Origin: an uncultured Kordia sp.
Lineage (GTDB): Bacteria > Bacteroidota > Bacteroidia > Flavobacteriales > Flavobacteriaceae
Assembly (NCBI RefSeq): GCF_947496985.1
Contig: NZ_CANMEZ010000002.1
Span: forward strand, 186,001 to 250,000
Direction: 5' to 3'
DNA length: 64,000 nucleotides
Below, one piece after another: positions 1 through 64,000 of this stretch. How positions within the stretch are numbered: position 1 is the stretch's first letter; every line of letters begins with the position of its first letter. The notes under the pieces are model-generated. The model searched no databases. It saw nothing but the letters and a program-made list of their open reading frames with translations, and was not told the DNA's origin. The position numbers were made by a program, and so were the translations under genes.

Positions 1-1284
1 CAAGTCGAAACTTGCACATGCTGGTGATAATAATACATTATCTCCTTTGTCTGCAATTTTGTGTGCAATTTTCACCGCTTCACTCATAGAAGTTGTTTCC
101 ACCATTAAATCGGCAACTCTTCCAAATGATTCGATGATTTTTGAGTTTTCAACTCCTAAACAAATAATTGCTTTTACTTTTTCATGCACTAATGGCAATA
201 AGTCTGAATAATCATTTCCTTTGTCAACTCCTCCAACGATCCAAACCGTTTGTGTTGTCATACTTTCCAACGCATAATATGTTGCATTGATATTAGTTGC
301 TTTAGAGTCATTGATATATTGAACATTTTGGATTTTCAATACTTTTTCTAAACGATGTTCTACACCTTGAAATCCAGACATACTTTCGCGTATGGTTTGC
401 TTCCTTATGTTTAACAGTTGTGCAACTGCCGAAGCAGCCATTGCATTTTTTGTATTGTGTTTTCCTTCTAGCGCTAGCGAGTCCGTTGGCATAGTTATTG
501 TCTTATTTTGTATCGTTAGTATTATATTTTTATCTTCTATATATGCACCATTTTCAAGTTTTTTTTCTAATGAAAACGGTATTAATGTTGATTGAACAGG
601 GTGTTTTTCTAGCCAGTCTACAATGACTTTATCATCGGTATCATAAATGAGATAATCTTCCGAAGTTTGGTTCATTGCAATTCTGAATTTAGATGCGATA
701 TAGTTTTCAAATTTGTATTCATATCGATCTAAATGATCAGGTGTAATATTGGTTATCACAGCAATATGCGGCTTGAATTTCACAATTCCATCTAACTGAA
801 AACTACTTATTTCCAAGACATATAAATTGTAGTTTTCTTCCGCCACTTGCTTTGCAAAGCTGTCTCCAATATTTCCAGCCATTCCCACATTGAATTCTCC
901 TTGTGTTAGCACATGATTCGTCAACATCGTTGTGGTTGTTTTTCCATTACTTCCTGTGATTCCCACAATAGTTGCATCTGTGTAATTTGCTGCAAATTCT
1001 ATTTCGGAAATCACAGAAACTCCTTTAGCAGCTAATTCTTTTACTAATGGAACCGTATCTGGAATTCCAGGACTTTTCATCACAACATTTGCATTTAGAA
1101 TTTTTGCTTCCGTATGCTGTTGCTCTTCCCATTCAATTTCAAACTGATTTAGAACGTTTTTGTAATGCACTTTAATTGTTCCTTTATCAGAAACAAACAC
1201 TTCATAGCCTTTTTTCTTTCCCAAGATTGCAGTTCCCACACCGCTTTCTCCTCCTCCTAATATGACTAATCGTTGTTTTGACAC
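1..1284 (-). CDS. murD: UDP-N-acetylmuramoylalanine--D-glutamate ligase MurD (3' end off window)
   Basis: Cytoplasmic ligase that adds D-glutamate to UDP-MurNAc-L-Ala in peptidoglycan synthesis. My translation of the minus strand gives a frame open from position 1284 to the window edge, about 428 codons. The start is GTG (reads MSKQRLVILGGGESG), because an in-frame TAA lies about eight codons upstream and no ATG is available. The N-terminal glycine-rich motif LGGGESG is near residues 9-15 and the Mur-ligase ATP-binding loop GITGSNGKTT is at about 108-117. The NITPDHLDR motif follows. About 15-20 C-terminal residues are probably missing. It is the last visible gene of the dcw cluster, 76 bases after mraY. 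Confidence 0.95.
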   Translation of the reverse strand, partial: MSKQRLVILGGGESGVGTAILGKKKGYEVFVSDKGTIKVHYKNVLNQFEIEWEEQQHTEAKILNANVVMKSPGIPDTVPLVKELAAKGVSVISEIEFAANYTDATIVGITGSNGKTTTTMLTNHVLTQGEFNVGMAGNIGDSFAKQVAEENYNLYVLEISSFQLDGIVKFKPHIAVITNITPDHLDRYEYKFENYIASKFRIAMNQTSEDYLIYDTDDKVIVDWLEKHPVQSTLIPFSLEKKLENGAYIEDKNIILTIQNKTITMPTDSLALEGKHNTKNAMAASAVAQLLNIRKQTIRESMSGFQGVEHRLEKVLKIQNVQYINDSKATNINATYYALESMTTQTVWIVGGVDKGNDYSDLLPLVHEKVKAIICLGVENSKIIESFGRVADLMVETTSMSEAVKIAHKIADKGDNVLLSPACASFDL

Positions 1285-1360
1285 TACTGTATTATTCTTG
1301 TTGTTTTATTAATTCGTTTGTTTGGTCTTCGAGTGCCTCAGACCGCATTTTTATTTTTAC

Positions 1361-2596
1361 TTATCTAAGCTTCAACGTAACAATAGTTAGAATTGCTAAT
1401 AAGATTCCAACAATCCAGAATCGGGTTACAATTTTACTTTCGTGATAGCCTAGTTTTTGATAATGATGATGTAATGGTGACATTAGAAATATTCTTTTTC
1501 CTTCCCCAAATTTCTTTTTAGTGTATTTAAAATAACTTACCTGTATTACAACCGATAAATTTTCGGCCAAGAAAATTCCACAAAGGATTGGAATTAACCA
1601 TTCTTTTCGAATTGCAATCGCAATTACTGCGATGATTCCTCCAATGGTTAAACTCCCTGTATCTCCCATAAACACTTGTGCCGGATAAGTATTATACCAT
1701 AAGAACCCTATTAACGCCCCCACAAATGCGGCAATGTAAATGGTAATTTCTCCAGCCCTTGGTATGTACATTATATTGAGATATTCCGAAAAGATTAGGT
1801 TTCCAGAGATCCATGCAAATATTCCCAACGTCAGCACAATGATGACCGAAGTTCCTGCGGCAAGCCCATCAATACCATCAGTAAGATTTGCGCCATTCGA
1901 TACTGCTGTAATGATAAATATGACAATTGGAATAAAGATTAACCATGCATATTTTGCATAGTCTGGATTTATCCATGTGATTAGTTTTGCATAATCGATC
2001 TCATTGTCTTTTACGAATGGAATTGTTGTTTTTGTGGAGCGTTTTTCTTCTCCAAATTTCTTTGTAGGCGCATCAGCATTCATGACAATTTCTTGTTGCT
2101 GACCAACTGGTAACTCTTCACGAATTGTTACGTCATTATGAAAAAACAAGGTTGCTCCAACAATGATTCCTAATCCTACTTGTCCTAGAACTTTGAATTT
2201 CCCTTTTAGCCCGTCTTTATCATTTTTAAATTTTTTGATATAATCGTCTACAAACCCGATAATTCCCATCCAAACCGTTGTAATCAATAGTAAAATGATG
2301 TATATATTTTCAAGTTTCGCAAACAACAGTACAGGTATCAGCGTTGCCAGTATGATGATAATTCCACCCATGGTTGGCGTTCCGGCTTTTTCTTTTTGAC
2401 CTTCTAAACCTAAATCACGAACCGTTTCACCAATTTGTTTTGTACGCAAATACGCAATGATTCTTTTCCCATAGATTGTAGAAATCAACAACGAAAGAAT
2501 TACAGCCATGGCTGCCCTGAAACTCAGGTACCCAAATAAGGATGCGCCAGGAAACTGGTATTGCTTTTCGAGATATTCAAATAAGTAGTATAACAT
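1361..2596 (-). CDS. mraY: Phospho-N-acetylmuramoyl-pentapeptide transferase MraY
   Basis: Inner-membrane enzyme that moves phospho-MurNAc-pentapeptide onto undecaprenyl phosphate to form lipid I. The 411-residue protein is highly hydrophobic, with about ten predicted membrane segments. It carries the family's motifs: GFVDDYIKK (catalytic aspartates), [19 protein letters not shown] and the histidine motif [10 protein letters not shown]. The loop after the fifth segment (about residues 160-205) is longer and more charged than in enterobacterial MraY, which is usual in Bacteroidota. It sits between murE and murD in the dcw cluster and starts 20 bases after the murE stop. Confidence 0.97.
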
Positions 2597-2616
2597 ATTT
2601 CTTTGTTGTTGCTCGG

Positions 2617-4080
2617 TTATTCGTTTAGATTGTCTAGTATTACTTTCGCGATTTTATAATCATCAAAATCAGTTCGTTTTCCGTTTACTTCCTGATACGT
2701 TTCATGTCCTTTTCCTGCAATGAGAATGATGTCATTTTCTTTTGCCATTTGACACGCTGTTTTAATCGCCTGTTTACGATCTGTGATCGAAAGCGTTTTT
2801 TTATAGTTTTGCGGCTCTACACCTTTTTCAATCGCATCAATGATAATCATAGGATCTTCACTTCTAGGATTGTCTGATGTAAAAATTGCTTTTGTACTTA
2901 GTGCTGACGCGATGTTCCCCATTTTTGGACGTTTTGTTACATCACGATCACCTCCGCAACCAACAACTGTAATTAATTGTTCGTTTCCTGTGCGAATGTT
3001 ATTGATCGTTTCCAGCACATTTTTTAAAGCATCTGGCGTATGTGCATAATCAATAATTGCTGTGATTTTGTTTTTTGTGATAAAATACTCGAAGCGACCG
3101 CTTACACTTTCGAGTTCACTAATCAACCTTAATATTTCTATTTCTTCCAACCCTAACAATTCCGCTGTAGCGTAAATAGACAACAGGTTATACGCATTAA
3201 AACTTCCAATAAGTTTAGCCCAAACTTCATTATCATTTATCTTTAATAATAATCCTGCTAATCTATTTTCTAAGATTTGCGCACGATAATCAGCATAGGT
3301 TTTTAATGCATATGTATATTTTTTAGCTTTGGTATTTTGCAACATCACCAAGCCATTCTTATCATCAATGTTTACTAAACAGAAAGCTTCTTTTGGCAAT
3401 TCATCAAAGAATTTCTTTTTTACATCTCTATATTCTGCAAACGTATCATGATAGTCTAAATGATCATGCGATAGATTTGTAAATATTCCACCTTGAAACG
3501 TGAGTCCAGCTGTTCTTTTTTGATGAATTCCATGTGACGAAACTTCCATAAAACAGTATTCCACACCTTCATGATTCATTTCCTCCAAATACTTATTGAT
3601 TGTTAATGAATCTGGTGTTGTATGCGTCGCTTTGTATTCTTTATCATCTACCAAAATTTTTACCGTAGATAGCAATCCGACTTTGTAACCAGCTTTTTTG
3701 AATAGTTGATACAATAAGGTTGCAATTGTTGTTTTCCCATTCGTTCCTGTAACACCGATCAACTTTAGATTTTCTGAAGGATTTCCATAATAGTTTGATG
3801 CCATTATTGCCAACGCACTACTTCCATTATCTACTTGCACATAGGTAATTCCGTTGATAATTTCTTCTGGAATTTCCTCACAAATCACTGCAACTGCTCC
3901 TGATTTTATTGCTGTACTGATATAACTGTGTCCATCAACCTCGTATCCTTTGATTGCTACAAACACATCATTCAATTGCACTTTACGGGAATCAAAAACA
4001 AGTTCACGTATCGCAATTGTCGTATCGCCAGTTACGGCTTCGATCTGTACTTTATATAATATGTCTTTTAGTGTTTTCAC
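2617..4080 (-). CDS. murE: UDP-N-acetylmuramoyl-tripeptide synthetase MurE (meso-DAP type)
   Basis: Adds meso-diaminopimelate to UDP-MurNAc-L-Ala-D-Glu in the cytoplasm. The 487-residue protein has the Mur-ligase layout: N-terminal substrate domain, central ATPase domain with VTGTNGKTT near residues 111-119, and a C-terminal ligase domain. The motif SDNPRSEDP, whose DNPR marks meso-DAP rather than lysine specificity, is near residues 404-412, so a DAP-type cell wall is expected. Its start overlaps the ftsI stop by four bases, which suggests translational coupling. Confidence 0.97.
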
Positions 4081-6083
4081 GATAATTCTAGTACAATTCG
4101 TTTTTGTGATCCTATTTTTTTACCAGCTTCCAAAGATTGTTTAGTTACTTTTCCTTCTCCATTGATTTCTACCCGTAAACCCAAGTTTTCTAATAATGGA
4201 ATTGCATCCATCGCAGGCATTCCAATAACACTTGGTATGATGGTTTCGTATTTTCTTGATTTATCTAAATAATCTTCAAAGCTTTTCTCTACAACTCCAT
4301 GCACTTCATCAATACTTTCCACTTGATCAAATATTGGTGTATCCGTATAGATTTTGTGTGCTATTTTTTTGAATACAGGTCCTGAAACATCCGCTCCGTA
4401 GTATCCAATTTTTCTATCTGGTTCGTGAATCACTACAATGCATGAGTATTTCGGATTTTCTACAGGAAAGAATCCTGAAAAAGTTGAAATGTATTCTTTG
4501 TTATCTTTAATGATGTAATTTTTTTGACATGTCCCGGTTTTTCCTGCCATAGAGAAATCAGGAGAATACAATCCATTTCCTGTTCCATGCTTTTTCTCCA
4601 CCACATTTTGCATCATTTTGGTCACTTTCGCTACCGTTTCTTTAGAACATATTGACGGATTGATTACTTCTTTTTCAAATACTTTTTCGCTTGCATACCA
4701 GTTTTCACGGACTGCTTTTACAAATCGTGGACGCACCATTTCTCCATCATTTGCGATTGCATTGTAAAACGTTAATGTTTGTAATGGTGTTAATGAGACT
4801 CCGTATCCAAAAGCCATCCATGGCAATGTTGTTCCAAACCAACCTGTTTTATCATTCGGGTGTGGAATAATTGGCGATCCTTCTCCTGTGATTGGCAAAC
4901 CAAGCTTATCATTTAGCCCCATATTATATAGGCGATCCACAAATTTTTTAGGGTTTTTACCATAGAAATCAGTAATTATTTTTACAACTCCTGTATTTGA
5001 AGACACTTCAAAAGCTTCCGAAGCTGAGATTTTTCCGTACCCTTTATTATTAGAATCACGCACAGTTTTCCCATAAAATTTCAGTTTTCCATTTCCTGTA
5101 TCAACCACGTAATTACTATCAATCACTTTATCTTCTAAAGCCGCCACTATAGCCATTAGTTTGAATGTAGAGCCTGGCTCATGAGATTCTCCAACAGCAT
5201 AATTAAGACGTTCGTAATATTTTCCTTTTGTGTTTCTACCCAAATTTGAAATAGCTTTTATTTCGCCTGTTGCTACTTCCATTACCACTACACAACCGTG
5301 ATCTGCTTTGTATTTTTCCAATTGCTCTAATAATGCATGATGTGCGATATCTTGGATATTTACATTTATAGTTGAAATGATATCAAAACCATCTTTTGGT
5401 TCTAATTCATTATCTCCAGAAACAGGCTTCCATTGTCCTTTGGCTATTTTTTGTTCCAAGCGTCTTCCTGCTTTTCCGCGTAGGTATTCGCCAAAAGCTC
5501 CTTCCAATCCAACTCGTGTATAATGTCCATCATCATCTTTACGCTCATAACCAACCGTACGTTCTGCAATTCTTCCAATTGGATGTTCTCGAACCGTTTT
5601 TACTTTATCTATAAATCCCCCACGATTTGCACCGCGTTTAAAGATTGGAAATTGTTTGATTCGAATGTATTCTGCATAACTTAATTTTCGAGCGATTCGG
5701 AAATACCTGCTTTTGTCTTTTCGTGCTTTGCGCAATGTTCTTTCATAATGCGAAGAAGATTTGTCAAACATTTTTGCTAATGAATCCGCCAGCGGTTTTA
5801 CATTGTCGACAAATACTTTTTCTTTTACCGTAACGGCATCAAAGAAGATATCATATTTAGGAACAGACGTTGCTAATAAGCTTCCATCATCTGCATATAC
5901 ATTTCCACGGCTTGGCTCAATAGTAGCATTTCTGAATGATTGATCCTGTGCCATTTTTTTATACTCGTCACCATCTACAAATTGAATATTAACCAATTGT
6001 ACGACAACCGCTATTGCGAAGAGAAACATACCTCCTGCGATAAAATATAAACGATTTAATATGTTCTTGTCGGTTACTGGCAT
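4077..6083 (-). CDS. ftsI: Penicillin-binding protein, division transpeptidase FtsI/PBP3 type with PASTA domain
   Basis: Septal peptidoglycan transpeptidase anchored in the inner membrane. The 668-residue protein has one N-terminal membrane segment (about 12-33), a PBP dimerisation domain, and a transpeptidase domain with the three penicillin-binding motifs: S305-TFK, S361-S-N363 and K515-TG. The last 60 or so residues form a PASTA domain (PSVIGMPAMDA...), which is found in Bacteroidota and Firmicutes homologues but not in E. coli FtsI. It lies between ftsL and murE as in other dcw clusters. Confidence 0.95.
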   Translation of the reverse strand: MPVTDKNILNRLYFIAGGMFLFAIAVVVQLVNIQFVDGDEYKKMAQDQSFRNATIEPSRGNVYADDGSLLATSVPKYDIFFDAVTVKEKVFVDNVKPLADSLAKMFDKSSSHYERTLRKARKDKSRYFRIARKLSYAEYIRIKQFPIFKRGANRGGFIDKVKTVREHPIGRIAERTVGYERKDDDGHYTRVGLEGAFGEYLRGKAGRRLEQKIAKGQWKPVSGDNELEPKDGFDIISTINVNIQDIAHHALLEQLEKYKADHGCVVVMEVATGEIKAISNLGRNTKGKYYERLNYAVGESHEPGSTFKLMAIVAALEDKVIDSNYVVDTGNGKLKFYGKTVRDSNNKGYGKISASEAFEVSSNTGVVKIITDFYGKNPKKFVDRLYNMGLNDKLGLPITGEGSPIIPHPNDKTGWFGTTLPWMAFGYGVSLTPLQTLTFYNAIANDGEMVRPRFVKAVRENWYASEKVFEKEVINPSICSKETVAKVTKMMQNVVEKKHGTGNGLYSPDFSMAGKTGTCQKNYIIKDNKEYISTFSGFFPVENPKYSCIVVIHEPDRKIGYYGADVSGPVFKKIAHKIYTDTPIFDQVESIDEVHGVVEKSFEDYLDKSRKYETIIPSVIGMPAMDAIPLLENLGLRVEINGEGKVTKQSLEAGKKIGSQKRIVLELS

Positions 6084-6088
6084 TTATT

Positions 6089-6406
6089 TTATTGTTGTGA
6101 CTTTACTCTAATTTTTTTTGGCGGATTTTCAGAAGGTGCCAATCCTTTTACGGCTACTTTTTCTGTGATGTAGGATTCAAATTTTAGTTGTTGCAGTGTC
6201 GTCCGCGCATCTACAAATTCACTTTTCAACTCTTTTACTTCATCATTGAGCTTTGCGATTTCATGTACTTTTTTTTCCGCCCAATGCGAACTCGCAATCA
6301 TAATTAATGCTAAGAAGGAAGCAAAAACGATGAATCTCCAATTTTTAATTGCATCATCATTGATGAGAAATCTACCTTTTAATATGTCATAGATACCTTT
6401 TTTCAT
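6089..6406 (-). CDS. ftsL: FtsL-like cell division protein
   Basis: Small bitopic division protein of the FtsQLB-type complex, called mainly by position. The 105-residue product has one membrane segment at about residues 24-42 and then a periplasmic coiled-coil stretch (KVHEIAKLNDEVKELKSEF). This architecture and its place between rsmH and ftsI fit FtsL, although FtsL sequences diverge widely. It ends five bases before ftsI and starts three bases after rsmH. Confidence 0.82.
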   Translation of the reverse strand: MKKGIYDILKGRFLINDDAIKNWRFIVFASFLALIMIASSHWAEKKVHEIAKLNDEVKELKSEFVDARTTLQQLKFESYITEKVAVKGLAPSENPPKKIRVKSQQ

Positions 6407-6409
6407 CTT

Positions 6410-7318
6410 TTACAGCCGTTCTGCTACTCTTAGTTTGGCGCTGCGCGCTCTGTTATTTATTTTTATTTCTTCGTTTGACGGAATAATTAGTTTCCCTACT
6501 TTTTTAAAAGGAACATCTATTCTTCCGTAGAAATCTTTTTCTGGCTCACCTTCAAATAATCCACTTCTAATGAAGCGTTTCACTAAACGATCTTCTAATG
6601 AATGATAGCTTATCAAACTGATTCTTCCGCCTTCATCTAATAATTCTTGCGTTTGTAATAGAAATTCTTTTAAGACTTCTATTTCTTGATTTACTTCAAT
6701 TCTAATTGCTTGATAGATTTGCGCTAATATTTTATGTTCTCTATGATTTGGCAAAAAACGTTTTAACGCAATTCTCAATTCTTCTGTTGTTTTTATAGGT
6801 GCTTCTTCTCTTGCTTCTACAATGCGTGCTGCGATTGATTTTGCATTTCGAACTTCACCATATAGTGATAGTATTGAGCGCAATTCATTTTCTTCATATT
6901 CATTTACCACATGAAATGCTGAAATTTCACCTTCTTGATCCATTCGCATATCTAAATCAGCTTCAAATCGCAATGAGAATCCACGTTCAGCTACATCAAA
7001 TTGATGTGATGAAACTCCAAAATCACCTAAGATTCCATCTACTTTTTTCACACCATAAAAGCGTAAAAACTTTTTTAAATGTCTAAAATTCTGACTGATC
7101 AATGTAAATCTTGAATCGTCAATTGCGTTTTCTAATGCATCTTGATCTTGATCAAAAGCATATAGTTTTCCGTGTTCACCTAGTCTACTCAAAATTTCTT
7201 TTGAATGTCCGCCACCGCCAAAAGTCACATCAACATACACTCCATCCTCTTTGATATTGAGGCCGTCAACCGTTTCTTTTAATAAAACTGGATTATGATA
7301 TTCCATCTGCATCGTCAT
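6410..7318 (-). CDS. rsmH: 16S rRNA (cytosine(1402)-N(4))-methyltransferase RsmH
   Basis: SAM-dependent methylation of C1402 in 16S rRNA. The 302-residue protein matches the family in length. It has the SAM-binding motif VTFGGGGHSKEIL near residues 28-40, the DQDQDA motif, GDFGVSSHQ, and the C-terminal ISYHSLEDR and NNRARSAKLR motifs. The first ATG (MTMQM...) overlaps the mraZ end by 26 bases. An ATG four codons later (MEYHNPVLL, 7306) is equally plausible, since most homologues begin at that MEYHNPVLL. Confidence 0.96.
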   Translation of the reverse strand: MTMQMEYHNPVLLKETVDGLNIKEDGVYVDVTFGGGGHSKEILSRLGEHGKLYAFDQDQDALENAIDDSRFTLISQNFRHLKKFLRFYGVKKVDGILGDFGVSSHQFDVAERGFSLRFEADLDMRMDQEGEISAFHVVNEYEENELRSILSLYGEVRNAKSIAARIVEAREEAPIKTTEELRIALKRFLPNHREHKILAQIYQAIRIEVNQEIEVLKEFLLQTQELLDEGGRISLISYHSLEDRLVKRFIRSGLFEGEPEKDFYGRIDVPFKKVGKLIIPSNEEIKINNRARSAKLRVAERL

Positions 7319-7760
7319 TTCCCATTACTTCTTCTGCTAAATCTGCTATGCTGTCTGCTGAATCATCAATAGCTGCTTCATATTTTTCTTTATCCCAAAT
7401 TTCTATGATATTTATTGCTGATGACAGCACAATTTCTTTTTTGATTCCTGCAATTCCGATCAAATCTTTTGGAATTAACAAACGTCCAGCTGCATCAATT
7501 TCGATGATTTTTACGCCAGCTGTAAACTTTCTGATAAAATCATTGTTCTTTTTTTTGAACCGATTCAATTTGTTTACATCTTTCATTGCCGAATTCCATT
7601 CGTCCATTGGATACAATTCCAAACAGGTTTCAAATAAGCTTCGTTTCACCACAAAACCTTGCTGCAACACAGGAGACAACTGCTTTTTTATAGCAGCTGG
7701 CACAAGCATTCGCCCTTTGGCATCTATCTTGCATTCATATGTTCCAATTAGATTTATCAC
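7293..7760 (-). CDS. mraZ: Transcriptional regulator MraZ
   Basis: DNA-binding repressor of the dcw cluster; the protein has two AbrB-like MraZ domains, each with a DxxGR signature (DAKGRMLVP and DAAGRLLIP). The frame is open further upstream to another GTG at 7814. I place the start at the GTG at 7760, reading MINLIGTYECKIDAKGR, because this gives the usual 155 residues and the typical N-terminus. The upstream GTG also falls inside the MraZ operator repeats. The gene is the first of the minus-strand dcw operon and overlaps rsmH. Confidence 0.93.
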   Translation of the reverse strand: MINLIGTYECKIDAKGRMLVPAAIKKQLSPVLQQGFVVKRSLFETCLELYPMDEWNSAMKDVNKLNRFKKKNNDFIRKFTAGVKIIEIDAAGRLLIPKDLIGIAGIKKEIVLSSAINIIEIWDKEKYEAAIDDSADSIADLAEEVMGNDDADGIS

Positions 7761-7805
7761 TCTGAAATGTGGTTTATACACTTTAAGATTCAAATATATT
7801 GAAAA

Positions 7806-7834
7806 TTTTACCACATTTTACCACTTTTTACCAC
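7806..7834 (-). promoter_or_regulatory. MraZ operator: three 10-base direct repeats
   Basis: On the minus strand the unit GTGGTAAAA occurs three times with an exact 10-base period (plus-strand copies at 7806-7814, 7816-7824 and 7826-7834). MraZ proteins are known to bind short direct repeats with a GTGG/TGGG core just upstream of their own gene, so this is the probable autoregulatory site. It begins about 46 bases upstream of the chosen mraZ start. A single copy on the opposite strand lies at 7904-7913. Confidence 0.8.
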
Positions 7835-7998
7835 ATTGTTAATAAATTTTTCTTTTTAACATAAAAAAAAGAGGTAACCAAACTGAAAATCAATTTTTTG
7901 GTGCGTGGTAAAAACCTTGAGAAAGCGCGTTTATTTGTACTATTTTTAGTATGTTTTGATACATTAAAAAAAAAGCACTTAAATAATTACGAAATGCC

Positions 7999-8006
7999 TA
8001 TATTTG
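7999..8006 (+). promoter_or_regulatory. Probable -7 promoter element before the alpha/beta hydrolase gene
   Basis: TATATTTG matches the Bacteroidetes -7 consensus TAnnTTTG and lies 28 bases before the ATG at 8034. No good TTG is seen at the usual distance upstream, so only half of the promoter is supported. Confidence 0.45.
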
Positions 8007-8033
8007 TCTCTTGTTAAAAACTGATAGCCGTTA

Positions 8034-8798
8034 ATGAAAGAAAGCTTTAAAAAGGAAGGTAAATTCAATTATCTCGAAGTGGGAGAAGGGACACCTATCG
8101 TTATTTTACATGGTTTAATGGGCGGATTGAGCAATTTTGAAGCTGTAACTGAGAGCTTTTCAACCAAAGGATATAAGATTGTAATCCCTGAATTGCCTAT
8201 TTACACAATGCCTCTTTTGAAGACAAACGTGAAGAATTTCGCGAAATATGTCAAAGAATTTGTACTTCACAAAAAACTCGACAAAGTTATTTTACTTGGA
8301 AATTCACTTGGTGGTCATATTGGACTGTTAGCTACTAAATTATATCCTGAATTGGTAAAAGGTTTAGTAATTACTGGTAGTTCGGGATTGTACGAAAGTG
8401 CCATGGGTGATGGATATCCGAAGCGTGGTGATTACGAATTTATTAAAAAGAAAAGTGAAGATGTTTTTTACGATCCTGCTGTAGCGACAAAAGAGATTGT
8501 AGATGAAGTTTTTGCAACCGTAAATGACCGTAGTAAATTGGTTAAAACGTTAGCAATTGCCAAAAGTGCTATTCGTCATAATATGGGTAAAGATTTACCT
8601 AAAATGAATATTCCTACTGGAATTATTTGGGGGAAAAATGATACTGTAACACCTCCAGATGTCGCTGAAGAATTCCATGAATTACTTCCAGATTCAAATT
8701 TATATTGGATTGAAAAATGCGGGCATGCGCCAATGATGGAACACCCAGAAGAATTTAACGAGCATTTGCAAGATTGGCTTACTAAACGAAACTTTTAA
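8034..8798 (+). CDS. Alpha/beta hydrolase
   Basis: Serine hydrolase of the alpha/beta fold; the substrate is unknown. The 254-residue protein has an oxyanion-type HGLMGG motif at residues 26-31, the nucleophile elbow GNSLGG with Ser91, a probable catalytic Asp203 (GKNDTVTPP) and His231 (CGHAPMMEHP). No signal peptide is seen, so it should be cytoplasmic. It is followed after five bases by engB, a pairing seen next to the dcw cluster in other Flavobacteriaceae. Confidence 0.88.
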   Translation: MKESFKKEGKFNYLEVGEGTPIVILHGLMGGLSNFEAVTESFSTKGYKIVIPELPIYTMPLLKTNVKNFAKYVKEFVLHKKLDKVILLGNSLGGHIGLLATKLYPELVKGLVITGSSGLYESAMGDGYPKRGDYEFIKKKSEDVFYDPAVATKEIVDEVFATVNDRSKLVKTLAIAKSAIRHNMGKDLPKMNIPTGIIWGKNDTVTPPDVAEEFHELLPDSNLYWIEKCGHAPMMEHPEEFNEHLQDWLTKRNF

Positions 8799-8803
8799 TC
8801 GTT

Positions 8804-9412
8804 ATGAAGATTAAATCAGCGGAATTTATCATGAGTAATTCGGACGTAGCCAAATGTCCTAAGAATTCAATTCCTGAATATGCTTTTATTGGTCGTTCTA
8901 ATGTTGGAAAATCTTCATTGATCAATATGCTGACTCAACGTAAAAGTTTAGCAAAAACCTCTGGAAGACCAGGAAAAACACAGTTAATTAATCATTTTAA
9001 GATTAATAATGAATGGTTTTTGGTCGATTTACCAGGTTACGGATACGCACGAGTTTCAAAAAGCACTAAGAAAGTTTTTCAAAAATTCATAACAGAGTAT
9101 TTTAACAAAAGAAGACAACTCGTTTGTGCTTTTGTATTAGTTGATATTCGTCACAATCCTCAAAAAGTAGATTTAGAGTTCATGCAATGGCTGGGCGAAA
9201 ATCAGATTCCTTTTTGCATTATTTTCACGAAAGTGGATAAATTACGTCCTTCACAAATTGATAAGCACGTAAATTCATATCGGGAAAAATTATTAGAAGA
9301 TGTCTGGGAAGAAATGCCACAATACTTTATTACTTCTGCATCTAAAGCTGTAGGACGTGATGATGTATTAAATTATATTGAACAGATTAACCAAGATTTA
9401 AAAAATTCATAG
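8804..9412 (+). CDS. engB: Ribosome biogenesis GTPase EngB/YsxC
   Basis: GTPase required for late 50S ribosome assembly. The 202-residue protein has all the TRAFAC GTPase motifs: G1 GRSNVGKSS (residues 30-38), a G2 threonine region after SGRPGKTQ, G3 DLPGYG, G4 TKVD and G5 TSAS. The gene follows the hydrolase and is probably co-transcribed with it. Its last 26 bases overlap the 3' end of the convergent gene at 9387-9767. Confidence 0.96.
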   Translation: MKIKSAEFIMSNSDVAKCPKNSIPEYAFIGRSNVGKSSLINMLTQRKSLAKTSGRPGKTQLINHFKINNEWFLVDLPGYGYARVSKSTKKVFQKFITEYFNKRRQLVCAFVLVDIRHNPQKVDLEFMQWLGENQIPFCIIFTKVDKLRPSQIDKHVNSYREKLLEDVWEEMPQYFITSASKAVGRDDVLNYIEQINQDLKNS

Positions 9413-9767
9413 CTTCCGTTTTTGACTTTATCAAACGAATAAGTTCTCCTGTACTTTCTATATTTTCAATTTCACTTTTCGGAATCCATTCTTTTATTTT
9501 TTGATTGTCTTCCTCTAATAGAATGACAGGATATTTTGTTTCTATCGGCTTGTATTTTGCTTCAAACTCATCACTGTGTAAAAATTCTAACGGAAGAGTT
9601 GTCTGCTCTCTAAATTTTTTCCATTGCTCGTTTTCCGAAAATGTATTATGTGTTATAGAACACAACTTGCATTGATATGTTTTTGGGCTGATTAGTTTAT
9701 GTGCAATATCAAGCAAACTATTTATTTTACCTGATTTCGCATTATATATGAATATAATTTTAGCCAT
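9387..9767 (-). CDS. Conserved hypothetical protein, 126 residues
   Basis: I do not recognise a named family. The protein starts MAKIIFIYNAKSGKINSLLD and carries a CKLC pair near residues 34-37 followed by a His/Ser-rich stretch. It is small, without a signal peptide or membrane segment. The N-terminal strand-loop FIYNAKSGK is only loosely reminiscent of a nucleotide-binding loop. The gene is convergent with engB and overlaps its 3' end, so no separate terminator is possible between them. Confidence 0.7.
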   Translation of the reverse strand: MAKIIFIYNAKSGKINSLLDIAHKLISPKTYQCKLCSITHNTFSENEQWKKFREQTTLPLEFLHSDEFEAKYKPIETKYPVILLEEDNQKIKEWIPKSEIENIESTGELIRLIKSKTEAMNFLNLG

Positions 9768-9931
9768 TTGAGTCTTAGGTGTTGGGTATTGAATCTTAAA
9801 AAGGTAACTTTTTTCTATTCAACATTCATAATTTGAAATATCTCATTACTTATCATACGTCGTATAAAATATACTTTCCTTTTCAACTTTAACATAAGTT
9901 TTATACTTTTAGTTCTCCAAAACTCAAAACC

Positions 9932-10684
9932 ATGCAAGCAACTACCATTAACGAAGTTATTTCGTTCTTAGATGAAATCATTAAAGAGAGTAAAGAAAAA
10001 TCAAGTACGATGGGCTACTTTGCGGCTTTGTATCAAAAAGTGACCTGTAAAGTTAAGGAAGGCATTGAGAATGATTTTTTTGATGATAATCCACGCATGG
10101 AACGTTTGGATATTATTTTTGCGAATCGATATTTACAAGCGTATACAGATTATAAAAATAATACGCCGCCAACAACTTCATGGCAACTTGCATTTGAAGA
10201 AGCTGACAATTATTGGTTGATAGTGTTGCAGCACTTATTGTTAGGCATGAATGCACATATAAATCTTGATTTAGGAATTGCTGCTGCAGAAGTAATGAAA
10301 GGTAAAAATATTAATGATTTAAAGGATGATTTTGATAAGATTAATGTGATTTTAGGCGAATTGGTTCATGATGTTGAAAAAGAATTGTCGCTTATATGGA
10401 GAACTTTGGCTAAAATTATTAAAGCAACTGAGAAGTTTGATACTATTTTAATTGATTTCAGCATGAAACTTGCCAGAGATGGCGCATGGAAATACGCAAC
10501 TTTATTAGCCGATTCTCCTGAAGTTGATTGGGCAAAATTAATTTCCGAAAGAGATGAGAAAGTTACCAAGAAAGCCCAGATTGTGAGCAATCCAGGATTT
10601 TTAATTCGATTTTTATTGAAGATTATCCGATTGGAAGAACGCGGTTCTATTGAAACAAAAATTGAGATTTTAGAAAAAGACTAA
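9932..10684 (+). CDS. DUF5995 family protein
   Basis: The 250-residue protein has the pattern I associate with DUF5995: an N-terminal helix with a YFAALYQKVT motif, PRMERLDIIFANRYLQAY, and LGMNAHINLDLG in the middle, where conserved His and Asp residues could form an active site. No signal peptide is seen. The biochemical function is unknown. It stands alone between convergent neighbours and is presumably transcribed from the 160-base gap upstream. Confidence 0.75.
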   Translation: MQATTINEVISFLDEIIKESKEKSSTMGYFAALYQKVTCKVKEGIENDFFDDNPRMERLDIIFANRYLQAYTDYKNNTPPTTSWQLAFEEADNYWLIVLQHLLLGMNAHINLDLGIAAAEVMKGKNINDLKDDFDKINVILGELVHDVEKELSLIWRTLAKIIKATEKFDTILIDFSMKLARDGAWKYATLLADSPEVDWAKLISERDEKVTKKAQIVSNPGFLIRFLLKIIRLEERGSIETKIEILEKD

Positions 10685-10726
10685 AACCTCAATTTATTGT
10701 ATTTCTGAGTATATTTAAGCGAAAGC

Positions 10727-11065
10727 TTACTTCTTTATAATTTCCAGCTTTTCTGCAAAATAATCACAGAAATCTAGCATTGTAGCACTCATTTTTTCAT
10801 CATTTGTAGCACGTTGAAATGAACGCGCCATAGATACTAATGTTTGATGATAAAACACTTTCATTTCGTCAACAGGCATATCTTTTGTCCATAAATCAAT
10901 ACGCAAACTTTCTTGCGCTTTATGATCCCAAACGGACAACATTACTGCTTTCGTAGCTTCATCATTTACGCCTCCATCTTTAGCTGTCCAATTGATTTCT
11001 TCCGGAACATTATTTTCGTCAACGCTTACCGCAATTTTGATTTCTGACTTTAATTTATTCGCCAT
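10727..11065 (-). CDS. gldC: Gliding motility protein GldC
   Basis: Cytoplasmic 112-residue protein needed for, or enhancing, gliding in Flavobacterium. The sequence MANKLKSEIKIAVSVDENN followed by PEEINWTAKDGG is typical of GldC. The stop codon of gldB and the start of gldC share position 11065, so the two are translationally coupled, as expected for the gldB-gldC pair. Confidence 0.93.
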   Translation of the reverse strand: MANKLKSEIKIAVSVDENNVPEEINWTAKDGGVNDEATKAVMLSVWDHKAQESLRIDLWTKDMPVDEMKVFYHQTLVSMARSFQRATNDEKMSATMLDFCDYFAEKLEIIKK

Positions 11066-12015
11066 TATTTTCTTGGTTTGTACTTTGAGTTATTATAAAT
11101 TTCTTCTGCTGATTTTGATAATAATTCCTGCAAAGATACATCATTATTTTTCATGTATGAAGCCACAATTTGATGACCAATATAACAACCAATTCCTCCT
11201 GGAGAGTCATTATCTAATTCCAAGTAAAATTTAGAAAAAGGCGCCATGTTTATGAACCTATTATCCAACTTACTATCTGTACTAAATAGTAATTCTTTCT
11301 CAATAAAATAAGTCCAAATTTCCGCTTCATTATCTTTTGCCCAAATTAATTGATCTTCTGTGTATCCATATTGTAGCCCTTTTAAAGCATTTGGCACTAA
11401 TAATGATTTTATGTATTGCACTTTTCCGTGAAAGATGATTTTTCCTAAAAAAGTACGATCACGTGTAGGAGAAACTTGTGAATATGCGAATTGATTGGCA
11501 ATATCAACAGGAATCATTTCTTTTTTAAAACCATTTACAATGAATTTTTGAATTCCTTCATAATACTTATGATCTACACCTAAATACGTGTTTAACGCAA
11601 TCAAAATCATATCTTGATATAGAATCACTTTTTTACGATAATCCTCCGTTGTTACCGTAAAAATTTTTGGTGTATTGTATTCTGGAAAATAGTACTTAAT
11701 ATGTTGCAAAACAGACTTTACATCTAGATGTACTGATGAAAAATCTTCAAAAACCAGATCAATTTCTTCCTTCAGTTCTTTCTGTAAAGGATCGCGCATG
11801 GTATATACCCAAGTAGAATCAGGAATTGTTCTTGGAAAAAACATTGGATACGTTTCTTTCAGTTGTGGTAAATCAGAAGGTGCCGCCCCTAAAAACACTT
11901 GATCAAATCGACTTATACTTAAATCTATAGGAATTGCTGCAATTTCTTTTTCTAACGGGTTTTCTTTAGCACATCCAACCACAATTAACAAACATAATAC
12001 AAGTATTTTTTTCAT
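11065..12015 (-). CDS. gldB: Gliding motility lipoprotein GldB
   Basis: Membrane-anchored lipoprotein required for gliding. I start it at the second Met (MKKILVLCLLIVVGC), which gives a clean lipoprotein signal with lipobox VVGC; a start two codons earlier (12021) is possible. The rest shows the GldB/DUF2268-like pattern, with conserved YCIGHQIV-type residues near the C-terminus (GGIGCYIGHQIVASYM). It precedes gldC in a two-gene operon and is divergent from nadE. Confidence 0.92.
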   Translation of the reverse strand: MKKILVLCLLIVVGCAKENPLEKEIAAIPIDLSISRFDQVFLGAAPSDLPQLKETYPMFFPRTIPDSTWVYTMRDPLQKELKEEIDLVFEDFSSVHLDVKSVLQHIKYYFPEYNTPKIFTVTTEDYRKKVILYQDMILIALNTYLGVDHKYYEGIQKFIVNGFKKEMIPVDIANQFAYSQVSPTRDRTFLGKIIFHGKVQYIKSLLVPNALKGLQYGYTEDQLIWAKDNEAEIWTYFIEKELLFSTDSKLDNRFINMAPFSKFYLELDNDSPGGIGCYIGHQIVASYMKNNDVSLQELLSKSAEEIYNNSKYKPRK

Positions 12016-12221
12016 AGTCAACTTTAAGAATTATAAAAAGGTAAACGCACGCGTTATTTATAAATTTTATTCTACACCTATTTTTGTCTGCAAATTTACT
12101 TTTTTTATATTGTAAAAAAATCGAAAATACATGAAATGAGCCAAAAACAATTCTGATGCATCAACTGAAGAGATGATTGGCAAATTCCATTTGACAAAAT
12201 TAATTAAGTAAAAATAAACGG

Positions 12222-13010
12222 ATGAAAACTGATAAGGTTATTGAATATATAGTTTCTTGGCTAAAGGATTATGCTACAAATGCAAAGGTAAACGGATTTG
12301 TTGTGGGAGTTTCTGGAGGAATTGATTCCGCAGTGACTTCAACATTATGTGCAAAAACTGGTTTACCAACTTTATGTATAGAAATGCCGATTCATCAAGC
12401 GCAGAGTCACGTAAATCGTGCACAAGAACACATAAAACAGTTAAAGGAACGTTTTGAAAATGTAAGTGATGTCCGCGTAGATTTGACACCCGTTTTTGAA
12501 GAATTTAAAACAGAAGTTTCCTTAGACGGGAAGCAAGCAACTGTGGATATGGCTTTAGCGAATACTAGAGCACGTTTGCGCATGACAACTTTGTATTACC
12601 ATGCAGGATTATTAGGACGTTTGGTTGCAGGAACTGGAAACAAAGTAGAAGATTTTGGTGTAGGTTTTTATACCAAATATGGAGATGGTGGTGTTGATTT
12701 GAGTCCGATTGCAGATTTGATGAAAAGTGAAGTGTATTTACTTGGAAAAGAATTGGAAGTTCCTGAGTCTATTATGAATGCTGCGCCTTCCGATGGTTTG
12801 TTTGGTGACACAAGGAGTGATGAAGATCAAATTGGTGCTAATTATGATGAGCTTGAATGGGCTATGCGTATGCATGATGAAGGAAAAACTGTAGAAGATT
12901 TCTCAGGGAGGCAACGAGAAGTTTTCAGTATTTACAAGCGATTTAATTCTGCAAATAAACATAAAATGACGCCAATTCCAGTCTGTGAAATACCGCAAAA
13001 TCTGACATAA
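12222..13010 (+). CDS. nadE: NH3-dependent NAD(+) synthase NadE
   Basis: Last step of NAD synthesis: amidation of nicotinate adenine dinucleotide. The 262-residue protein has the PP-loop SGGIDSA at residues 31-37 and the later motifs GTGNKVEDFGVGFYTKYGDG. It lacks the N-terminal glutaminase domain of the longer enzymes, so it should use ammonia. Divergent from gldB. Confidence 0.95.
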   Translation: MKTDKVIEYIVSWLKDYATNAKVNGFVVGVSGGIDSAVTSTLCAKTGLPTLCIEMPIHQAQSHVNRAQEHIKQLKERFENVSDVRVDLTPVFEEFKTEVSLDGKQATVDMALANTRARLRMTTLYYHAGLLGRLVAGTGNKVEDFGVGFYTKYGDGGVDLSPIADLMKSEVYLLGKELEVPESIMNAAPSDGLFGDTRSDEDQIGANYDELEWAMRMHDEGKTVEDFSGRQREVFSIYKRFNSANKHKMTPIPVCEIPQNLT

Positions 13011-13048
13011 AAAATCTTCTTTTTTAATCATTTTTATAAAAATTTGTT

Positions 13049-13056
13049 TAAATTTG
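13049..13056 (+). promoter_or_regulatory. Probable -7 promoter element before the response regulator
   Basis: TAAATTTG fits TAnnTTTG exactly and lies about 117 bases upstream of the ATG at 13173, implying a leader of roughly 110 bases. A TTG at the standard distance is not present, so the call is tentative. Confidence 0.35.
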
Positions 13057-13172
13057 TTGCTACAGACCCCCTAAACCTGAAATAAAAATTGATTCGATTT
13101 TGTGTTAGCATGAAATGACGAACCTTTCTTTATGTGATGGTCTGATTTAATAATAACTTTAAAAACTAAATT

Positions 13173-13802
13173 ATGGTTAAAGTATTAATTGCAGACAATC
13201 ATCCCATTGTTCGAAAAGGAGTAAAATCTTTATTCAAGAACTCTACAGAGATTGACGTAGTAGGTAAAGCTGCTACTACTTCTGAGCTTTTTGACTTCAT
13301 TAGTCAAGAGCATGTAGATGTTGTTTTATTAGAGATGGATATTCCTGAAGTCAATGGTATTACTGCTTTAAGAAGACTTAAAAAAGACTTCGCTGACGTG
13401 AAAGTAATCATGTTTAGCTCACACTCAGAAGATGTTTACGCTGTAAGCACATTGAGAGCTGGAGCTTCTGGTTACTTATCCAAATCTGTCGCTACAAATG
13501 TTATTAAAGACGCGATTATTAAAGTTGCAAATGGAGGCATCTATATTAGCAACGAATTAGCGCAACGATTAGCATTTGACGAAAGCACAAACAAACCCCG
13601 TAGATTCTTCAGACGTTTGTCTACAAGAGAAGTAGAAGTATTAAAACTTTTAGCTTCTGGTAAACGTAACAAACATGTTGCTGAAGAGTTAAATCTAAAC
13701 GAAAAAACTGTGAGCACGTACAAAGCTCGCCTAATGCGTAAGTTGAACGTAGACAACTTAGTTGATCTATTGCAACAGGCAAAAGCATTAGAATTACTGT
13801 AA
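13173..13802 (+). CDS. NarL/LuxR-type response regulator with atypical receiver domain
   Basis: DNA-binding regulator of 209 residues: receiver domain (about 1-120) and a LuxR helix-turn-helix (about 145-205, LSTREVEVLKLLASGKRNK). In the receiver the phospho-acceptor aspartate is replaced by Glu54 (LLEMDIPEVNG where LLDxxMP is usual), and the acidic pair is Asp8-Asn9 instead of Asp-Asp. Lys104 and Ser82/83 are kept. This suggests phosphorylation-independent or constitutively active-like behaviour. There is no histidine kinase beside it; nadE lies upstream and dnaG converges on it. Confidence 0.92.
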   Translation: MVKVLIADNHPIVRKGVKSLFKNSTEIDVVGKAATTSELFDFISQEHVDVVLLEMDIPEVNGITALRRLKKDFADVKVIMFSSHSEDVYAVSTLRAGASGYLSKSVATNVIKDAIIKVANGGIYISNELAQRLAFDESTNKPRRFFRRLSTREVEVLKLLASGKRNKHVAEELNLNEKTVSTYKARLMRKLNVDNLVDLLQQAKALELL

Positions 13803-13847
13803 TTGCATTATAGAGAATATTCTCTAACTACAGTTAAAAAAATTTTT

Positions 13848-13897
13848 ATGATGATATGTATATGTTCTTTTTAGAATTTTGCATATCATCATTTTTT
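13848..13897. terminator. Intrinsic terminator after the response regulator
   Basis: An 11-bp perfect stem (ATGATGATATG at 13848-13858 with its complement at 13882-13892) is followed by six T. Upstream, a separate 16-base perfect palindrome TAGAGAATATTCTCTA lies at 13811-13826, directly after the stop codon. Confidence 0.75.
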
Positions 13898-13991
13898 ATT
13901 TCGATAAGACTCAACAACCGTATTTCGACGCAGTTCAATAACCATATTTCGACACAGCTCAATAACCATATTTCGACCAAGCTCAGTGGAC
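13897..13991. repeat. Four tandem copies of a 24-base repeat
   Basis: Imperfect units of about 24 bases at 13897-13920, 13921-13944, 13945-13968 and 13969-13991, each starting TATTTCGA and carrying a core like CAGCTCAATAACCA. The core resembles the dispersed motif TTCGACTACGCTCAGT found singly at 38864 and 57184 in this window, so this looks like a local expansion of that family. It lies between the response regulator and dnaG 3' ends. Confidence 0.8.
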
Positions 13992-14007
13992 TATATTCTA
14001 TTAAGGT

Positions 14008-15960
14008 TTAGATGACTCTTTTAAGATGTTCCGATAGAAAGTTTACTAATTTATTGTATTCATTTACCTCTTCTAAAATACTTTCATTAAACTCAACATC
14101 AATAGTTTGATTCATTAATCGCTGGATTTTTTCAAATATTAATTTGCGCCTTAAGTTTAATATTGTGTCACTAGTTAATTTATTAATTGTTTCTTCTTTT
14201 GGTTTTACAAAGATGTTTTGTGTTTCCCAGCTGTGCAATTCATACTGTTCTTCACGCATCAGAATATCTGTAACTTCGCTCGCTATTTCAGGTGAAAGTT
14301 CGTTAATGAATGTGTCCAACTGTAATTCTCCTGTTTCGTTTAACTTTTCAATAGCACTATAGTATACTATTTTAAACTTTTCATTTGCTAAATCAATTTC
14401 ATCTTGTTGTAAATCAAGAAAAAGTTTTTCATACACTCTTGCCTCATAAAGTTCAGGCTCCATTTTCAATTCGCCTTCATCATTTTCTTTTAAGATTAAA
14501 TCTTCAAAAGTAGCTTCCATACTTCCGTACAACAACAAGATTTCAATAATTTTTCGTTCTAACACATATTGAACATCTACAGTTTCAGACTTTTTCTCTG
14601 TTTTTATAACTTCAAATGTCTTTTTTTCCTGCTTTGTCTTTTTGTTAGTCTCTTTAATTTCTTTATTGAGAAGTTGTGCTAAGGTTGCAAATAATACTTC
14701 TTCAGAAATATCCATGATACGAGATGTTTCGCGCAAATACAATTCTTGCTTGATGCGATCGGATACTTTCGAAATACTTGACATCATATCATTAATAACT
14801 TCCGCCTTTTTGATCGGATCATTTTTGGCAACTTCCATCAGCAATGAAGCTTTGTAGCTGATAAAATCTTTGATGTTGTTTTCGAAATATTCCAATACAT
14901 CTTCTAATGCATTATTTTTGGTAAAACTATCTGGATCTTCTCCTTCTGGGAATGTACACACACGCACATTCATTCCTTGTTCTAAAATTAAATCTACTCC
15001 ACGAAGCGATGCACGAATTCCGGCAGCATCTCCATCATATAGCACCGTAATATTTTTCGTTAAACGATTTATTAAACGAATTTGCTCAGAAGTTAACGCC
15101 GTTCCTGAAGACGAAACTACATTGTGAATTCCTGCTTGATGCATCTGAATTACGTCTGTATATCCTTCTACCAAATAACAATTATCTTCTTTTGCTATCG
15201 CTTGCTTTGCATAATACAAGCCATACAAAACTTTGCTTTTATGGTAGATATCACTTTCTGGCGAGTTGAGATATTTAGCCGCTTTTTTATCATTCGTTAA
15301 AATTCGTCCACCAAAACCAAGCACACGTCCACTCATACTATGAATTGGAAACATGACTCTTCCTTTGAAACGATCAAAGCGTTTTTCTTCTTTTACTATC
15401 GTTAATCCTGTTTTTGAAAGATAGTTAAGATTATATCCTTCCTTAAGCGCTGTATTTGTAAACGCATCCCATTCGTCCAAGGCATACCCTAAACCAAACT
15501 TTTTTATGGTTTCTGTAGTAAAACCTCTTTCTTTAAAATAGGTAAGTCCAATTGCTTTTCCTTGCGGAGCTTCCCAAAGAATTTCTTGATGGTATTTTTT
15601 AGCATATTCAGAAACCAAATACATACTTTCCTTTTCACTAGCAAGTGCTTTTTCTTCATCTGTACGTTCAGTTTCTTCTATTTCTATTCCGTATTTGTTT
15701 GCCAAATATTTTATAGCTTCTGGATAAGTAAAGTGTTCATGCTCCATCAAAAACGCGACTGCATTTCCTCCTTTTCCAGAACTAAAATCTTTCCAAATTT
15801 GTTTTACAGGCGATACCATAAAAGAAGGTGTACGCTCATCAGAGAATGGACTTAAGCCTTTGAAGTTGCTTCCCGATTTTTTAAGTTGTACAAAATCGCC
15901 AATAACTTCTTCTACACGAGAAATGTCAAAAACTGCATCTATGGTTGATTTTGAGATCAA
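14008..15960 (-). CDS. dnaG: DNA primase DnaG
   Basis: Synthesises RNA primers at the replication fork. The 650-residue protein has an N-terminal primase domain, a TOPRIM core (YLVEGYTDVIQMHQAG with the catalytic Glu, then LYDGDAAG) and a C-terminal helicase-interaction region. In the N-terminal zinc-ribbon the four ligands are all changed: CPFH becomes SPFS and CFGC becomes DFSS, while flanking residues (ERTPSF, GGNAVAFL) remain. I recall the same substitution in other Flavobacteria, so the protein is probably functional without zinc. It is monocistronic here. Confidence 0.95.
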   Translation of the reverse strand: MISKSTIDAVFDISRVEEVIGDFVQLKKSGSNFKGLSPFSDERTPSFMVSPVKQIWKDFSSGKGGNAVAFLMEHEHFTYPEAIKYLANKYGIEIEETERTDEEKALASEKESMYLVSEYAKKYHQEILWEAPQGKAIGLTYFKERGFTTETIKKFGLGYALDEWDAFTNTALKEGYNLNYLSKTGLTIVKEEKRFDRFKGRVMFPIHSMSGRVLGFGGRILTNDKKAAKYLNSPESDIYHKSKVLYGLYYAKQAIAKEDNCYLVEGYTDVIQMHQAGIHNVVSSSGTALTSEQIRLINRLTKNITVLYDGDAAGIRASLRGVDLILEQGMNVRVCTFPEGEDPDSFTKNNALEDVLEYFENNIKDFISYKASLLMEVAKNDPIKKAEVINDMMSSISKVSDRIKQELYLRETSRIMDISEEVLFATLAQLLNKEIKETNKKTKQEKKTFEVIKTEKKSETVDVQYVLERKIIEILLLYGSMEATFEDLILKENDEGELKMEPELYEARVYEKLFLDLQQDEIDLANEKFKIVYYSAIEKLNETGELQLDTFINELSPEIASEVTDILMREEQYELHSWETQNIFVKPKEETINKLTSDTILNLRRKLIFEKIQRLMNQTIDVEFNESILEEVNEYNKLVNFLSEHLKRVI

Positions 15961-16283
15961 TGGTTTTGGGATATTTAGGAATGAACTTCAAAAATACTAA
16001 GTTTTCATCAATATTAATATAAAAAAGAAAAGTGTCTTTTAGAACTAACTTTTTTTGAATTTTATATTAAAAAACACATTATTTAATTAATACTTAACTT
16101 TCATTAAAATACTATTTTTCTTTCTAAAAAAGAACTTTAATACAACTAAAAATACGGTTTTACCTTACCTAATATATTTTATTATTTTTTATATTTATTT
16201 AATAATTAACTAGTTACACTGTTTTAACTTATGAAAAAACAGTGTTTATTAACATAATCTATTAACTAATAAATTCTAAAATC
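15961..16283. other. AT-rich intergenic region with inverted repeat
   Basis: This 323-base gap separates divergent dnaG and the 16284 peptide gene. It is very AT-rich. The only clear structure is a 10-bp inverted repeat, ACACTGTTTT at 16216-16225 and AAAACAGTGT at 16236-16245, ending 39 bases before the peptide ATG. It could be an operator or leader hairpin. The flanking text TTATGAA...AGTGTTTATTAACAT resembles the promoters before 35009 and 35777. Confidence 0.5.
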
Positions 16284-16562
16284 ATGAAAAAAAAGAAAAT
16301 GAGTTTACGCAAACTAGCTTTGAACAAAAAAGCGATTTCTAATTTGAGTAGTAATCAAGTTAGAGGAGGAATTCTTATTGACGGTCCAATTATTGTGACA
16401 GATTCAGATTTTTGTCCGTCCGATGGCTGTCCATCAGATTTTTGTCCATCTAACGGATGTCCTTCAAACTTTTGCCCATCTAATGGATGCCCATCAAACT
16501 TTTGTCCGTCAAATTTTTGTCCGTCAAGAGTATGTCCTATAACTATTATAGATATAAGATAA
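16284..16562 (+). CDS. Double-glycine leader peptide with Cys-Pro-Ser pentapeptide repeats
   Basis: Putative peptide natural-product precursor of 92 residues. The leader (residues 1-29) has the local family pattern KLALNKKAISNL and ends in Gly-Gly (VRGG). The core contains eight tandem pentapeptides of the form CPS(D/N)(G/F), one ending in RV, then a final CP, giving nine Cys and many Ser in regular register. This suits thioether, disulfide or metal chemistry, but no modification or export gene is adjacent. It is monocistronic, with a strong terminator 28 bases after the stop. The function is inferred from the leader only. Confidence 0.8.
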   Translation: MKKKKMSLRKLALNKKAISNLSSNQVRGGILIDGPIIVTDSDFCPSDGCPSDFCPSNGCPSNFCPSNGCPSNFCPSNFCPSRVCPITIIDIR

Positions 16563-16589
16563 TGACTTGTATTTTATAAATTAAAATAT

Positions 16590-16621
16590 AAAGGAGATAC
16601 TACACAGGTATCTCCTTTTTA
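16590..16621 (+). terminator. Intrinsic terminator of the Cys-Pro-Ser repeat peptide gene
   Basis: AAAGGAGATAC (16590-16600) pairs with GTATCTCCTTT (16608-16618) over an 11-bp perfect stem with a 7-base loop, followed by a T-run. Confidence 0.85.
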
Positions 16622-16644
16622 CTTTTCTATACTATTTGCTAATG

Positions 16645-16931
16645 TCAATTAAATAATGGTGTTGTATGAGTGGTCTTTTTAATAAAAATCACAAAGTCAT
16701 ACATCACTGCAGGGTTGACTTCGTAATAGTCTTTTTCGGAATTTTCACGATATCCAAATAACTTCACTTTTTGCTTAGGAAGTTTTGCACAGATTTCTTT
16801 TACTTTTTGATTGATTGGAAAATAATAGGATTCCATGGTATTCTGTGCCAACTTTTCTTCAAAAGTATTTTCTGGCAGCTTAGGATAGTCTAAATTATAG
16901 AGTTGATCATCGTAGTTATGATCGTCATTGA
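16645..16931 (-). pseudogene. Displaced C-terminal part of the erythromycin-esterase-like gene
   Basis: Reading the minus strand one frame off the upstream gene, codons run without a stop from the A-run at about 16939 to the TAA at 16645 (KKRLINDDHNYDDQLYN..., then MAQNTMESYYFP...). Joined to the 16932-17915 frame by adding one A to the A6 run, it gives a 423-residue protein, close to the usual length of this family. So this is the displaced 3' part of that gene and not an independent gene. Confidence 0.8.
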
Positions 16932-17915
16932 TTAAACGTTTTTTATGTAAGAGTAACTTCCGCTAAAACTACTCATGCTAATTGCAACATATTCTTCTGG
17001 GAATTCTTTTTTGAGATTCCTTCCCATTAAACCAATTTCATTATCAATAATTACTTCTTTTGAAATATGTGCATTGTGTGCCCAGACAATGATTTTCGCA
17101 TTCGGATCTTTGACCAAATGTGCCACGCGTTCTGCCATAACAATATCTCTAGTTATTATATTCCCTGTATAGATCATTTCATAATTGATATATGAATTTT
17201 TCGCATTAAGCATTAACTCTTTCAATCGTTTTGATGAATTGTTTTCTTTTTTGAGAGCTTTTTCAAGATTAAGTATCAAACGATAGACTTCTCTATCATA
17301 ATCATCATCTTTCTCAGGTTTTTTCTCTGGGAATTTTGCGTAGAATTCGCTTGAATTTAACGTTACACGTAATTTGTATTGCTCTAAAATTTCTTTAACT
17401 TCAACAGTCATATTTGATTGCAATTCTTCAAATAATAGTTCTGGGAGAATTTCTCTACATGAATCATCACAACCTTTAAACGGAATTGGTGTATGTGTTT
17501 GATTATACTTTTTTAACCAGCTTAAAAACTCTTTCATTTCCACTGTTTGATAGATTGAAAAGAGATGTTTTTTCATCAATGAATCTATTGGTTCAGTTTG
17601 CAGGTTTTTTGATAACATTTCTAAGTCTTCATACGGATTTTCAAGAATCACCATATTAAAACCTTTTTCTTTTATCAATTTCTGTGTGATTGCATTTCTG
17701 AGCCCATAAAATTCTTTTGTTCCATGTGTATCTTCTCCGAGTGCAACAATACGCTTGTCTCCTATTTCAGAAACGAGCGCATCTAAAGATCTATCTAATT
17801 TTTGCGTTGATGATAGATGTATATCTGTTTTTATAATATTAATTTCTTGTTGTAATTCTTGGCTATTCGCGTAAAGCGAGAAAAAAATTGCAATAAGTAT
17901 GGTTCCTGTTTTCAT
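16932..17915 (-). CDS. Erythromycin esterase-like protein, frameshifted
   Basis: Secreted or periplasmic hydrolase-like protein of the erythromycin esterase (EreA/B, Pfam Erythro_esteras) family. The visible frame gives 327 residues: a signal peptide (MKTGTILIAIFFSLYANSQ), the family motif GEDTHGTKEFY near 60-70 with its conserved Glu, Asp and His, and the VWAHNAHIS motif near 275. It ends early at SYIKNV just after a run of six A; the remaining C-terminus is in another frame at 16645-16931. It may be a true frameshift, a phase-variable tract or a sequencing error. The family does not by itself imply macrolide resistance. Confidence 0.82.
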   Translation of the reverse strand: MKTGTILIAIFFSLYANSQELQQEINIIKTDIHLSSTQKLDRSLDALVSEIGDKRIVALGEDTHGTKEFYGLRNAITQKLIKEKGFNMVILENPYEDLEMLSKNLQTEPIDSLMKKHLFSIYQTVEMKEFLSWLKKYNQTHTPIPFKGCDDSCREILPELLFEELQSNMTVEVKEILEQYKLRVTLNSSEFYAKFPEKKPEKDDDYDREVYRLILNLEKALKKENNSSKRLKELMLNAKNSYINYEMIYTGNIITRDIVMAERVAHLVKDPNAKIIVWAHNAHISKEVIIDNEIGLMGRNLKKEFPEEYVAISMSSFSGSYSYIKNV

Positions 17916-17993
17916 TTCTATGTTTTGATATTGCGTATTGAGATAAGCATAAAGACTATTCGTGTTTTAGAGAAAATATCATATCTCACATCC

Positions 17994-18042
17994 AGCATTT
18001 AGCATTTAGCATTTAGCATTTAGCATTTAGCATTTAGCATTT
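17994..18042. repeat. Heptanucleotide microsatellite (AGCATTT)7
   Basis: Seven perfect copies of AGCATTT in a row between the erythromycin-esterase-like gene start and the stop codon of the beta-barrel gene at 18041. The last copy runs into that stop codon (plus-strand TTA 18041-18043). Confidence 0.95.
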
Positions 18043-19075
18043 AAAATACATCAAGTCGTACACCTAATGAAATATTTCGTTGTTTTGCGTTAGGACTTTT
18101 AAAGATTGGAGATAAATCATACTTACAGTACAATGCTAAATCGTCCCAACCAATGTAACCTGCCAAACCGTAGACAAAGCTATTTGTATTGAAATTTCTT
18201 CTAATTTCTTGATCCACATGATCGCCATTTTCTTTGTAACGTAGTTTTTGTTTTACAGCCAAATTGACTCCTGCATACCCACCAATTCCTATTTTGATTT
18301 TTTCTCGTGTGTTGTAACGAATATAATGATCTGTTTGTTTTTTGTTTGATGGACCAAATTCAAAATAGATAGGCACAACTAAGTTGGTCATTCGTATTTT
18401 TGAACGACGTAAATCATTTGGAAATTCTTCTAGTGTAGTTGTATTTCCATTATCAACAAATGCCCGATTCCCTGTTGGCTTTAGATTATTGTATTGTAAT
18501 GACAATCCATATTTGAAACGTACAAAATTGTGATTTTTGAACACACGTGTTCTCCATGAAATTCCAAATTCAAAAAAACGTGAGCCTCCAACTTTATAAT
18601 CAGAATTACTAAACGATTTCCCATCTTGAAGTGCATTATTTAAGCCAAGTGCAAATACAATGTCTGAGTAGGTTCGCTTATCATATTTTAAAGGTCTTTT
18701 TTTAATTTTTCGAGTATCAAAAATTTCTCCAAATCGAATAAAACTTCCTTCTTCCTGAATGTAATAGTCAGTCAACATTTCACGTTTGGTTTTTGCCATA
18801 CGATATTCAATGGTAGCAGCTGCTATCAACGCTGCTTTTTTCTTTTGTTTTTCTGCTTCTTTTTGAGTGATTTCTCCTTTTTCTAATTTTTCATTAATCT
18901 TATTAATTTCAATTTTCAGAACTTCTTTTTCCTGCGTCTCGATTATTCGCAATCGGTTTTCCAAATATTTTTTATCCTGCTCTTTTTTGAGTTGAATGGA
19001 GTCTTTTTGTTGTGCCTGCATGGTAAAATTTACGCATAGGAATATCAGGCATAAATACATTGTAATTGTTTTCAT
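18041..19075 (-). CDS. Outer membrane beta-barrel protein with N-terminal coiled coil
   Basis: The 344-residue protein has a signal peptide (MKTITMYLCLIFLCVNFTMQA), a charged helical stretch rich in Lys, Glu and Gln at about 25-95 (KEVLKIEINKINEKLEKGEI), and then alternating aromatic strands typical of a Bacteroidota porin-family barrel (RTRVFKNHNFVRFKYGLSLQYNN). It ends in a C-terminal hydrophobic strand with a terminal Phe. It follows a sigma factor and a membrane-anchored protein in the same direction, so it may be a target or partner of that regulatory unit. Confidence 0.8.
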   Translation of the reverse strand: MKTITMYLCLIFLCVNFTMQAQQKDSIQLKKEQDKKYLENRLRIIETQEKEVLKIEINKINEKLEKGEITQKEAEKQKKKAALIAAATIEYRMAKTKREMLTDYYIQEEGSFIRFGEIFDTRKIKKRPLKYDKRTYSDIVFALGLNNALQDGKSFSNSDYKVGGSRFFEFGISWRTRVFKNHNFVRFKYGLSLQYNNLKPTGNRAFVDNGNTTTLEEFPNDLRRSKIRMTNLVVPIYFEFGPSNKKQTDHYIRYNTREKIKIGIGGYAGVNLAVKQKLRYKENGDHVDQEIRRNFNTNSFVYGLAGYIGWDDLALYCKYDLSPIFKSPNAKQRNISLGVRLDVF

Positions 19076-19137
19076 GTTCGTTTTTTTATGAAATGTTTTT
19101 AAAAAATTGTCTGTTTATAGACCTTTAGAATGTATGG

Positions 19138-19929
19138 TTACGGATCCACCACGGCCGTTCTGGTTTTCGAAACCTTGTGTTTTATGAGTTCAAATACTTT
19201 TTGTTTGAATGACATGTCGAGTTCGTATTCTACTTCATTTAACAATTCGTCAGCAGTTGCATATTTAGTAATATCTGCTTCTTTATTTTTTACTTTCAGC
19301 TTAGAAAGTGATTCTTGTGCTTCTTTTAGCAATTTATCAATTTCTTCATTCGTAATTGTTACTTTCTCTGTTACAGATAAAGCTGCAATTGAAGCCTTGA
19401 GTTCTTTATCAAGCTTGACTTCTTTTATATTTTCTGCAAGAACAACTGAAGTTTTCTTTGTTGACATTACTGAAAGTGTATCAACTTTTATGGTTTCTTG
19501 TATTTCTTTTTGAAATGCAACATTTAACTCTTTGCGTTCTTTCTGTGTTACTTGCTTTTTTTTATCGGTTTCTTTTTTGACTTTTATTTCGCTTGTATTT
19601 GGTGTTTCAGTTGCTACAATTGCCGATTTAAAAACTTTGTCATCAATTTCTTCTTTAAGAAGAATCGGCTTTGGCGCTTCTACTCCTTTTTGTGTTTTTA
19701 TTGTTTCCGTATCAACTATTACTTGTGATTGCGATTCACCAATACTTTTACTTACTATAAACGCAATTAAACCTACTAATACGGCAAAACAAGCTGCATA
19801 CGGATATACATTGCGTCGTTTTTTCTTTTTGTCGTGAACACTTAATTGATTCGCAAGTTGATCCCAAGAATTCTCAGAAACTTCCATCCTACGCTCTTCC
19901 AGTATGTCTTTTATATTATGCGATTTCAT
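19138..19929 (-). CDS. Membrane-anchored probable anti-sigma factor
   Basis: The 263-residue protein has a cytoplasmic N-terminus of about 45 residues (KDILEERRMEVSENSWDQLANQL), a single membrane segment near 45-62, and a periplasmic Lys/Glu/Thr-rich tail. It overlaps the ECF sigma-factor gene by 14 bases. This position and topology suit an anti-sigma factor, but no zinc anti-sigma motif is visible, so the role is inferred from context. Confidence 0.7.
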   Translation of the reverse strand: MKSHNIKDILEERRMEVSENSWDQLANQLSVHDKKKKRRNVYPYAACFAVLVGLIAFIVSKSIGESQSQVIVDTETIKTQKGVEAPKPILLKEEIDDKVFKSAIVATETPNTSEIKVKKETDKKKQVTQKERKELNVAFQKEIQETIKVDTLSVMSTKKTSVVLAENIKEVKLDKELKASIAALSVTEKVTITNEEIDKLLKEAQESLSKLKVKNKEADITKYATADELLNEVEYELDMSFKQKVFELIKHKVSKTRTAVVDP

Positions 19930-20479
19930 TTGTTTTGTTTTTTTTTGATCGTAGTTGTGCTTGCAACGTTTTTTTTGCTTTAAACAATTGTGTTTTTGAA
20001 GTACTTACTGAGATGTTGAGCATTTCTGCTATTTCTTGATGCTTATATCCTTCTATTTCATAGAGGTTGAACACAATTCGATATCCTTGTGGCAATGCGT
20101 CAATAGCTTTTTGAATTTCTGCGACACCTGCATTTACGTCCATTTCACATTCCGAAACTTCAGTGTAGTTTTCTATTTCTTCTACTGCAATTAGTGGATT
20201 TTTTTTCCGAAGAAAGGAAATTGATTCTCGAATCATTATTCTTCGAATCCAGCCTTCAAAACTTCCTTCGTTTTTAAACGTTTTGATATTTGTAAATACT
20301 TTGAAAAAACCAGAAAGCATTGTTTCTTCTGCATCATGAATATTTGCTATATAGTATCTACAAACACTCAACATTTTTGGAGCATATTGCGCATATAACA
20401 CTTGCTGCGATTTACGGTCATTCCGTTTGGCTCGCTTTATGAGTTTTGTTTCTTGTAGATGTAATTGAATAACTTTCAT
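19916..20479 (-). CDS. ECF-type RNA polymerase sigma factor
   Basis: Sigma-70 family regulator of 187 residues with region 2 (about 20-90, SVCRYYIANIHDAEETMLSGFFKVF) and region 4 (about 125-180, LPQGYRIVFNLYEIEGYKHQEIAEMLNISVSTSKTQL). There is no sigma region 1 or 3, as expected for the ECF group. It is the first gene of a three-gene set with the putative anti-sigma factor and the beta-barrel protein. The stimulus is unknown. Confidence 0.92.
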   Translation of the reverse strand: MKVIQLHLQETKLIKRAKRNDRKSQQVLYAQYAPKMLSVCRYYIANIHDAEETMLSGFFKVFTNIKTFKNEGSFEGWIRRIMIRESISFLRKKNPLIAVEEIENYTEVSECEMDVNAGVAEIQKAIDALPQGYRIVFNLYEIEGYKHQEIAEMLNISVSTSKTQLFKAKKTLQAQLRSKKNKTNEIA

Positions 20480-20548
20480 TATACAGGTTGCTTTCTATTG
20501 ACATAGACGCAATTTTTGTGCAAATGGTTGTCTGCGTTTGAAAAAAAA

Positions 20549-21526
20549 TTATTTTTTTCTATCAATTACGTAATTTACCATCAATTCTAATGAATCTCTA
20601 TATGTCGATTGAGGATAGGCATTTAGTAGCTTGAGCGCTTTTTCTTGATAGGCTTTCATCTGTGTAGTCGCATATTCTAATCCGCCTGTTTTTTTTACGA
20701 AAGCAATCACTTCTTTAACTCTTTTTTTGTCTTTGTTATGATTTTTTACAGAGTTAATCACCCATTTTTTTTCTGCTTTCGTACAATGATTCAATGCATA
20801 GATTAGTGGAAGTGTCATTTTTTGCTCTTTAATGTCAATTCCTGTTGGTTTTCCTATTTGCATATCACCGTAATCAAATAAGTCATCTTTTATTTGAAAC
20901 GCCATTCCTATATATTCGCCAAATAGTCGCATGCGCTCTACTTCTTCATCAGTTGCATCTACAGAACGTGCGCCCATTGCACAGCAAGCTGCAATTAAAG
21001 TTGCTGTTTTTTGACGAATAATTTCATAGTATACATCTTCCGTGATATCAAGTCTACGTGCTTTTTCTATTTGCAGCAATTCACCTTCGCTCATTTCACG
21101 AACTGCTACAGAAATGATTTTTAATAAATCAAAATCACCATTATCTATCGAAAGTAATAATCCTTTTGATAGCAAATAATCACCAACTAATACTGCAATT
21201 TTGTTTTTCCATAAGGCATTTATAGAGAAAAAACCTCTTCTTCGGTTAGAATCATCTACAACGTCATCATGTACTAATGTTGCTGTATGAATGAGTTCTA
21301 TTACAGAAGCTCCACGATACGTACGATCATTTACGGTTCCTTCCGAAACCATCTTAGACACTAAGAAAACAAACATAGGACGCATTTGTTTTCCTTTACG
21401 ATTTACAATATAATGTGTGATTCTGTTGAGTAGCGCAACTTTGGAAGTCATGGAGTTGGAAAACTTTTTTTCAAAGAGTTCCATTTCGGTTTCAATCGGC
21501 TGTTTTATCTGCGCAACTATTTTCAT
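20549..21526 (-). CDS. Trans-polyprenyl diphosphate synthase
   Basis: Elongates isoprenoid diphosphates, probably to the side chain of menaquinone. The 325-residue protein has both aspartate-rich motifs: DDVVDD at residues 87-92 followed by RRG, and KDDLFDYGD near 218. KGKQMRP near 45 is the substrate-binding motif. Family and length suggest a long-chain (octaprenyl-type) synthase; chain length cannot be read with certainty. It lies downstream of rlmN. Confidence 0.92.
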   Translation of the reverse strand: MKIVAQIKQPIETEMELFEKKFSNSMTSKVALLNRITHYIVNRKGKQMRPMFVFLVSKMVSEGTVNDRTYRGASVIELIHTATLVHDDVVDDSNRRRGFFSINALWKNKIAVLVGDYLLSKGLLLSIDNGDFDLLKIISVAVREMSEGELLQIEKARRLDITEDVYYEIIRQKTATLIAACCAMGARSVDATDEEVERMRLFGEYIGMAFQIKDDLFDYGDMQIGKPTGIDIKEQKMTLPLIYALNHCTKAEKKWVINSVKNHNKDKKRVKEVIAFVKKTGGLEYATTQMKAYQEKALKLLNAYPQSTYRDSLELMVNYVIDRKK

Positions 21527-21710
21527 TCGACTGTAAAGATATTAACTAATTCGATGATTTTATAGTTTTTAACAAGATTCGAACAGTTTGAGTGTGTTTT
21601 TTTTGACTTTTCTATCATGAATGCATGAATTGTTTTTTTAAATACATCCATATCAATTTTTACAAATATTATTCTAGTAATAGTTAAGCTTCAAATTTTC
21701 ATCTTATTTA

Positions 21711-22754
21711 TTATTCTTTATTTGCCAATTGCCCACAAGCTGCGTCAATGTCTTTTCCACGTGAACGTCTTACTGTCACAGTAATTCCATTTTGCTCAAG
21801 TGAATCTACATATCTATCAATTGCCTTGTTACTCGCTTGTTGAAATTGTCCGTCATCAATTGGATTGTATTCTATTAAATTGACTTTGCTAGGTACATCT
21901 TTACAGAATTTCACCAATGCATTGATATCTTTTTGCTGATCATTAATTCCGTCCCAAACTACATATTCGTAGGTAATTTTATTTTTTGTTTTATCGTACC
22001 AATATGCCAATGCTTCTTTTAAATCTTTAAGAGGGAAGTGCTCATTAAACGGCATTATTTCTGTTCGCACCTCATCAATAGCTGAATGTAATGAAACTGC
22101 TAGTTTGAATTTCACTTCATCATCTGCCATTTTTTTGATCATTTTAGGCACTCCAGAAGTTGAAACCGTGATTCGTTTTGGGGACATTCCTAAACCTTCA
22201 TCTGAAGTTATTTTATCAATCGCTTTTAATACGTTGTTGTAATTCATTAATGGCTCACCCATTCCCATGAATACAATGTTTGATAATGGTCTGTTTTGAT
22301 ATAATTTACTTTGTTGATCAATAGCAATTACTTGATCGTAGATTTCATCAGGGTTTAGATTACGCATACGCTTTAATCGCGCTGTAGCGCAAAATTTACA
22401 GTCTAAACTACAACCTACCTGACTTGATACACAAGCTGTTGTTCGTGAACTTGTTGGAATTAACACAGATTCTACAATTAAACCATCATGCAAGCGTACT
22501 GCATTTTTAATAGTTCCATCATTACTACGTTGCATTTTGTCTACACGAATATGATTGATAACGAAGTTTTCTTCCAACATTTTTCGCGTGTCTTTGGAAA
22601 CGTTCGTCATGTCTTCAAATTTATGTGCACCTTTTTGCCATAACCATTCATAAACTTGATTTCCTCTGAACGCTTTGTCTCCTTGCGTTACAAAGAACTC
22701 TCTAAGTTGTTCTTTACTCAATGCACGTATATCCTTCTTAACTGCTTGCTCCAT
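21711..22754 (-). CDS. rlmN: 23S rRNA (adenine(2503)-C(2))-methyltransferase RlmN
   Basis: Radical-SAM enzyme that methylates A2503 of 23S rRNA and A37 of some tRNAs. The 347-residue protein has the CxxxCxxC cluster at C115, C119 and C122, the GMGEPLMNY motif, and a C-terminal cysteine in DAACGQL that matches the methylated cysteine of the family. Length and motifs are complete. Confidence 0.96.
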   Translation of the reverse strand: MEQAVKKDIRALSKEQLREFFVTQGDKAFRGNQVYEWLWQKGAHKFEDMTNVSKDTRKMLEENFVINHIRVDKMQRSNDGTIKNAVRLHDGLIVESVLIPTSSRTTACVSSQVGCSLDCKFCATARLKRMRNLNPDEIYDQVIAIDQQSKLYQNRPLSNIVFMGMGEPLMNYNNVLKAIDKITSDEGLGMSPKRITVSTSGVPKMIKKMADDEVKFKLAVSLHSAIDEVRTEIMPFNEHFPLKDLKEALAYWYDKTKNKITYEYVVWDGINDQQKDINALVKFCKDVPSKVNLIEYNPIDDGQFQQASNKAIDRYVDSLEQNGITVTVRRSRGKDIDAACGQLANKE

Positions 22755-22852
22755 GCTGCAAAAATAGGGAGAATTTGTGAGTTTTTAATTTTGTTCGCCT
22801 GTCAATGTATCAATTTAAACGTGAAGCTGTTAAAAATGGAAAAATCCATGTA

Positions 22853-22978
22853 TTATCGTTTTTTGATTACAATTTCTAATTCAAAATCACCTTCTACCAA
22901 ATCTTCCGCTCCCGCAATGCCAATAATTATTTTATAGGAACGATTGATTGCATTTAATCGAACTTGTCGCGTATGATC
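22853..22978 (-). pseudogene. Coding remnant after an internal stop codon
   Basis: Directly after the TAA that ends the 22979 gene, the same frame stays open for 41 codons (DHTRQVRLNAINRSYK...) to a TAA at 22853. It reproduces the tail of the first repeat in the same protein (QDHTRKVRLNAINRSYK...). The stop sits where the first copy has CAA (Gln). Confidence 0.85.
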
Positions 22979-23899
22979 TTATGTTTTCCCTTTCCATTTA
23001 CGATCCCATTTATAGTCAGCTTCACAAGTAATACAACTATTTAGGTTTGGTGGCAATTGTTCATTTGTCAAACCTACTTGATAGGCATACAGACTAAAGT
23101 TTTGCTTTTTATTTTTTGGAATGACTTTGATAAACATTTCTGAATATTTCGGTATAACTGTAGTATACAAAACATGTTTCCCCGAAAACTTTCGATTTTG
23201 AGTTGCAGGAAAACAAGCAACACTACTATTTGCCGCCCAGGATAAATCATTCATTAAACCTCCTGTTTTAAGATTTCCGCTAGTTGTCGTAATTTCACCT
23301 TTTGTCTCTATATTCACGGCTTGAATTTCAGTTGTTATTTTAGACACTTCTCCTCCACCATTTAGTTTTATTTCTATAGTAAAATCACCTTCTGTTAAAC
23401 CTTCAGCACCCACAACACCAATAACTATTTTATATGAACGATTGATCGCATTTAATCGAACTTTTCGTGTGTGATCTTGTGTTTTACCTTTCCATGTACG
23501 ATCCCATTTGTAGTCAGCTTCACAAGTAATACAGCTACTTAGATTTGGCGGTAATTGTTCATTAGTCAAACCTACTTGATAGGCGTACAGACTAAAGTTT
23601 TGCTTTTTATTTTTTGGAATGACTTTGATAAACATTTCTGAACGTTTCGGTATCATTGTTGAATACAAAACGTGATTTCCAGAGAATTTTTGGTTTTGAG
23701 TTGCGGGAAAACATGCAATACTACTATTTGCCGCCCAGGATAAATCTGAAATTTGTTCTCCATCAGATAAATTCCCCAAGTAATAAACTGTACTGTTTGC
23801 TTTGACTTTTAGTACAGGAATTTGTTTATTTCCATTTTGCGCAAACGCATTATTCGTAATTAATAGACAAAAGAATACATATAGAATACTTGTTTTCAT
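22979..23899 (-). CDS. Secreted protein with two copies of one domain, truncated by a stop
   Basis: Unknown family. I start at MKTSILYVFFCLL, which gives a proper signal peptide; the frame is open to 23938. The mature protein contains two near-identical domains of about 110-130 residues, each with DLSWAANSS, a CFPATQN motif, MFIKVIPKNKKQNFSLYAYQ and a CITCEADYKWDR motif with a CxxC pair. The second copy ends early at KGKT because a CAA codon has become TAA. The remnant continues in frame for 41 codons. High identity between copies points to recent duplication or gene conversion. Confidence 0.75.
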   Translation of the reverse strand: MKTSILYVFFCLLITNNAFAQNGNKQIPVLKVKANSTVYYLGNLSDGEQISDLSWAANSSIACFPATQNQKFSGNHVLYSTMIPKRSEMFIKVIPKNKKQNFSLYAYQVGLTNEQLPPNLSSCITCEADYKWDRTWKGKTQDHTRKVRLNAINRSYKIVIGVVGAEGLTEGDFTIEIKLNGGGEVSKITTEIQAVNIETKGEITTTSGNLKTGGLMNDLSWAANSSVACFPATQNRKFSGKHVLYTTVIPKYSEMFIKVIPKNKKQNFSLYAYQVGLTNEQLPPNLNSCITCEADYKWDRKWKGKT

Positions 23900-24089
23900 G
23901 ACGTAACAGTTATGGTTATTTTTCATGAATTTACACAACGTTTTGTTTTATAACGATTTGCAGACTCAAAGTATTAAAATTAGCAAAAAACAACCTTACT
24001 AAAAGGTTACATGTATTTTTGGTTGGTAATTATGTACAGATAACCAATTACATACATTTTGCCTTCTTAAAAGATTCTGTTACGTTTCT

Positions 24090-24122
24090 AAAAAAGCAAA
24101 ATCCTGCCAAAGACAGGATTTT
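24090..24122 (-). terminator. Terminator of queA
   Basis: AAAATCCTG at 24098-24106 pairs with CAGGATTTT at 24114-24122. On the minus strand the stem is followed by a T-rich stretch. It is placed 27 bases after the queA stop. Confidence 0.75.
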
Positions 24123-24148
24123 GAATATATAATATATGTGTTCTCTTT

Positions 24149-25204
24149 TTATAGAATCAACATTGCATCTCCGTAAGAATAGAATTGGTATCCTTCTTTG
24201 ATTGCTTCTTCATAAGCTTTCAGTATAAAGTCATGACCTGCAAATGCCGAAACCATCATTAATAATGTTGATTTTGGTGTATGAAAGTTTGTAATCATAC
24301 AGTTTGCAATACTGAATTCGTATGGAGGAAAGATAAATTTGTTTGTCCAACCTTCATATTCGTTTAGTGTTCTTTCAGAAGAAACTGAACTTTCTAAAGC
24401 ACGCATTACTGTTGTACCAACTGCACAAACTTTTCTTTTATTTTTCTTAGCATTGTTTACCGTTTCTACAGCTGGAGATTCGATTTTTAATTCTTCCGAA
24501 TCCATTTTATGCTTTGATAAATCTTCTACTTCTACAGGGTTGAATGTTCCTAAACCTACGTGTAATGTAATTTCAGAGAAATCAATTCCTTTGATTTCTA
24601 AACGCTTTAATAAATGCTTTGAGAAGTGCAAACCTGCAGTCGGTGCAGCTACAGCTCCTTCTTCTTTTGCATATATTGTTTGGTAGCGCTCTTCATCTTC
24701 TGGTTCTACTTCTCTTTTAATGTATTTTGGAAGTGGTGTTTGTCCAAGCTCACCTAGTTTCGTTCGGAATTCTTCATACGAACCATCATATAAGAAACGT
24801 AATGTACGCCCTCTTGATGTTGTATTATCAATAACCTCAGCAACTAAGCTTTCATCTTCTCCGAAGTATAGTTTGTTTCCGATTCTGATTTTACGTGCAG
24901 GATCTACTAAAACATCCCACAAACGTTGATCTTCATTTAATTCTCTTAATAAAAAGACTTCAATTCTTGCACCTGTTTTTTCTTTGTTTCCAAATAATCT
25001 TGCAGGAAATACTTTCGTATTGTTTAATACCATTACATCATCTTCTTCAAAGTAGTCTACTAAGTCTTTGAATTTTTTGTGCTCTATGGTTTGTTTTTCA
25101 CGATTCAACACCATTAAACGTGCTTCATCTCTGTGCTCAGAAGGGTATTCAGCTAATAAATCTTCAGGAAGATCAAAATTGAAATGCGATAGCTTTTTTG
25201 CCAT
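24149..25204 (-). CDS. queA: tRNA preQ1(34) S-adenosylmethionine ribosyltransferase-isomerase QueA
   Basis: Transfers and isomerises the ribosyl group of SAM onto preQ1 in tRNA to make epoxyqueuosine. The 351-residue length is typical. Conserved stretches include [30 protein letters not shown] and [16 protein letters not shown]. It is followed by its own terminator and starts 79 bases after aroA ends. Confidence 0.96.
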
Positions 25205-25282
25205 AAGTCTTTTAAGTTATTTTTTAAGAACCGCAAATATACAATCTCAAAATAGGCGTTGTCAAGTATTTAGAGAGTTTTT

Positions 25283-26512
25283 TTATATTTCTTTTACGAC
25301 TAGACCAATCTTTTCCAAATCTTTCCAAAAATCTGGGAATGATTTCGATACTACATCCGCCTTTTCAATTTGTAACGGAACACGTAATCCTAGTGGTGCA
25401 AACGCCATTGCCATGCGATGATCTTTGTAGGTTTCTATGGAAATGTTTTCGTTAATTGCTGAAGTTTCGTGTAAGTATAATGATTCTTCTGTGATGTCAA
25501 CAGTAGCTCCTAATTTTTCAAGTTCTACTTTTAATGCGACTAAACGATCTGTTTCTTTGATTTTTAACGTGTGTAGTCCAATCATTTCACAAGATAGTTT
25601 CAGCCCAAATGCCGTTACTGCAATTGTTTGCGCAATATCTGGTGCATTTTTCAAATCGAGCTTGATGGTTTTCTGAGTAGCTTCTTGCTTTTTCGTCAAT
25701 GTTATTGTATGCTTTCCAAATGTAGTTTCTACACCAAATTTAGTATAGATTTCAGCCAAACAAGAATCACCTTGTAAACTATTTTGCTTGTACGATGAAA
25801 GTTCTATGGTTGTTCCGATTTTGCTTAGCGCGATTAAACTATAAAAATACGAAGCTGAACTCCAATCAGATTCTACCGTAAACTTTTTTGCTTCTTGCGT
25901 TGCTTCAAATTGCGCAACTTTGATTGTGTTTCCGTCAAAATTTGTACTTACACCTAATTCATCTAATAAAGAAAGTGTCATTTTTATATACGGAACCGAT
26001 GTAATTTTTCCATCTAGCGTAAGTGTTAAACCATTTTCTAAGGTTGGCGCAATTAATAGTAATGCAGAAATATACTGACTACTCACATTAGCTGCCAAGG
26101 TTACTTCACTTGCCTGTAATTTTTGACCTTTTATTTGCAAAGGAGGATAACCTTCGTTGTTTGTATATTGAATATCTGCTCCCAATTGTCGCAATGCATC
26201 TACAAGTATTTTTATTGGTCGTTCTTGCATACGCGAAGAACCTGTCAATGTAATTTCCTCACCATTTTGTGTTGCATAATACGCTGTAAGAAAACGCATT
26301 GCCGTTCCTGCATGATGGATATCTTTTATCCTATCGGGCGATTTCAATGCTTTTTGCATTAAGGTTGCATCATCCGAGTTTGAAATATTTGCAATGGAAA
26401 TGTTTGAATATAAAGCCTGCAATAGTAACAATCGGTTCGACTCACTTTTGGAACCTGTTATTGCTAGGTTAGATTGTTTGTGAAGTGATGATTTTTGAAG
26501 CTTTATGTTCAT
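25283..26512 (-). CDS. aroA: 3-phosphoshikimate 1-carboxyvinyltransferase (EPSP synthase) AroA
   Basis: Sixth step of the shikimate pathway. The 409-residue protein shows the family motifs SKSESNRLLLLQA at the N-terminus, HAGTAMRFLTAYYA near residue 66, QERPIKILVDAL, KETDRL and the C-terminal YKDHRMAMAFA. It is short of the 427-440 residues common in Proteobacteria, as usual in Bacteroidota. It is not linked to the other aromatic genes at 37.7-41.9 kb. Confidence 0.95.
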   Translation of the reverse strand: MNIKLQKSSLHKQSNLAITGSKSESNRLLLLQALYSNISIANISNSDDATLMQKALKSPDRIKDIHHAGTAMRFLTAYYATQNGEEITLTGSSRMQERPIKILVDALRQLGADIQYTNNEGYPPLQIKGQKLQASEVTLAANVSSQYISALLLIAPTLENGLTLTLDGKITSVPYIKMTLSLLDELGVSTNFDGNTIKVAQFEATQEAKKFTVESDWSSASYFYSLIALSKIGTTIELSSYKQNSLQGDSCLAEIYTKFGVETTFGKHTITLTKKQEATQKTIKLDLKNAPDIAQTIAVTAFGLKLSCEMIGLHTLKIKETDRLVALKVELEKLGATVDITEESLYLHETSAINENISIETYKDHRMAMAFAPLGLRVPLQIEKADVVSKSFPDFWKDLEKIGLVVKEI

Positions 26513-26588
26513 AGTAATTATTTAAAAGGTAATTTTTGTTTGATAATCTAAAAGACAACAGTTTAATTATTGAAAAAATGATTTTTGA

Positions 26589-26675
26589 TTTTCTTTGCAT
26601 GCCAAAGAAAACGAAACAAAAGAAAAAGCACTTTTCTGGCAGGTATTTTTAGTTTTCTCTAACGGAAAACTAAAA
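26589..26675. repeat. Two hairpins in the intergenic region between the MazG-like gene and aroA
   Basis: TTTTCTTTG (26589-26597) pairs with CAAAGAAAA (26603-26611), and TTTTAGTTTTC (26647-26657) pairs with GAAAACTAAAA (26665-26675). The whole 268-base gap (26513-26781) shows no coding potential and resembles decayed dispersed repeat DNA of Flavobacteria, though I cannot name the family. Confidence 0.5.
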
Positions 26676-26781
26676 CCGAAAAATTTTTTCTAAATTTCCT
26701 CCAAGACTTCGAAAATTTTTAACGTAAAATCTTTTCTATACTTCAGAAAAGGAAACTTTCAAAACTACCTTTTGCCCTAAT

Positions 26782-27108
26782 TTATTTTAATTTTTCATTG
26801 TTGTGATGACGATCGTGATCACGTTTGGTTTTTTTGTCCATTTTTTTATCAAATGCTTCTTGCAAGTTGATTCCTGTTTGATTTGCTAAACATAAGACCA
26901 CAAATACTACATCTGCTAATTCTTCTCCTAAGTCTTTGTCTTTGTCACTTTCCTTTTCACTTTGTTCTCCATAACGACGTGCAATGATACGTGCTACTTC
27001 CCCAACTTCTTCTGTCAGCTGTGCCATATTTGTAAGTTCATTAAAGTAACGAACACCGTGTTCTTTAATCCATGTATCGACTTGAAGTTGTGCTTCTTTG
27101 ATATTCAT
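26782..27108 (-). CDS. MazG-like nucleotide pyrophosphohydrolase
   Basis: Small all-alpha NTP pyrophosphatase of 108 residues, probably a house-cleaning enzyme. It has the metal-binding pattern of the MazG/dUTPase superfamily: EEVGEVARII near 29-38 and DLGEELADVVFVVLCLA near 60-76 with the conserved Glu and Asp. The last residues are charged (KKTKRDHDRHHNNEKLK). It stands alone between a terminator and a repeat-like gap. Confidence 0.88.
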   Translation of the reverse strand: MNIKEAQLQVDTWIKEHGVRYFNELTNMAQLTEEVGEVARIIARRYGEQSEKESDKDKDLGEELADVVFVVLCLANQTGINLQEAFDKKMDKKTKRDHDRHHNNEKLK

Positions 27109-27125
27109 AAGGGTTATTTTTTAAT

Positions 27126-27161
27126 AAAAAAAGTGACTTTATAAACGTGTTATAAAGTCAC
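27126..27161 (-). terminator. Terminator of the upstream DUF3857 protein gene
   Basis: GTGACTTTATA (27133-27143) pairs with TATAAAGTCAC (27151-27161), 11 bp. On the minus strand it is followed by seven T. It lies between the 27234 gene and the MazG-like gene. Confidence 0.8.
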
Positions 27162-27233
27162 CTGTAAAAATATAGCTTTTCAATGAATTATTTCATGCGA
27201 ACGAGCAGAAACCTTTTCACTTTTTTTCCTTGT

Positions 27234-29249
27234 TTATATTTTTTTCAATACTACTTTTTCTTGTTCTTTTTCCACAAGTATTCTGTAAAGTTCTCTTAAT
27301 GCACTGTATTTATCAGGTGGAATTACTGCTGAGTTTATTTCTTTTAATACAACGACACTTATTCCAGTAGGCGTTTTTGTTATTTTGAAAGAATACGAAC
27401 CTAAGTTGTCTGGCAAGCGGATTGTTGTCATTTTTGGTAATGATTCTATTTCATATCCTTCAGGTATGTTTATATTCATCATTACTTTCCGTTTCCAAGG
27501 ATATCCAAAGTCAACTGGATATACTCTTTCTTCACTTTTGAATGGATTTTCTGTTGTTGCTAGGTATAATAATGGTGAAAAGTAGAGTTTGTCTCCAATT
27601 ATTTCGGCTTGTGCTTCTTTTGAAAACGCGTACGATTCTAATATTGGTTTACCCATCTTGAGCACATTTTTCACGGTATATTCTTCTATTTCTATATCGC
27701 CAATTGCGTTTTCTAGTTTCTCTAAGTAATCTTCTTTTTCAACACGTGCATATGCGTTTCTGAATGCTAATGCATTGTGAGATGTAAATTGTGTACGCTG
27801 TTTTCCTTCAACATCTCCGGTATTATTTAGAGTGATGTTCATGGTTGTTGTTTCTAAGGCGCTTTTTTTAGGCATTAAGCTAATTTGCGTCCAACTTCCA
27901 TCTTTACGAATTAGTCTTCCAATCCAGTTGAGCGCTCGCATTGGTAATATATTCGGCTCACCGTAGTAGTTTGTTGCATCTAATAGAATGACTGCATTTT
28001 CTATTTCTATTGCCGTAATAACATAGTTAAATCCATTTATTGTTGGAAACATATTTATTCCATGTCGTCTTGTACTTAGTAATACAGGATTTGCTTGTAC
28101 ACCAGCATATCGCAACATTGCTGTTAACATTAGATTCATGTCAGCTACATTCCCTGTTTTTTCTTTGTAAGCTTTTTTAACACCTATATCTGTATATTTA
28201 CCATAGTTACCATTCCATTTTATCTTGTTTTGAACATAACTATAGATTTTAGCCGCACGTACCATCATATTTGATTCTCCTTCTATTAAAGCATCAATAT
28301 CGTCTTTAAAATAGGAACTCTTTCCTAGCTGTTCCCCAAAGTTTTCACTTCTATAGATTGTACGCACAATGTCATCCCAAGTACGTGTATTGTATTGTAC
28401 AGGTTCATTTGGCATTGCTACTTGGATCAATTCAAATTTCACAGCACTGCGATAATTGTTAATATTACTTACATATTTCTCTTCTTTTAAAGCAGGCACA
28501 TTTTCTAAAGCATACTCTATTTTGTTATATTCAACATCTAATTTATCTTCATGAAATGTTGTTTTTGTGCTACTAAATCCTCCATTATTTGATCTCGTTT
28601 TTGAACGAAATATGATTTGTTTGGTCAACGCAGATTCTTCAGGCTTTATCATGTAATATCCCTTATAATGTTTTTTGAAGGTATAATATTGAGGTGTTTC
28701 AAAGGTTACTTCAATTTTATTTAGTGGAATATTGTATTGAAACAGGTATTCATTAATATCTGAAACAAAAGGCGATGTAAACTTGTATTCATATTCAACA
28801 ACACTACCTTCTTTAATGTTTGGCATGGTTATTTTTTCTAGATCAATATTTTCAGAAACATGTTCTTTGAAAATTCCATCACTTCGTAGTTTCGTTTTTT
28901 CTACTTTTCCATCTACCACATTATATGTATATCCTTTTAGATCACTTATTTTTTCTCTTGTACTATTTCGTCTGTATAAACGCATTTCATGATTTGCCCA
29001 ATTGAAACCATCTTTGTTGTATATTTTTATACGTCTGTGTACTGTTGTTTCTACTTGAAATCCTTTTCGTTGAATGTATCGGATTTCTGTTCGGATTTTA
29101 TTGTAAAGCATTGCTGCGTTTGCGTCAGCTTCTAATGGGTGTTTTGATTCTTCTAGTTCGGCTATAGATACTTTACCAAATTTGAAGTTTTGTGCTGTTA
29201 CGAACGTAATGTTTAGCAATGCAAATACGATTAGAATGTATGTTTTCAT
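27234..29249 (-). CDS. Exported DUF3857/transglutaminase-like protein
   Basis: The 671-residue protein has a signal peptide (MKTYILIVFALLNITFVTAQ), an N-terminal DUF3857 region (about 55-220), a transglutaminase-like region (about 300-400; the catalytic Cys position appears as GNVADMN, so it is probably lost here), and a C-terminal beta domain. Such proteins are common in Bacteroidota, and their function is unclear. It is followed by its own terminator and lies 39 bases after a second family member (29289-31196), so the pair is a tandem duplication that has diverged. Confidence 0.85.
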   Translation of the reverse strand: MKTYILIVFALLNITFVTAQNFKFGKVSIAELEESKHPLEADANAAMLYNKIRTEIRYIQRKGFQVETTVHRRIKIYNKDGFNWANHEMRLYRRNSTREKISDLKGYTYNVVDGKVEKTKLRSDGIFKEHVSENIDLEKITMPNIKEGSVVEYEYKFTSPFVSDINEYLFQYNIPLNKIEVTFETPQYYTFKKHYKGYYMIKPEESALTKQIIFRSKTRSNNGGFSSTKTTFHEDKLDVEYNKIEYALENVPALKEEKYVSNINNYRSAVKFELIQVAMPNEPVQYNTRTWDDIVRTIYRSENFGEQLGKSSYFKDDIDALIEGESNMMVRAAKIYSYVQNKIKWNGNYGKYTDIGVKKAYKEKTGNVADMNLMLTAMLRYAGVQANPVLLSTRRHGINMFPTINGFNYVITAIEIENAVILLDATNYYGEPNILPMRALNWIGRLIRKDGSWTQISLMPKKSALETTTMNITLNNTGDVEGKQRTQFTSHNALAFRNAYARVEKEDYLEKLENAIGDIEIEEYTVKNVLKMGKPILESYAFSKEAQAEIIGDKLYFSPLLYLATTENPFKSEERVYPVDFGYPWKRKVMMNINIPEGYEIESLPKMTTIRLPDNLGSYSFKITKTPTGISVVVLKEINSAVIPPDKYSALRELYRILVEKEQEKVVLKKI

Positions 29250-29288
29250 TTATATGTAAGATGTAATGAGTATTGTTGTGAGAGAGTA

Positions 29289-31196
29289 TTATTTTTTGAC
29301 TAAAACTACTTTTGAGTTGTCAAATTTTACGATTTTCTTGATGAATTTTCGATAGTTATTATATTCTTCTTTTGGATATTCTCCATCCGATATTTTGATA
29401 GATCGTTTATATACTAAGGTTTGATCATCTTTTTGTGTAACACTGAATGAATATGCTCCAAATTTATCTTCTAAAACTATGCTATTAGGAAGTGCCTCAA
29501 TTTTGTAATCGCTTGGCAACTTAATTTCATAACTATCTACATCATAGAAACCTCTTGAGATTTTGAGAGGAAATTTTCGATTTCGATACCGATCAGGAAT
29601 GCTATTGTATTTGTTTAATGCGTTTGGCGCGAATAAGATTCTATCTCCTGTTTTTACTGCGTATCCTTCAGCTTTGAATTTTACTTTTTCTGTAAATACG
29701 ATGTTTTCTTTATCATTTTCATGAATGATTTCGTCAATGGAAATGTTATTGATGTTTCGCCAATATTTTTTGTAGTGTTTGTCTTTGTCTGATTCAGATC
29801 TATCTTCTAAGTAATAACGATTACTATACTGAATTCCTTCTGTAGTAACAGTTACATTTACATCAAGACCTCCATCATTAGTTAACGTATACGAACCTGT
29901 AGTTTTTTGAAAATTTTCATCAGTTTCGTATTTTTTGGTACGTTTTATTTTTCCACCTTCAGGAGTAATCAACAATACGTTTCTGTTATCTGTAAAGTCA
30001 CCTATGTAACCAAAAGGCATTTTCTGACTTGTACATTCTAACCAAATATCACCACCTTTATTTGGAATATTTAAGATGACATGATTTCCTTGTCCAAGCG
30101 AAGCAAAATCACTGTATAAGTCTACAATTTCGTCTCCTGCATGTACAACTGTATAATATGATTCTACACCTGCAATTTTTAGCAACGCCATCATGTAGTT
30201 TGATAATCCTTTACAATCGCCATAACTAACTTTATCTACTTCATCCGCTGGAATTGGTTGATAACCGCCAATACCTACTTGCACACTAATGTAGCGTGTT
30301 TTGTTTTGCATGAATTCATAGATTATTTTTGCTTTTTCTTTATCAGAAGTAGCATTTGCTATTAAATTCAGAATTTCATTTTTTGTTGCCTCATCAACTC
30401 TTGAACGTCCTTGAATTAAGTTTTTATACGTCCAGATTCCGAAATCGTTCCAATCATTTACTTCTGCTTTTATTCCTTCATAACTGAATTTGTTAAGTGC
30501 TAAATACGCTCTTGGTTTTAATGCTGTTTCTGAAGGACTGTACGATTCCGATTTGATTCCTGCAATGTTTTCTATCACGTATGTTAGTTTTCCAGGAGCA
30601 TCATTCATTACAACGTCAAACTTTTCCAAGTTGAGCTCTTTTTTATGTACTGTATACGATTGTGGATAATGTAAAGTATAAGTGCTTTTTTCTACTCCAA
30701 GATAGTATTCTACAGGGCTAAAAACTGGTAAGTGCGCTGTATTTTTTGTTTGTATTGTACTTGTAAATACCGCTGTAAAAGGATATGCAACTGGTGTGTA
30801 ATCTAAATATTTTACACGAGAGTCTGAGTATAGCGTTGAACCTTCAACAGCACTTACATCTTTGAAATCACGTTCGCGAATTTTCTTGATTTGCTTTCCA
30901 AATTTGTCATAAATTTTCACCTCAGCTTTTTTTACTTTGATATCATCATCGTACCAAACGACAGCTCTGATTTTGTGCAAGCCGTTTTCGTTTAAAACAG
31001 TGACAATTCGTTTTCTAGACGTTTCTAAATCGTTGATTGCTTTCACATCAACATTCATTTCATCTAATCGTACAACAGCATTTGCGTTTTTTGTAAGTTC
31101 TTGTGGAAGCGTTAGATAAGTTGTGAGATTATCTTGTGAGAATACAAGATTGCTGTTCAGTAATAAAATAATTACATACAATAATTTTGTGCGCAT
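29289..31196 (-). CDS. Exported DUF3857/transglutaminase-like protein
   Basis: Second, 635-residue member of the pair. It has the signal peptide MRTKLLYVIILLLNSNLVFS, a DUF3857 region and a transglutaminase-like core in which the catalytic motif looks intact (KVSYGDCKGLSNYM with the Cys, then a later His in GQGNHVILN and Asp-containing segment). It is therefore the better candidate for an active enzyme of the two. It starts upstream of 27234 on the same strand and is probably co-transcribed. Confidence 0.86.
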   Translation of the reverse strand: MRTKLLYVIILLLNSNLVFSQDNLTTYLTLPQELTKNANAVVRLDEMNVDVKAINDLETSRKRIVTVLNENGLHKIRAVVWYDDDIKVKKAEVKIYDKFGKQIKKIRERDFKDVSAVEGSTLYSDSRVKYLDYTPVAYPFTAVFTSTIQTKNTAHLPVFSPVEYYLGVEKSTYTLHYPQSYTVHKKELNLEKFDVVMNDAPGKLTYVIENIAGIKSESYSPSETALKPRAYLALNKFSYEGIKAEVNDWNDFGIWTYKNLIQGRSRVDEATKNEILNLIANATSDKEKAKIIYEFMQNKTRYISVQVGIGGYQPIPADEVDKVSYGDCKGLSNYMMALLKIAGVESYYTVVHAGDEIVDLYSDFASLGQGNHVILNIPNKGGDIWLECTSQKMPFGYIGDFTDNRNVLLITPEGGKIKRTKKYETDENFQKTTGSYTLTNDGGLDVNVTVTTEGIQYSNRYYLEDRSESDKDKHYKKYWRNINNISIDEIIHENDKENIVFTEKVKFKAEGYAVKTGDRILFAPNALNKYNSIPDRYRNRKFPLKISRGFYDVDSYEIKLPSDYKIEALPNSIVLEDKFGAYSFSVTQKDDQTLVYKRSIKISDGEYPKEEYNNYRKFIKKIVKFDNSKVVLVKK

Positions 31197-31306
31197 ACAT
31201 ATATGTTTTCTGTAAAAAATCTAGGGAATGACTACACGAATATAGTAAAAGATATTAATTCACCTACAAATTAATTGATAAGCGTTAAAAAAAGTTATAA
31301 ACGTTG

Positions 31307-31759
31307 CTATTCTTTGTTTTTTGTATCAATACTAATGGTTACGGGACCGTCATTTAATAGTCGAACTTTCATGTCAGCTCCAAAGATTCCTGTTTGTACT
31401 TTTATGTGTATGTCTTTTTCTAATTGTGTTACAAACGCTTCGTACAAAGGAATAGCAATATCAGGTTTTGCCGCTTTAATATAACTTGGGCGATTTCCTT
31501 TTTTTGTACTAGCATGCAATGTAAACTGACTTACAACAATGACTTCTCCTTTGATGTCTATTAAAGAGGTATTCATTACACCATTTTCATCACCAAAGAT
31601 GCGAAGTTTGGATATTTTAGCAGATAACCAAGTAATGTCTTCATGTGTATCTTCGGGTTCTATCCCTAGAAGAATTAAGAGTCCATGACCAATATTCGCT
31701 ACTTTTTTTTCTTCAACGGTAACACTTGCTTCTGAAACTCTTTGAATTACAGCTCTCAT
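31307..31759 (-). CDS. dtd: D-aminoacyl-tRNA deacylase Dtd
   Basis: Removes D-amino acids mischarged on tRNA. The 150-residue length is typical, and both signature motifs are present: SQFTLHA near residues 77-83 and NDGPVTISIDT at the C-terminus. MRAVIQRVSEASVTVE is the classic N-terminus. It follows rsgA with a two-base gap. Confidence 0.96.
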   Translation of the reverse strand: MRAVIQRVSEASVTVEEKKVANIGHGLLILLGIEPEDTHEDITWLSAKISKLRIFGDENGVMNTSLIDIKGEVIVVSQFTLHASTKKGNRPSYIKAAKPDIAIPLYEAFVTQLEKDIHIKVQTGIFGADMKVRLLNDGPVTISIDTKNKE

Positions 31760-31760
31760 T

Positions 31761-32714
31761 TTATTGTTCTTTGAATTCGTCTACGCGATAGTTGTTTTCA
31801 TCACCTTCTATGATTTGCAAATAACTTTTATAACGTGACCAAGCAATTTCGCCTTCGTCTACAGCATCTTTTATAGCACATTTTGGTTCTTCTATGTGAA
31901 TGCAGTCATTGAATTTACATTCATTCTTTAATGCTAAAAATTCTGGAAAATAATCGCCGATTTCTTCTTTTTCCATATCTACAATTCCAAAACCTTTGAT
32001 TCCTGGCGTATCAATTATTTTTGCACCAAATTCTAAATCGAACATTTCAGCAAACGTAGTTGTATGCTGTCCTTGCTTGTGTTGCTCAGAGATTTCTTTG
32101 GTTTTTAGATTTAATTCAGGTGCAATTGCATTAACCAAAGTAGATTTTCCAACACCAGAATGTCCTGCAAACATACTTACCGTATCTTTCATTCGTTCTT
32201 TGATGGCTTCAACGTTTTGTTTCTCTTTCGCTGAGATTTCAATACATTCATATCCGATACTTTCGTAGATATCTTTGAGATATAATACTTCTGCTCTACG
32301 TTCAATTTCTGTGTATGAATCAATTTTATTGAATGTTAACACACATGGAATCGAATATGCTTCAGCTGTTACGAGAAAACGATCTATGAAACTTGGAAAT
32401 GTTGGAGGATTGTCAACTGTAATTAATAAAAATACCTGATCAATATTGGAAGCAATGATATGTGTTTGCTTGGAAAGGTTTACAGATTTTCGAATGATGT
32501 AGTTTTTCCGATCAAAAATTTCATCAATGATTCCTGTTTCTGTATTGTTTTTGGTTTCAAGCGTAAAGTTCACTTTATCTCCAACCGCAATAGGATTGGT
32601 GCTTTTGATTCCTTTGAGTCTGAATTTACCTTTTATTCTACACTCATATTCTTTTCCTTCTTTGGTTTTTACCAAATACCAACTTCCCGTAGATTTATAA
32701 ACAGTTCCTATCAT
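31761..32714 (-). CDS. rsgA: Ribosome small subunit-dependent GTPase RsgA
   Basis: Circularly permuted GTPase that acts in 30S maturation. The start is set at the second Met (MIGTVYKSTGSWY, 32714), since homologues start there; an earlier Met lies at 32729. The protein has an N-terminal OB fold, then G4 TFNKID, G1 GHSGVGKST, G3 DTPGI, and a C-terminal zinc-binding knot (CKFNDCIHIEEPKCA). It forms a two-gene operon with dtd. Confidence 0.96.
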   Translation of the reverse strand: MIGTVYKSTGSWYLVKTKEGKEYECRIKGKFRLKGIKSTNPIAVGDKVNFTLETKNNTETGIIDEIFDRKNYIIRKSVNLSKQTHIIASNIDQVFLLITVDNPPTFPSFIDRFLVTAEAYSIPCVLTFNKIDSYTEIERRAEVLYLKDIYESIGYECIEISAKEKQNVEAIKERMKDTVSMFAGHSGVGKSTLVNAIAPELNLKTKEISEQHKQGQHTTTFAEMFDLEFGAKIIDTPGIKGFGIVDMEKEEIGDYFPEFLALKNECKFNDCIHIEEPKCAIKDAVDEGEIAWSRYKSYLQIIEGDENNYRVDEFKEQ

Positions 32715-32809
32715 TGGGACAAAGATCAAGATTATTCTTAAAAAAACAAAGGGTTATCATACAGGTTTTCAACACTATTATAATAATGTTAAGTACGGAG
32801 TTCCTGTAA

Positions 32810-32838
32810 TTGTCTCCTTGTTTAATATATGTATATTG
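32810..32838 (+). promoter_or_regulatory. Bacteroidetes-type promoter of the 44-residue peptide gene
   Basis: TTG at 32810-32812 and TATATTG at 32832-32838 are separated by exactly 19 bases, close to the TTG-N19-TAnnTTTG consensus. The ATG is at 32866, giving a short leader of about 20 bases. Confidence 0.65.
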
Positions 32839-32865
32839 TTGTGTTAACCATAAAAAAATATTCTT

Positions 32866-33000
32866 ATGTTAGAAAACATTTTAAAATTAAAAGGAGTAAA
32901 CGCACTAACAAAAATAAAACAAAATCAAATTGTTGGTCAGTTTAGTAGCCGTAGCAGTCCTTTATGTCAAGATGGAAGCTGTAACAGCAAGACAAACTAA
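32866..33000 (+). CDS. Small putative secreted peptide, 44 residues
   Basis: Reading the plus strand gives MLENILKLKGVNALTKIKQN and then QIVGQ before a short Ser/Cys tail (SSPLC, then GSCNS). The N-terminus closely resembles Bacteroidota bacteriocin-like leaders of the MLxNILxLxGVxxLxKxxQ type, which usually end in Gly-Gly; here the pair is replaced by VGQ. Two Cys lie in the tail. It has its own promoter and a strong terminator. The function is not known and the assignment rests on the leader pattern. Confidence 0.65.
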   Translation: MLENILKLKGVNALTKIKQNQIVGQFSSRSSPLCQDGSCNSKTN

Positions 33001-33070
33001 CTAAAAAACAGCCTATCTTTTTGGGACACTTTGTTAATAGTTGAAGTTAGAAAATTATTGATATTCAACA

Positions 33071-33108
33071 AAAAAGCCATCTCAATTATGAATTTGAGAT
33101 GGCTTTTT
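33071..33108. terminator. Bidirectional terminator
   Basis: A 15-bp perfect stem (33071-33085 with 33094-33108, core GCCATCTCAA) is flanked by A- and T-runs. It serves the 44-residue peptide gene on plus and the 33126 gene on minus. Confidence 0.88.
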
Positions 33109-33125
33109 CTATTTTTTAGTTTGAA

Positions 33126-34772
33126 TTACTTTTTAATTTGCATTCTTCCTAATTTGTCTTTTGATTTTCTAGACGCATAAATGATATAATCATTTGGTCC
33201 TTTTCTATAGTAAACTCCTGGTCTGATAACTAGTTGATTTTTTTGAACTTCTTCTGGATCTATTCGTGTAATTTTTCCTTGATCATCAAAAACAAACGCA
33301 GTTGGAATTGCTTTGTTGTAGTTTCCTAACTTTCTAATTTCTTCAATATCCGTTACACCAATATTCTTTTTGTTATCATTAAAAACAACCGTTAATTGTC
33401 CATCTTCATAAATAGGAATTGCACTTAAATATTCTGGACCTCTACCTGCAACAGCAATTGGAATTGAGATTCCAACTCCTACTGAAAAATTATTTCCGCC
33501 AGCAAAACCAAAAATTCCTAATGAAAATACTGAGAAACCTGCCTTTTGCTTTTTAGGAATTACATTTGTCCATGCAATGCTTCCGTCTTGATTTAGCGAT
33601 GTAACAATTATTTCATTGTTAATATATACTATTGGCTGTACAGCTAAGGGGCCAATTCCTTGACTTCTTCCTACGATGATTTCTTGATATTCCGATAGTA
33701 AAAACAATCCACCATCTTCTTTTTCAATAAGACTGTGTGTTTTGTATAATGGTTTTACATCTTTATCTTTTTTGGCTCTACGCTCTCCTATTAATTTTAC
33801 TTTGGTTTCGTAATCGAATTTATTAAATTTTAAGTTCGTTACTTCATTCGTTTTCACATCAATAGTTCCTGCATAAATACCTCTTAGTTTTTTGTGTGCT
33901 TTTCCATTTTTTCGAACACCTGAATAAAACCCTACTAAATGCAATACATCTTTGTTAGTCGCCAATAATTCACAATTGATTACTTCTCTGTTTGTAAAAT
34001 CGATTTTGATGATTTCTTTTGCATATCCATTTTCTTTTTTGAATGCATGCACTTCAAATTTTTCAATGTTTTTCTTCTTTTTACGATCTCTGTAACTTTC
34101 GTTTATCACAATAAAAATATCATCATAAACACTTACGTCGAAATCAGCAATATTGAATTCTAAATCTCTTCTATCTTCAAACGGAACTGTTTCCAAGTTT
34201 GTCATTTCCGCTTCAAGATTTTCATTGAATAATTTTACTTCATATTGTACTTCTTCTTTTTTATCAAAATAAGCTGCATGCATAATTAGTAAACGATCTC
34301 CTGTTGGTGATTCTTTAAAATAAAAAGCGCCTCTTTCTCTTTTCTTCGTTACTTTAGTATTGAATAATATCTGTCCTTTTTTAGAAAGTTTTCCATCTAC
34401 AGATATTGGAAATCCTACTAAATGATTTTCTTTTGCTTTTCTATCATATAAACTTCCAAACGCATATATTTTATTACCAATAACAATAATATCTTCAAAC
34501 GTAAGGTCTTTTCCTTTGTATTCTGAGAATTCAACTTGCTGCGTCCCTAGTACTTCCATTTTATCAGCGCTAAACATTTTTAGGAAATACTTCTTTTTTC
34601 CTTTACGCGCTAAAGTGTAAATTTTACCATTAAGTTCTCCTGCAATACGAACAATCTTTTCTTTATCTTCCTTAATTTCTTGTCCATAAGAAATACTAAT
34701 AGGACCTAATTTTCCTTGTGCATTTAAGTTTAATACAAAAAGGAAAAGCAATACGCGTAAAATGTGTTTCAT
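33126..34772 (-). CDS. Large exported protein of unknown function
   Basis: I do not recognise the family. The 548-residue protein starts with a signal peptide (MKHILRVLLFLFVLNLNAQ) and continues with alternating beta-rich segments rich in Lys, Asp and Glu (KIYTLARKGKKKYFLKM, LFNENLEAEM), resembling a propeller-like or WD-like extracellular domain. A glycine-rich hydrophobic stretch (GIFGFAGGNNFSVGVGISIP) lies near residue 420-440. There is no T9SS sorting domain. It is monocistronic. Confidence 0.72.
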   Translation of the reverse strand: MKHILRVLLFLFVLNLNAQGKLGPISISYGQEIKEDKEKIVRIAGELNGKIYTLARKGKKKYFLKMFSADKMEVLGTQQVEFSEYKGKDLTFEDIIVIGNKIYAFGSLYDRKAKENHLVGFPISVDGKLSKKGQILFNTKVTKKRERGAFYFKESPTGDRLLIMHAAYFDKKEEVQYEVKLFNENLEAEMTNLETVPFEDRRDLEFNIADFDVSVYDDIFIVINESYRDRKKKKNIEKFEVHAFKKENGYAKEIIKIDFTNREVINCELLATNKDVLHLVGFYSGVRKNGKAHKKLRGIYAGTIDVKTNEVTNLKFNKFDYETKVKLIGERRAKKDKDVKPLYKTHSLIEKEDGGLFLLSEYQEIIVGRSQGIGPLAVQPIVYINNEIIVTSLNQDGSIAWTNVIPKKQKAGFSVFSLGIFGFAGGNNFSVGVGISIPIAVAGRGPEYLSAIPIYEDGQLTVVFNDNKKNIGVTDIEEIRKLGNYNKAIPTAFVFDDQGKITRIDPEEVQKNQLVIRPGVYYRKGPNDYIIYASRKSKDKLGRMQIKK

Positions 34773-34919
34773 GTGTTTAATTATAATTTTAGGTTGTTGA
34801 ATTTTAAATTATTTTTTGTGGGAGTTGGCAAATGTATAGATAATTATAAGCTATCAAAAATAAACTTCACAAACGTAGTTAATTCTATATAAGCGTTGCT
34901 GTTAGGATATATCATTTTA

Positions 34920-34948
34920 TTGCGTATTTATAAATCATCAATAGGTTT
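34920..34948 (+). promoter_or_regulatory. Promoter of lipoprotein gene 35009 (type A element)
   Basis: TTG at 34920-34922, exactly 19 bases, then TAGGTTT at 34942. It shares the spacing and the downstream spacer text ATCAATAG with the three type A peptide promoters. The distance from TAG to ATG is 67 bases. Confidence 0.6.
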
Positions 34949-35008
34949 ATTAACATCTCATTGAGTAGTTAAGTAGTTTTGAAATCAATTATTTAAAATA
35001 ACATATTC

Positions 35009-35593
35009 ATGAAAAAGAGTTTACGACTACTAATTTATTTTACTGCCATTATTTTGCTTTTACCTGCCTGTAAAAGTGATGATGACACTAGCACATCTCC
35101 TATTGATTCTGCTGGCAAACTAATTTTTGACGGAGTTGAATATGCTATTGCAAAAGCAGTTTCATATACGGAAGCAAGACCTTCAACTCAAGATTACTTT
35201 TTTGACATTACTTTTTTAACTGCGAATACAGAAATTGGAATTAATGAAGATTTTCGAGGAGATGGAACTGTTTTCTCTTTTTCCTTTATTAATGAAACTA
35301 ATACTTTTTTAAGCAATGGAGAATATATGATCCCAACTTCTTCAACAGAAAATGTATTCGACATTTATTTTTGTGAGTTATTTATTGATTATGATTTTGC
35401 GCCTTCACTAGGAAGTTTTTCATATGATTTTAGTGCTCAAGTAGGTTATTATGATGTTACTCAAAATGCAACTGTTTTAATCAATAGAACTGAATCAACT
35501 TATGCGATTATTGGTTCAGGTGTTACAGATGATGGCCGTTCATTTTCTCTACAATACGCAGGAACTTTAGAAGTTGATCCTGATTCTGAATGA
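35009..35593 (+). CDS. Small lipoprotein of unknown function
   Basis: The 194-residue protein has a lipoprotein signal (MKKSLRLLIYFTAIILLLPAC, lipobox LPAC) followed by an acidic spacer (KSDDDTS), as for Bacteroidota surface or outer-membrane lipoproteins. The rest is beta-rich without a family I recognise. Its promoter matches the type A peptide promoters downstream, so it may be expressed with them; an immunity or sensing role would be speculation. A terminator follows at 35625. Confidence 0.7.
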   Translation: MKKSLRLLIYFTAIILLLPACKSDDDTSTSPIDSAGKLIFDGVEYAIAKAVSYTEARPSTQDYFFDITFLTANTEIGINEDFRGDGTVFSFSFINETNTFLSNGEYMIPTSSTENVFDIYFCELFIDYDFAPSLGSFSYDFSAQVGYYDVTQNATVLINRTESTYAIIGSGVTDDGRSFSLQYAGTLEVDPDSE

Positions 35594-35624
35594 ATTTCTA
35601 ACCTCTAATATTTTTCTTTCTAAG

Positions 35625-35654
35625 AAGAGCGATTGTAACTATTCGCTCTTTTTT
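35625..35654 (+). terminator. Terminator of lipoprotein gene 35009
   Basis: AAGAGCGA (35625-35632) pairs with TCGCTCTT (35643-35650) and is followed by T residues. Confidence 0.75.
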
Positions 35655-35686
35655 ATTGCGTTTTTATGAACCATCAATCACATTCA

Positions 35687-35717
35687 TTGATAGTTTATGA
35701 ACCCTCAATAGTGTTTC
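35687..35717 (+). promoter_or_regulatory. Type A promoter with inverted repeat, first peptide operon
   Basis: TTG 35687-35689, 19 bases, TAGTGTTTC 35709-35717. The half-sites TTGATAGTT and AACCCTCAA around a 4-base centre form an imperfect inverted repeat. A degenerate copy (TTG at 35656 and 19 bases to TCACATTC) lies just upstream. TAG to the ATG at 35777 is 68 bases. Confidence 0.75.
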
Positions 35718-35776
35718 TTTTTTCGATATAAATTTATTCCTTCTTTTGACTCATTATTAATTTAAAACTATACATG

Positions 35777-35971
35777 ATGAAAAAGCAACATGCAAAAAAT
35801 TTGAAATTAAATAAGAAGTCAATTGCTGATTTTAACTCTACTCAGCTAAAAGGTGGATTATCTGGTTGGTGTGGACCTTCTGAAGATGGACCTACACAAC
35901 ACAATCCTATGAACAGCTTATACAGATCAAGATGTATTAACTGTGAAGTAAGCATAGGAATACTTTGCTAA
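35777..35971 (+). CDS. Double-glycine leader peptide, first cluster, peptide 1
   Basis: Putative peptide precursor of 64 residues. There are two adjacent ATGs (35774 and 35777); the second fits the constant promoter-to-start distance of the family. The leader has KNLKLNKKSIADFN and ends LKGG; the core is SGWCGPSEDG then HNP, with C-terminal RCINC and a final Cys. It heads a tight operon with two more peptides (gaps of 42 and 24 bases). Modification is not known. Confidence 0.8.
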   Translation: MKKQHAKNLKLNKKSIADFNSTQLKGGLSGWCGPSEDGPTQHNPMNSLYRSRCINCEVSIGILC

Positions 35972-36013
35972 ACTACAATCGAAAAATAGTAACATTACAA
36001 ACTATAAAGTACT

Positions 36014-36259
36014 ATGAAAAAAAGAAAACTGAAGAGTTTAATACTAAATAAAAGATCGATATCTAATTTGGATGCAATGTCTTTTAATGGAGGTAGAGAA
36101 GCTTCTATACATGAAACAAATTGTGATTATTGTCCTGTAAATCCAGCTCCTGATGAACCTAACGATCCTGTCGAACCTGATGGTCCAAGAATCAGTGTAA
36201 ATAACTTTACCTGTACTACGTTACAAACTTTGAAAAGTAGACTTCTCTTATTATGCTAA
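36014..36259 (+). CDS. Double-glycine leader peptide, first cluster, peptide 2
   Basis: Putative peptide precursor of 81 residues. Leader MKKRKLKSLILNKRSISNLD ends NGG at residue 27. The core has TNCDYC, a Pro/Asp/Glu-rich middle (NPAPDEPNDPVEP) and a C-terminal SVNNFTCTTLQTL ending in a terminal Cys. The same core ends appear in peptide 4 (36709), so these two are paralogues. Second gene of the operon. Confidence 0.8.
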   Translation: MKKRKLKSLILNKRSISNLDAMSFNGGREASIHETNCDYCPVNPAPDEPNDPVEPDGPRISVNNFTCTTLQTLKSRLLLLC

Positions 36260-36283
36260 TTATAAACTTATAAATATTCTATT

Positions 36284-36526
36284 ATGAAAAAACAAAATGC
36301 AAAAATTTTAAAACTTAACAAAAATTCAATCTCTAACTTAAATCAAAATACCATAAAAGGAGGCTTACTCTCTATTTATTGGTGTAAAACAAAAAGACCT
36401 TGTGATGACGACGGAGGCGGAACTGTAGGAAATCCAGGCGGTCCTGTTGGACCAGGACCAGGAGATGGAGGAGACACAACTCTTATAGATAATACTGGAA
36501 TTGCATCAGGTTGTCCAATATGTTAA
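36284..36526 (+). CDS. Double-glycine leader peptide, first cluster, peptide 3
   Basis: Putative peptide precursor of 80 residues. Leader KILKLNKNSISNLN ends IKGG at residue 27. The core contains two Cys early, then a glycine/proline stretch (GGGTVGNPGGPVGPGPGDGG) and a terminal GCPIC. The collagen-like low-complexity part is unlike the other peptides. Last gene of the three-peptide operon. A small palindrome ATGTTAA-TTG-TTAACAT spans the stop codon (36522-36538). Confidence 0.78.
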   Translation: MKKQNAKILKLNKNSISNLNQNTIKGGLLSIYWCKTKRPCDDDGGGTVGNPGGPVGPGPGDGGDTTLIDNTGIASGCPIC

Positions 36527-36619
36527 TTGTTAACATAAATAATAATGCACGTTTTTAAATGAGCAATCAAAATTCTTTATAAATTATTGTACTTAAAAAC
36601 GATTCTTTATTTTTCACTA

Positions 36620-36650
36620 TTGACCATTGATGAATGGTCAATAGTGTTTC
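36620..36650 (+). promoter_or_regulatory. Type A promoter with perfect inverted repeat, peptide 4
   Basis: TTGACCATT (36620-36628) and AATGGTCAA (36633-36641) form a perfect 9-bp inverted repeat with a GATG centre. The first TTG doubles as the -33 element and TAGTGTTTC (36642-36650) follows as the -7 element after 19 bases. TAG to ATG is 67 bases. This is the clearest member of the group. Confidence 0.8.
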
Positions 36651-36708
36651 TTTTTTTGCAGTGAGATTCTTTCTTCTTTTGACGTTTATTAATCTTAAAC
36701 TATTCATA

Positions 36709-36927
36709 ATGAAAAAAAGAAATTTAAAAAATTTAAAACTGAACAAGATTACCATTTCTAATTTTAAACTAAAAGGAGGTGCTGAACAATCAGCACGTAG
36801 AACTAATTGTGATCTTTGCAATAGTAATCCACATTTTACTAATGGTTGTCCAAAAGGACCTAAAGTAAGTGTCAACGAATATACATGCACTACTATTGGC
36901 ACACTATTTAGCAGATTGATTTGCTAA
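36709..36927 (+). CDS. Double-glycine leader peptide, first cluster, peptide 4
   Basis: Putative peptide precursor of 72 residues. A longer frame reaches 36634, but it runs through the promoter and its first 25 codons are hydrophobic noise, so I start at MKKRNLKNLKLNKITISNFK. The leader ends LKGG. The core has TNCDLC, GCPKGP, then KVSVNEYTCTTIGTLFSR and a terminal Cys, closely matching peptide 2. Its own promoter and a 26-bp-stem terminator make it monocistronic. Confidence 0.8.
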   Translation: MKKRNLKNLKLNKITISNFKLKGGAEQSARRTNCDLCNSNPHFTNGCPKGPKVSVNEYTCTTIGTLFSRLIC

Positions 36928-36974
36928 TATTATAATGACTAGTCCTGAAAAACCGTTATAGTTTTTCTTGGATT

Positions 36975-37032
36975 AAAAAATAATTGAAACACAGATAAGA
37001 TGGCTGTCTTATCTGTGTTTCAATTATTTTTT
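36975..37032 (+). terminator. Long-stem terminator after peptide 4
   Basis: A perfect 26-bp stem (36975-37000 with 37007-37032) with a 6-base loop, ending in a T-rich strand. It is unusually long for an intrinsic terminator and symmetric, so it may act in both directions. Confidence 0.85.
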
Positions 37033-37290
37033 AATTAGAATACAAACTCTTAAACAGCTACTACTATTTTTTGATGCTGGATTATTTTAAAAATGAGCCA
37101 TCTAAATTTTTCTATTCACTGAAACTTCCCTCCTAAAATCATCTTTCTACTACGCAACTATACATGAAAAATAAAATCTCCATAATTAGATTTACAACCT
37201 ACCCAATAAAGTGTTTATTTCAAAATACTTAAGCATTATAAAAATCAAAGTTATCTCTAATTACAGCTACATTATTACTCACTTTTTTTG
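37033..37290. other. Intergenic region without a recognisable gene
   Basis: AT-rich gap upstream of the peptide 5 promoter. I see no peptide leader motif or conserved structure here. Confidence 0.5.
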
Positions 37291-37321
37291 TTGATCATTC
37301 ATGAATGGTCAATAGCGTTTC
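37291..37321 (+). promoter_or_regulatory. Type A promoter with inverted repeat, peptide 5
   Basis: TTGATCATT (37291-37299) and AATGGTCAA (37304-37312) form an 8-of-9 inverted repeat; TAGCGTTTC follows at 37313-37321 after the 19-base spacer. TAG to ATG is 68 bases, matching the other members. Confidence 0.78.
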
Positions 37322-37380
37322 TTTTTTTGCAATGAGATTCTCTCTTCTTTTGGTGCTTATTAATTCAAAACTATTTTATA

Positions 37381-37650
37381 ATGAAAAAAAGAAATTTAAA
37401 GAGTTTACAATTGAACAAGAAGTCAATTTCAAAATTGAATCACGATGCGATTAATGGTGGTGCTCTAGGATTTACTTCTGGATGCACAGACGGTTGTGGA
37501 TCTGTTGGCGGTGCAACTATGTGGAATTGTACAAATGCAGATTGTACTGCGGATTGTGATACTTTTGTATGTGATACTAGAGAGTTGTGCACATATTGTC
37601 CTGGAGTTGTTGGTCCTCATCCAAATCCTAAAGGACCTGCAAGAGGGTAA
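37381..37650 (+). CDS. Double-glycine leader peptide, first cluster, peptide 5, cysteine-rich
   Basis: Putative peptide precursor of 89 residues. Leader KSLQLNKKSISKLN ends INGG at residue 27. The core carries nine Cys (GCTDGCGS, WNCTNADCTADCDTFVCDTR, LCTYC) and ends GPHPNPKGPARG. It is the Cys-richest peptide in this cluster. Own promoter and a perfect palindromic terminator. Confidence 0.8.
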   Translation: MKKRNLKSLQLNKKSISKLNHDAINGGALGFTSGCTDGCGSVGGATMWNCTNADCTADCDTFVCDTRELCTYCPGVVGPHPNPKGPARG

Positions 37651-37692
37651 GTAGTATTGTTTTGTTTATGAACCCATCTTGACTTTTAGTAA

Positions 37693-37718
37693 AAAAGCGA
37701 GCCAATTGGCTCGCTTTT
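37693..37718. terminator. Palindromic terminator after peptide 5
   Basis: A perfect 26-base palindrome with arms AAAAGCGAGCCAA, 31 bases before the 3' end of the convergent DAHP synthase gene; probably serves both. Confidence 0.85.
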
Positions 37719-37748
37719 GTCTTTTATAGAAAATGCAATGCATATTTT

Positions 37749-38831
37749 TTAGGCATTTACAATTTTCTTTTGATGATTAATTGATTCTTGATGAATTGCT
37801 TTGAAGATGCGCAATACAAATTCTTCACTTAATTGATTTTGTTCTCCTTCTAAAATCATTTTTCCTAAAATCTCATTCCAACGTCTTGTTTGTAAAATTG
37901 CTACGTTTTTATCCTTCTTTAAAGCACCTATTTTATCAGCAACTTTCATACGTTTCCCTAACATTTCAATAAGTTGATGATCAATAACATCAATTTGTGT
38001 ACGGAATGTATTTAGTGCATTTCTATACTCTGCTTCTGTATCGGTTGCTTTTCTGATTTTTAAATCCTCCATCACTTCAACAAGTCTGGCAGGTGTAATC
38101 TGTTGTTTGGCATCACTCCAAGCATTGTCTGGGTCAAAATGTGTTTCTACCATTAATCCATCATAATTTAAATCTAATGCTGTTTGACAGATATCAAAAA
38201 TAATATCTCTTCGTCCTGCAATATGTGATGGATCTAGAATTAATGGCAAATCTGGGAAACGATTTTGCAATTCAATCGGAATTTGCCATTCTGGATTGTT
38301 TCTGTAGCGCGTTTTTTCATAGGTTGAAAATCCTCGGTGAATTACTCCTAGTTTTTCAATATTTGCCGAATATAATCGTTCTACTGCTCCTAACCACAAT
38401 GGTAAATCTGGATTTACAGGGTTTTTTATCAAAACAATTTTGTCTGTTCCGTTTAAAGCATCTGCGATTTCTTGTACAATAAATGGACTCACTGTTGATC
38501 GTGCGCCTATCCATAATATATCAATATCATGCTCTAATGCCAAACGAACGTGTGTTGCATTGGCAACTTCTGTTGCTGTAAGCATTCCTGTTTCTTCTTT
38601 TGCTTTTTGCAACCATTTTAGTCCAAGTGCTCCTACTCCTTCAAAGTTTCCTGGGCGCGTTCGTGGTTTCCAAATTCCTGCACGTAATACAGTTGCATCT
38701 GTATCTTTGAGCTGATGTGCTATTTTTAATACTTGATCTTCTGTTTCTGCACTACAAGGACCTGCAATTACTAATGGATGTTCTAATCCGAAAGCATTTA
38801 GCCAATTTCTAAGTTCTTTTTTATTTTCCAT
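37749..38831 (-). CDS. Bifunctional DAHP synthase / chorismate mutase
   Basis: First shikimate-pathway step fused to chorismate mutase. Residues 1-250 form a KDO8PS-like (type I-beta) DAHP synthase with HPLVIAGPCSAET, LRAGIWKPRTRPG and DPSHIAGRRD. Residues about 265-355 form an AroQ-type mutase (IDVIDHQLIEMLGKRMKVADKIGALKK). 360 residues in all, the usual Bacteroidota arrangement. It follows tyrA on the minus strand after a 286-base gap filled by dispersed repeats and completes the aromatic gene set. Confidence 0.95.
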   Translation of the reverse strand: MENKKELRNWLNAFGLEHPLVIAGPCSAETEDQVLKIAHQLKDTDATVLRAGIWKPRTRPGNFEGVGALGLKWLQKAKEETGMLTATEVANATHVRLALEHDIDILWIGARSTVSPFIVQEIADALNGTDKIVLIKNPVNPDLPLWLGAVERLYSANIEKLGVIHRGFSTYEKTRYRNNPEWQIPIELQNRFPDLPLILDPSHIAGRRDIIFDICQTALDLNYDGLMVETHFDPDNAWSDAKQQITPARLVEVMEDLKIRKATDTEAEYRNALNTFRTQIDVIDHQLIEMLGKRMKVADKIGALKKDKNVAILQTRRWNEILGKMILEGEQNQLSEEFVLRIFKAIHQESINHQKKIVNA

Positions 38832-38863
38832 GATTATCTTTTATTACTATTTTGGTTCTTTAC

Positions 38864-38883
38864 TTCGACTACGCTCAGTAGCC
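38864..38883. repeat. Dispersed motif, copy near the DAHP synthase start
   Basis: TTCGACTACGCTCAGTAGCC. Similar copies are at 57184-57202 and, as tandem variants, at 13897-13991. Confidence 0.65.
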
Positions 38884-38938
38884 TTATTTTGATTACATCT
38901 CAACTCCAGTGAATGTAAACTCTTAGTTACTTTTTGTT

Positions 38939-39111
38939 GCATTAGGGATTGAGACGGCATACTTTTTTACTTTGATAGCTCATTACAAGGAGTTTGCGAC
39001 GAAGTAATCTGTTTCTTTGTATTAGATTACCACAATTAATTCCAAATTTGTTTCGCAATGACGATATCTTAAAAAAGATATAGCCGAAAGCCCGCCCCTT
39101 GGGTAATGCCC
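38939..39111. repeat. Composite dispersed repeat, copy 1
   Basis: On the minus strand the outer element begins GGGCATTACCC, runs through GGCTATATCTTTTTT and ends with TATGCCGTCTCAATCCCTAATGC. Between these halves lies an inner element with ATTGCG, GGTAATCT and CAGATTACTTCGTCGC. The same two-layer layout recurs at 57235-57413; the outer element alone is at 53256-53333. Confidence 0.75.
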
Positions 39112-39117
39112 TATTTA

Positions 39118-39966
39118 TTATTCTATTCCGTTTAATATTTTTTTTATGTGATTTGCACTTTCCATCTCTTTATAAATACCTTCAAAATTATCTTTCAACA
39201 TTAATTCTTTAAACTCCTCTAAGTTAGTGATATACTCTTGTAATGTTTCGATAACGTTGGCTTTGTTTTGCTCAAATATTGGTGTCCACATCGCTGGTGA
39301 ACTTTTTGCCAAACGCACTGTGGAGGCAAATCCACTTCCTGCTAAGTCAAAGATATCACGTTCATTTTTTTCTTTTTCAATAACTGTCTTTCCTAACATA
39401 AATGAACTTATATGTGATAAATGCGATACATAGGCAATATGTTTATCGTGCGATTTTGAATCCATATATCGAATGCGCATTCCTAAGTTTTTGAATAATT
39501 CTAACGCTTTTTCTTGTAACGTGAATGCTGTTTTTTCTACTTCGCAAATGATGTTTGTTTTTCCTTTGAACAAATTTTTGATTGCAGCTTTTGGGCCCGA
39601 AAATTCAGTTCCTGCAATCGGATGTGCCGCTAAAAAATTTCTTCTTCTCGGATGATTTCCTATGCTTTCACAAATTTGTTCTTTCGTTGAACCTGCATCT
39701 ATGACAAGTGTTTGGTCGTTTATTGTATTTAAAACTTCCTTGATGACTCCGATAGATACATGTACTGGAATTGTGACAATAACAATATCTGCATTTTCTA
39801 CCTGTGAAAGTGTTGCTTTTTCATGAATAAGCTGTCTTTGCAGTGCTTCTTCTAAATGCGCATCGTTCGCATCAATTCCATAGATAGTTGCCTCGGGATA
39901 TGTTGATTGAATATCCAAAGACATGCTTCCTCCTATGAGTCCAATTCCTATGATGTATACATTCAT
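39118..39966 (-). CDS. tyrA: Prephenate dehydrogenase TyrA
   Basis: NAD-dependent step to 4-hydroxyphenylpyruvate in tyrosine synthesis. The frame extends to 40017, but I start at MNVYIIGIGLIGGSMSLD (39966): its ATG overlaps the aminotransferase stop as ATGA, giving translational coupling, and the Rossmann motif GIGLIGGS then sits at residues 7-14. The catalytic region HPIAGTEFSGP with its His is present. 282 residues; no ACT domain. Confidence 0.93.
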   Translation of the reverse strand: MNVYIIGIGLIGGSMSLDIQSTYPEATIYGIDANDAHLEEALQRQLIHEKATLSQVENADIVIVTIPVHVSIGVIKEVLNTINDQTLVIDAGSTKEQICESIGNHPRRRNFLAAHPIAGTEFSGPKAAIKNLFKGKTNIICEVEKTAFTLQEKALELFKNLGMRIRYMDSKSHDKHIAYVSHLSHISSFMLGKTVIEKEKNERDIFDLAGSGFASTVRLAKSSPAMWTPIFEQNKANVIETLQEYITNLEEFKELMLKDNFEGIYKEMESANHIKKILNGIE

Positions 39967-41117
39967 GATGCTATTATTCTGTTTATCACTTCTTTTATTT
40001 TTTCTTCCGAAACACATAATGAGAAACGAATATATCCTTCTCCTTGCGTTCCAAAAATGCTTCCTGGCGTAATAAATACGTCTTTTTCATAGAGCAATTT
40101 GTCTATGAATTCTGCTGAGCTTAGTGTATTATTTTCATGTAATTTTGCCCATACAAACATTCCTGATGTTTCAGTATCAAACGTACAATGCAACTTTGTC
40201 GCTAATTCCCAAATGAATTTACGTCGTTCTTTATAGATTTTATTCAAATCTGAAAACCAATCTTTGGAGCTCGCCAGTGCTTTTATAGCGCCTTTTTGAA
40301 TTCCATAAAACATTCCAGAATCCATATTACTTTTCACTTTTAACACATGCTGAATATGTTCCGCTTTTCCCATTACCATTCCTGTACGCCAACCAGCCAT
40401 GTTAAATGATTTACTTAAAGAGTTTAATTCTAAAGCTACTTCTTTGGCTCCATCAATTGATAAAATACTCAAAGGTTCATCGTTGAGAATAAAACTATAC
40501 GGATTGTCATTTATGATTAATATCTGATGTTTTTTGGCAAATACAATTAAGTCTTTAAAGAAATTTTTAGTTGCTTTGGCACCTGTCGGCATATGCGGAT
40601 AGTTTACCCACATAAGTTTTACTTTGCTTAAATCTTGCTGTTCAAGCACATCTAAATCTGGCAACCAATTGTTTGAAGCTTCTAAATCATAATATGTAGG
40701 AACAGCTCCTAACAGTTTTGTAACTGATGTGTATGTTGGGTAACTTGGATTTGCAATAAGTACTTCATCACCTTCATCTAAATACGCCATTGAAATATGC
40801 ATGATACCTTCTTTGCTTCCCATGAGCGGTAACACTTCATCATTCGCGCTAAGCGTAACATCATAATTTTTCTGATAAAAATCAGCAATCGCATTTCGTA
40901 AAGCTGGGATTCCTTGATAGCTTTGGTATTTATGAGCAATTTCGTCGTGCAAACTTGCTTCTAAAGCTTCAACTACAACCATTGGTGGCTGTAAATCTGG
41001 GCTTCCTATTCCTAAATTTACGATTGGTTTTCCGTCAGCGATTAATCCGCGTACTTCTCTTAATTTTTTAGAAAAGTAGTATTCTTCTACAGTATGTATT
41101 CGTTTTGCAGGAATCAT
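39963..41117 (-). CDS. PLP-dependent aminotransferase, aromatic pathway
   Basis: Class I/II aminotransferase of 384 residues in an operon with pheA and tyrA, so it probably transaminates phenylpyruvate and 4-hydroxyphenylpyruvate. Motifs include NLGIGSPDLQPP, NPSYPTY, NDNPYSF, the PLP lysine in LNSLSKSFNMAGWRTG and a C-terminal RFSLC. It overlaps both neighbours by one to four bases. Substrate is inferred from context. Confidence 0.92.
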   Translation of the reverse strand: MIPAKRIHTVEEYYFSKKLREVRGLIADGKPIVNLGIGSPDLQPPMVVVEALEASLHDEIAHKYQSYQGIPALRNAIADFYQKNYDVTLSANDEVLPLMGSKEGIMHISMAYLDEGDEVLIANPSYPTYTSVTKLLGAVPTYYDLEASNNWLPDLDVLEQQDLSKVKLMWVNYPHMPTGAKATKNFFKDLIVFAKKHQILIINDNPYSFILNDEPLSILSIDGAKEVALELNSLSKSFNMAGWRTGMVMGKAEHIQHVLKVKSNMDSGMFYGIQKGAIKALASSKDWFSDLNKIYKERRKFIWELATKLHCTFDTETSGMFVWAKLHENNTLSSAEFIDKLLYEKDVFITPGSIFGTQGEGYIRFSLCVSEEKIKEVINRIIAS

Positions 41118-41944
41118 TAGTTACGTTGATTTTTGTAGGTTCCTAGTACTTTTAAACTTGTGGTCATTATTTCTAAAATAGAAATGGCTTTGGTGTAATT
41201 TTCATAACTTTCAAAAGTTACATCAACGAAAAAAGCATATTTCCAAGGTGTTTCTATAATGGGTAATGATTGTATTTTTGTAAGATTGAGTTTGCAATCG
41301 CTCATAACGTTTAATACCGTTGCTAAACTTCCTCTTTTATGGTCGAGTTCAAAACGAATAGACGCTTTGTCTATTTGGTCAATACCATTTGTTGGTTTTT
41401 CTTTTTGAAGAATCACAAAACGTGTAACATTTGTTTTTATGGTTTGAATTTCTGCCGAAAGAATATTCAATTCAAACAATTCTGCTGCCGTTTTTGTGGC
41501 AATAGCAGCAACTCCTTTTAGCTGTTTTTCTTGAATTTTTTGTGCTACAGCTGCCGTATCTACATCTTCAACCAATTTGATATGTGGATATTGCTTGAAG
41601 AATTCTTTACACTGTAATAATGCCATTGGATGCGAGCATACTTCGGTAATATCTTCTATAGTTTGGTTTGACAATGCCATTAAATGATGATGAATATTTA
41701 AGTAAAATTCACCGTTGATATGAATATTATTAGCATCAATCAATGCGTAATTTGGGATGATAGAACCTGCAATGGTATTTTCAAGTGCCATAATAGCGTA
41801 CGCACTTTTTTCTTCCAATAAACTGTTTACTAACGCATCAAAAGACAAGCATTCATCTAACGGAACGTCGTTTCCAAAGTATGCTTCCGCAACTTTATGA
41901 TGGTTAGAGCCTTGAACTCCTTGTATAGCGATTATATTATTCAT
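41117..41944 (-). CDS. pheA: Prephenate dehydratase PheA
   Basis: Converts prephenate to phenylpyruvate in phenylalanine synthesis. The 275-residue protein has the PDT domain (IQGVQGSNHHKVAEAYF, MALENTIAGSI, catalytic TRF in NVTRFVIL) and a C-terminal ACT domain (about 195-270, HKRGSLATVLNVMS). The Phe-binding ESRP motif of many PDTs reads QSLP here (LTKIQSLPI), which could weaken feedback inhibition. First gene of the operon, after the attenuator. Confidence 0.94.
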   Translation of the reverse strand: MNNIIAIQGVQGSNHHKVAEAYFGNDVPLDECLSFDALVNSLLEEKSAYAIMALENTIAGSIIPNYALIDANNIHINGEFYLNIHHHLMALSNQTIEDITEVCSHPMALLQCKEFFKQYPHIKLVEDVDTAAVAQKIQEKQLKGVAAIATKTAAELFELNILSAEIQTIKTNVTRFVILQKEKPTNGIDQIDKASIRFELDHKRGSLATVLNVMSDCKLNLTKIQSLPIIETPWKYAFFVDVTFESYENYTKAISILEIMTTSLKVLGTYKNQRN

Positions 41945-42048
41945 ATGCGCATATCTATTGTTTTTTACTAATCATATGATGTATTCATTTAACCATATTA
42001 GCAAGCATTCAAAATTTTTAAGTATGAATGGTTCATTCATTTTTGTCC

Positions 42049-42079
42049 AAAAAAAAAGTTCCGATTATCTCGGAACTTT
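42049..42079 (-). terminator. Attenuator terminator of the pheA operon
   Basis: A 10-bp stem (42055-42064 with 42070-42079, core AGTTCCGA) with a 5-base loop, followed on the minus strand by a run of nine U. It lies between the leader peptide stop and the pheA ATG, so it would end transcription before the structural genes. Confidence 0.85.
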
Positions 42080-42110
42080 CTTTTTATATATTGTGTTTAT
42101 TTACATAAAA

Positions 42111-42188
42111 CTATACAACAAGGAGTTCCTGCTTCTTTCCGTAGAAGAAGTAAAAATAACCTTGCCAAAAATAGTTTGTACTAAACAT
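42111..42188 (-). CDS. Aromatic leader peptide (pheA operon attenuator)
   Basis: A 25-residue ORF on the minus strand upstream of pheA. It starts MFSTNYFWQGYFYFFYG and ends LLVV; 10 of 25 residues are Phe, Tyr or Trp, with six in a row at positions 11-16. GGAACT in its 3' part (plus-strand AGTTCC 42124-42129) can pair with the AGUUCC of the terminator's first arm and so form an antiterminator. This is the classic ribosome-stalling arrangement responding to Phe/Tyr supply. The ORF is too short for standard annotation. Confidence 0.87.
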   Translation of the reverse strand: MFSTNYFWQGYFYFFYGKKQELLVV

Positions 42189-42207
42189 TTGTTTTCGTTT
42201 ATGTTAG

Positions 42208-42236
42208 CTAAAGTATAGATTAATTTTAAAATTCAA
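42208..42236 (-). promoter_or_regulatory. Probable promoter of the pheA leader and operon
   Basis: On the minus strand TTG (42236-42234), 18 bases, then TACTTTAG (42215-42208), about 20 bases before the leader peptide ATG. A weaker match than the peptide promoters. Confidence 0.5.
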
Positions 42237-42342
42237 AATCCTTTTTTCAATATTTTTTAAAGAAAAACGTTTTTAGCAATAATCTGTAGTATTTTTTGTT
42301 TTTATTTAATTGAAAGTTAAGAAATACTGATAAAAATTTATG

Positions 42343-42350
42343 TAGTTTTG
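42343..42350 (+). promoter_or_regulatory. Probable -7 element before gldA
   Basis: TAGTTTTG matches TAnnTTTG exactly and ends 18 bases before the ATG at 42369. No TTG is at the standard distance. Confidence 0.4.
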
Positions 42351-42368
42351 AATCTTTAATTCCTGTAT

Positions 42369-43265
42369 ATGTCTATAGTTGTAGAAAATATTACGAAAGT
42401 TTATGGCGAACAAAAAGCGTTGAATAATGTTTCGTTCACTATAAAAAAAGGTGAAATTGTTGGTTTTTTAGGTCCTAATGGTGCTGGAAAGTCTACTATG
42501 ATGAAAATATTGACTACGTATTTAAAAGCTACTACAGGAAATGCTACTGTAAATGAGTTTGATACAAATGCCAATGCTAAAAATGTTCAGAAGAGTGTTG
42601 GGTATTTACCAGAACACAATCCGTTGTATTTAGATATGCACGTTCGTGAGTATTTAGCGTTTAACGCGAATGTATACAAATCGCCTAAATCACGAATTGA
42701 AGAAGTCATAGAAATGACAGGCTTAACGCCAGAAGCTAGCAAAAAGATTGGAGAACTTTCAAAAGGATATCGTCAACGTGTTGGATTGGCAAATGCATTA
42801 TTGCATGATCCTGAAGTATTAATTCTAGACGAACCTACAACTGGATTAGATCCAAATCAATTGACGGAAATTCGTAATTTGATTACTTCAATCGGAAAAG
42901 AAAAAACTATTTTCTTATCTACACATATTATGCAAGAAGTAGAGGCTATTTGCGATCGTGTCATTATTATTAATAAGGGTGTAATTGTTGCTGATACTAC
43001 TTTAGCTAAACTGAAAAAAGACCAAGAACAAGTAATTGAAGTTGAGTTTGATTATCGTATTGAAGATGTTTTGATTCAGCAAATCCCACATGTTGTACAA
43101 GTAGTCAATACGCGTGGATTGGTATATGAAATTACTTTTAGCACTTCAAAAGATATGCGTTCAAAAGTATTTGATTTTGCACATGACAATGGTTTGAAGG
43201 CCTTACAAATTAATCAAAAGAACAAAAACTTAGAAAGTTTATTTAGAGAATTGACGGCAGAATAA
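42369..43265 (+). CDS. gldA: Gliding motility ABC transporter ATP-binding protein GldA
   Basis: ATPase subunit of the Gld ABC transporter (with GldF and GldG, not in this window). The 298-residue protein has Walker A GPNGAGKST at residues 35-43, signature LSKGYRQRVGLA, Walker B LILDEPTTGLDP and the H-loop STHIMQEV. The N-terminus MSIVVENITKVYGEQKAL is typical of GldA rather than other ABC ATPases. Confidence 0.92.
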   Translation: MSIVVENITKVYGEQKALNNVSFTIKKGEIVGFLGPNGAGKSTMMKILTTYLKATTGNATVNEFDTNANAKNVQKSVGYLPEHNPLYLDMHVREYLAFNANVYKSPKSRIEEVIEMTGLTPEASKKIGELSKGYRQRVGLANALLHDPEVLILDEPTTGLDPNQLTEIRNLITSIGKEKTIFLSTHIMQEVEAICDRVIIINKGVIVADTTLAKLKKDQEQVIEVEFDYRIEDVLIQQIPHVVQVVNTRGLVYEITFSTSKDMRSKVFDFAHDNGLKALQINQKNKNLESLFRELTAE

Positions 43266-43442
43266 CTCACTTCCACTCCGATCAATGTAAATGACAATTT
43301 AGGATTTATTCAATTAGCAATTTTATATGATTATCTAACAGCAAAAACTTAGCTTTTAGCAATTAAAACGGTAATTTCAGAAGGTTTTACCATTTTCACA
43401 ATACATATTCATACTATTTAGATCGGTTTTTTCGTTAAAAAA

Positions 43443-46400
43443 ATGATGAAAACAACCAATACATTTCTACTCTTGTGTATCTTTTGGATACATACACATG
43501 GACAAAGCAAACATTTTGAATTGACATGGAATGAGTCTACGACCGATTTTACCACAGAAAATACCTCTATTAAACTTCCAACTTTCAATGCTGAATATTT
43601 TGTTTATAACAATGATCGTAGCATTAGTTTTGTAACGCAATGGAATGACAACCGGAAAGCTAATAATGCTTCTTTACGTATAGATAATATTAGTTATGGA
43701 AGTATGAATGCTAACGCTTTGGGCGGAATTGATAAAACTAAACTCCCAACACAAGTCCAAGCTTCTATTTACAATGCAAAAGCAAGAGACCGGCATGAAC
43801 ATGTATTAATAGTTTCACCACTAGTAAACGAAAATGGTATCGTGAAAAAAGTGCTGAGTTTTGATATTAGTTACGCGACCAACTCACAAAATACGGTTAA
43901 TTCTGGCATGCCAGAAACAATTGAGAATTCAATATTAGCTACAGGAAACATATATAAATTTTCGGTAATGAAATCTGGCGTGTATAGAATTGACGCTAAT
44001 TTTTTGAATCAATTAGGCTTTAATACTGAAAACATCAATCCAAAAAGACTTAAAATTTATGGAAATGGAGGAAGAATGCTTCCTTTATTGAATTCAGAAA
44101 ATGAACATTATGGAGTTCCTGAAATTGCCATTACGGTTGTTGGAGAAAACGACAACACCTTTGATGCAGAAGATTATATTTTATTTTATGCGGAAGGTCC
44201 AGATCGTTGGAATGAAGAAAGTCAAACACATATTAATGCATTTACAGATAAAACCTATTATTACATCACTACAGAAGGCTTAGAAGATGGAAAAAGAATT
44301 CCTGAAGCGATACAACCTTCTGGAGCGCCAAATGTTACAATAACAACTTTTGACGATTATCAATTTCATGAAATAGACAATGTAAACTTAGTACGCTTAG
44401 GACGCAGATGGTTTGGTGATGTATTTAATATAGAAACTGAAAAAGTATTTGATTTTACGATTCCAAATCTTGTAATTTCAGAACCTGTTACGATAGGAAT
44501 TAAACCCGCAGCTATTGGAAATGTCGACACTTCTATGTCTACATTAATTAATGGGCAAACTCCACAAAACATAAACGGACAACCGATTTTCAACTTTAAT
44601 TTCTCAGCAATTAGCGGCGGAACGTATGCAACGCAAAATTTATCCGGCATTGGATTTAAAGCGGGTTTATTGGAAGAAGAAATGAATTTAACCTCAGAAG
44701 ATCTAAGCATTACACTTAATTACAATAATGGTGGCGTTGCAGGTTCTATTGGCTATCTTGATTATATAACTGTAGAAGCTAAAAGAGAACTGATTGGTGT
44801 TGATGAACAATTCTTTTTTAGATATAAAGAAGCCGCAAACACTACAGGAATTGGTGAATTTATTATTGGAAACGCAGCTAACATTTCGCAAGTTTGGGAT
44901 ATTTCAAATATTTGGAATGTTACAAAAATAACGAATGAAAATGCAGCAACTAGTTTTTCATTTCAAGCACCTATGGAAGAAATTAGAGAATATATTGCGT
45001 TAGACAATGCTCAAATTTTAATTCCAACTATAGAACCAACTAGTTTAGTCGCAAATCAAAACTTAAAAGGAACTATCTTTTCTAATGGAGACATAGATTA
45101 CATAATTATTACACCAGAAGCGTTTGCTTCGGAAGCTGAACGTTTGGCTGATTTTCATAGAACACAAACGGGATTAAATGTACAAGTTGTCGGTTTACAG
45201 CATATATATAATGAATTTAATACTGGAAATCCAGATGTCGGAGCCATTCGAAATTTCATCAAATATGTATATGATAACGCGCTTTCTAACCAGAATAAAC
45301 TAAAATATGTATGTTTCTTTGGTGATGCATCTTTTGATTATAAAGATCGAATTGAAGAAAACACAAACATAATTCCCGTATTTCATTCTTTTAGAAGTTT
45401 CAGTTTGTCTGCTAGTTTTATGACCGATGATTTTTATGGTATGATGGATGATCATGAAGGCGCATTCCTTCCAACTCCAATTCCTCAGCGTTTAGATATT
45501 GCCTTGGGAAGAATGTTAATAAGTTCGCAAAGTCAGGCAAAAGCATTGGTAGACAAAACGTTATCCTATTATACAAAAGAAGCCTATGGAAGATGGCGAA
45601 ACCATGTTACCATTATATCAGATGATGCTGATGATCAGGATGATGCTACACTACAAGAAGATTTAGACAATTTGGGAAATACAATTGCTGCCAACAAACC
45701 GTATATTAATATTACCAAAATACATGCTGATGCATTTCAGCAAGAAACTTCTGCAGGTGGAGAACGATATCCAACAGTAAAGAATTTGATTAAAGAAAAT
45801 ATTGCCTTAGGTTCATTGGTTGTCAACTATTTTGGACATGGTGGTGAAGACGGTTTATCTGGGGAACGAATTTTTGAAAAAAACGATTCACAAGAACTTA
45901 AAAATGAATGTCGATTGCCTTTGTTTATTACTATTACTTGTGAATATACACGTTTTGATAATCCGTTAAGACAAACTGCGGGAGAGTTTATGTATTGGAA
46001 CGAAAAAGGTGGTGCTATTTCTCTAATAACCACTACACGACAAATTTTTAGACCTGTCGGTGTTCGCGTTAACGAAGCTCTATCTGAACAATTATTTTCA
46101 TACAACTCAAACACCTACATTCCTGCTTCAGAAGCCTTGCGCTTAGCAAAAAACTCATTAAATAACACTAATAAACGCGTTGTGTTTTATATTGGCGATC
46201 CAGCACTTACGCTTGCTATTCCGAAGCCAAGAATCAATCTAACAGCCATTAATGATGTGCCAATTACACAAGAAACAGATACACTAAAAGCATTGAGTAG
46301 AGTTAAAATTTCTGGTAACATTACAAACGAAGCAGGAAACTTACTCTCTAACTATGACGGAACTGTTTTTTCTACTATTTACGACAAAGAAGTTCAACGT

Positions 46401-47324
46401 CAGACATTGGCGAATGATTTTCTTTTCGTTATGGATTTTACCACTTTAGGTGAAATTATTTTTAGAGGAAAAGCTATCGTAACTAATGGAACATTTTCGT
46501 TTGAATTTGTAGTTCCGCGCGATATTTCGATTCCTGTTGGAAATGGGCGTATTAGTTTTTATGCAGAACGCGAAGGTGTTTTAGAAGATCATACAGGTTC
46601 CAGTCAAAACCTGAAAATTGGCGAACTTAATGAAGATGCCCCACAAGACAATCAAGGTCCGGAAGTAAATTTATTTATGAATGATGAAAGTTTTATTTCT
46701 GGAGGAATTACAAACGAATCGCCTTTTTTACTTGCAAAATTAGCCGATGAAAACGGAATTAATACCGCAAGTGGAATTGGACATGACATTGTTGCCATCT
46801 TAGATGGAGATGAAGCCAATCCAATTGTATTGAATGATTATTACGAAACAGAATTAAATGATTTCACAAAAGGAATTGTAAAATTTCCGTTCCGAGATCT
46901 TTCGGAAGGTTCACACACATTGATTTTAAAAGCATGGGATGTATATAATAATTCTTCTACTTCCGAAATTCAGTTTACCGTTTTTAACGAAAACAATTCA
47001 TTAACAATTACAAACGTATTAAACTATCCAAATCCATTTGTAAGTCATACCGAATTTTGGTTCAATCACAACAGTTCAACAGAATTAGATATTATGGTAC
47101 AAGTGTTTACGATTTCTGGAAAAGTAGTTCGCACACTTGTTGGAAAAGCAAATACGGGTTCAAGTAGTAAAGATTTTGGTTCGCTTTCGCGAGATATTAC
47201 TTGGGACGGACGCGATGATTTTGGAGACAAACTAGGAAAAGGAGTCTATGTTTATAAACTGACTGTAAAATCAGCAGTAACGAATCAAAAGGTTGAAAAA
47301 TTTGAAAAAATAGTCTTGTTGTAA
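43443..47324 (+). CDS. porU: Type IX secretion system sortase PorU
   Basis: C25 (gingipain-like) cysteine protease on the cell surface that removes the C-terminal signal from T9SS cargo and attaches it to the outer membrane. The 1293-residue protein has a signal peptide, a long N-terminal domain, a C25 core with His799 (YFGHGGEDG) and Cys833 (ITCEYTRFD), and a C-terminal domain with NYPNPF and a GKGVYVYKLTV segment. Its partner genes porV, porQ and porZ are not in this window. The giant cargo protein at 58990 should be one of its substrates. Confidence 0.93.
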   Translation: MMKTTNTFLLLCIFWIHTHGQSKHFELTWNESTTDFTTENTSIKLPTFNAEYFVYNNDRSISFVTQWNDNRKANNASLRIDNISYGSMNANALGGIDKTKLPTQVQASIYNAKARDRHEHVLIVSPLVNENGIVKKVLSFDISYATNSQNTVNSGMPETIENSILATGNIYKFSVMKSGVYRIDANFLNQLGFNTENINPKRLKIYGNGGRMLPLLNSENEHYGVPEIAITVVGENDNTFDAEDYILFYAEGPDRWNEESQTHINAFTDKTYYYITTEGLEDGKRIPEAIQPSGAPNVTITTFDDYQFHEIDNVNLVRLGRRWFGDVFNIETEKVFDFTIPNLVISEPVTIGIKPAAIGNVDTSMSTLINGQTPQNINGQPIFNFNFSAISGGTYATQNLSGIGFKAGLLEEEMNLTSEDLSITLNYNNGGVAGSIGYLDYITVEAKRELIGVDEQFFFRYKEAANTTGIGEFIIGNAANISQVWDISNIWNVTKITNENAATSFSFQAPMEEIREYIALDNAQILIPTIEPTSLVANQNLKGTIFSNGDIDYIIITPEAFASEAERLADFHRTQTGLNVQVVGLQHIYNEFNTGNPDVGAIRNFIKYVYDNALSNQNKLKYVCFFGDASFDYKDRIEENTNIIPVFHSFRSFSLSASFMTDDFYGMMDDHEGAFLPTPIPQRLDIALGRMLISSQSQAKALVDKTLSYYTKEAYGRWRNHVTIISDDADDQDDATLQEDLDNLGNTIAANKPYINITKIHADAFQQETSAGGERYPTVKNLIKENIALGSLVVNYFGHGGEDGLSGERIFEKNDSQELKNECRLPLFITITCEYTRFDNPLRQTAGEFMYWNEKGGAISLITTTRQIFRPVGVRVNEALSEQLFSYNSNTYIPASEALRLAKNSLNNTNKRVVFYIGDPALTLAIPKPRINLTAINDVPITQETDTLKALSRVKISGNITNEAGNLLSNYDGTVFSTIYDKEVQRQTLANDFLFVMDFTTLGEIIFRGKAIVTNGTFSFEFVVPRDISIPVGNGRISFYAEREGVLEDHTGSSQNLKIGELNEDAPQDNQGPEVNLFMNDESFISGGITNESPFLLAKLADENGINTASGIGHDIVAILDGDEANPIVLNDYYETELNDFTKGIVKFPFRDLSEGSHTLILKAWDVYNNSSTSEIQFTVFNENNSLTITNVLNYPNPFVSHTEFWFNHNSSTELDIMVQVFTISGKVVRTLVGKANTGSSSKDFGSLSRDITWDGRDDFGDKLGKGVYVYKLTVKSAVTNQKVEKFEKIVLL

Positions 47325-47347
47325 ATTAAGATTTAGTTATATTTAAA

Positions 47348-47797
47348 ATGGCAGAAATCCTTGTTATATATACGTTAAACATAATTATGAATTGGAGAAT
47401 TATTAAAGAAACGCAAAGAAAATACGCTGATGAATCTTACTATTTAAAAGCGGAAAAACAATGCTTAGAAGGTTCTCTTGTTTTAGAAATTAGTTTTATT
47501 GAACGATTTATGTATGACTTAACAGTTAATTTATATAGAAAAAAACCGAAACGTAAGTTTCTATTTTTTAAAAGCTTTAAACCTGATTGTCTGTATAATT
47601 GTTTGGTTTTTTATAATGAAAAAATAGAAAAGTATGGACATCAAATAATGCGAATGACAGAGGATTCTCCTACAGAAAAATTAAAGAGATTAGATTCATT
47701 CCAAAAAGATGGTGTTCTGAATTATAATATAAGGGAAAAATATGATGTGGATTTTACGACACATTTACCTGAAAAAGACAATTACAAAACTCAATAA
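47348..47797 (+). CDS. Hypothetical protein, 149 residues
   Basis: I do not recognise this protein. It follows porU after 23 bases on the same strand, so it may be co-transcribed. The N-terminus (MAEILVIYTLNIIMNW) may be a weak membrane segment, but an alternative start at MNWRIIKETQRKYADESYY (47387) would give a soluble, Lys/Tyr-rich protein. No motif of a known family is visible. Confidence 0.55.
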   Translation: MAEILVIYTLNIIMNWRIIKETQRKYADESYYLKAEKQCLEGSLVLEISFIERFMYDLTVNLYRKKPKRKFLFFKSFKPDCLYNCLVFYNEKIEKYGHQIMRMTEDSPTEKLKRLDSFQKDGVLNYNIREKYDVDFTTHLPEKDNYKTQ

Positions 47798-47803
47798 TCT
47801 CAT

Positions 47804-48550
47804 TTAATTAAAAATTAAGCTTCCTGTATAATGACTTGTTAATGTGACTTCTGTTGGTTTGTTTACAGCAATAACATCTCCTGTACCATATATATTTCCT
47901 GAAAGTTTCACCTGTGGATTGATGATAATATCATTGCTTCCGCGAGAGAATATAGAAACTGTATCAGCAACAAGGTTTTCCGCTTCAACACGTGAATTTC
48001 CTCCAGGGAAATTTATATCAAATACAGTAGTACTTCCTGAAATGAAAAGGTTTGATAAATTATTAAAAGTAACGGTCACTTCCTGATTTTGCACTTGTAA
48101 GTTAAAGTTTCCTGAAGCTACACTTTCATTTGTAAAATTTTCAGAAACCAATTTGAGTTCTGGAAACGTAAGAATTCCATCTGAACGCACTTCAAACTGG
48201 GTTTTACTATTGATTTCAGTAATATTTGGTGAGGTCACATAAATGGTTGTAATTCCGTAATCACGTACATAATTACAATCATTATTATCAAACAAAAACA
48301 ACGTATCTCCTATTACTTTTGCTTCAACATCATTTATCAAATTCGCACCAGTTTCTATGATAACTTCTTGTATTGCACCTTCTTTTACAACTAAATTAAT
48401 ATCTTCATTCACTTCTATTTTAGAGAATGTATTCATAGTAATTTCTTCCGTAATTAGATTCCCGGAAGTTTGAAAACAATTGTTCGCATCTTCTTTATCA
48501 CAAGCAATACAAATAGCTAGCAATACTATAAAATATAGTTTCTTCAACAT
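47804..48550 (-). CDS. GIN domain-containing (DUF2807) lipoprotein
   Basis: The 248-residue protein has a lipoprotein signal (MLKKLYFIVLLAICIAC), then a right-handed beta-helix-like DUF2807 head-GIN repeat pattern with many Val/Ile/Asn residues (NTFSKIEVNEDINLVVKEG, AKVIGDTLFLF). This family is common on Bacteroidota cell envelopes and its function is unknown. It converges with the 47348 gene. Confidence 0.8.
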   Translation of the reverse strand: MLKKLYFIVLLAICIACDKEDANNCFQTSGNLITEEITMNTFSKIEVNEDINLVVKEGAIQEVIIETGANLINDVEAKVIGDTLFLFDNNDCNYVRDYGITTIYVTSPNITEINSKTQFEVRSDGILTFPELKLVSENFTNESVASGNFNLQVQNQEVTVTFNNLSNLFISGSTTVFDINFPGGNSRVEAENLVADTVSIFSRGSNDIIINPQVKLSGNIYGTGDVIAVNKPTEVTLTSHYTGSLIFN

Positions 48551-48618
48551 TCAGCGTTCTTTAATTTTTTATTCAAAACTAACTTATTTTTTTATAAGAA
48601 TAACTTGATTAGTATACA

Positions 48619-49169
48619 TTACCACCATTTTATTTTATTCTTACGCGCTTTCTTGTTGAAATTTAAAAAGAAAATTAAAGAAGCCATATGTTTACTAACA
48701 TTGGGCATGTCTTTATTTGTAACTGCCATATTAAGTGCATATGTAAGTTTAAAATCACCTGAACCAATTCCGATTTCAGGACGTACACGTAGACTGTTAT
48801 TTTTTTTCATATCAAAATACCAAGGTGTACTGATTCCTACATTTATATACCAAATATTTGACCATATCGCCGCTTTTGGTGCTATAATATAATCTTGATT
48901 TATGTAATGCTCTGTAGATATTGAATATCCTGTTCCGCCAATAATTGGTATTTTTGAGGATGCCATTTCTATCCAATCATAATAAAAATATCCTATATCT
49001 ATCATGGTTTCTCGTGCGCCATGAACTCCTAAAAGGATTCCTTTAAGTGCTTGTCTTTCCTTTTTTATGTTCTTGGTTTTTTTGTGTTATTTTCTTCTGG
49101 AGCCAATTGTGCCATTCCTAATTGAAATAGAAACAAGAACAATAGTATTGTACACGTTCTTTTTTTCAT
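48619..49169 (-). pseudogene. Small outer-membrane protein gene with a frameshift
   Basis: A short ORF with a signal peptide (MKKRTCTILLFLFLFQLGMAQ) starts at 49169 and stops at 49065. The following 128-residue frame (48619-49005) has alternating aromatic, strand-like segments (WYINVGISTPWYFDMKK) and fits a small beta-barrel protein. Adding one A to the A7 run at about 49077-49083 joins the two into a 183-residue protein with NIKKERQALKGILLGVHGARET between them. So one base loss in a homopolymer breaks the gene, or the read is in error. Divergent from no neighbour; lies between two other envelope genes. Confidence 0.75.
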
Positions 49170-49234
49170 GCCTTTACTTTTTGATTGTTATTGTAAAGAG
49201 TATGCGAATATGTAACTGTTACAGTAATATGACT

Positions 49235-50329
49235 TTACAATCGGATTCCGATACCAAATTCAACTGCTTCTGCCTTTGCAGCATGTGATTTGAGTGTAAG
49301 TGCTGCAAACCATTTTTTACCAAAATATCGTTTCATTCCAACACGAATATAAGTACGTCCTTCAAAGTCTGCAGGATAGTAAACATAGTACCCTAATTGG
49401 GTGATGACAGAAAGTTTATTGATGAATAACTCATGCCCTGCAAATACACCAACACGTTTGTAATCTTCATCACCTTTAATTTCTCCATTAGGAAACGCTA
49501 TCGATCGGTATCGAATCCATTCTTTTAAAAAGTTAGAAAAGAATACTTCTGTTCCTAATTGAATTGCGCTTTTGCGCCCTAAACGTTTATCTGCGTAGGC
49601 AGAAAATATATAAAAACCATATTGACCGCTTCCAATAGCATCACTTTCGTTGATTCCTGCACGCAATACAAAGTTGAATTTTACAGGTTCTTTAAAGTTT
49701 GATGTAACTTCATTTTCTTGGTATTCAATTAATGAAGTATCTTCTAAATTATAATTAACACCTATATTAAACGCTAATGTATTGATACTCGTATTTGGTG
49801 CTTTTACATTGGCGTTTGAATAATGAATGAATGACAAACCTGCCTGAATACCAAATCGTTTGAATAGATTTTCTTTTTTGTAATTGAACATCAAATAGGT
49901 ACTACTCATCAAACGTGAACCAAATGCAATGTTTCGAAAGTTGTCTTTTTTATCGTACGGATTGTTTGTATATGCTAAACCTTGTCCGATACGGAGCATT
50001 AGGTTTCGCTTTAAAAAGTAAAAATTGTAATGTGCATATAATGCAACATTTTTCCCTAAGTATTCATTTTGTAGATTTTGATAACTTAATGAAACTCCAT
50101 AATCAGGATAGTTAAAATATTGTGACCAATCATCGTACCCAAATGTTTTCTGATTGTAGCTTATGATAAAACCTTCTGGATGCCCCGTAATTAAGTGCAG
50201 AATATCATCATTGTGACGTACAATGTTTCCTGTAAAATAGTTGATATCAATAGAAGCTGCCTTTGGCTTTTCTTCTTGTCCAAATACAATTACAGTGAAA
50301 AGGAATAAAACAAAAACAATCTTTTTCAT
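49235..50329 (-). CDS. Acyloxyacyl hydrolase / PagL-like lipid A deacylase
   Basis: Outer-membrane barrel enzyme proposed to remove an acyl chain from lipid A. The 364-residue protein has a signal peptide (MKKIVFVLFLFTVIVFGQ) and a barrel rich in Tyr and Phe. The PagL-type active-site motif HYSNANVKAPN (catalytic His-Ser) is near residue 180, followed by NIGVNYNLE. Other enzyme types with a barrel are possible, but this motif argues for the deacylase family. Length is longer than enterobacterial PagL (about 150-190). Confidence 0.8.
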   Translation of the reverse strand: MKKIVFVLFLFTVIVFGQEEKPKAASIDINYFTGNIVRHNDDILHLITGHPEGFIISYNQKTFGYDDWSQYFNYPDYGVSLSYQNLQNEYLGKNVALYAHYNFYFLKRNLMLRIGQGLAYTNNPYDKKDNFRNIAFGSRLMSSTYLMFNYKKENLFKRFGIQAGLSFIHYSNANVKAPNTSINTLAFNIGVNYNLEDTSLIEYQENEVTSNFKEPVKFNFVLRAGINESDAIGSGQYGFYIFSAYADKRLGRKSAIQLGTEVFFSNFLKEWIRYRSIAFPNGEIKGDEDYKRVGVFAGHELFINKLSVITQLGYYVYYPADFEGRTYIRVGMKRYFGKKWFAALTLKSHAAKAEAVEFGIGIRL

Positions 50330-50489
50330 AGGGAAGACAAATGTAGTTTTTTAATGGACAACTTTTTACATCTTGACAAGATCTAATGTAAATAACAAAT
50401 GTTAATTTAACTATACTAAAAAATAAAAAATACAGTTATAACCTACAAATTATAACGTAAACACTTCATAACTAACAAGTTTTACTTCT

Positions 50490-50497
50490 TACCTTTG
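50490..50497 (+). promoter_or_regulatory. Probable -7 element before peptide 6
   Basis: TACCTTTG fits TAnnTTTG and lies 23 bases before the ATG at 50521. No TTG is seen at the standard distance. This peptide does not share the type A or type B block. Confidence 0.5.
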
Positions 50498-50520
50498 TTT
50501 TGAACAAAAAATTTTAAATT

Positions 50521-50718
50521 ATGAAAAAGAAGTTAATGAACACGTTAAAATTAAAAAAATCATCAATTGCAATGTTAAGAGCAAAAACAGTTACAGGAGG
50601 TAACGAGCCTAGTAATGTAGATATATACTGTATATCTGTTAACTTTTGTGAAACTAAAGATTTTACAAAGTGCTTTGGAGAAAATCAATGTCAAATTTAT
50701 AGCCCTCATACAAGTTAA
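50521..50718 (+). CDS. Double-glycine leader peptide, second cluster, peptide 6 (four-Cys core)
   Basis: Putative peptide precursor of 65 residues. Leader NTLKLKKSSIAMLRAKTV ends TGG at residue 27. The core has C-x5-C-x7-C-x5-C, exactly as in the four neighbours, with ETKDFTK between the middle cysteines. It is the outlying member of the cluster, with its own promoter and a terminator at 50899. Confidence 0.82.
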   Translation: MKKKLMNTLKLKKSSIAMLRAKTVTGGNEPSNVDIYCISVNFCETKDFTKCFGENQCQIYSPHTS

Positions 50719-50898
50719 GTAACTACAGTTGTTTTAAATGATGGTTTATTACTAAGCGGCAGTTTCCAAATTTAATATGAAATATTATATTCAAAAAAGT
50801 TTTGAAGCTTCTGTAAAGCGATAAATTATGCAACTTATAACGGAAAATATGTATCTATAAAATCAAGAATTTCATAAAAATGATTTTATATTTTAAAC

Positions 50899-50932
50899 AA
50901 AAAGAGGCTGTCTAGAAAGACGGTCTCTTTTT
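50899..50932 (+). terminator. Terminator after peptide 6
   Basis: AAAAAGAG with its complement CTCTTTTT brackets a GTCT/AGAC inner stem (50899-50932). Confidence 0.75.
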
Positions 50933-50980
50933 GTTTATTATTTTATTTTATAAAAATACTATTGGGAACACCTACTTGTT

Positions 50981-51026
50981 GTAATGGAAAACCGCTATTG
51001 CTAACTGTTTCGTTTTTATATATTTA
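50981..51026 (+). promoter_or_regulatory. Type B promoter block before peptide 7
   Basis: GTAATGGAAAACC (50981-50993), then TTG (50998-51000), 18 bases, TATATTTA (51019-51026). GTAATGGAAAACC is repeated exactly at 51558-51570 at the same distance from a peptide ATG (69 against 68 bases). Confidence 0.65.
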
Positions 51027-51049
51027 GCTTAAATCACAAAACTTAGATC

Positions 51050-51241
51050 ATGAAAAAAAAGTCTCTTAAAAAATTGAAATTGAAGAAAGCTTCTATTTCT
51101 ACGTTAAATGCAGGCGCATTAACAGGTGGAACTATTGGCGGCACATTGTTTTGCCAATCTGTAAATATTTGTGAAACAATTGATTTTACAAGATGTAATG
51201 GAGAGCTGTATTGTCAATTATACGATAGAAACGAACGATAA
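51050..51241 (+). CDS. Double-glycine leader peptide, second cluster, peptide 7 (four-Cys core)
   Basis: Putative peptide precursor of 63 residues. Leader KKLKLKKASISTLNAGAL ends TGG at residue 27. The core reads FCQSVNICETIDFTRCNG then ELYCQLY, the C-x5-C-x7-C-x5-C pattern of this cluster. It heads a two-gene operon with peptide 8 (23-base gap). Confidence 0.84.
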   Translation: MKKKSLKKLKLKKASISTLNAGALTGGTIGGTLFCQSVNICETIDFTRCNGELYCQLYDRNER

Positions 51242-51264
51242 TTTTTAACCTAAAAAAGTAAATC

Positions 51265-51456
51265 ATGAAAAAAAGATCAATTCAAAAATTAAAATTAAAT
51301 AAAAATGCTGTTTCTACATTAACAGCAAATGAATTGTCAGGTGGAACCGATACAAATACATTATTTTGTCTTTCTCAAAACTTTTGTGAAACTATAGACT
51401 ATACAGCATGTAACGGAGAGTTTTACTGTCAAATTTATCCTTATCCACAACGATAA
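51265..51456 (+). CDS. Double-glycine leader peptide, second cluster, peptide 8 (four-Cys core)
   Basis: Putative peptide precursor of 63 residues and same length as peptide 7. Leader QKLKLNKNAVSTLTANEL ends SGG. Core FCLSQNFCETIDYTACNG then EFYCQIY keeps the cysteine spacing and the CET.D.T..C.GE motif. Second gene of the operon, followed by a perfect palindromic terminator. Confidence 0.84.
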   Translation: MKKRSIQKLKLNKNAVSTLTANELSGGTDTNTLFCLSQNFCETIDYTACNGEFYCQIYPYPQR

Positions 51457-51471
51457 CCCTATATATTTTAC

Positions 51472-51505
51472 AAAGAGAGGAATGTTAACATTCCTCTCTT
51501 TTTTG
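51472..51505. terminator. Perfect palindromic terminator after peptide 8
   Basis: A 30-base perfect palindrome (51472-51501; arms AAAGAGAGGAATGTT) followed by T residues. Confidence 0.88.
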
Positions 51506-51557
51506 TTAGTTTTTCTTATAAATATGTCTATATAACGATAGCTAACACGTAGCCTAA

Positions 51558-51603
51558 GTAATGGAAAACCTCTCTTATGGCTACTCACTTTTTAATATAT
51601 TTA
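51558..51603 (+). promoter_or_regulatory. Type B promoter block before peptide 9
   Basis: GTAATGGAAAACC (51558-51570), then TTA (51575-51577) in the place of TTG, 18 bases, TATATTTA (51596-51603). Same spacing to the ATG as at 50981. Confidence 0.6.
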
Positions 51604-51625
51604 TTACAACCAAATACTTTTAACC

Positions 51626-51826
51626 ATGAAAAAAAAATCTATACAAAAACTTAGTTTGAATAAAGCTTCTATTTCTACCTTGAATGCGAATGCCGTAAAA
51701 GGAGGAACAGGTTTATCTCAAGTTGTATGTGAATCTCGTGATTTTTGTGAAACAATTGATTACACAAGATGTAGAGGAGAATACAATTGTCAATTGTATC
51801 AATTTACAACTACTCAGGACTTTTAG
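51626..51826 (+). CDS. Double-glycine leader peptide, second cluster, peptide 9 (four-Cys core)
   Basis: Putative peptide precursor of 66 residues. Leader QKLSLNKASISTLNANAV ends KGG. Core VCESRDFCETIDYTRCRG then EYNCQLY has the invariant cysteine spacing and a longer C-terminal tail. Operon with peptide 10 (33-base gap). Confidence 0.84.
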   Translation: MKKKSIQKLSLNKASISTLNANAVKGGTGLSQVVCESRDFCETIDYTRCRGEYNCQLYQFTTTQDF

Positions 51827-51859
51827 AAAACTATTATTTTAAACTTAGAAAATCACAAA

Positions 51860-52054
51860 ATGAAAAAGAAATCAATTGCAAAGTTAAAATTAAGAAAGTC
51901 ATCAGTATCTACCTTAAACACAAAAGCCATTAAAGGTGGATTTGGAGATTCAGTTTATATCTGTGAGTCTAGAGATTTATGCTATACTATAGATGTTACA
52001 AGATGCTATGGAAACTGGAATTGTGGATTATTTGATCCAACCAACAATTTTTAA
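51860..52054 (+). CDS. Double-glycine leader peptide, second cluster, peptide 10 (four-Cys core)
   Basis: Putative peptide precursor of 64 residues. Leader AKLKLRKSSVSTLNTKAI ends KGG. Core ICESRDLCYTIDVTRCYG then NWNCGLF is the most divergent of the five: CYT replaces CET, NWNC replaces the GE-C motif. Spacing of the cysteines is still identical. Last gene of the cluster. Confidence 0.83.
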   Translation: MKKKSIAKLKLRKSSVSTLNTKAIKGGFGDSVYICESRDLCYTIDVTRCYGNWNCGLFDPTNNF

Positions 52055-52083
52055 AAGATAAGAATTTGCTAGTTAGTTTAGTT

Positions 52084-52120
52084 AAAGAGGAAGAATTTAA
52101 GGCATTCTTCCTCTTTTTTT
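52084..52120 (+). terminator. Terminator after peptide 10
   Basis: AAAGAGGAAGAAT (52084-52096) pairs with ATTCTTCCTCTTT (52104-52116), then a T-run. It also lies just after metF, which converges. Confidence 0.85.
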
Positions 52121-52130
52121 ATGTTTGTTT

Positions 52131-53087
52131 TTAAAATACAGCTTTAGCAATAGCTTCAATATTACTTGATCTTCCCATAGAATAGTAATGCAAAATAGGA
52201 ACTTTAGCTTTGATTAATTCTTCACTTTGCTGTATACACCATTCTACACCTACTTGACGCACTTCTTTGTTATCTTTACAACGTACAATTTCCATAATTA
52301 AATCATCTGGCAAATCTACTTTAAAACGATGCGGAATAAGGTTCAATTGTTTCTTTGTTGCAATTGGTTTCAATCCCGGAATTATAGGAACCGTAATGCC
52401 TTCACCTCTACATTTTTCAACAAATTCAAAATACTTTTGATTGTCAAAAAACATCTGCGTGACAATATAATCAGCGCCTGCTTTTATTTTTTTCTTTAAA
52501 AAATGTATGTCAGAATCTAAACTTGGTGCTTCCATATGTTTTTCTGGATAACCTGCCACACCTACACAAAAATCTGTTTTGGAAGAGTTTTGTAATTCTT
52601 CATCTAAATATTTTCCATTGTTTAGATCTTGTATCTGACTTACCAATTCAGAAGCATATCGATGACCGTCTCTTTCAGGTTTGAAATAGGTCTCACTTTT
52701 TACTGCATCACCACGTAGCGCTACTACATTGTCAATTCCTAAAAAATCTAAATCAATTAAGAAATTTTCGGTATCTTCTTTCGTAAATCCACCACACAAA
52801 ATATGCGGAATGGCATCTACTTGGTATTTATTTTGAATTGCCGCACAGATTCCAACTGTTCCTGGACGCTTTTTTACCACTTGTTTTTTTAACAAACCAT
52901 TTTCCAATTCTTTAAACGTGTATTCTTCTCTATGGTATGTTACGTCAATAAATGGTGGTTTGTATTCCATTAACGGATCTATATTATCAAAAATTGATTT
53001 GATATCCTGACCTTTTAACGGTGGTAATATTTCAAAAGAGAATAATGTATCTCCGTTAGCTTTTGTTATATGATCTGTTACTTTCAT
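52131..53087 (-). CDS. metF: Methylenetetrahydrofolate reductase MetF
   Basis: Reduces 5,10-methylene-THF to 5-methyl-THF, the methyl donor for methionine synthase. The 318-residue protein begins with the family's FSFEILPPLKG and has VDVTYHREEYT-like residues, GICAAIQNKY, ALRGD and an FDNQKYFEF motif for FAD binding. Last gene of the methionine group that starts at 57566. Confidence 0.96.
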   Translation of the reverse strand: MKVTDHITKANGDTLFSFEILPPLKGQDIKSIFDNIDPLMEYKPPFIDVTYHREEYTFKELENGLLKKQVVKKRPGTVGICAAIQNKYQVDAIPHILCGGFTKEDTENFLIDLDFLGIDNVVALRGDAVKSETYFKPERDGHRYASELVSQIQDLNNGKYLDEELQNSSKTDFCVGVAGYPEKHMEAPSLDSDIHFLKKKIKAGADYIVTQMFFDNQKYFEFVEKCRGEGITVPIIPGLKPIATKKQLNLIPHRFKVDLPDDLIMEIVRCKDNKEVRQVGVEWCIQQSEELIKAKVPILHYYSMGRSSNIEAIAKAVF

Positions 53088-53255
53088 TGAATCCTTTAGG
53101 TTTCATTCCCGTGAAAACGGAAATCTATATTGTTATATTTTTCTTTTTCTATATTTCATCTATTGATTTGTGAATTTGTTATTCGTCAATTTGTTTCTTA
53201 TTCTTGATTCCAATTCAACATCCATAATTCACAATTCTTAATTTTTAATTTAAAT

Positions 53256-53333
53256 CAGGCGTTCCCTTCGGTCGTGCTATTCGCTATATCTCCCGAGCAA
53301 ATCGGGAGGATGCCGCTACTATCACTAACGCGC
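53256..53333. repeat. Composite dispersed repeat, outer element alone
   Basis: AGGCGTTCCC, then GTGCTATTCGCTATATCT, a hairpin (CTCCCGAGCAAATCGGGAG) and GATGCCGCTACTATCACTAACGC. It ends beside the metH stop. The two other copies (38939, 57235) have a second element inserted between the halves; this one has only the short hairpin. Confidence 0.75.
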
Positions 53334-53334
53334 G

Positions 53335-56010
53335 TTAATCTGCTAAGGTTGGATGCAACCATTTTTGCGCTTTTTCAATTGTGATTCCTTTTCTGTTTGC
53401 AAAATCTTCTACTTGATCTTGAGTAATTTTTCCCAATCCAAAATATTTAGCTTCTGCATTTCCAAAATAATATCCTGAAACCGCTGCTGCTGGCCACATA
53501 GCTAAACTTTCGGTTAGTGAAACACCAATTACTTTTTCCACATCTAACAATTCCCAAATGGTTTCTTTTTCTAAATGATCTGGACATGCTGGATATCCTG
53601 GTGCTGGACGAATTCCTTTGTATGTTTCTTTTATTAATTCTTCATTCGTTAACGCTTCATTTGATGCATATCCCCAATGTTTCGTTCGAACCTGTTTGTG
53701 TAAGTATTCAGCAAAAGCTTCTGCAAATCGATCCGCAATTGCTTGTGCCATAATTGCATTGTAATCGTCTTGTTGTACTTTGTAACTATTTGCTAATTCA
53801 TCAGCTCCAAAAATAGCTGTACAAAATGCACCCATGTAATCTGTTTTTCCTGTTTCTTTTGGTGCAATGAAATCTGCTAGAGCAATATTTGGCACTTCCG
53901 CTCTCTTCTCTAATTGTTGACGTAAGGTTCTGAAAATACCTATTTCTTTTCCTTTTTTCTGAATTGAAATATCATCATCATTGATCGTGTTTGCTTCAAA
54001 CAATCCGAAAATTGCTTTCGCTTTTAATGATTGTTTTGCAATGATTTCTTTAATCATTTCTTGTGCATCCGAATATAATTGTGTTGCCTGTTCTCCAACC
54101 ACATCATCTGTTAAGATTGCTGGATAACGTCCGTGTAAGTCCCACGATCTAAAGAATGGACTCCAATCAATATATGGAACTAATTCTTTCAAACTGAGTT
54201 GTGTTAACTTCTGAATTCCTAGTTCATTGGGTTTTGTAATGTTACTGGTTTCCCAGTCAATTTTATATTTTTTCTTTCTGGCATCAGCTAATGAAATGTA
54301 TGATTTTGCTTTTCTACGCTTTAAGAACTTTTCGCGAAATTCATCATAATCTTGCTTTAATTTTTCACGATACGCTTTTGATTTTTTCTTGTTTAGTAAA
54401 TCTCCAACTACCGTTACTGCTCTTGATGCATCATTGACATGTACTACTGCATTTTTGTATTCTGGATCAATTTTTACAGCCGTATGCGCTTTGGAAGTTG
54501 TAGCACCTCCGATAAGCAATGGAATTTCTAAGTTTTGACGTTCCATTTCTTTAGCTAGGTATACCATTTCATCCAATGAAGGCGTTATTAAACCTGATAA
54601 TCCAATGGCATCTACATTTTCTGCTTTCGCAGTTTCTATTATTTTTTCTGGCGGAACCATCACACCTAAGTCTACAATTTCGTAGTTATTACAACCTAAT
54701 ACAACACTTACTATATTTTTTCCAATATCGTGTACATCTCCTTTTACAGTTGCCATCAATACTTTCCCGATGGCTTGTTGTTGTTCTCCTTTTTCAGCTT
54801 CAATAAAAGGGTTTAGGTAGGCAACTGCTTTTTTCATTACACGTGCCGATTTTACTACTTGTGGAAGGAACATTTTCCCTGACCCGAATAAATCTCCAAC
54901 GACATTCATTCCAATCATAAGGTTACCTTCTATAACTTCTATAGGTTTTTCTGCTTTTACACGTGCTTCTTCTACATCTTCAACAATGTATTTATCAATT
55001 CCTTTGACAAGCGAATGTGTAATACGATCTTGCAATTCATAACTACGCCATTCTTGTACGGTTTCCGTATCTGCTTTTTTAATTCCTTTGAATGATTCTG
55101 CCAAGTCTAGCAAACGCTCTGTTGCATCTTCTCTTCTGTCAAGAATTACATCTTCTACATGTTCTAGTAAGTCTTTTGGAATATCATCATAGACTTCCAA
55201 CATGGTCGGATTTACGATTCCCATGTTCATTCCAGCTTGAATGGCATGATATAGAAATACAGAATGCATTGCTTCACGTACAATATTATTTCCTCTGAAT
55301 GAAAACGATACATTACTCACTCCTCCACTTACACTTACGTTGGGATAGTTTTCACGTGTCCAGCGTGTAGCTTCAATGAAGTCGATTGCATTTTTACGAT
55401 GCTCTTCCATTCCTGTTGCGACAGGAAATATGTTTAAATCGAAAATGATGTCTTCTTCTGGAAATCCTACTTTGTTGACTAATACATCACGTGAACGTTT
55501 TACTATTTCTAAGCGCCTTTCATAATTGTCTGCTTGTCCAACCTCATCAAATGCCATGACAATTACGGCAGCTCCATATCGTTTGATTTGTGTTGCTTCC
55601 CAGATAAATTTTTCTTCTCCTTCTTTTAGTGATATCGAATTTACGACACATTTCCCCTGTACCACTTGTAAACCAGCTTCTATGATTTCCCATTTAGAAC
55701 TATCGATCATGATTGGGACTCGACAGATATCTGGTTCGGCAGCTATAAGATTTAGAAACTTTACCATCGCTTCTTTTCCATCAATTAAACCATCGTCCAT
55801 ATTGATATCAATAATTTGTGCACCACCATCTACTTGATGCCTAGCAATTGCTAAAGCTTCATCAAATTTTTCTTCTTTAACGAGTCGCAAAAATTTACGT
55901 GAACCTGCTACATTTGTACGTTCTCCTACATTTACAAAGTTGCTATTTTCGTTTAGAACCAACGGTTCTAAACCTGAAAGTCGCATGTATTTTGTTTGTT
56001 TATTTTTCAT
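53335..56010 (-). CDS. metH: Methionine synthase, C-terminal half (B12-binding and activation)
   Basis: Cobalamin-dependent methionine synthase modules for 5-methyl-THF binding, cobalamin binding and reactivation. The 891-residue protein has a pterin-binding domain (about 20-320), a B12 domain with the D425-VHDIG motif (His427 as the cobalt ligand) and a C-terminal activation domain with [14 protein letters not shown] and [13 protein letters not shown]. The homocysteine-binding part is a separate gene (56169), giving a split MetH, which is common in Flavobacteria. Confidence 0.95.
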
Positions 56011-56168
56011 AATAGCTGTATTCTTTTCCGAGGAATTTTCTCCTATATTTTATTATATCGGAGAAAACATTAAAAAAACTTTGCTTTCCGCTGTGCTCCA
56101 CATGTATTTCAAAGTTTTTTTAATTATTCTGCGTAAAAGGCTGATATTCATAATTTCATTTTTATTAA

Positions 56169-57170
56169 CTAACAATCAACAATTACTGTACGTGGTTTAT
56201 ATTTTGCTGCTACATTAGCAATTGCTGTAATATGGTCAGGTGTTGTTCCGCAGCATCCTCCGATGATATTGATAAGATTCTTTTTCAGGTATTCTTCTAT
56301 TTGCGCTGCCATTTCGGAAGGTGACTCATCATATTCACCAAAAGCATTTGGTAATCCGGCATTTGGATGTGCAGATATTGCAAAGTCTGTTTTGTTAGCT
56401 ATGGCTTCTAAGTGTGGTTGTAACAGGTTTGCACCTAATGCACAGTTAAACCCAACGGATAGTAATGGAATATGAGAAACAGAGATTAAGAATGCTTCTG
56501 CAGTTTGTCCTGATAAGGTACGTCCACTCGCATCTGTGATGGTTCCACTTAGCATTATTGGCACTTCTACTTTTCTTTCTGCTTTTACTTCTTCAATTGC
56601 AAAAAGCGCCGCTTTTGCGTTTAGTGTATCAAATACCGTTTCTACTAACAATATGTCTACTCCACCATCTAGTAAGGCTTCTACTTGTTGTTTGTAGGCG
56701 ATGCGTAATTCATCAAAGGTTACGGCTCTGAATCCAGGATCGTTTACATCTGGAGACATGCTTGCCGTTCGGTTTGTAGGTCCAATAGAACCCGCTACAA
56801 AACGTGGTTTGTGCGGTTCTTTTGCTGTGAATTCGTCTGCAACTTCTTTCGCTATTTTTGCTGATTCGAAGTTGAGTTCGTATACTAAATCTTCCATTTC
56901 ATAGTCAGCCATTGCAATGGTTGTTCCTGAGAATGTATTGGTTTCTACTATGTCAGCACCTGCTGCGAAGTATTTTGCATGTACTTCTTTAATGGCATGT
57001 GGTTGCGTTATGGATAGTAAGTCATTGTTTCCTTGTAATGGCGTTGCATAGTCTTTGAAGCGTTCGCCACGGAAATCGGCTTCCGTGAATTTGTATGCTT
57101 GTAGCATGGTTCCCATAGCTCCATCTAAGACTAAGATTCGTTTTTCTATTTCGTTCCAGATATTTTTCAT
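56169..57170 (-). CDS. metH: Methionine synthase, N-terminal homocysteine S-methyltransferase part
   Basis: Binds homocysteine and a zinc ion for methyl transfer. The 333-residue protein begins with [12 protein letters not shown] and ETNTFSG. The zinc cysteines are in SVGFNCALG and [10 protein letters not shown]. It corresponds to the first domain of E. coli MetH and is followed by the gene for the rest of the enzyme. It lies downstream of a SAM-I riboswitch, separated from it by about 296 bases of repeat DNA. Confidence 0.95.
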
Positions 57171-57183
57171 TGTTTCTTTTCAC

Positions 57184-57202
57184 TTCGATACACTCAGTGA
57201 CC
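57184..57202. repeat. Dispersed motif, copy upstream of metH
   Basis: TTCGATACACTCAGTGACC, next to the composite repeat at 57235, as the related motif at 38864 lies next to the composite repeat at 38939. Confidence 0.6.
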
Positions 57203-57234
57203 TTTGCTTTTATTTATTAAGTACCTTTTACTTC

Positions 57235-57413
57235 GGCGTTAAGGATAGCAGCGACATCCTTTTTAAAAAATTTTGGCACGTGATTACGAAGAAATTTTAC
57301 GAAGTAATCTGATTATGAAATGTACAGATTGCCCCGAATTTTCACAAATTCTCGCAAAGACGTTATCTTTTAAAAAGATATAGCGAATAGCCTGACCCGT
57401 TAGGGTAACGCCC
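57235..57413. repeat. Composite dispersed repeat, copy 3, between riboswitch and metH
   Basis: On the minus strand, GGGCGTTACCC, TCAGGCTATTCGCTATATC, then an inserted inner element (with TTTGCGAGAA, GGCAATCTG and CAGATTACTTCG), then GGATGTCGCTGCTATCCTTAACGCC. This matches the order in copy 1 (38939). The inner element is absent from the copy at 53256. Confidence 0.75.
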
Positions 57414-57466
57414 AAATAATTATGTGTATCAAAAAAGTGTGAGGAAATGATGAGAATTTCTCTTTT

Positions 57467-57566
57467 GTTATCTATCTGTATAGTACAGTAGAACGTAGCA
57501 CCTTCTTTAAATGTAAAGGGTTGCTAAGGCTTCAGCGGGTCTATTCCCTCGGCCTTTCTTGATAAC
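57467..57566 (-). ncRNA. SAM-I (S-box) riboswitch upstream of metH
   Basis: S-adenosylmethionine sensor controlling the methionine genes. On the minus strand it has the hallmark order GTTATCAAGAAAGG (P1 and the kink-turn start), GAGGGA, GACCCGCTGAAGCC, TTAGCAACC, a P3 stem (CTTTA/TAAAG) and GGTGCTAC, then a P4 hairpin (CTGTA/TACAG) and GATAAC closing P1 (plus-strand 57467-57472 with 57561-57566). The order and the conserved GAAGCC and GGTGCTA elements fit the family well. Metabolic context agrees. The expression platform is not clear. Confidence 0.88.
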
Positions 57567-57593
57567 GACAGTATAGGTATGAACTATTTTACA

Positions 57594-57624
57594 CAAATTA
57601 ACGGCTTCCAAAAGGAAGATGCAA
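57594..57624 (-). promoter_or_regulatory. Possible promoter of the methionine leader
   Basis: On the minus strand TTG (57624-57622), 20 bases, TTAATTTG (57601-57594). A weak match to the consensus, about 28 bases before the aptamer. The rest of 57567-57784 holds no recognised feature. Confidence 0.35.
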
Positions 57625-57784
57625 ATATTTTTGTGTGATTTTTGAATGATAACGTTTTCGTAGTTGTCACTCCATTACTATTTCATAACTTTTTTAGTAA
57701 TGTTCATTTTTGTATTGACACAAAAACAAACCAAAAAAGTTAAGAGAATTTATTGGCTTCCCTAAACTTATAGCGTTGAAAAGT

Positions 57785-58963
57785 TTAGTTTTTTAATTTT
57801 AGTTCAACAGATGGCTTGAGTTGATAGAAAAAAGTAACGTTTGGTGCATCTAACGGATAAGCGATTTCCATTTCAAGTGGAATACTTAGTGATGATTCGT
57901 TTCTAGACAACCATAAATCACCTTGTATTTGCACTTTGGTATCTACAACCATAGAATAGTATTTTTCATCACCACTTAGATTGATTGTTACAGGTGTGAA
58001 TTCTTCTGGTAGTGATTTGCTTCCGTCATTTACTTTTACAGCTTCACGAACATTTAGAATGACAGCAGCTTCTTTTTCTTTTCGTATTTCTTCTGTTTCG
58101 CTTTTTGGATACGTCATACTTGCTTGTACTATGACATTGTTTGGAATGATAGCACAGTTTTCATCAAGTTGTGGCAACATGTTCCATAAGATTGGCACAT
58201 ACGATTCTCTATACAGTAGAGCGTCTAAGGTTTCACTGAATAGAATGTGGTATTTTTTTGCATCAGGAATTTGAAACGTTACCGCATCTGCTGTGTGATA
58301 TTCTTGTACGTAGTCCGTTAATTCTAAACTCTTGATTAAATTTTGCGCCATTTGTATGGAAGCTGCGTTGATTTCCAAGAGTGAAAATTGTACTTCTGAA
58401 GCTTTGAACAATGGTGCTACTAAGGTTATGAATGGTGCGTATGGTCCGCAACCTGCATAGAATATATTGATAATTTCGTTTGGTTGTTGTTGTTGTTGTT
58501 CACGAATGAGTGATACCATTCCGCGGAGAAATTTTGCAGTTCTTCTATAGTCTAGCAAGCATGCTGCTGCATGGTTAAGCGATAATGCCATACCACTTGC
58601 TGTTGGAACCGCTGCCATGTGTTGCATAGATTCACCAAAGTCTTCAATTTTAGTCGTTTCTAAGTAATGTTTATGAATTTCGTCAATAGCATTTTTTGTC
58701 GTTTCAAAATTTGATTGATTGTTGAGTATCGTCGTAGAAAGTTCTTTGATGGTATTGCTTAACATGCTTGGTTTTGATTTTCCATAAAAGTAAGCGAACC
58801 TTTTGTATTTAGCAACCCGTATTTCTATGTGTTTTGGTTTGTAGTTTTTACTGACAATTTTAGTTCTAGCTATTATTTTATTGAATTTGTTCGCTTTTAT
58901 AGCATTATTGTAATATTTCAGTATATGATAAAAGCTTCTCACATTACTGCGAAAAGCTTTCAT
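57785..58963 (-). CDS. SAM-dependent methyltransferase-like protein
   Basis: The 392-residue protein has a class I methyltransferase-like core: YAGCGPYAPFITLVAPLF (motif I) and a following LLEINAASIQMAQNLI with an acidic residue. The C-terminal region (after about residue 270) is beta-rich, reminiscent of a PRMT-like fold. An N-terminal region of about 85 residues is Lys-rich. Five Gln in a row are coded by a CAA repeat near 58483-58497. The substrate is unknown. It lies just after the giant cargo gene on the same strand. Confidence 0.6.
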   Translation of the reverse strand: MKAFRSNVRSFYHILKYYNNAIKANKFNKIIARTKIVSKNYKPKHIEIRVAKYKRFAYFYGKSKPSMLSNTIKELSTTILNNQSNFETTKNAIDEIHKHYLETTKIEDFGESMQHMAAVPTASGMALSLNHAAACLLDYRRTAKFLRGMVSLIREQQQQQPNEIINIFYAGCGPYAPFITLVAPLFKASEVQFSLLEINAASIQMAQNLIKSLELTDYVQEYHTADAVTFQIPDAKKYHILFSETLDALLYRESYVPILWNMLPQLDENCAIIPNNVIVQASMTYPKSETEEIRKEKEAAVILNVREAVKVNDGSKSLPEEFTPVTINLSGDEKYYSMVVDTKVQIQGDLWLSRNESSLSIPLEMEIAYPLDAPNVTFFYQLKPSVELKLKN

Positions 58964-58989
58964 TTCTATTCTTAATTATACTTTGATTT

Positions 58990-61900
58990 TTAGTGAATGA
59001 CTTTTTGTATTTTTTGTTTTCCATTACGAAGCATCACTTTTACAATTAATGGGCTGTATGTTCGCTTTAATTGCGTGATGTTATACTTGTTTTGATTTAC
59101 ATCTTTTACATTTATTAATCGTTTTCCTAGAATGTCATATACTATAATTTCTTCTATTTGATTTTTGAAAGAATTGATTTTGATTTGATCGTCTGCCGTA
59201 TAAATTACAATCCCAGTATTTGATTCAAACTCATCTACACTTAGTGTACTGGTGTCAATGAATCGTAATACAAAACGATCTTCAAAGGTTCCTCTATCCG
59301 TAGAAAAACTATAAGGAGCTACACGTAAATCATGTATTTCACCTGTGTATACATCTTCTAGAAAGATATCTTGCGATGTATTTTCAAAGAGTCCGTCAAC
59401 AGCATTGATTGCCACAGAGTAGTTTCCGGTTGTAGGCGTTTTGATTCCTAATGGTATGATATCCGAATCTTCAAAAGGTAATGCTTTTCCTTGAATTGAC
59501 ATTTTTTCATTACCTATCATTGAATAGATTTGAAGTGGTGCACTACTTAGATTGTCTCCATCAAATAGCCTGTCCTTATCATTAGATGCTCCAGTAATAT
59601 ATCCAACTAATGTTGAGAATGCTGTATTATTTGGTGCGATGATATCTAACCAAATTCTGTTTTTCTCAATTGGTGTACTTTCTTCTATTTGACCTTGTAT
59701 TTCATTACCACTTGGTCGGTAAAATTGATCATTTGTATAGGTAACTCCTCGCATAGAATTGTTGAATTCAATTGTTGTAGATGCTGGTGCTGCGTCATCC
59801 ATTAGCACAAAGAATGCTTGTCCTGCTGCAATGTTTCCATTGAATCCAATAGGGTTTGAACCTGTACTGTTGTACTGAATGTAATCATCTGCATTGTAAT
59901 TGTATGCATAGTTACTATAAAATTGATCTCCATACGCATCACTTGGTGCACTTAAATGTCTCCACAGATATACAGTTCCTGTAATAGTTCCTGGATTTGT
60001 ATCGTCTGTAATTATAGACGCATTCGTAGTTATGAATGCATCTGCTGAGATTGCCGATGGGTAAGGGTTTCCTATTAAATTCCAGTTATCATCTAGATTG
60101 GTTGCCATTGTAGAACCATATCCTGGATAATCAGCTCCTGTATACGAACCTCTAGTTACTGTGGTGTTGATAATTCCATTGTTTGGACGTCCAACAAATT
60201 CAGCTGTATTTGCTACACTGGTTCCAGATAATCCTCTTATGATATATCCGTTTCCTATTCCCATGCTACCAGATGCGCTTTGCCATTCTCCATAATTTCC
60301 TGCTCCATTTCCTGAAACCGTAGGAATCCATTGGTATATATACCAAGGTTGTGTTCCTGGAGAAACATTTGACACATCAAACCCTTCTACTGCTGATGAC
60401 CAGTATATGTAGTCAGTACTGTTAAGTCCTGTTACTGTTCGGTGCATGTTGATATTTCCTGTATTGTTGTTGGTTGTTACATCTGTAACTTGAATTAGAT
60501 TTGCGTTATTATTTACATTTAATGTACCACCAGATTCTACAGTAATCCAATCCGTTACTGTTAGTGAGGAGTTCGCGTCCATTTCTAGATGTGCTCCATT
60601 TTTCACAGTTACATTTTTAGCCAGTGCAATTCCTGAAATTGTAGTATCAAACGTTAGTCCATTATCTTTTATGATAACACAATCGTCTGAAGTAGGCACC
60701 ATATTTTGAGCCCAATTGGAAGCTGTTTCCCAAACATCAACACCACTATCAAAAACTCTTGTATTGTTCGTGATATCAAAATCGTAGCTTGCTGCTCCAC
60801 ATCCATTAGATAGGTTTGCATTAATTGTAAAGGAATACATTGCTAGTTCTAATTGCGTTAGTGTTGGCATTGCATATACCGTTGCATAACTTCCTGAAAC
60901 ATATGGTGTATCTCCTATTCCATCACTGTCTGTATCTATAAATAAATCTACCACTCCAGATGGTGTTGTTGTCCAATCTACGACACTTACATCTTTGTCT
61001 CCAAATAGTTTTATGTTATCAACTGCAATACCATCTGACCATTCTGCATAAAAACGTATACGTACACTTAATGTTGGTTGATCCACATACGCTGTTAGGT
61101 CATATGATAGGTTTTCAAATTTTGTTCCAATTCCAACATCAGCTATAATGTTTGATGTAATTGCTGTCCAATTAGTTCCGTCTGTTGATACTTCTATTGT
61201 GAAATAATCATCTGCGCCTCCAACACCATCTTCTAAATAATGAGAGTAAAAACAATCAAACGTTAGTGTCAAGTTTGAGAAGTCTGCTGTATCGTATGAT
61301 GTTGTAGTTTGCAAGGCATGATTGACAATGTATGAAGTTCCAAATCCGTCAGCTCCAACATCTGAGTTACTCATTACAAACTGATCTGTTCCGAAACCTG
61401 ATGAGATTGCTGGAAACCATACTTCTTCACTTGGTACAAATGTACTTGTTTGATTTTGCCATTCGCTACGCGCATTTACAGTTGCTCCATTGTCTATTAT
61501 AGTAACATTACTAAATACTCCTAATCCTCCTGATTCAAAATCTTCATCAATTATAAATACGTCGTCAATATCTCCTACAGCACTTATTTCTAACATGTCA
61601 TTTTCTCCGCAAACGATTCTTTCTGGAACATCTGGAGTTACTGTTAATACAGGTACAGGGTTAAACTGTGCTACAACTGGTTCACGTACCCATGATTCAC
61701 AAGTTCCATTGAATGCTGTAACATAATATGTTGTTGTTGTTGAAATTGATGGTGTTGTCCAATTACCAACTGTTGTTGTTGCTTCTAAGTTCCCTCCTGT
61801 TTCAGCATCATACCATCTGTACTCAGTAATCGATGGTGTACCAGATGCTGTCACGGATAAATCTACAGTCCCTGTTCCACATGTTTCACCATCTGTTACA

Positions 61901-64000
61901 CTTGTGATGACGGCATCACAATACGGTTCTACAGTAAAAAGATAATCTTCTGCTTCACCTAATTCATCAATAGTAATTCCTGTATCGTTAAAATCTTCAC
62001 ATGGATTAAAATCATACGAAATATCATAATCTAATATAGAATAGTCAAATCCTGTATAATTTCGGATTCGGATTCTGTAATCTCCTGCTGCCGTTCCTAG
62101 TGGAATTATAAAGCCAAAAGTGGTAGTGGTGGTTGAAACGAAACCTGAATCATATACTTCTTCCGTAGTTTCGTCAAATACATCATCTTGATCCCAATCT
62201 ACCCAAGCTTTCCATCTACATCTGAAAGTTGCTACCACAGATACATTAATACCTTCACCTTCTACTTGTCTTGATAATGTTGCTAATCCAGTAAAGTCTT
62301 GATAACCTGAACCAAAACCTGAACTTGCATTTGTTACATCTTCTAAAGTTCCTAAAAAAGCAACTTCTTCTATATACATTGTGTCCGGAGTATCTGTAAC
62401 TGGTTCACAAACTCCAATTGTTGGAACTGGTGTTGTTACACATATATCAAATGTACCTTCGCCTGTACTCCCATAGCTATATACACGTACATAATACGTA
62501 GTTCCAAGGGTTAATCCAGTTGCATTGATAACTTCAGCATTGCCTCCAGAGGTATTATCTGCACAAGTAATATTAGTACCGTTACAAGTTCCTGACCTTA
62601 GGTCTAATACGATATCATCTATTGTTCCTGGTGTTACTGTAATATCATGACTTGTAGTTGTTGCTACAAAACTATACCAAACATCATCATCTGCATCTCC
62701 TGTAAAACCGTTACAATTTATAGCTCCTATAGTTTGTGTTGCATTTTCTGTAGTTCCGCTAACACTTGTTGTACATGTACTGTTTGGGCTTACACTTAAT
62801 ACTTCCGCAGCAGTACAATCGTCATTTGCTGGTGGTTGCGGTGGTGTTGTTATACATATATCAAAAGTACCAGCTCTAATTGCTCCTCCATTACTGTAGA
62901 CACGCACATAATATGTAGTTCCTATGGATAATCCTGTTGCGTCTAATACTTCAACATTTCCACCTCCTGTATCATTTGCGCAATCTATATTAGAACCATC
63001 ACATACGCCTGATCGTAAATCTACTACAACATTTCTAATAGTTCCTGGAGTTACTGTGATATCATGACTTTCTGCGGTAGCAACAAAGCTATACCAAACA
63101 TCATCATCTGAGTTTCCTGTTGCCCCATTGCATGTAATTGCGGCTATACTTTGCGTTGCATTTTCAGTAGTTCCACTAACACTTGTTACACAAGTATCTG
63201 TTGGACTTACACTTAGTGAAGTTGCATCGTTACAATCATCATTTGCTGGTGGTTGCGGTGGCGTTGTTACACATATATCAAATGTGCCGGCATCAGTAAC
63301 ATCATCAAAGCTATATACTCTTACATAATATGTGTCTCCAATCGTAAGTCCGGTTGCATTTATAACTTCATCATTACCTCCTGTTGTTGCATCAGCACAA
63401 TCAATATTTGCACCATCACAAGCACCTGATCGTAAGTCTAACACTAAATCATTTAGAGTACCAGGTGTTACTGTAATATCATGGTTTTCTGCGGTAGCAA
63501 CAAAGCTATACCAAACATCATCATCTGCATCTCCTGTAAAACTATTACAACTTATAGCTGCTATTGATTGCGTCGCTAGTGTTGTAGTTCCAGAAACAAG
63601 CGTTGTACAAGTATCTGATGAACTTACACTCAGTGAAATTGCGTTAGTACAATCATCATTTGAAGGAGCTGTCGGCAAACTTAGAAGTGTTACAACAATG
63701 TCTCCATTTAAAACGTTGCTTGCTGTAGAACAATTAAATCTATTTAAGTGAAATCGATAATTCCCATTTGCTGTTGGAGTAAAATCAATTGATGCTTCTT
63801 GTCCTCCACATGCGGGACCATCATCATCATTAAATCCTACAAAATTCCCTGAAGCGTCTCTAATAGTCATTTGTGTATCAAATCCAGAACCGCAATTAGA
63901 AGCTCTGTAGGTTGCGCCTGCAACCATACCAGTAACTAAAAAATTTCTTCTTCCTCTTTGACTTACGGGTGGTGTACATGTTATACTATTTCCAATGACT
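58990..64000 (-). CDS. Giant T9SS-sorted surface protein (5' end off window)
   Basis: At least 1669 residues; the frame is open to the window edge, so the real start is outside. From the visible N-terminus: a PPC-like domain, then three near-identical repeats of about 130 residues with DDVWYSFVATxxxHDITVTPGT and TGLxxGTTYYVRVYS, a GEVED-like domain (GEAEDYLFTVEPYC), an Ig-like domain (SITEYRWYDAETGGN), further adhesin-like segments and a C-terminal T9SS type A sorting domain (EEIIVYDILGKRL, near the last 70 residues). It should be exported and anchored through PorU. The repeat units are AT-poor at codon level and likely unstable. Confidence 0.88.
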   Translation of the reverse strand, partial: VIGNSITCTPPVSQRGRRNFLVTGMVAGATYRASNCGSGFDTQMTIRDASGNFVGFNDDDGPACGGQEASIDFTPTANGNYRFHLNRFNCSTASNVLNGDIVVTLLSLPTAPSNDDCTNAISLSVSSSDTCTTLVSGTTTLATQSIAAISCNSFTGDADDDVWYSFVATAENHDITVTPGTLNDLVLDLRSGACDGANIDCADATTGGNDEVINATGLTIGDTYYVRVYSFDDVTDAGTFDICVTTPPQPPANDDCNDATSLSVSPTDTCVTSVSGTTENATQSIAAITCNGATGNSDDDVWYSFVATAESHDITVTPGTIRNVVVDLRSGVCDGSNIDCANDTGGGNVEVLDATGLSIGTTYYVRVYSNGGAIRAGTFDICITTPPQPPANDDCTAAEVLSVSPNSTCTTSVSGTTENATQTIGAINCNGFTGDADDDVWYSFVATTTSHDITVTPGTIDDIVLDLRSGTCNGTNITCADNTSGGNAEVINATGLTLGTTYYVRVYSYGSTGEGTFDICVTTPVPTIGVCEPVTDTPDTMYIEEVAFLGTLEDVTNASSGFGSGYQDFTGLATLSRQVEGEGINVSVVATFRCRWKAWVDWDQDDVFDETTEEVYDSGFVSTTTTTFGFIIPLGTAAGDYRIRIRNYTGFDYSILDYDISYDFNPCEDFNDTGITIDELGEAEDYLFTVEPYCDAVITSVTDGETCGTGTVDLSVTASGTPSITEYRWYDAETGGNLEATTTVGNWTTPSISTTTTYYVTAFNGTCESWVREPVVAQFNPVPVLTVTPDVPERIVCGENDMLEISAVGDIDDVFIIDEDFESGGLGVFSNVTIIDNGATVNARSEWQNQTSTFVPSEEVWFPAISSGFGTDQFVMSNSDVGADGFGTSYIVNHALQTTTSYDTADFSNLTLTFDCFYSHYLEDGVGGADDYFTIEVSTDGTNWTAITSNIIADVGIGTKFENLSYDLTAYVDQPTLSVRIRFYAEWSDGIAVDNIKLFGDKDVSVVDWTTTPSGVVDLFIDTDSDGIGDTPYVSGSYATVYAMPTLTQLELAMYSFTINANLSNGCGAASYDFDITNNTRVFDSGVDVWETASNWAQNMVPTSDDCVIIKDNGLTFDTTISGIALAKNVTVKNGAHLEMDANSSLTVTDWITVESGGTLNVNNNANLIQVTDVTTNNNTGNINMHRTVTGLNSTDYIYWSSAVEGFDVSNVSPGTQPWYIYQWIPTVSGNGAGNYGEWQSASGSMGIGNGYIIRGLSGTSVANTAEFVGRPNNGIINTTVTRGSYTGADYPGYGSTMATNLDDNWNLIGNPYPSAISADAFITTNASIITDDTNPGTITGTVYLWRHLSAPSDAYGDQFYSNYAYNYNADDYIQYNSTGSNPIGFNGNIAAGQAFFVLMDDAAPASTTIEFNNSMRGVTYTNDQFYRPSGNEIQGQIEESTPIEKNRIWLDIIAPNNTAFSTLVGYITGASNDKDRLFDGDNLSSAPLQIYSMIGNEKMSIQGKALPFEDSDIIPLGIKTPTTGNYSVAINAVDGLFENTSQDIFLEDVYTGEIHDLRVAPYSFSTDRGTFEDRFVLRFIDTSTLSVDEFESNTGIVIYTADDQIKINSFKNQIEEIIVYDILGKRLINVKDVNQNKYNITQLKRTYSPLIVKVMLRNGKQKIQKVIH

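Follow-up and report, generated by a model that had tools for sequence, protein, structure and literature searches.

The minus strand between gldA and pheA in the genome of an uncultured Kordia sp. very probably encodes, as judged from sequence, a classical ribosome-mediated transcription attenuator of an operon comprising pheA, an aminotransferase gene, tyrA and a gene for DAHP synthase fused to chorismate mutase. A short ORF carrying consecutive codons for the regulated amino acids precedes an intrinsic terminator, which lies ahead of the first gene. All coordinates refer to the window, i.e., the whole stretch of 64,000 nucleotides that was analysed.

A leader ORF and a terminator precede the pheA operon

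The first-pass annotation had proposed a 25-codon ORF with six aromatic residues in a row, ending 32 nt before a terminator hairpin with nine U, upstream of pheA, an aminotransferase gene and tyrA. The ORF was borne out on the minus strand (42188-42111), with ten aromatic residues of which nine are Phe or Tyr and one is Trp. The hairpin was found downstream of it, together with a run of nine T at 42057-42049 on the same strand; the ORF does end shortly before the stem, at a distance of 31 nt and not 32. The location upstream of the three genes was confirmed as well, and DAHP synthase-chorismate mutase was added as the fourth gene (Table 1). The ACT match of pheA fell slightly below its cut-off, and tyrA probably starts near 39966, since the profile match begins at residue 18. 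The nearest named relatives of this PheA are those of Kordia, at 85-90% identity.

Of the 80 named loci, 70 have full flanks, and 69 of these show the gene order pheA, aminotransferase, tyrA and DAHP synthase-chorismate mutase. On the other side of the leader, gldA (42369-43265, plus strand; NCBIfam TIGR03522 above cut-off) is transcribed divergently, and a divergent gldA within 1 kb of the pheA leader was present in 34 of the same 70 loci.

Promoters of Bacteroidota have the consensus TTTG / TAnnTTTG, and a candidate of this type was read by eye ahead of the leader. A looser pattern, TTG-N17-23-TAnnTT.G, which the site in the window fits, was present no more than 95 nt ahead of the leader in 129 of 196 cases as compared to 5 of 196 shuffles. 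The strict TAnnTTTG within 60 nt gave a weaker signal (50 of 196 leaders versus 15 shuffles).

Table 1 Features of the pheA leader and operon in the window.
Feature	Position	Strand	Sequence or partner	Basis or remark
Promoter candidate, Bacteroidota type	42208..42237	-	TTTG (42237-42234), 18-nt spacer, TACTTTAG (42215-42208)	read by eye
Leader peptide ORF	42111..42188	-	MFSTNYFWQGYFYFFYGKKQELLVV, stop TAG	similar leaders in relatives
Segment 1, 5' strand of inner protector helix	42160..42166	-	GGCAAGG, pairs with CCTTGTTG (42123-42116)	MFE folds
Control codons (codons 11-16)	42141..42158	-	YFYFFY	six consecutive aromatics
Segment 2, antiterminator strand within ORF	42124..42129	-	GGAACT	complementarity, covariation, folds
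Terminator stem	42079-42055	-	AAAGTTCCGA (42079-42070) / TCGGAACTTT (42064-42055)	
Segment 3, shared arm	42070..42079	-	AAAGTTCCGA, partner is segment 2 or 4	
Segment 4, 3' arm of terminator	42049..42064	-	TCGGAACTTT and remaining U run	
pheA, prephenate dehydratase with ACT-like domain	41117..41944	-		Pfam PF00800, E 4.5e-52, above cut-off
Class I/II aminotransferase	39963..41117	-		PF00155
tyrA, prephenate dehydrogenase	39118..40017	-		NF006307, above cut-off
DAHP synthase fused to chorismate mutase	37749..38831	-		PF00793 and PF01817, above cut-offs

The arrangement is conserved in Flavobacteriaceae

The sequence ahead of pheA, at most 650 nt per locus, was searched with a rule that demanded an ORF 10-45 codons long in which a stretch of 12 codons holds six or more Phe or Tyr, and a stop codon 0-90 nt ahead of a terminator with a stem of at least 7. 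Overall, 202 of 210 upstream regions passed. Controls made from the same regions almost never did (dinucleotide shuffles 1/1050, reverse complements 4/210), which argues against a chance arrangement. Among named Flavobacteriaceae loci 78 of 80 passed (reverse complements 2/80, shuffles 1/400). Loci from genomes of the same family passed in 29 of 30 cases in a first set, of which the window is one (1/30 and 0/150), and in 75 of 76 cases in a second (0/76 and 0/380), giving 104 of 106 with the window included. Loci from other families passed in 20 of 24 cases (1/24 and 0/120). The locus sets overlap, and the rates are not those of a random sample because loci were chosen by PheA similarity. Of the 106 same-family loci, 104 came from 178 genomes with a PheA match, sampled from the top and the bottom of that list with the middle left out, and two (G252 and G279) from a separate search. 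Such a comparison had been suggested by the first-pass annotation; both the aromatic-rich ORF and the terminator are kept across the family and in most genomes of the class that were sampled.

Eight of the 210 regions failed the rule. One leader (L104) lies 526 nt upstream, its start being beyond the scanned stretch, one (L037) has five Phe or Tyr in 12 codons, and a third (L199) shows, by eye, a longer terminator loop. At L058 the sequence covers 162 nt ahead of pheA, in which segment 2 and the terminator can be made out. In three loci (L188-L190) the place immediately ahead of pheA is taken by a different coding frame, which resembles aroA by eye, and at L162 no leader was seen before pheA. 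By eye, the 526 nt separating terminator and pheA at L104 contain repeated units; long spacers at this place were also seen in two Kordia loci, L003 and L005.

Phe and Tyr codons occupy fixed positions ahead of the antiterminator strand

After dropping identical sequences, 197 distinct leaders remained out of 207 (the 202 rule matches and five later ones). All 197 contain both Phe and Tyr codons, with totals of 704 TTT, 313 TTC, 515 TAT and 205 TAC, corresponding to 1017 Phe and 720 Tyr residues. Counted back from the antiterminator strand, codon positions -5 to -8 hold Phe or Tyr in 91-98% of leaders. Position -5 is mostly Phe (75% versus 17% Tyr), Tyr makes up about one third at -6 and -7, and at -8 it is the commoner residue (55%). 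The same positions exchange Phe and Tyr between leaders, and third codon positions exchange T and C, as expected if selection acts on codon identity.

From the start of the final run codon to segment 2 the distance is 13 nt (IQR 12-14), and from the start of segment 2 to the end of the stop codon it has a median of 17 nt (10th-90th percentile 3-24). Given the footprint of a ribosome, this spacing would leave segment 2 exposed when the ribosome stalls in the run and covered once it has reached the stop codon. Segment 2 is conserved as RNA, its reading frame varying between genera (e.g., NETL or RDF), and in some parts of the family motifs such as YFWNGFYFYFF recur in the N-terminal half of the leader. 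Trp codons are found in 129 of 197 leaders. Trp may be a third input, with the reservation that the position of this codon is not fixed among leaders and that in the window it overlaps the protector strand.

Competing RNA structures are predicted and covary

Folding of the 161-nt leader yielded a z-score of -5.88, and none of 200 shuffles was equally stable. A terminator pattern scan reported the hairpin on the plus strand only; we think that it was missed on the minus strand because stem extension there uses up the U run. When the leader was compared with Rfam, which includes a Phe leader family, no family reached its gathering score, and the nine matches up to an E-value of 5 included no amino-acid leader.

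Three states were modelled for the window, their energies being equilibrium predictions and not kinetics. In the free RNA, before the terminator is made, a protector helix is predicted to hide segment 2 (-24.6 kcal/mol). With a ribosome on the final run codon, the RNA that remains free is predicted to adopt the antiterminator fold (-13.5 kcal/mol, z-score -3.68, 1 of 200 shuffles equally stable), and once the ribosome has reached the stop codon the predicted structure is the terminator (-12.9 kcal/mol for the stretch folded). Across leaders, the mean probability that segment 2 pairs with upstream RNA was 0.71, in comparison to 0.45 with the upstream part shuffled, and higher than the shuffled value in 182 of 197; a protector helix 1:2 is thereby predicted. 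For two leaders of the genus (L005 and L083), the predicted fold of the RNA up to segment 3 is the antiterminator even when no ribosome is present.

The complementarity of GGAACT (42129-42124, within the ORF) to AGTTCC (42077-42072), pointed out in the first-pass annotation, was confirmed, and the predicted antiterminator covaries in relatives. Among 179 distinct sequences, segment 2 pairs with its own segment 3 at a mean of -10.6 kcal/mol, as compared with -7.7 kcal/mol (sd 0.16) for permuted partners, and none of 10000 permutations was as low. Segment 3 occurs as AGTCTC, AGTCCC, AGTTCC, AGTCCT, AATCCC, GGTCCC, AGCCTC and AATCCTG, with other, untabulated forms in 15 of 179. In all eight forms the average pairing of segment 2 was best with the segment 3 form of the same genomes; on average 13% of foreign segments 3 beat the own partner of a given segment 2. 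Common ancestry accounts for much of the change between segment 3 forms.

In 106 leaders with a seven-column core (one of 107 was dropped, its core being absent), the five central columns are paired in 106, 106, 106, 105 and 104 cases, counts which are favoured by the choice of the segment 2 register as the best duplex, a choice made likewise in the permutation null. Each central column shows Watson-Crick replacements on both sides, and the outer two columns are paired in only 72 and 84 of 106. Changes on both sides were counted in 6 branch-columns versus 0.63 expected, 4 of them within the five central columns. A count over 39 disjoint sister pairs with 263 aligned triplets had little power, with 1 both-sided, 5 arm-only and 7 segment-2-only changes. 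The case for covariation rests on the permutation test, the five almost always paired columns with two-sided replacements and the branch count. Mutual exclusivity of antiterminator and terminator is found by permutation and column counts, the sister-pair count being weak by itself.

The leader extends through much of the class and follows a type of PheA

Of 27 genomes with PheA from the same class but outside the order, 26 were examined, the 27th having no listed place; 21 of these pass the rule, or 23 when two loci read by eye (L199 and L236) are counted. Three genomes of the same order but another family were left out of the counts. Outside the class, 29 of 158 genomes with a PheA match were examined. 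None of the 25 whose PheA is 31-38% identical to that of the window passes the rule, which was applied without reading by eye and misses long loops. All four with a PheA at 44-46% (G346, G212, G261 and G324) do pass, and three of their families are also represented among the 25. In a 23-row PheA tree, the PheA proteins of these four genomes fall among class members, though not together, and are separated (split 90/90) from the seven rows outside the class that lack a leader; G271, a class row lacking a leader, lies there too.

Taken together, the rule results outside the class and the tree indicate that presence of the leader tracks a particular type of PheA. Operon and attenuator were likely transferred together to some lineages outside the class, a reading to which the sequences lend moderate support. 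Alternatively, it is possible that the leaders outside the class reflect wrong binning of these genomes.

Proposed mechanism and alternative explanations

In the proposed mechanism, plentiful charged tRNA-Phe and tRNA-Tyr would let the ribosome proceed to the stop codon, where it would cover segment 2, so that terminator 3:4 forms and transcription ends. If either tRNA is short, the ribosome would stall in the Phe/Tyr run, its front close to segment 2 but not over it; helix 2:3 would then form and RNA polymerase would continue into the operon. If the leader is not translated, the predicted protector 1:2 would hide segment 2 and lead to termination.

That both amino acids are sensed, and not Phe alone, is the reading we prefer, and we hold it to be reasonably probable. 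Sensing of Tyr is uncertain because the AroR leader of Corynebacterium glutamicum reportedly responds to limitation of Phe and not of Tyr (PMC11802643). The same attenuator might accordingly sense only Phe, with Tyr codons tolerated as a means of keeping the RNA U-rich and the codons spaced, a possibility that we consider the lesser one; besides AroR, the surplus of Phe over Tyr and the dominance of Phe at position -5 fit it. The frequency of Tyr at positions -8 to -6, the occurrence of Tyr codons in every distinct leader and an operon whose products include Tyr as well as Phe point the other way.

Departures from attenuation by codon-specific stalling fare far worse. A nascent-chain sensor of the TnaC type, in which ribosome arrest results from the binding of a free aromatic amino acid by the leader peptide itself, could draw on the recurring N-terminal pattern, but the peptide itself is not conserved, given the interchange of Phe and Tyr at the same positions and the differing frame of segment 2; judged by the requirements of TnaC, it is very improbable. 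We give just as little credence to control independent of the ribosome, by a T-box, a riboswitch or an RNA-binding protein, with the ORF present by chance: the 5' region is indeed structured and its fold very stable, yet it reached the gathering score of no Rfam family and the in-frame Phe/Tyr run is kept in family and class. Least credible of all, to the point of being negligible, is an accidental ORF in an AT-rich region, where Phe and Tyr codons are U-rich anyway, next to a terminator that belongs to another transcript; the shuffles and reverse complements almost never pass the rule.

For the wider proposition that the two-input attenuator, responding to shortage of Phe or Tyr, dates back to the ancestor of the class and travelled with the operon outside it, we see an even chance. 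Attenuation of this kind requires a ribosome that closely follows RNA polymerase, and genes of Bacteroidota mostly start without help from a Shine-Dalgarno sequence. The pheA attenuator across much of the class, along with similar leaders near his, ilv and trp genes of this genome, suggests that transcription and translation are coupled in Bacteroidota; if the two-input, class-ancestral reading is true, they keep ribosome and RNA polymerase tightly coupled. The comparison also yields 197 distinct leader peptides and raises the question of whether a single leader can sense two amino acids.

Relation to known systems

A comparative study of attenuation, reportedly by Lopatovskaya et al. in 2010, may already contain leaders of this kind. 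The novelty implied by the first-pass annotation was overstated. Rfam already holds Bacteroid-trp (RF01692; listed in PMC2864571), likewise a peptide-encoding leader RNA of Bacteroidetes, which is directed at Trp and another operon and which the pheA leader does not match. Moreover, a structured 5' element upstream of pheA, conserved in Flavobacteriaceae and without an Rfam hit, was reported for Flavobacterium psychrophilum in 2021, along with strong indications that amino-acid operons in general are preceded by attenuators of the leader-peptide type (PMC9723704). This is probably the same element as the leader in the window; the accessible portion of that account describes neither leader peptide nor codons nor covariation of the pheA element. 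What is added here is the class-wide extent and the paired Phe/Tyr codons. Among the open-licence matches listed, no title or beginning of an abstract describes pheA of Bacteroidota as preceded by a Phe/Tyr leader peptide, PMC9723704 being nearest; leader-like sORFs in Bacteroides are mentioned in PMC7366714, and PMC4833913, in the portion accessible, handles leader genes of Bacteroidetes only as a distance statistic.

The pheA attenuator of E. coli (pheL) likewise has a leader peptide before pheA and is described as controlled by charged tRNA-Phe (PMC11802643). In contrast to pheL, the Kordia leader interleaves Phe and Tyr codons, and its operon also makes Tyr and DAHP. AroR of C. glutamicum shares Phe-Tyr-Phe ahead of an operon with DAHP synthase, but comes from an actinobacterium and precedes a different operon, in addition to its reported response to Phe and not Tyr (PMC11802643).

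Other leaders and RNAs in the genome and window

Application of the rule before both aspartokinase-homoserine dehydrogenase genes of the genome gave no leader, nor did it at two of the three chorismate-binding genes. A Trp leader, MNTNLVNTWWWNLRTQKS, with a terminator was observed before a trpE-like gene (L246), a locus that matches Bacteroid-trp with 62.6 bits. Ahead of hisG (L243) lies a His leader, MTFTQLHHHHFHTGNQAR, with a terminator 31 nt further on and about 41 nt ahead of the hisG start, and an Ile/Val leader, MNQTIISIIVIVIIIMNST, with a terminator is located about 1.2 kb upstream of ilvD (L244). Within the window itself, two matches to Flavo-1 RNA, for whose function no real clue is reported in the accessible part of PMC9723704, were detected at 53266-53348 (minus strand) and 57226-57401 (plus strand), one of them about 60 nt from a SAM riboswitch at 57465-57568 on the minus strand (81.3 bits).
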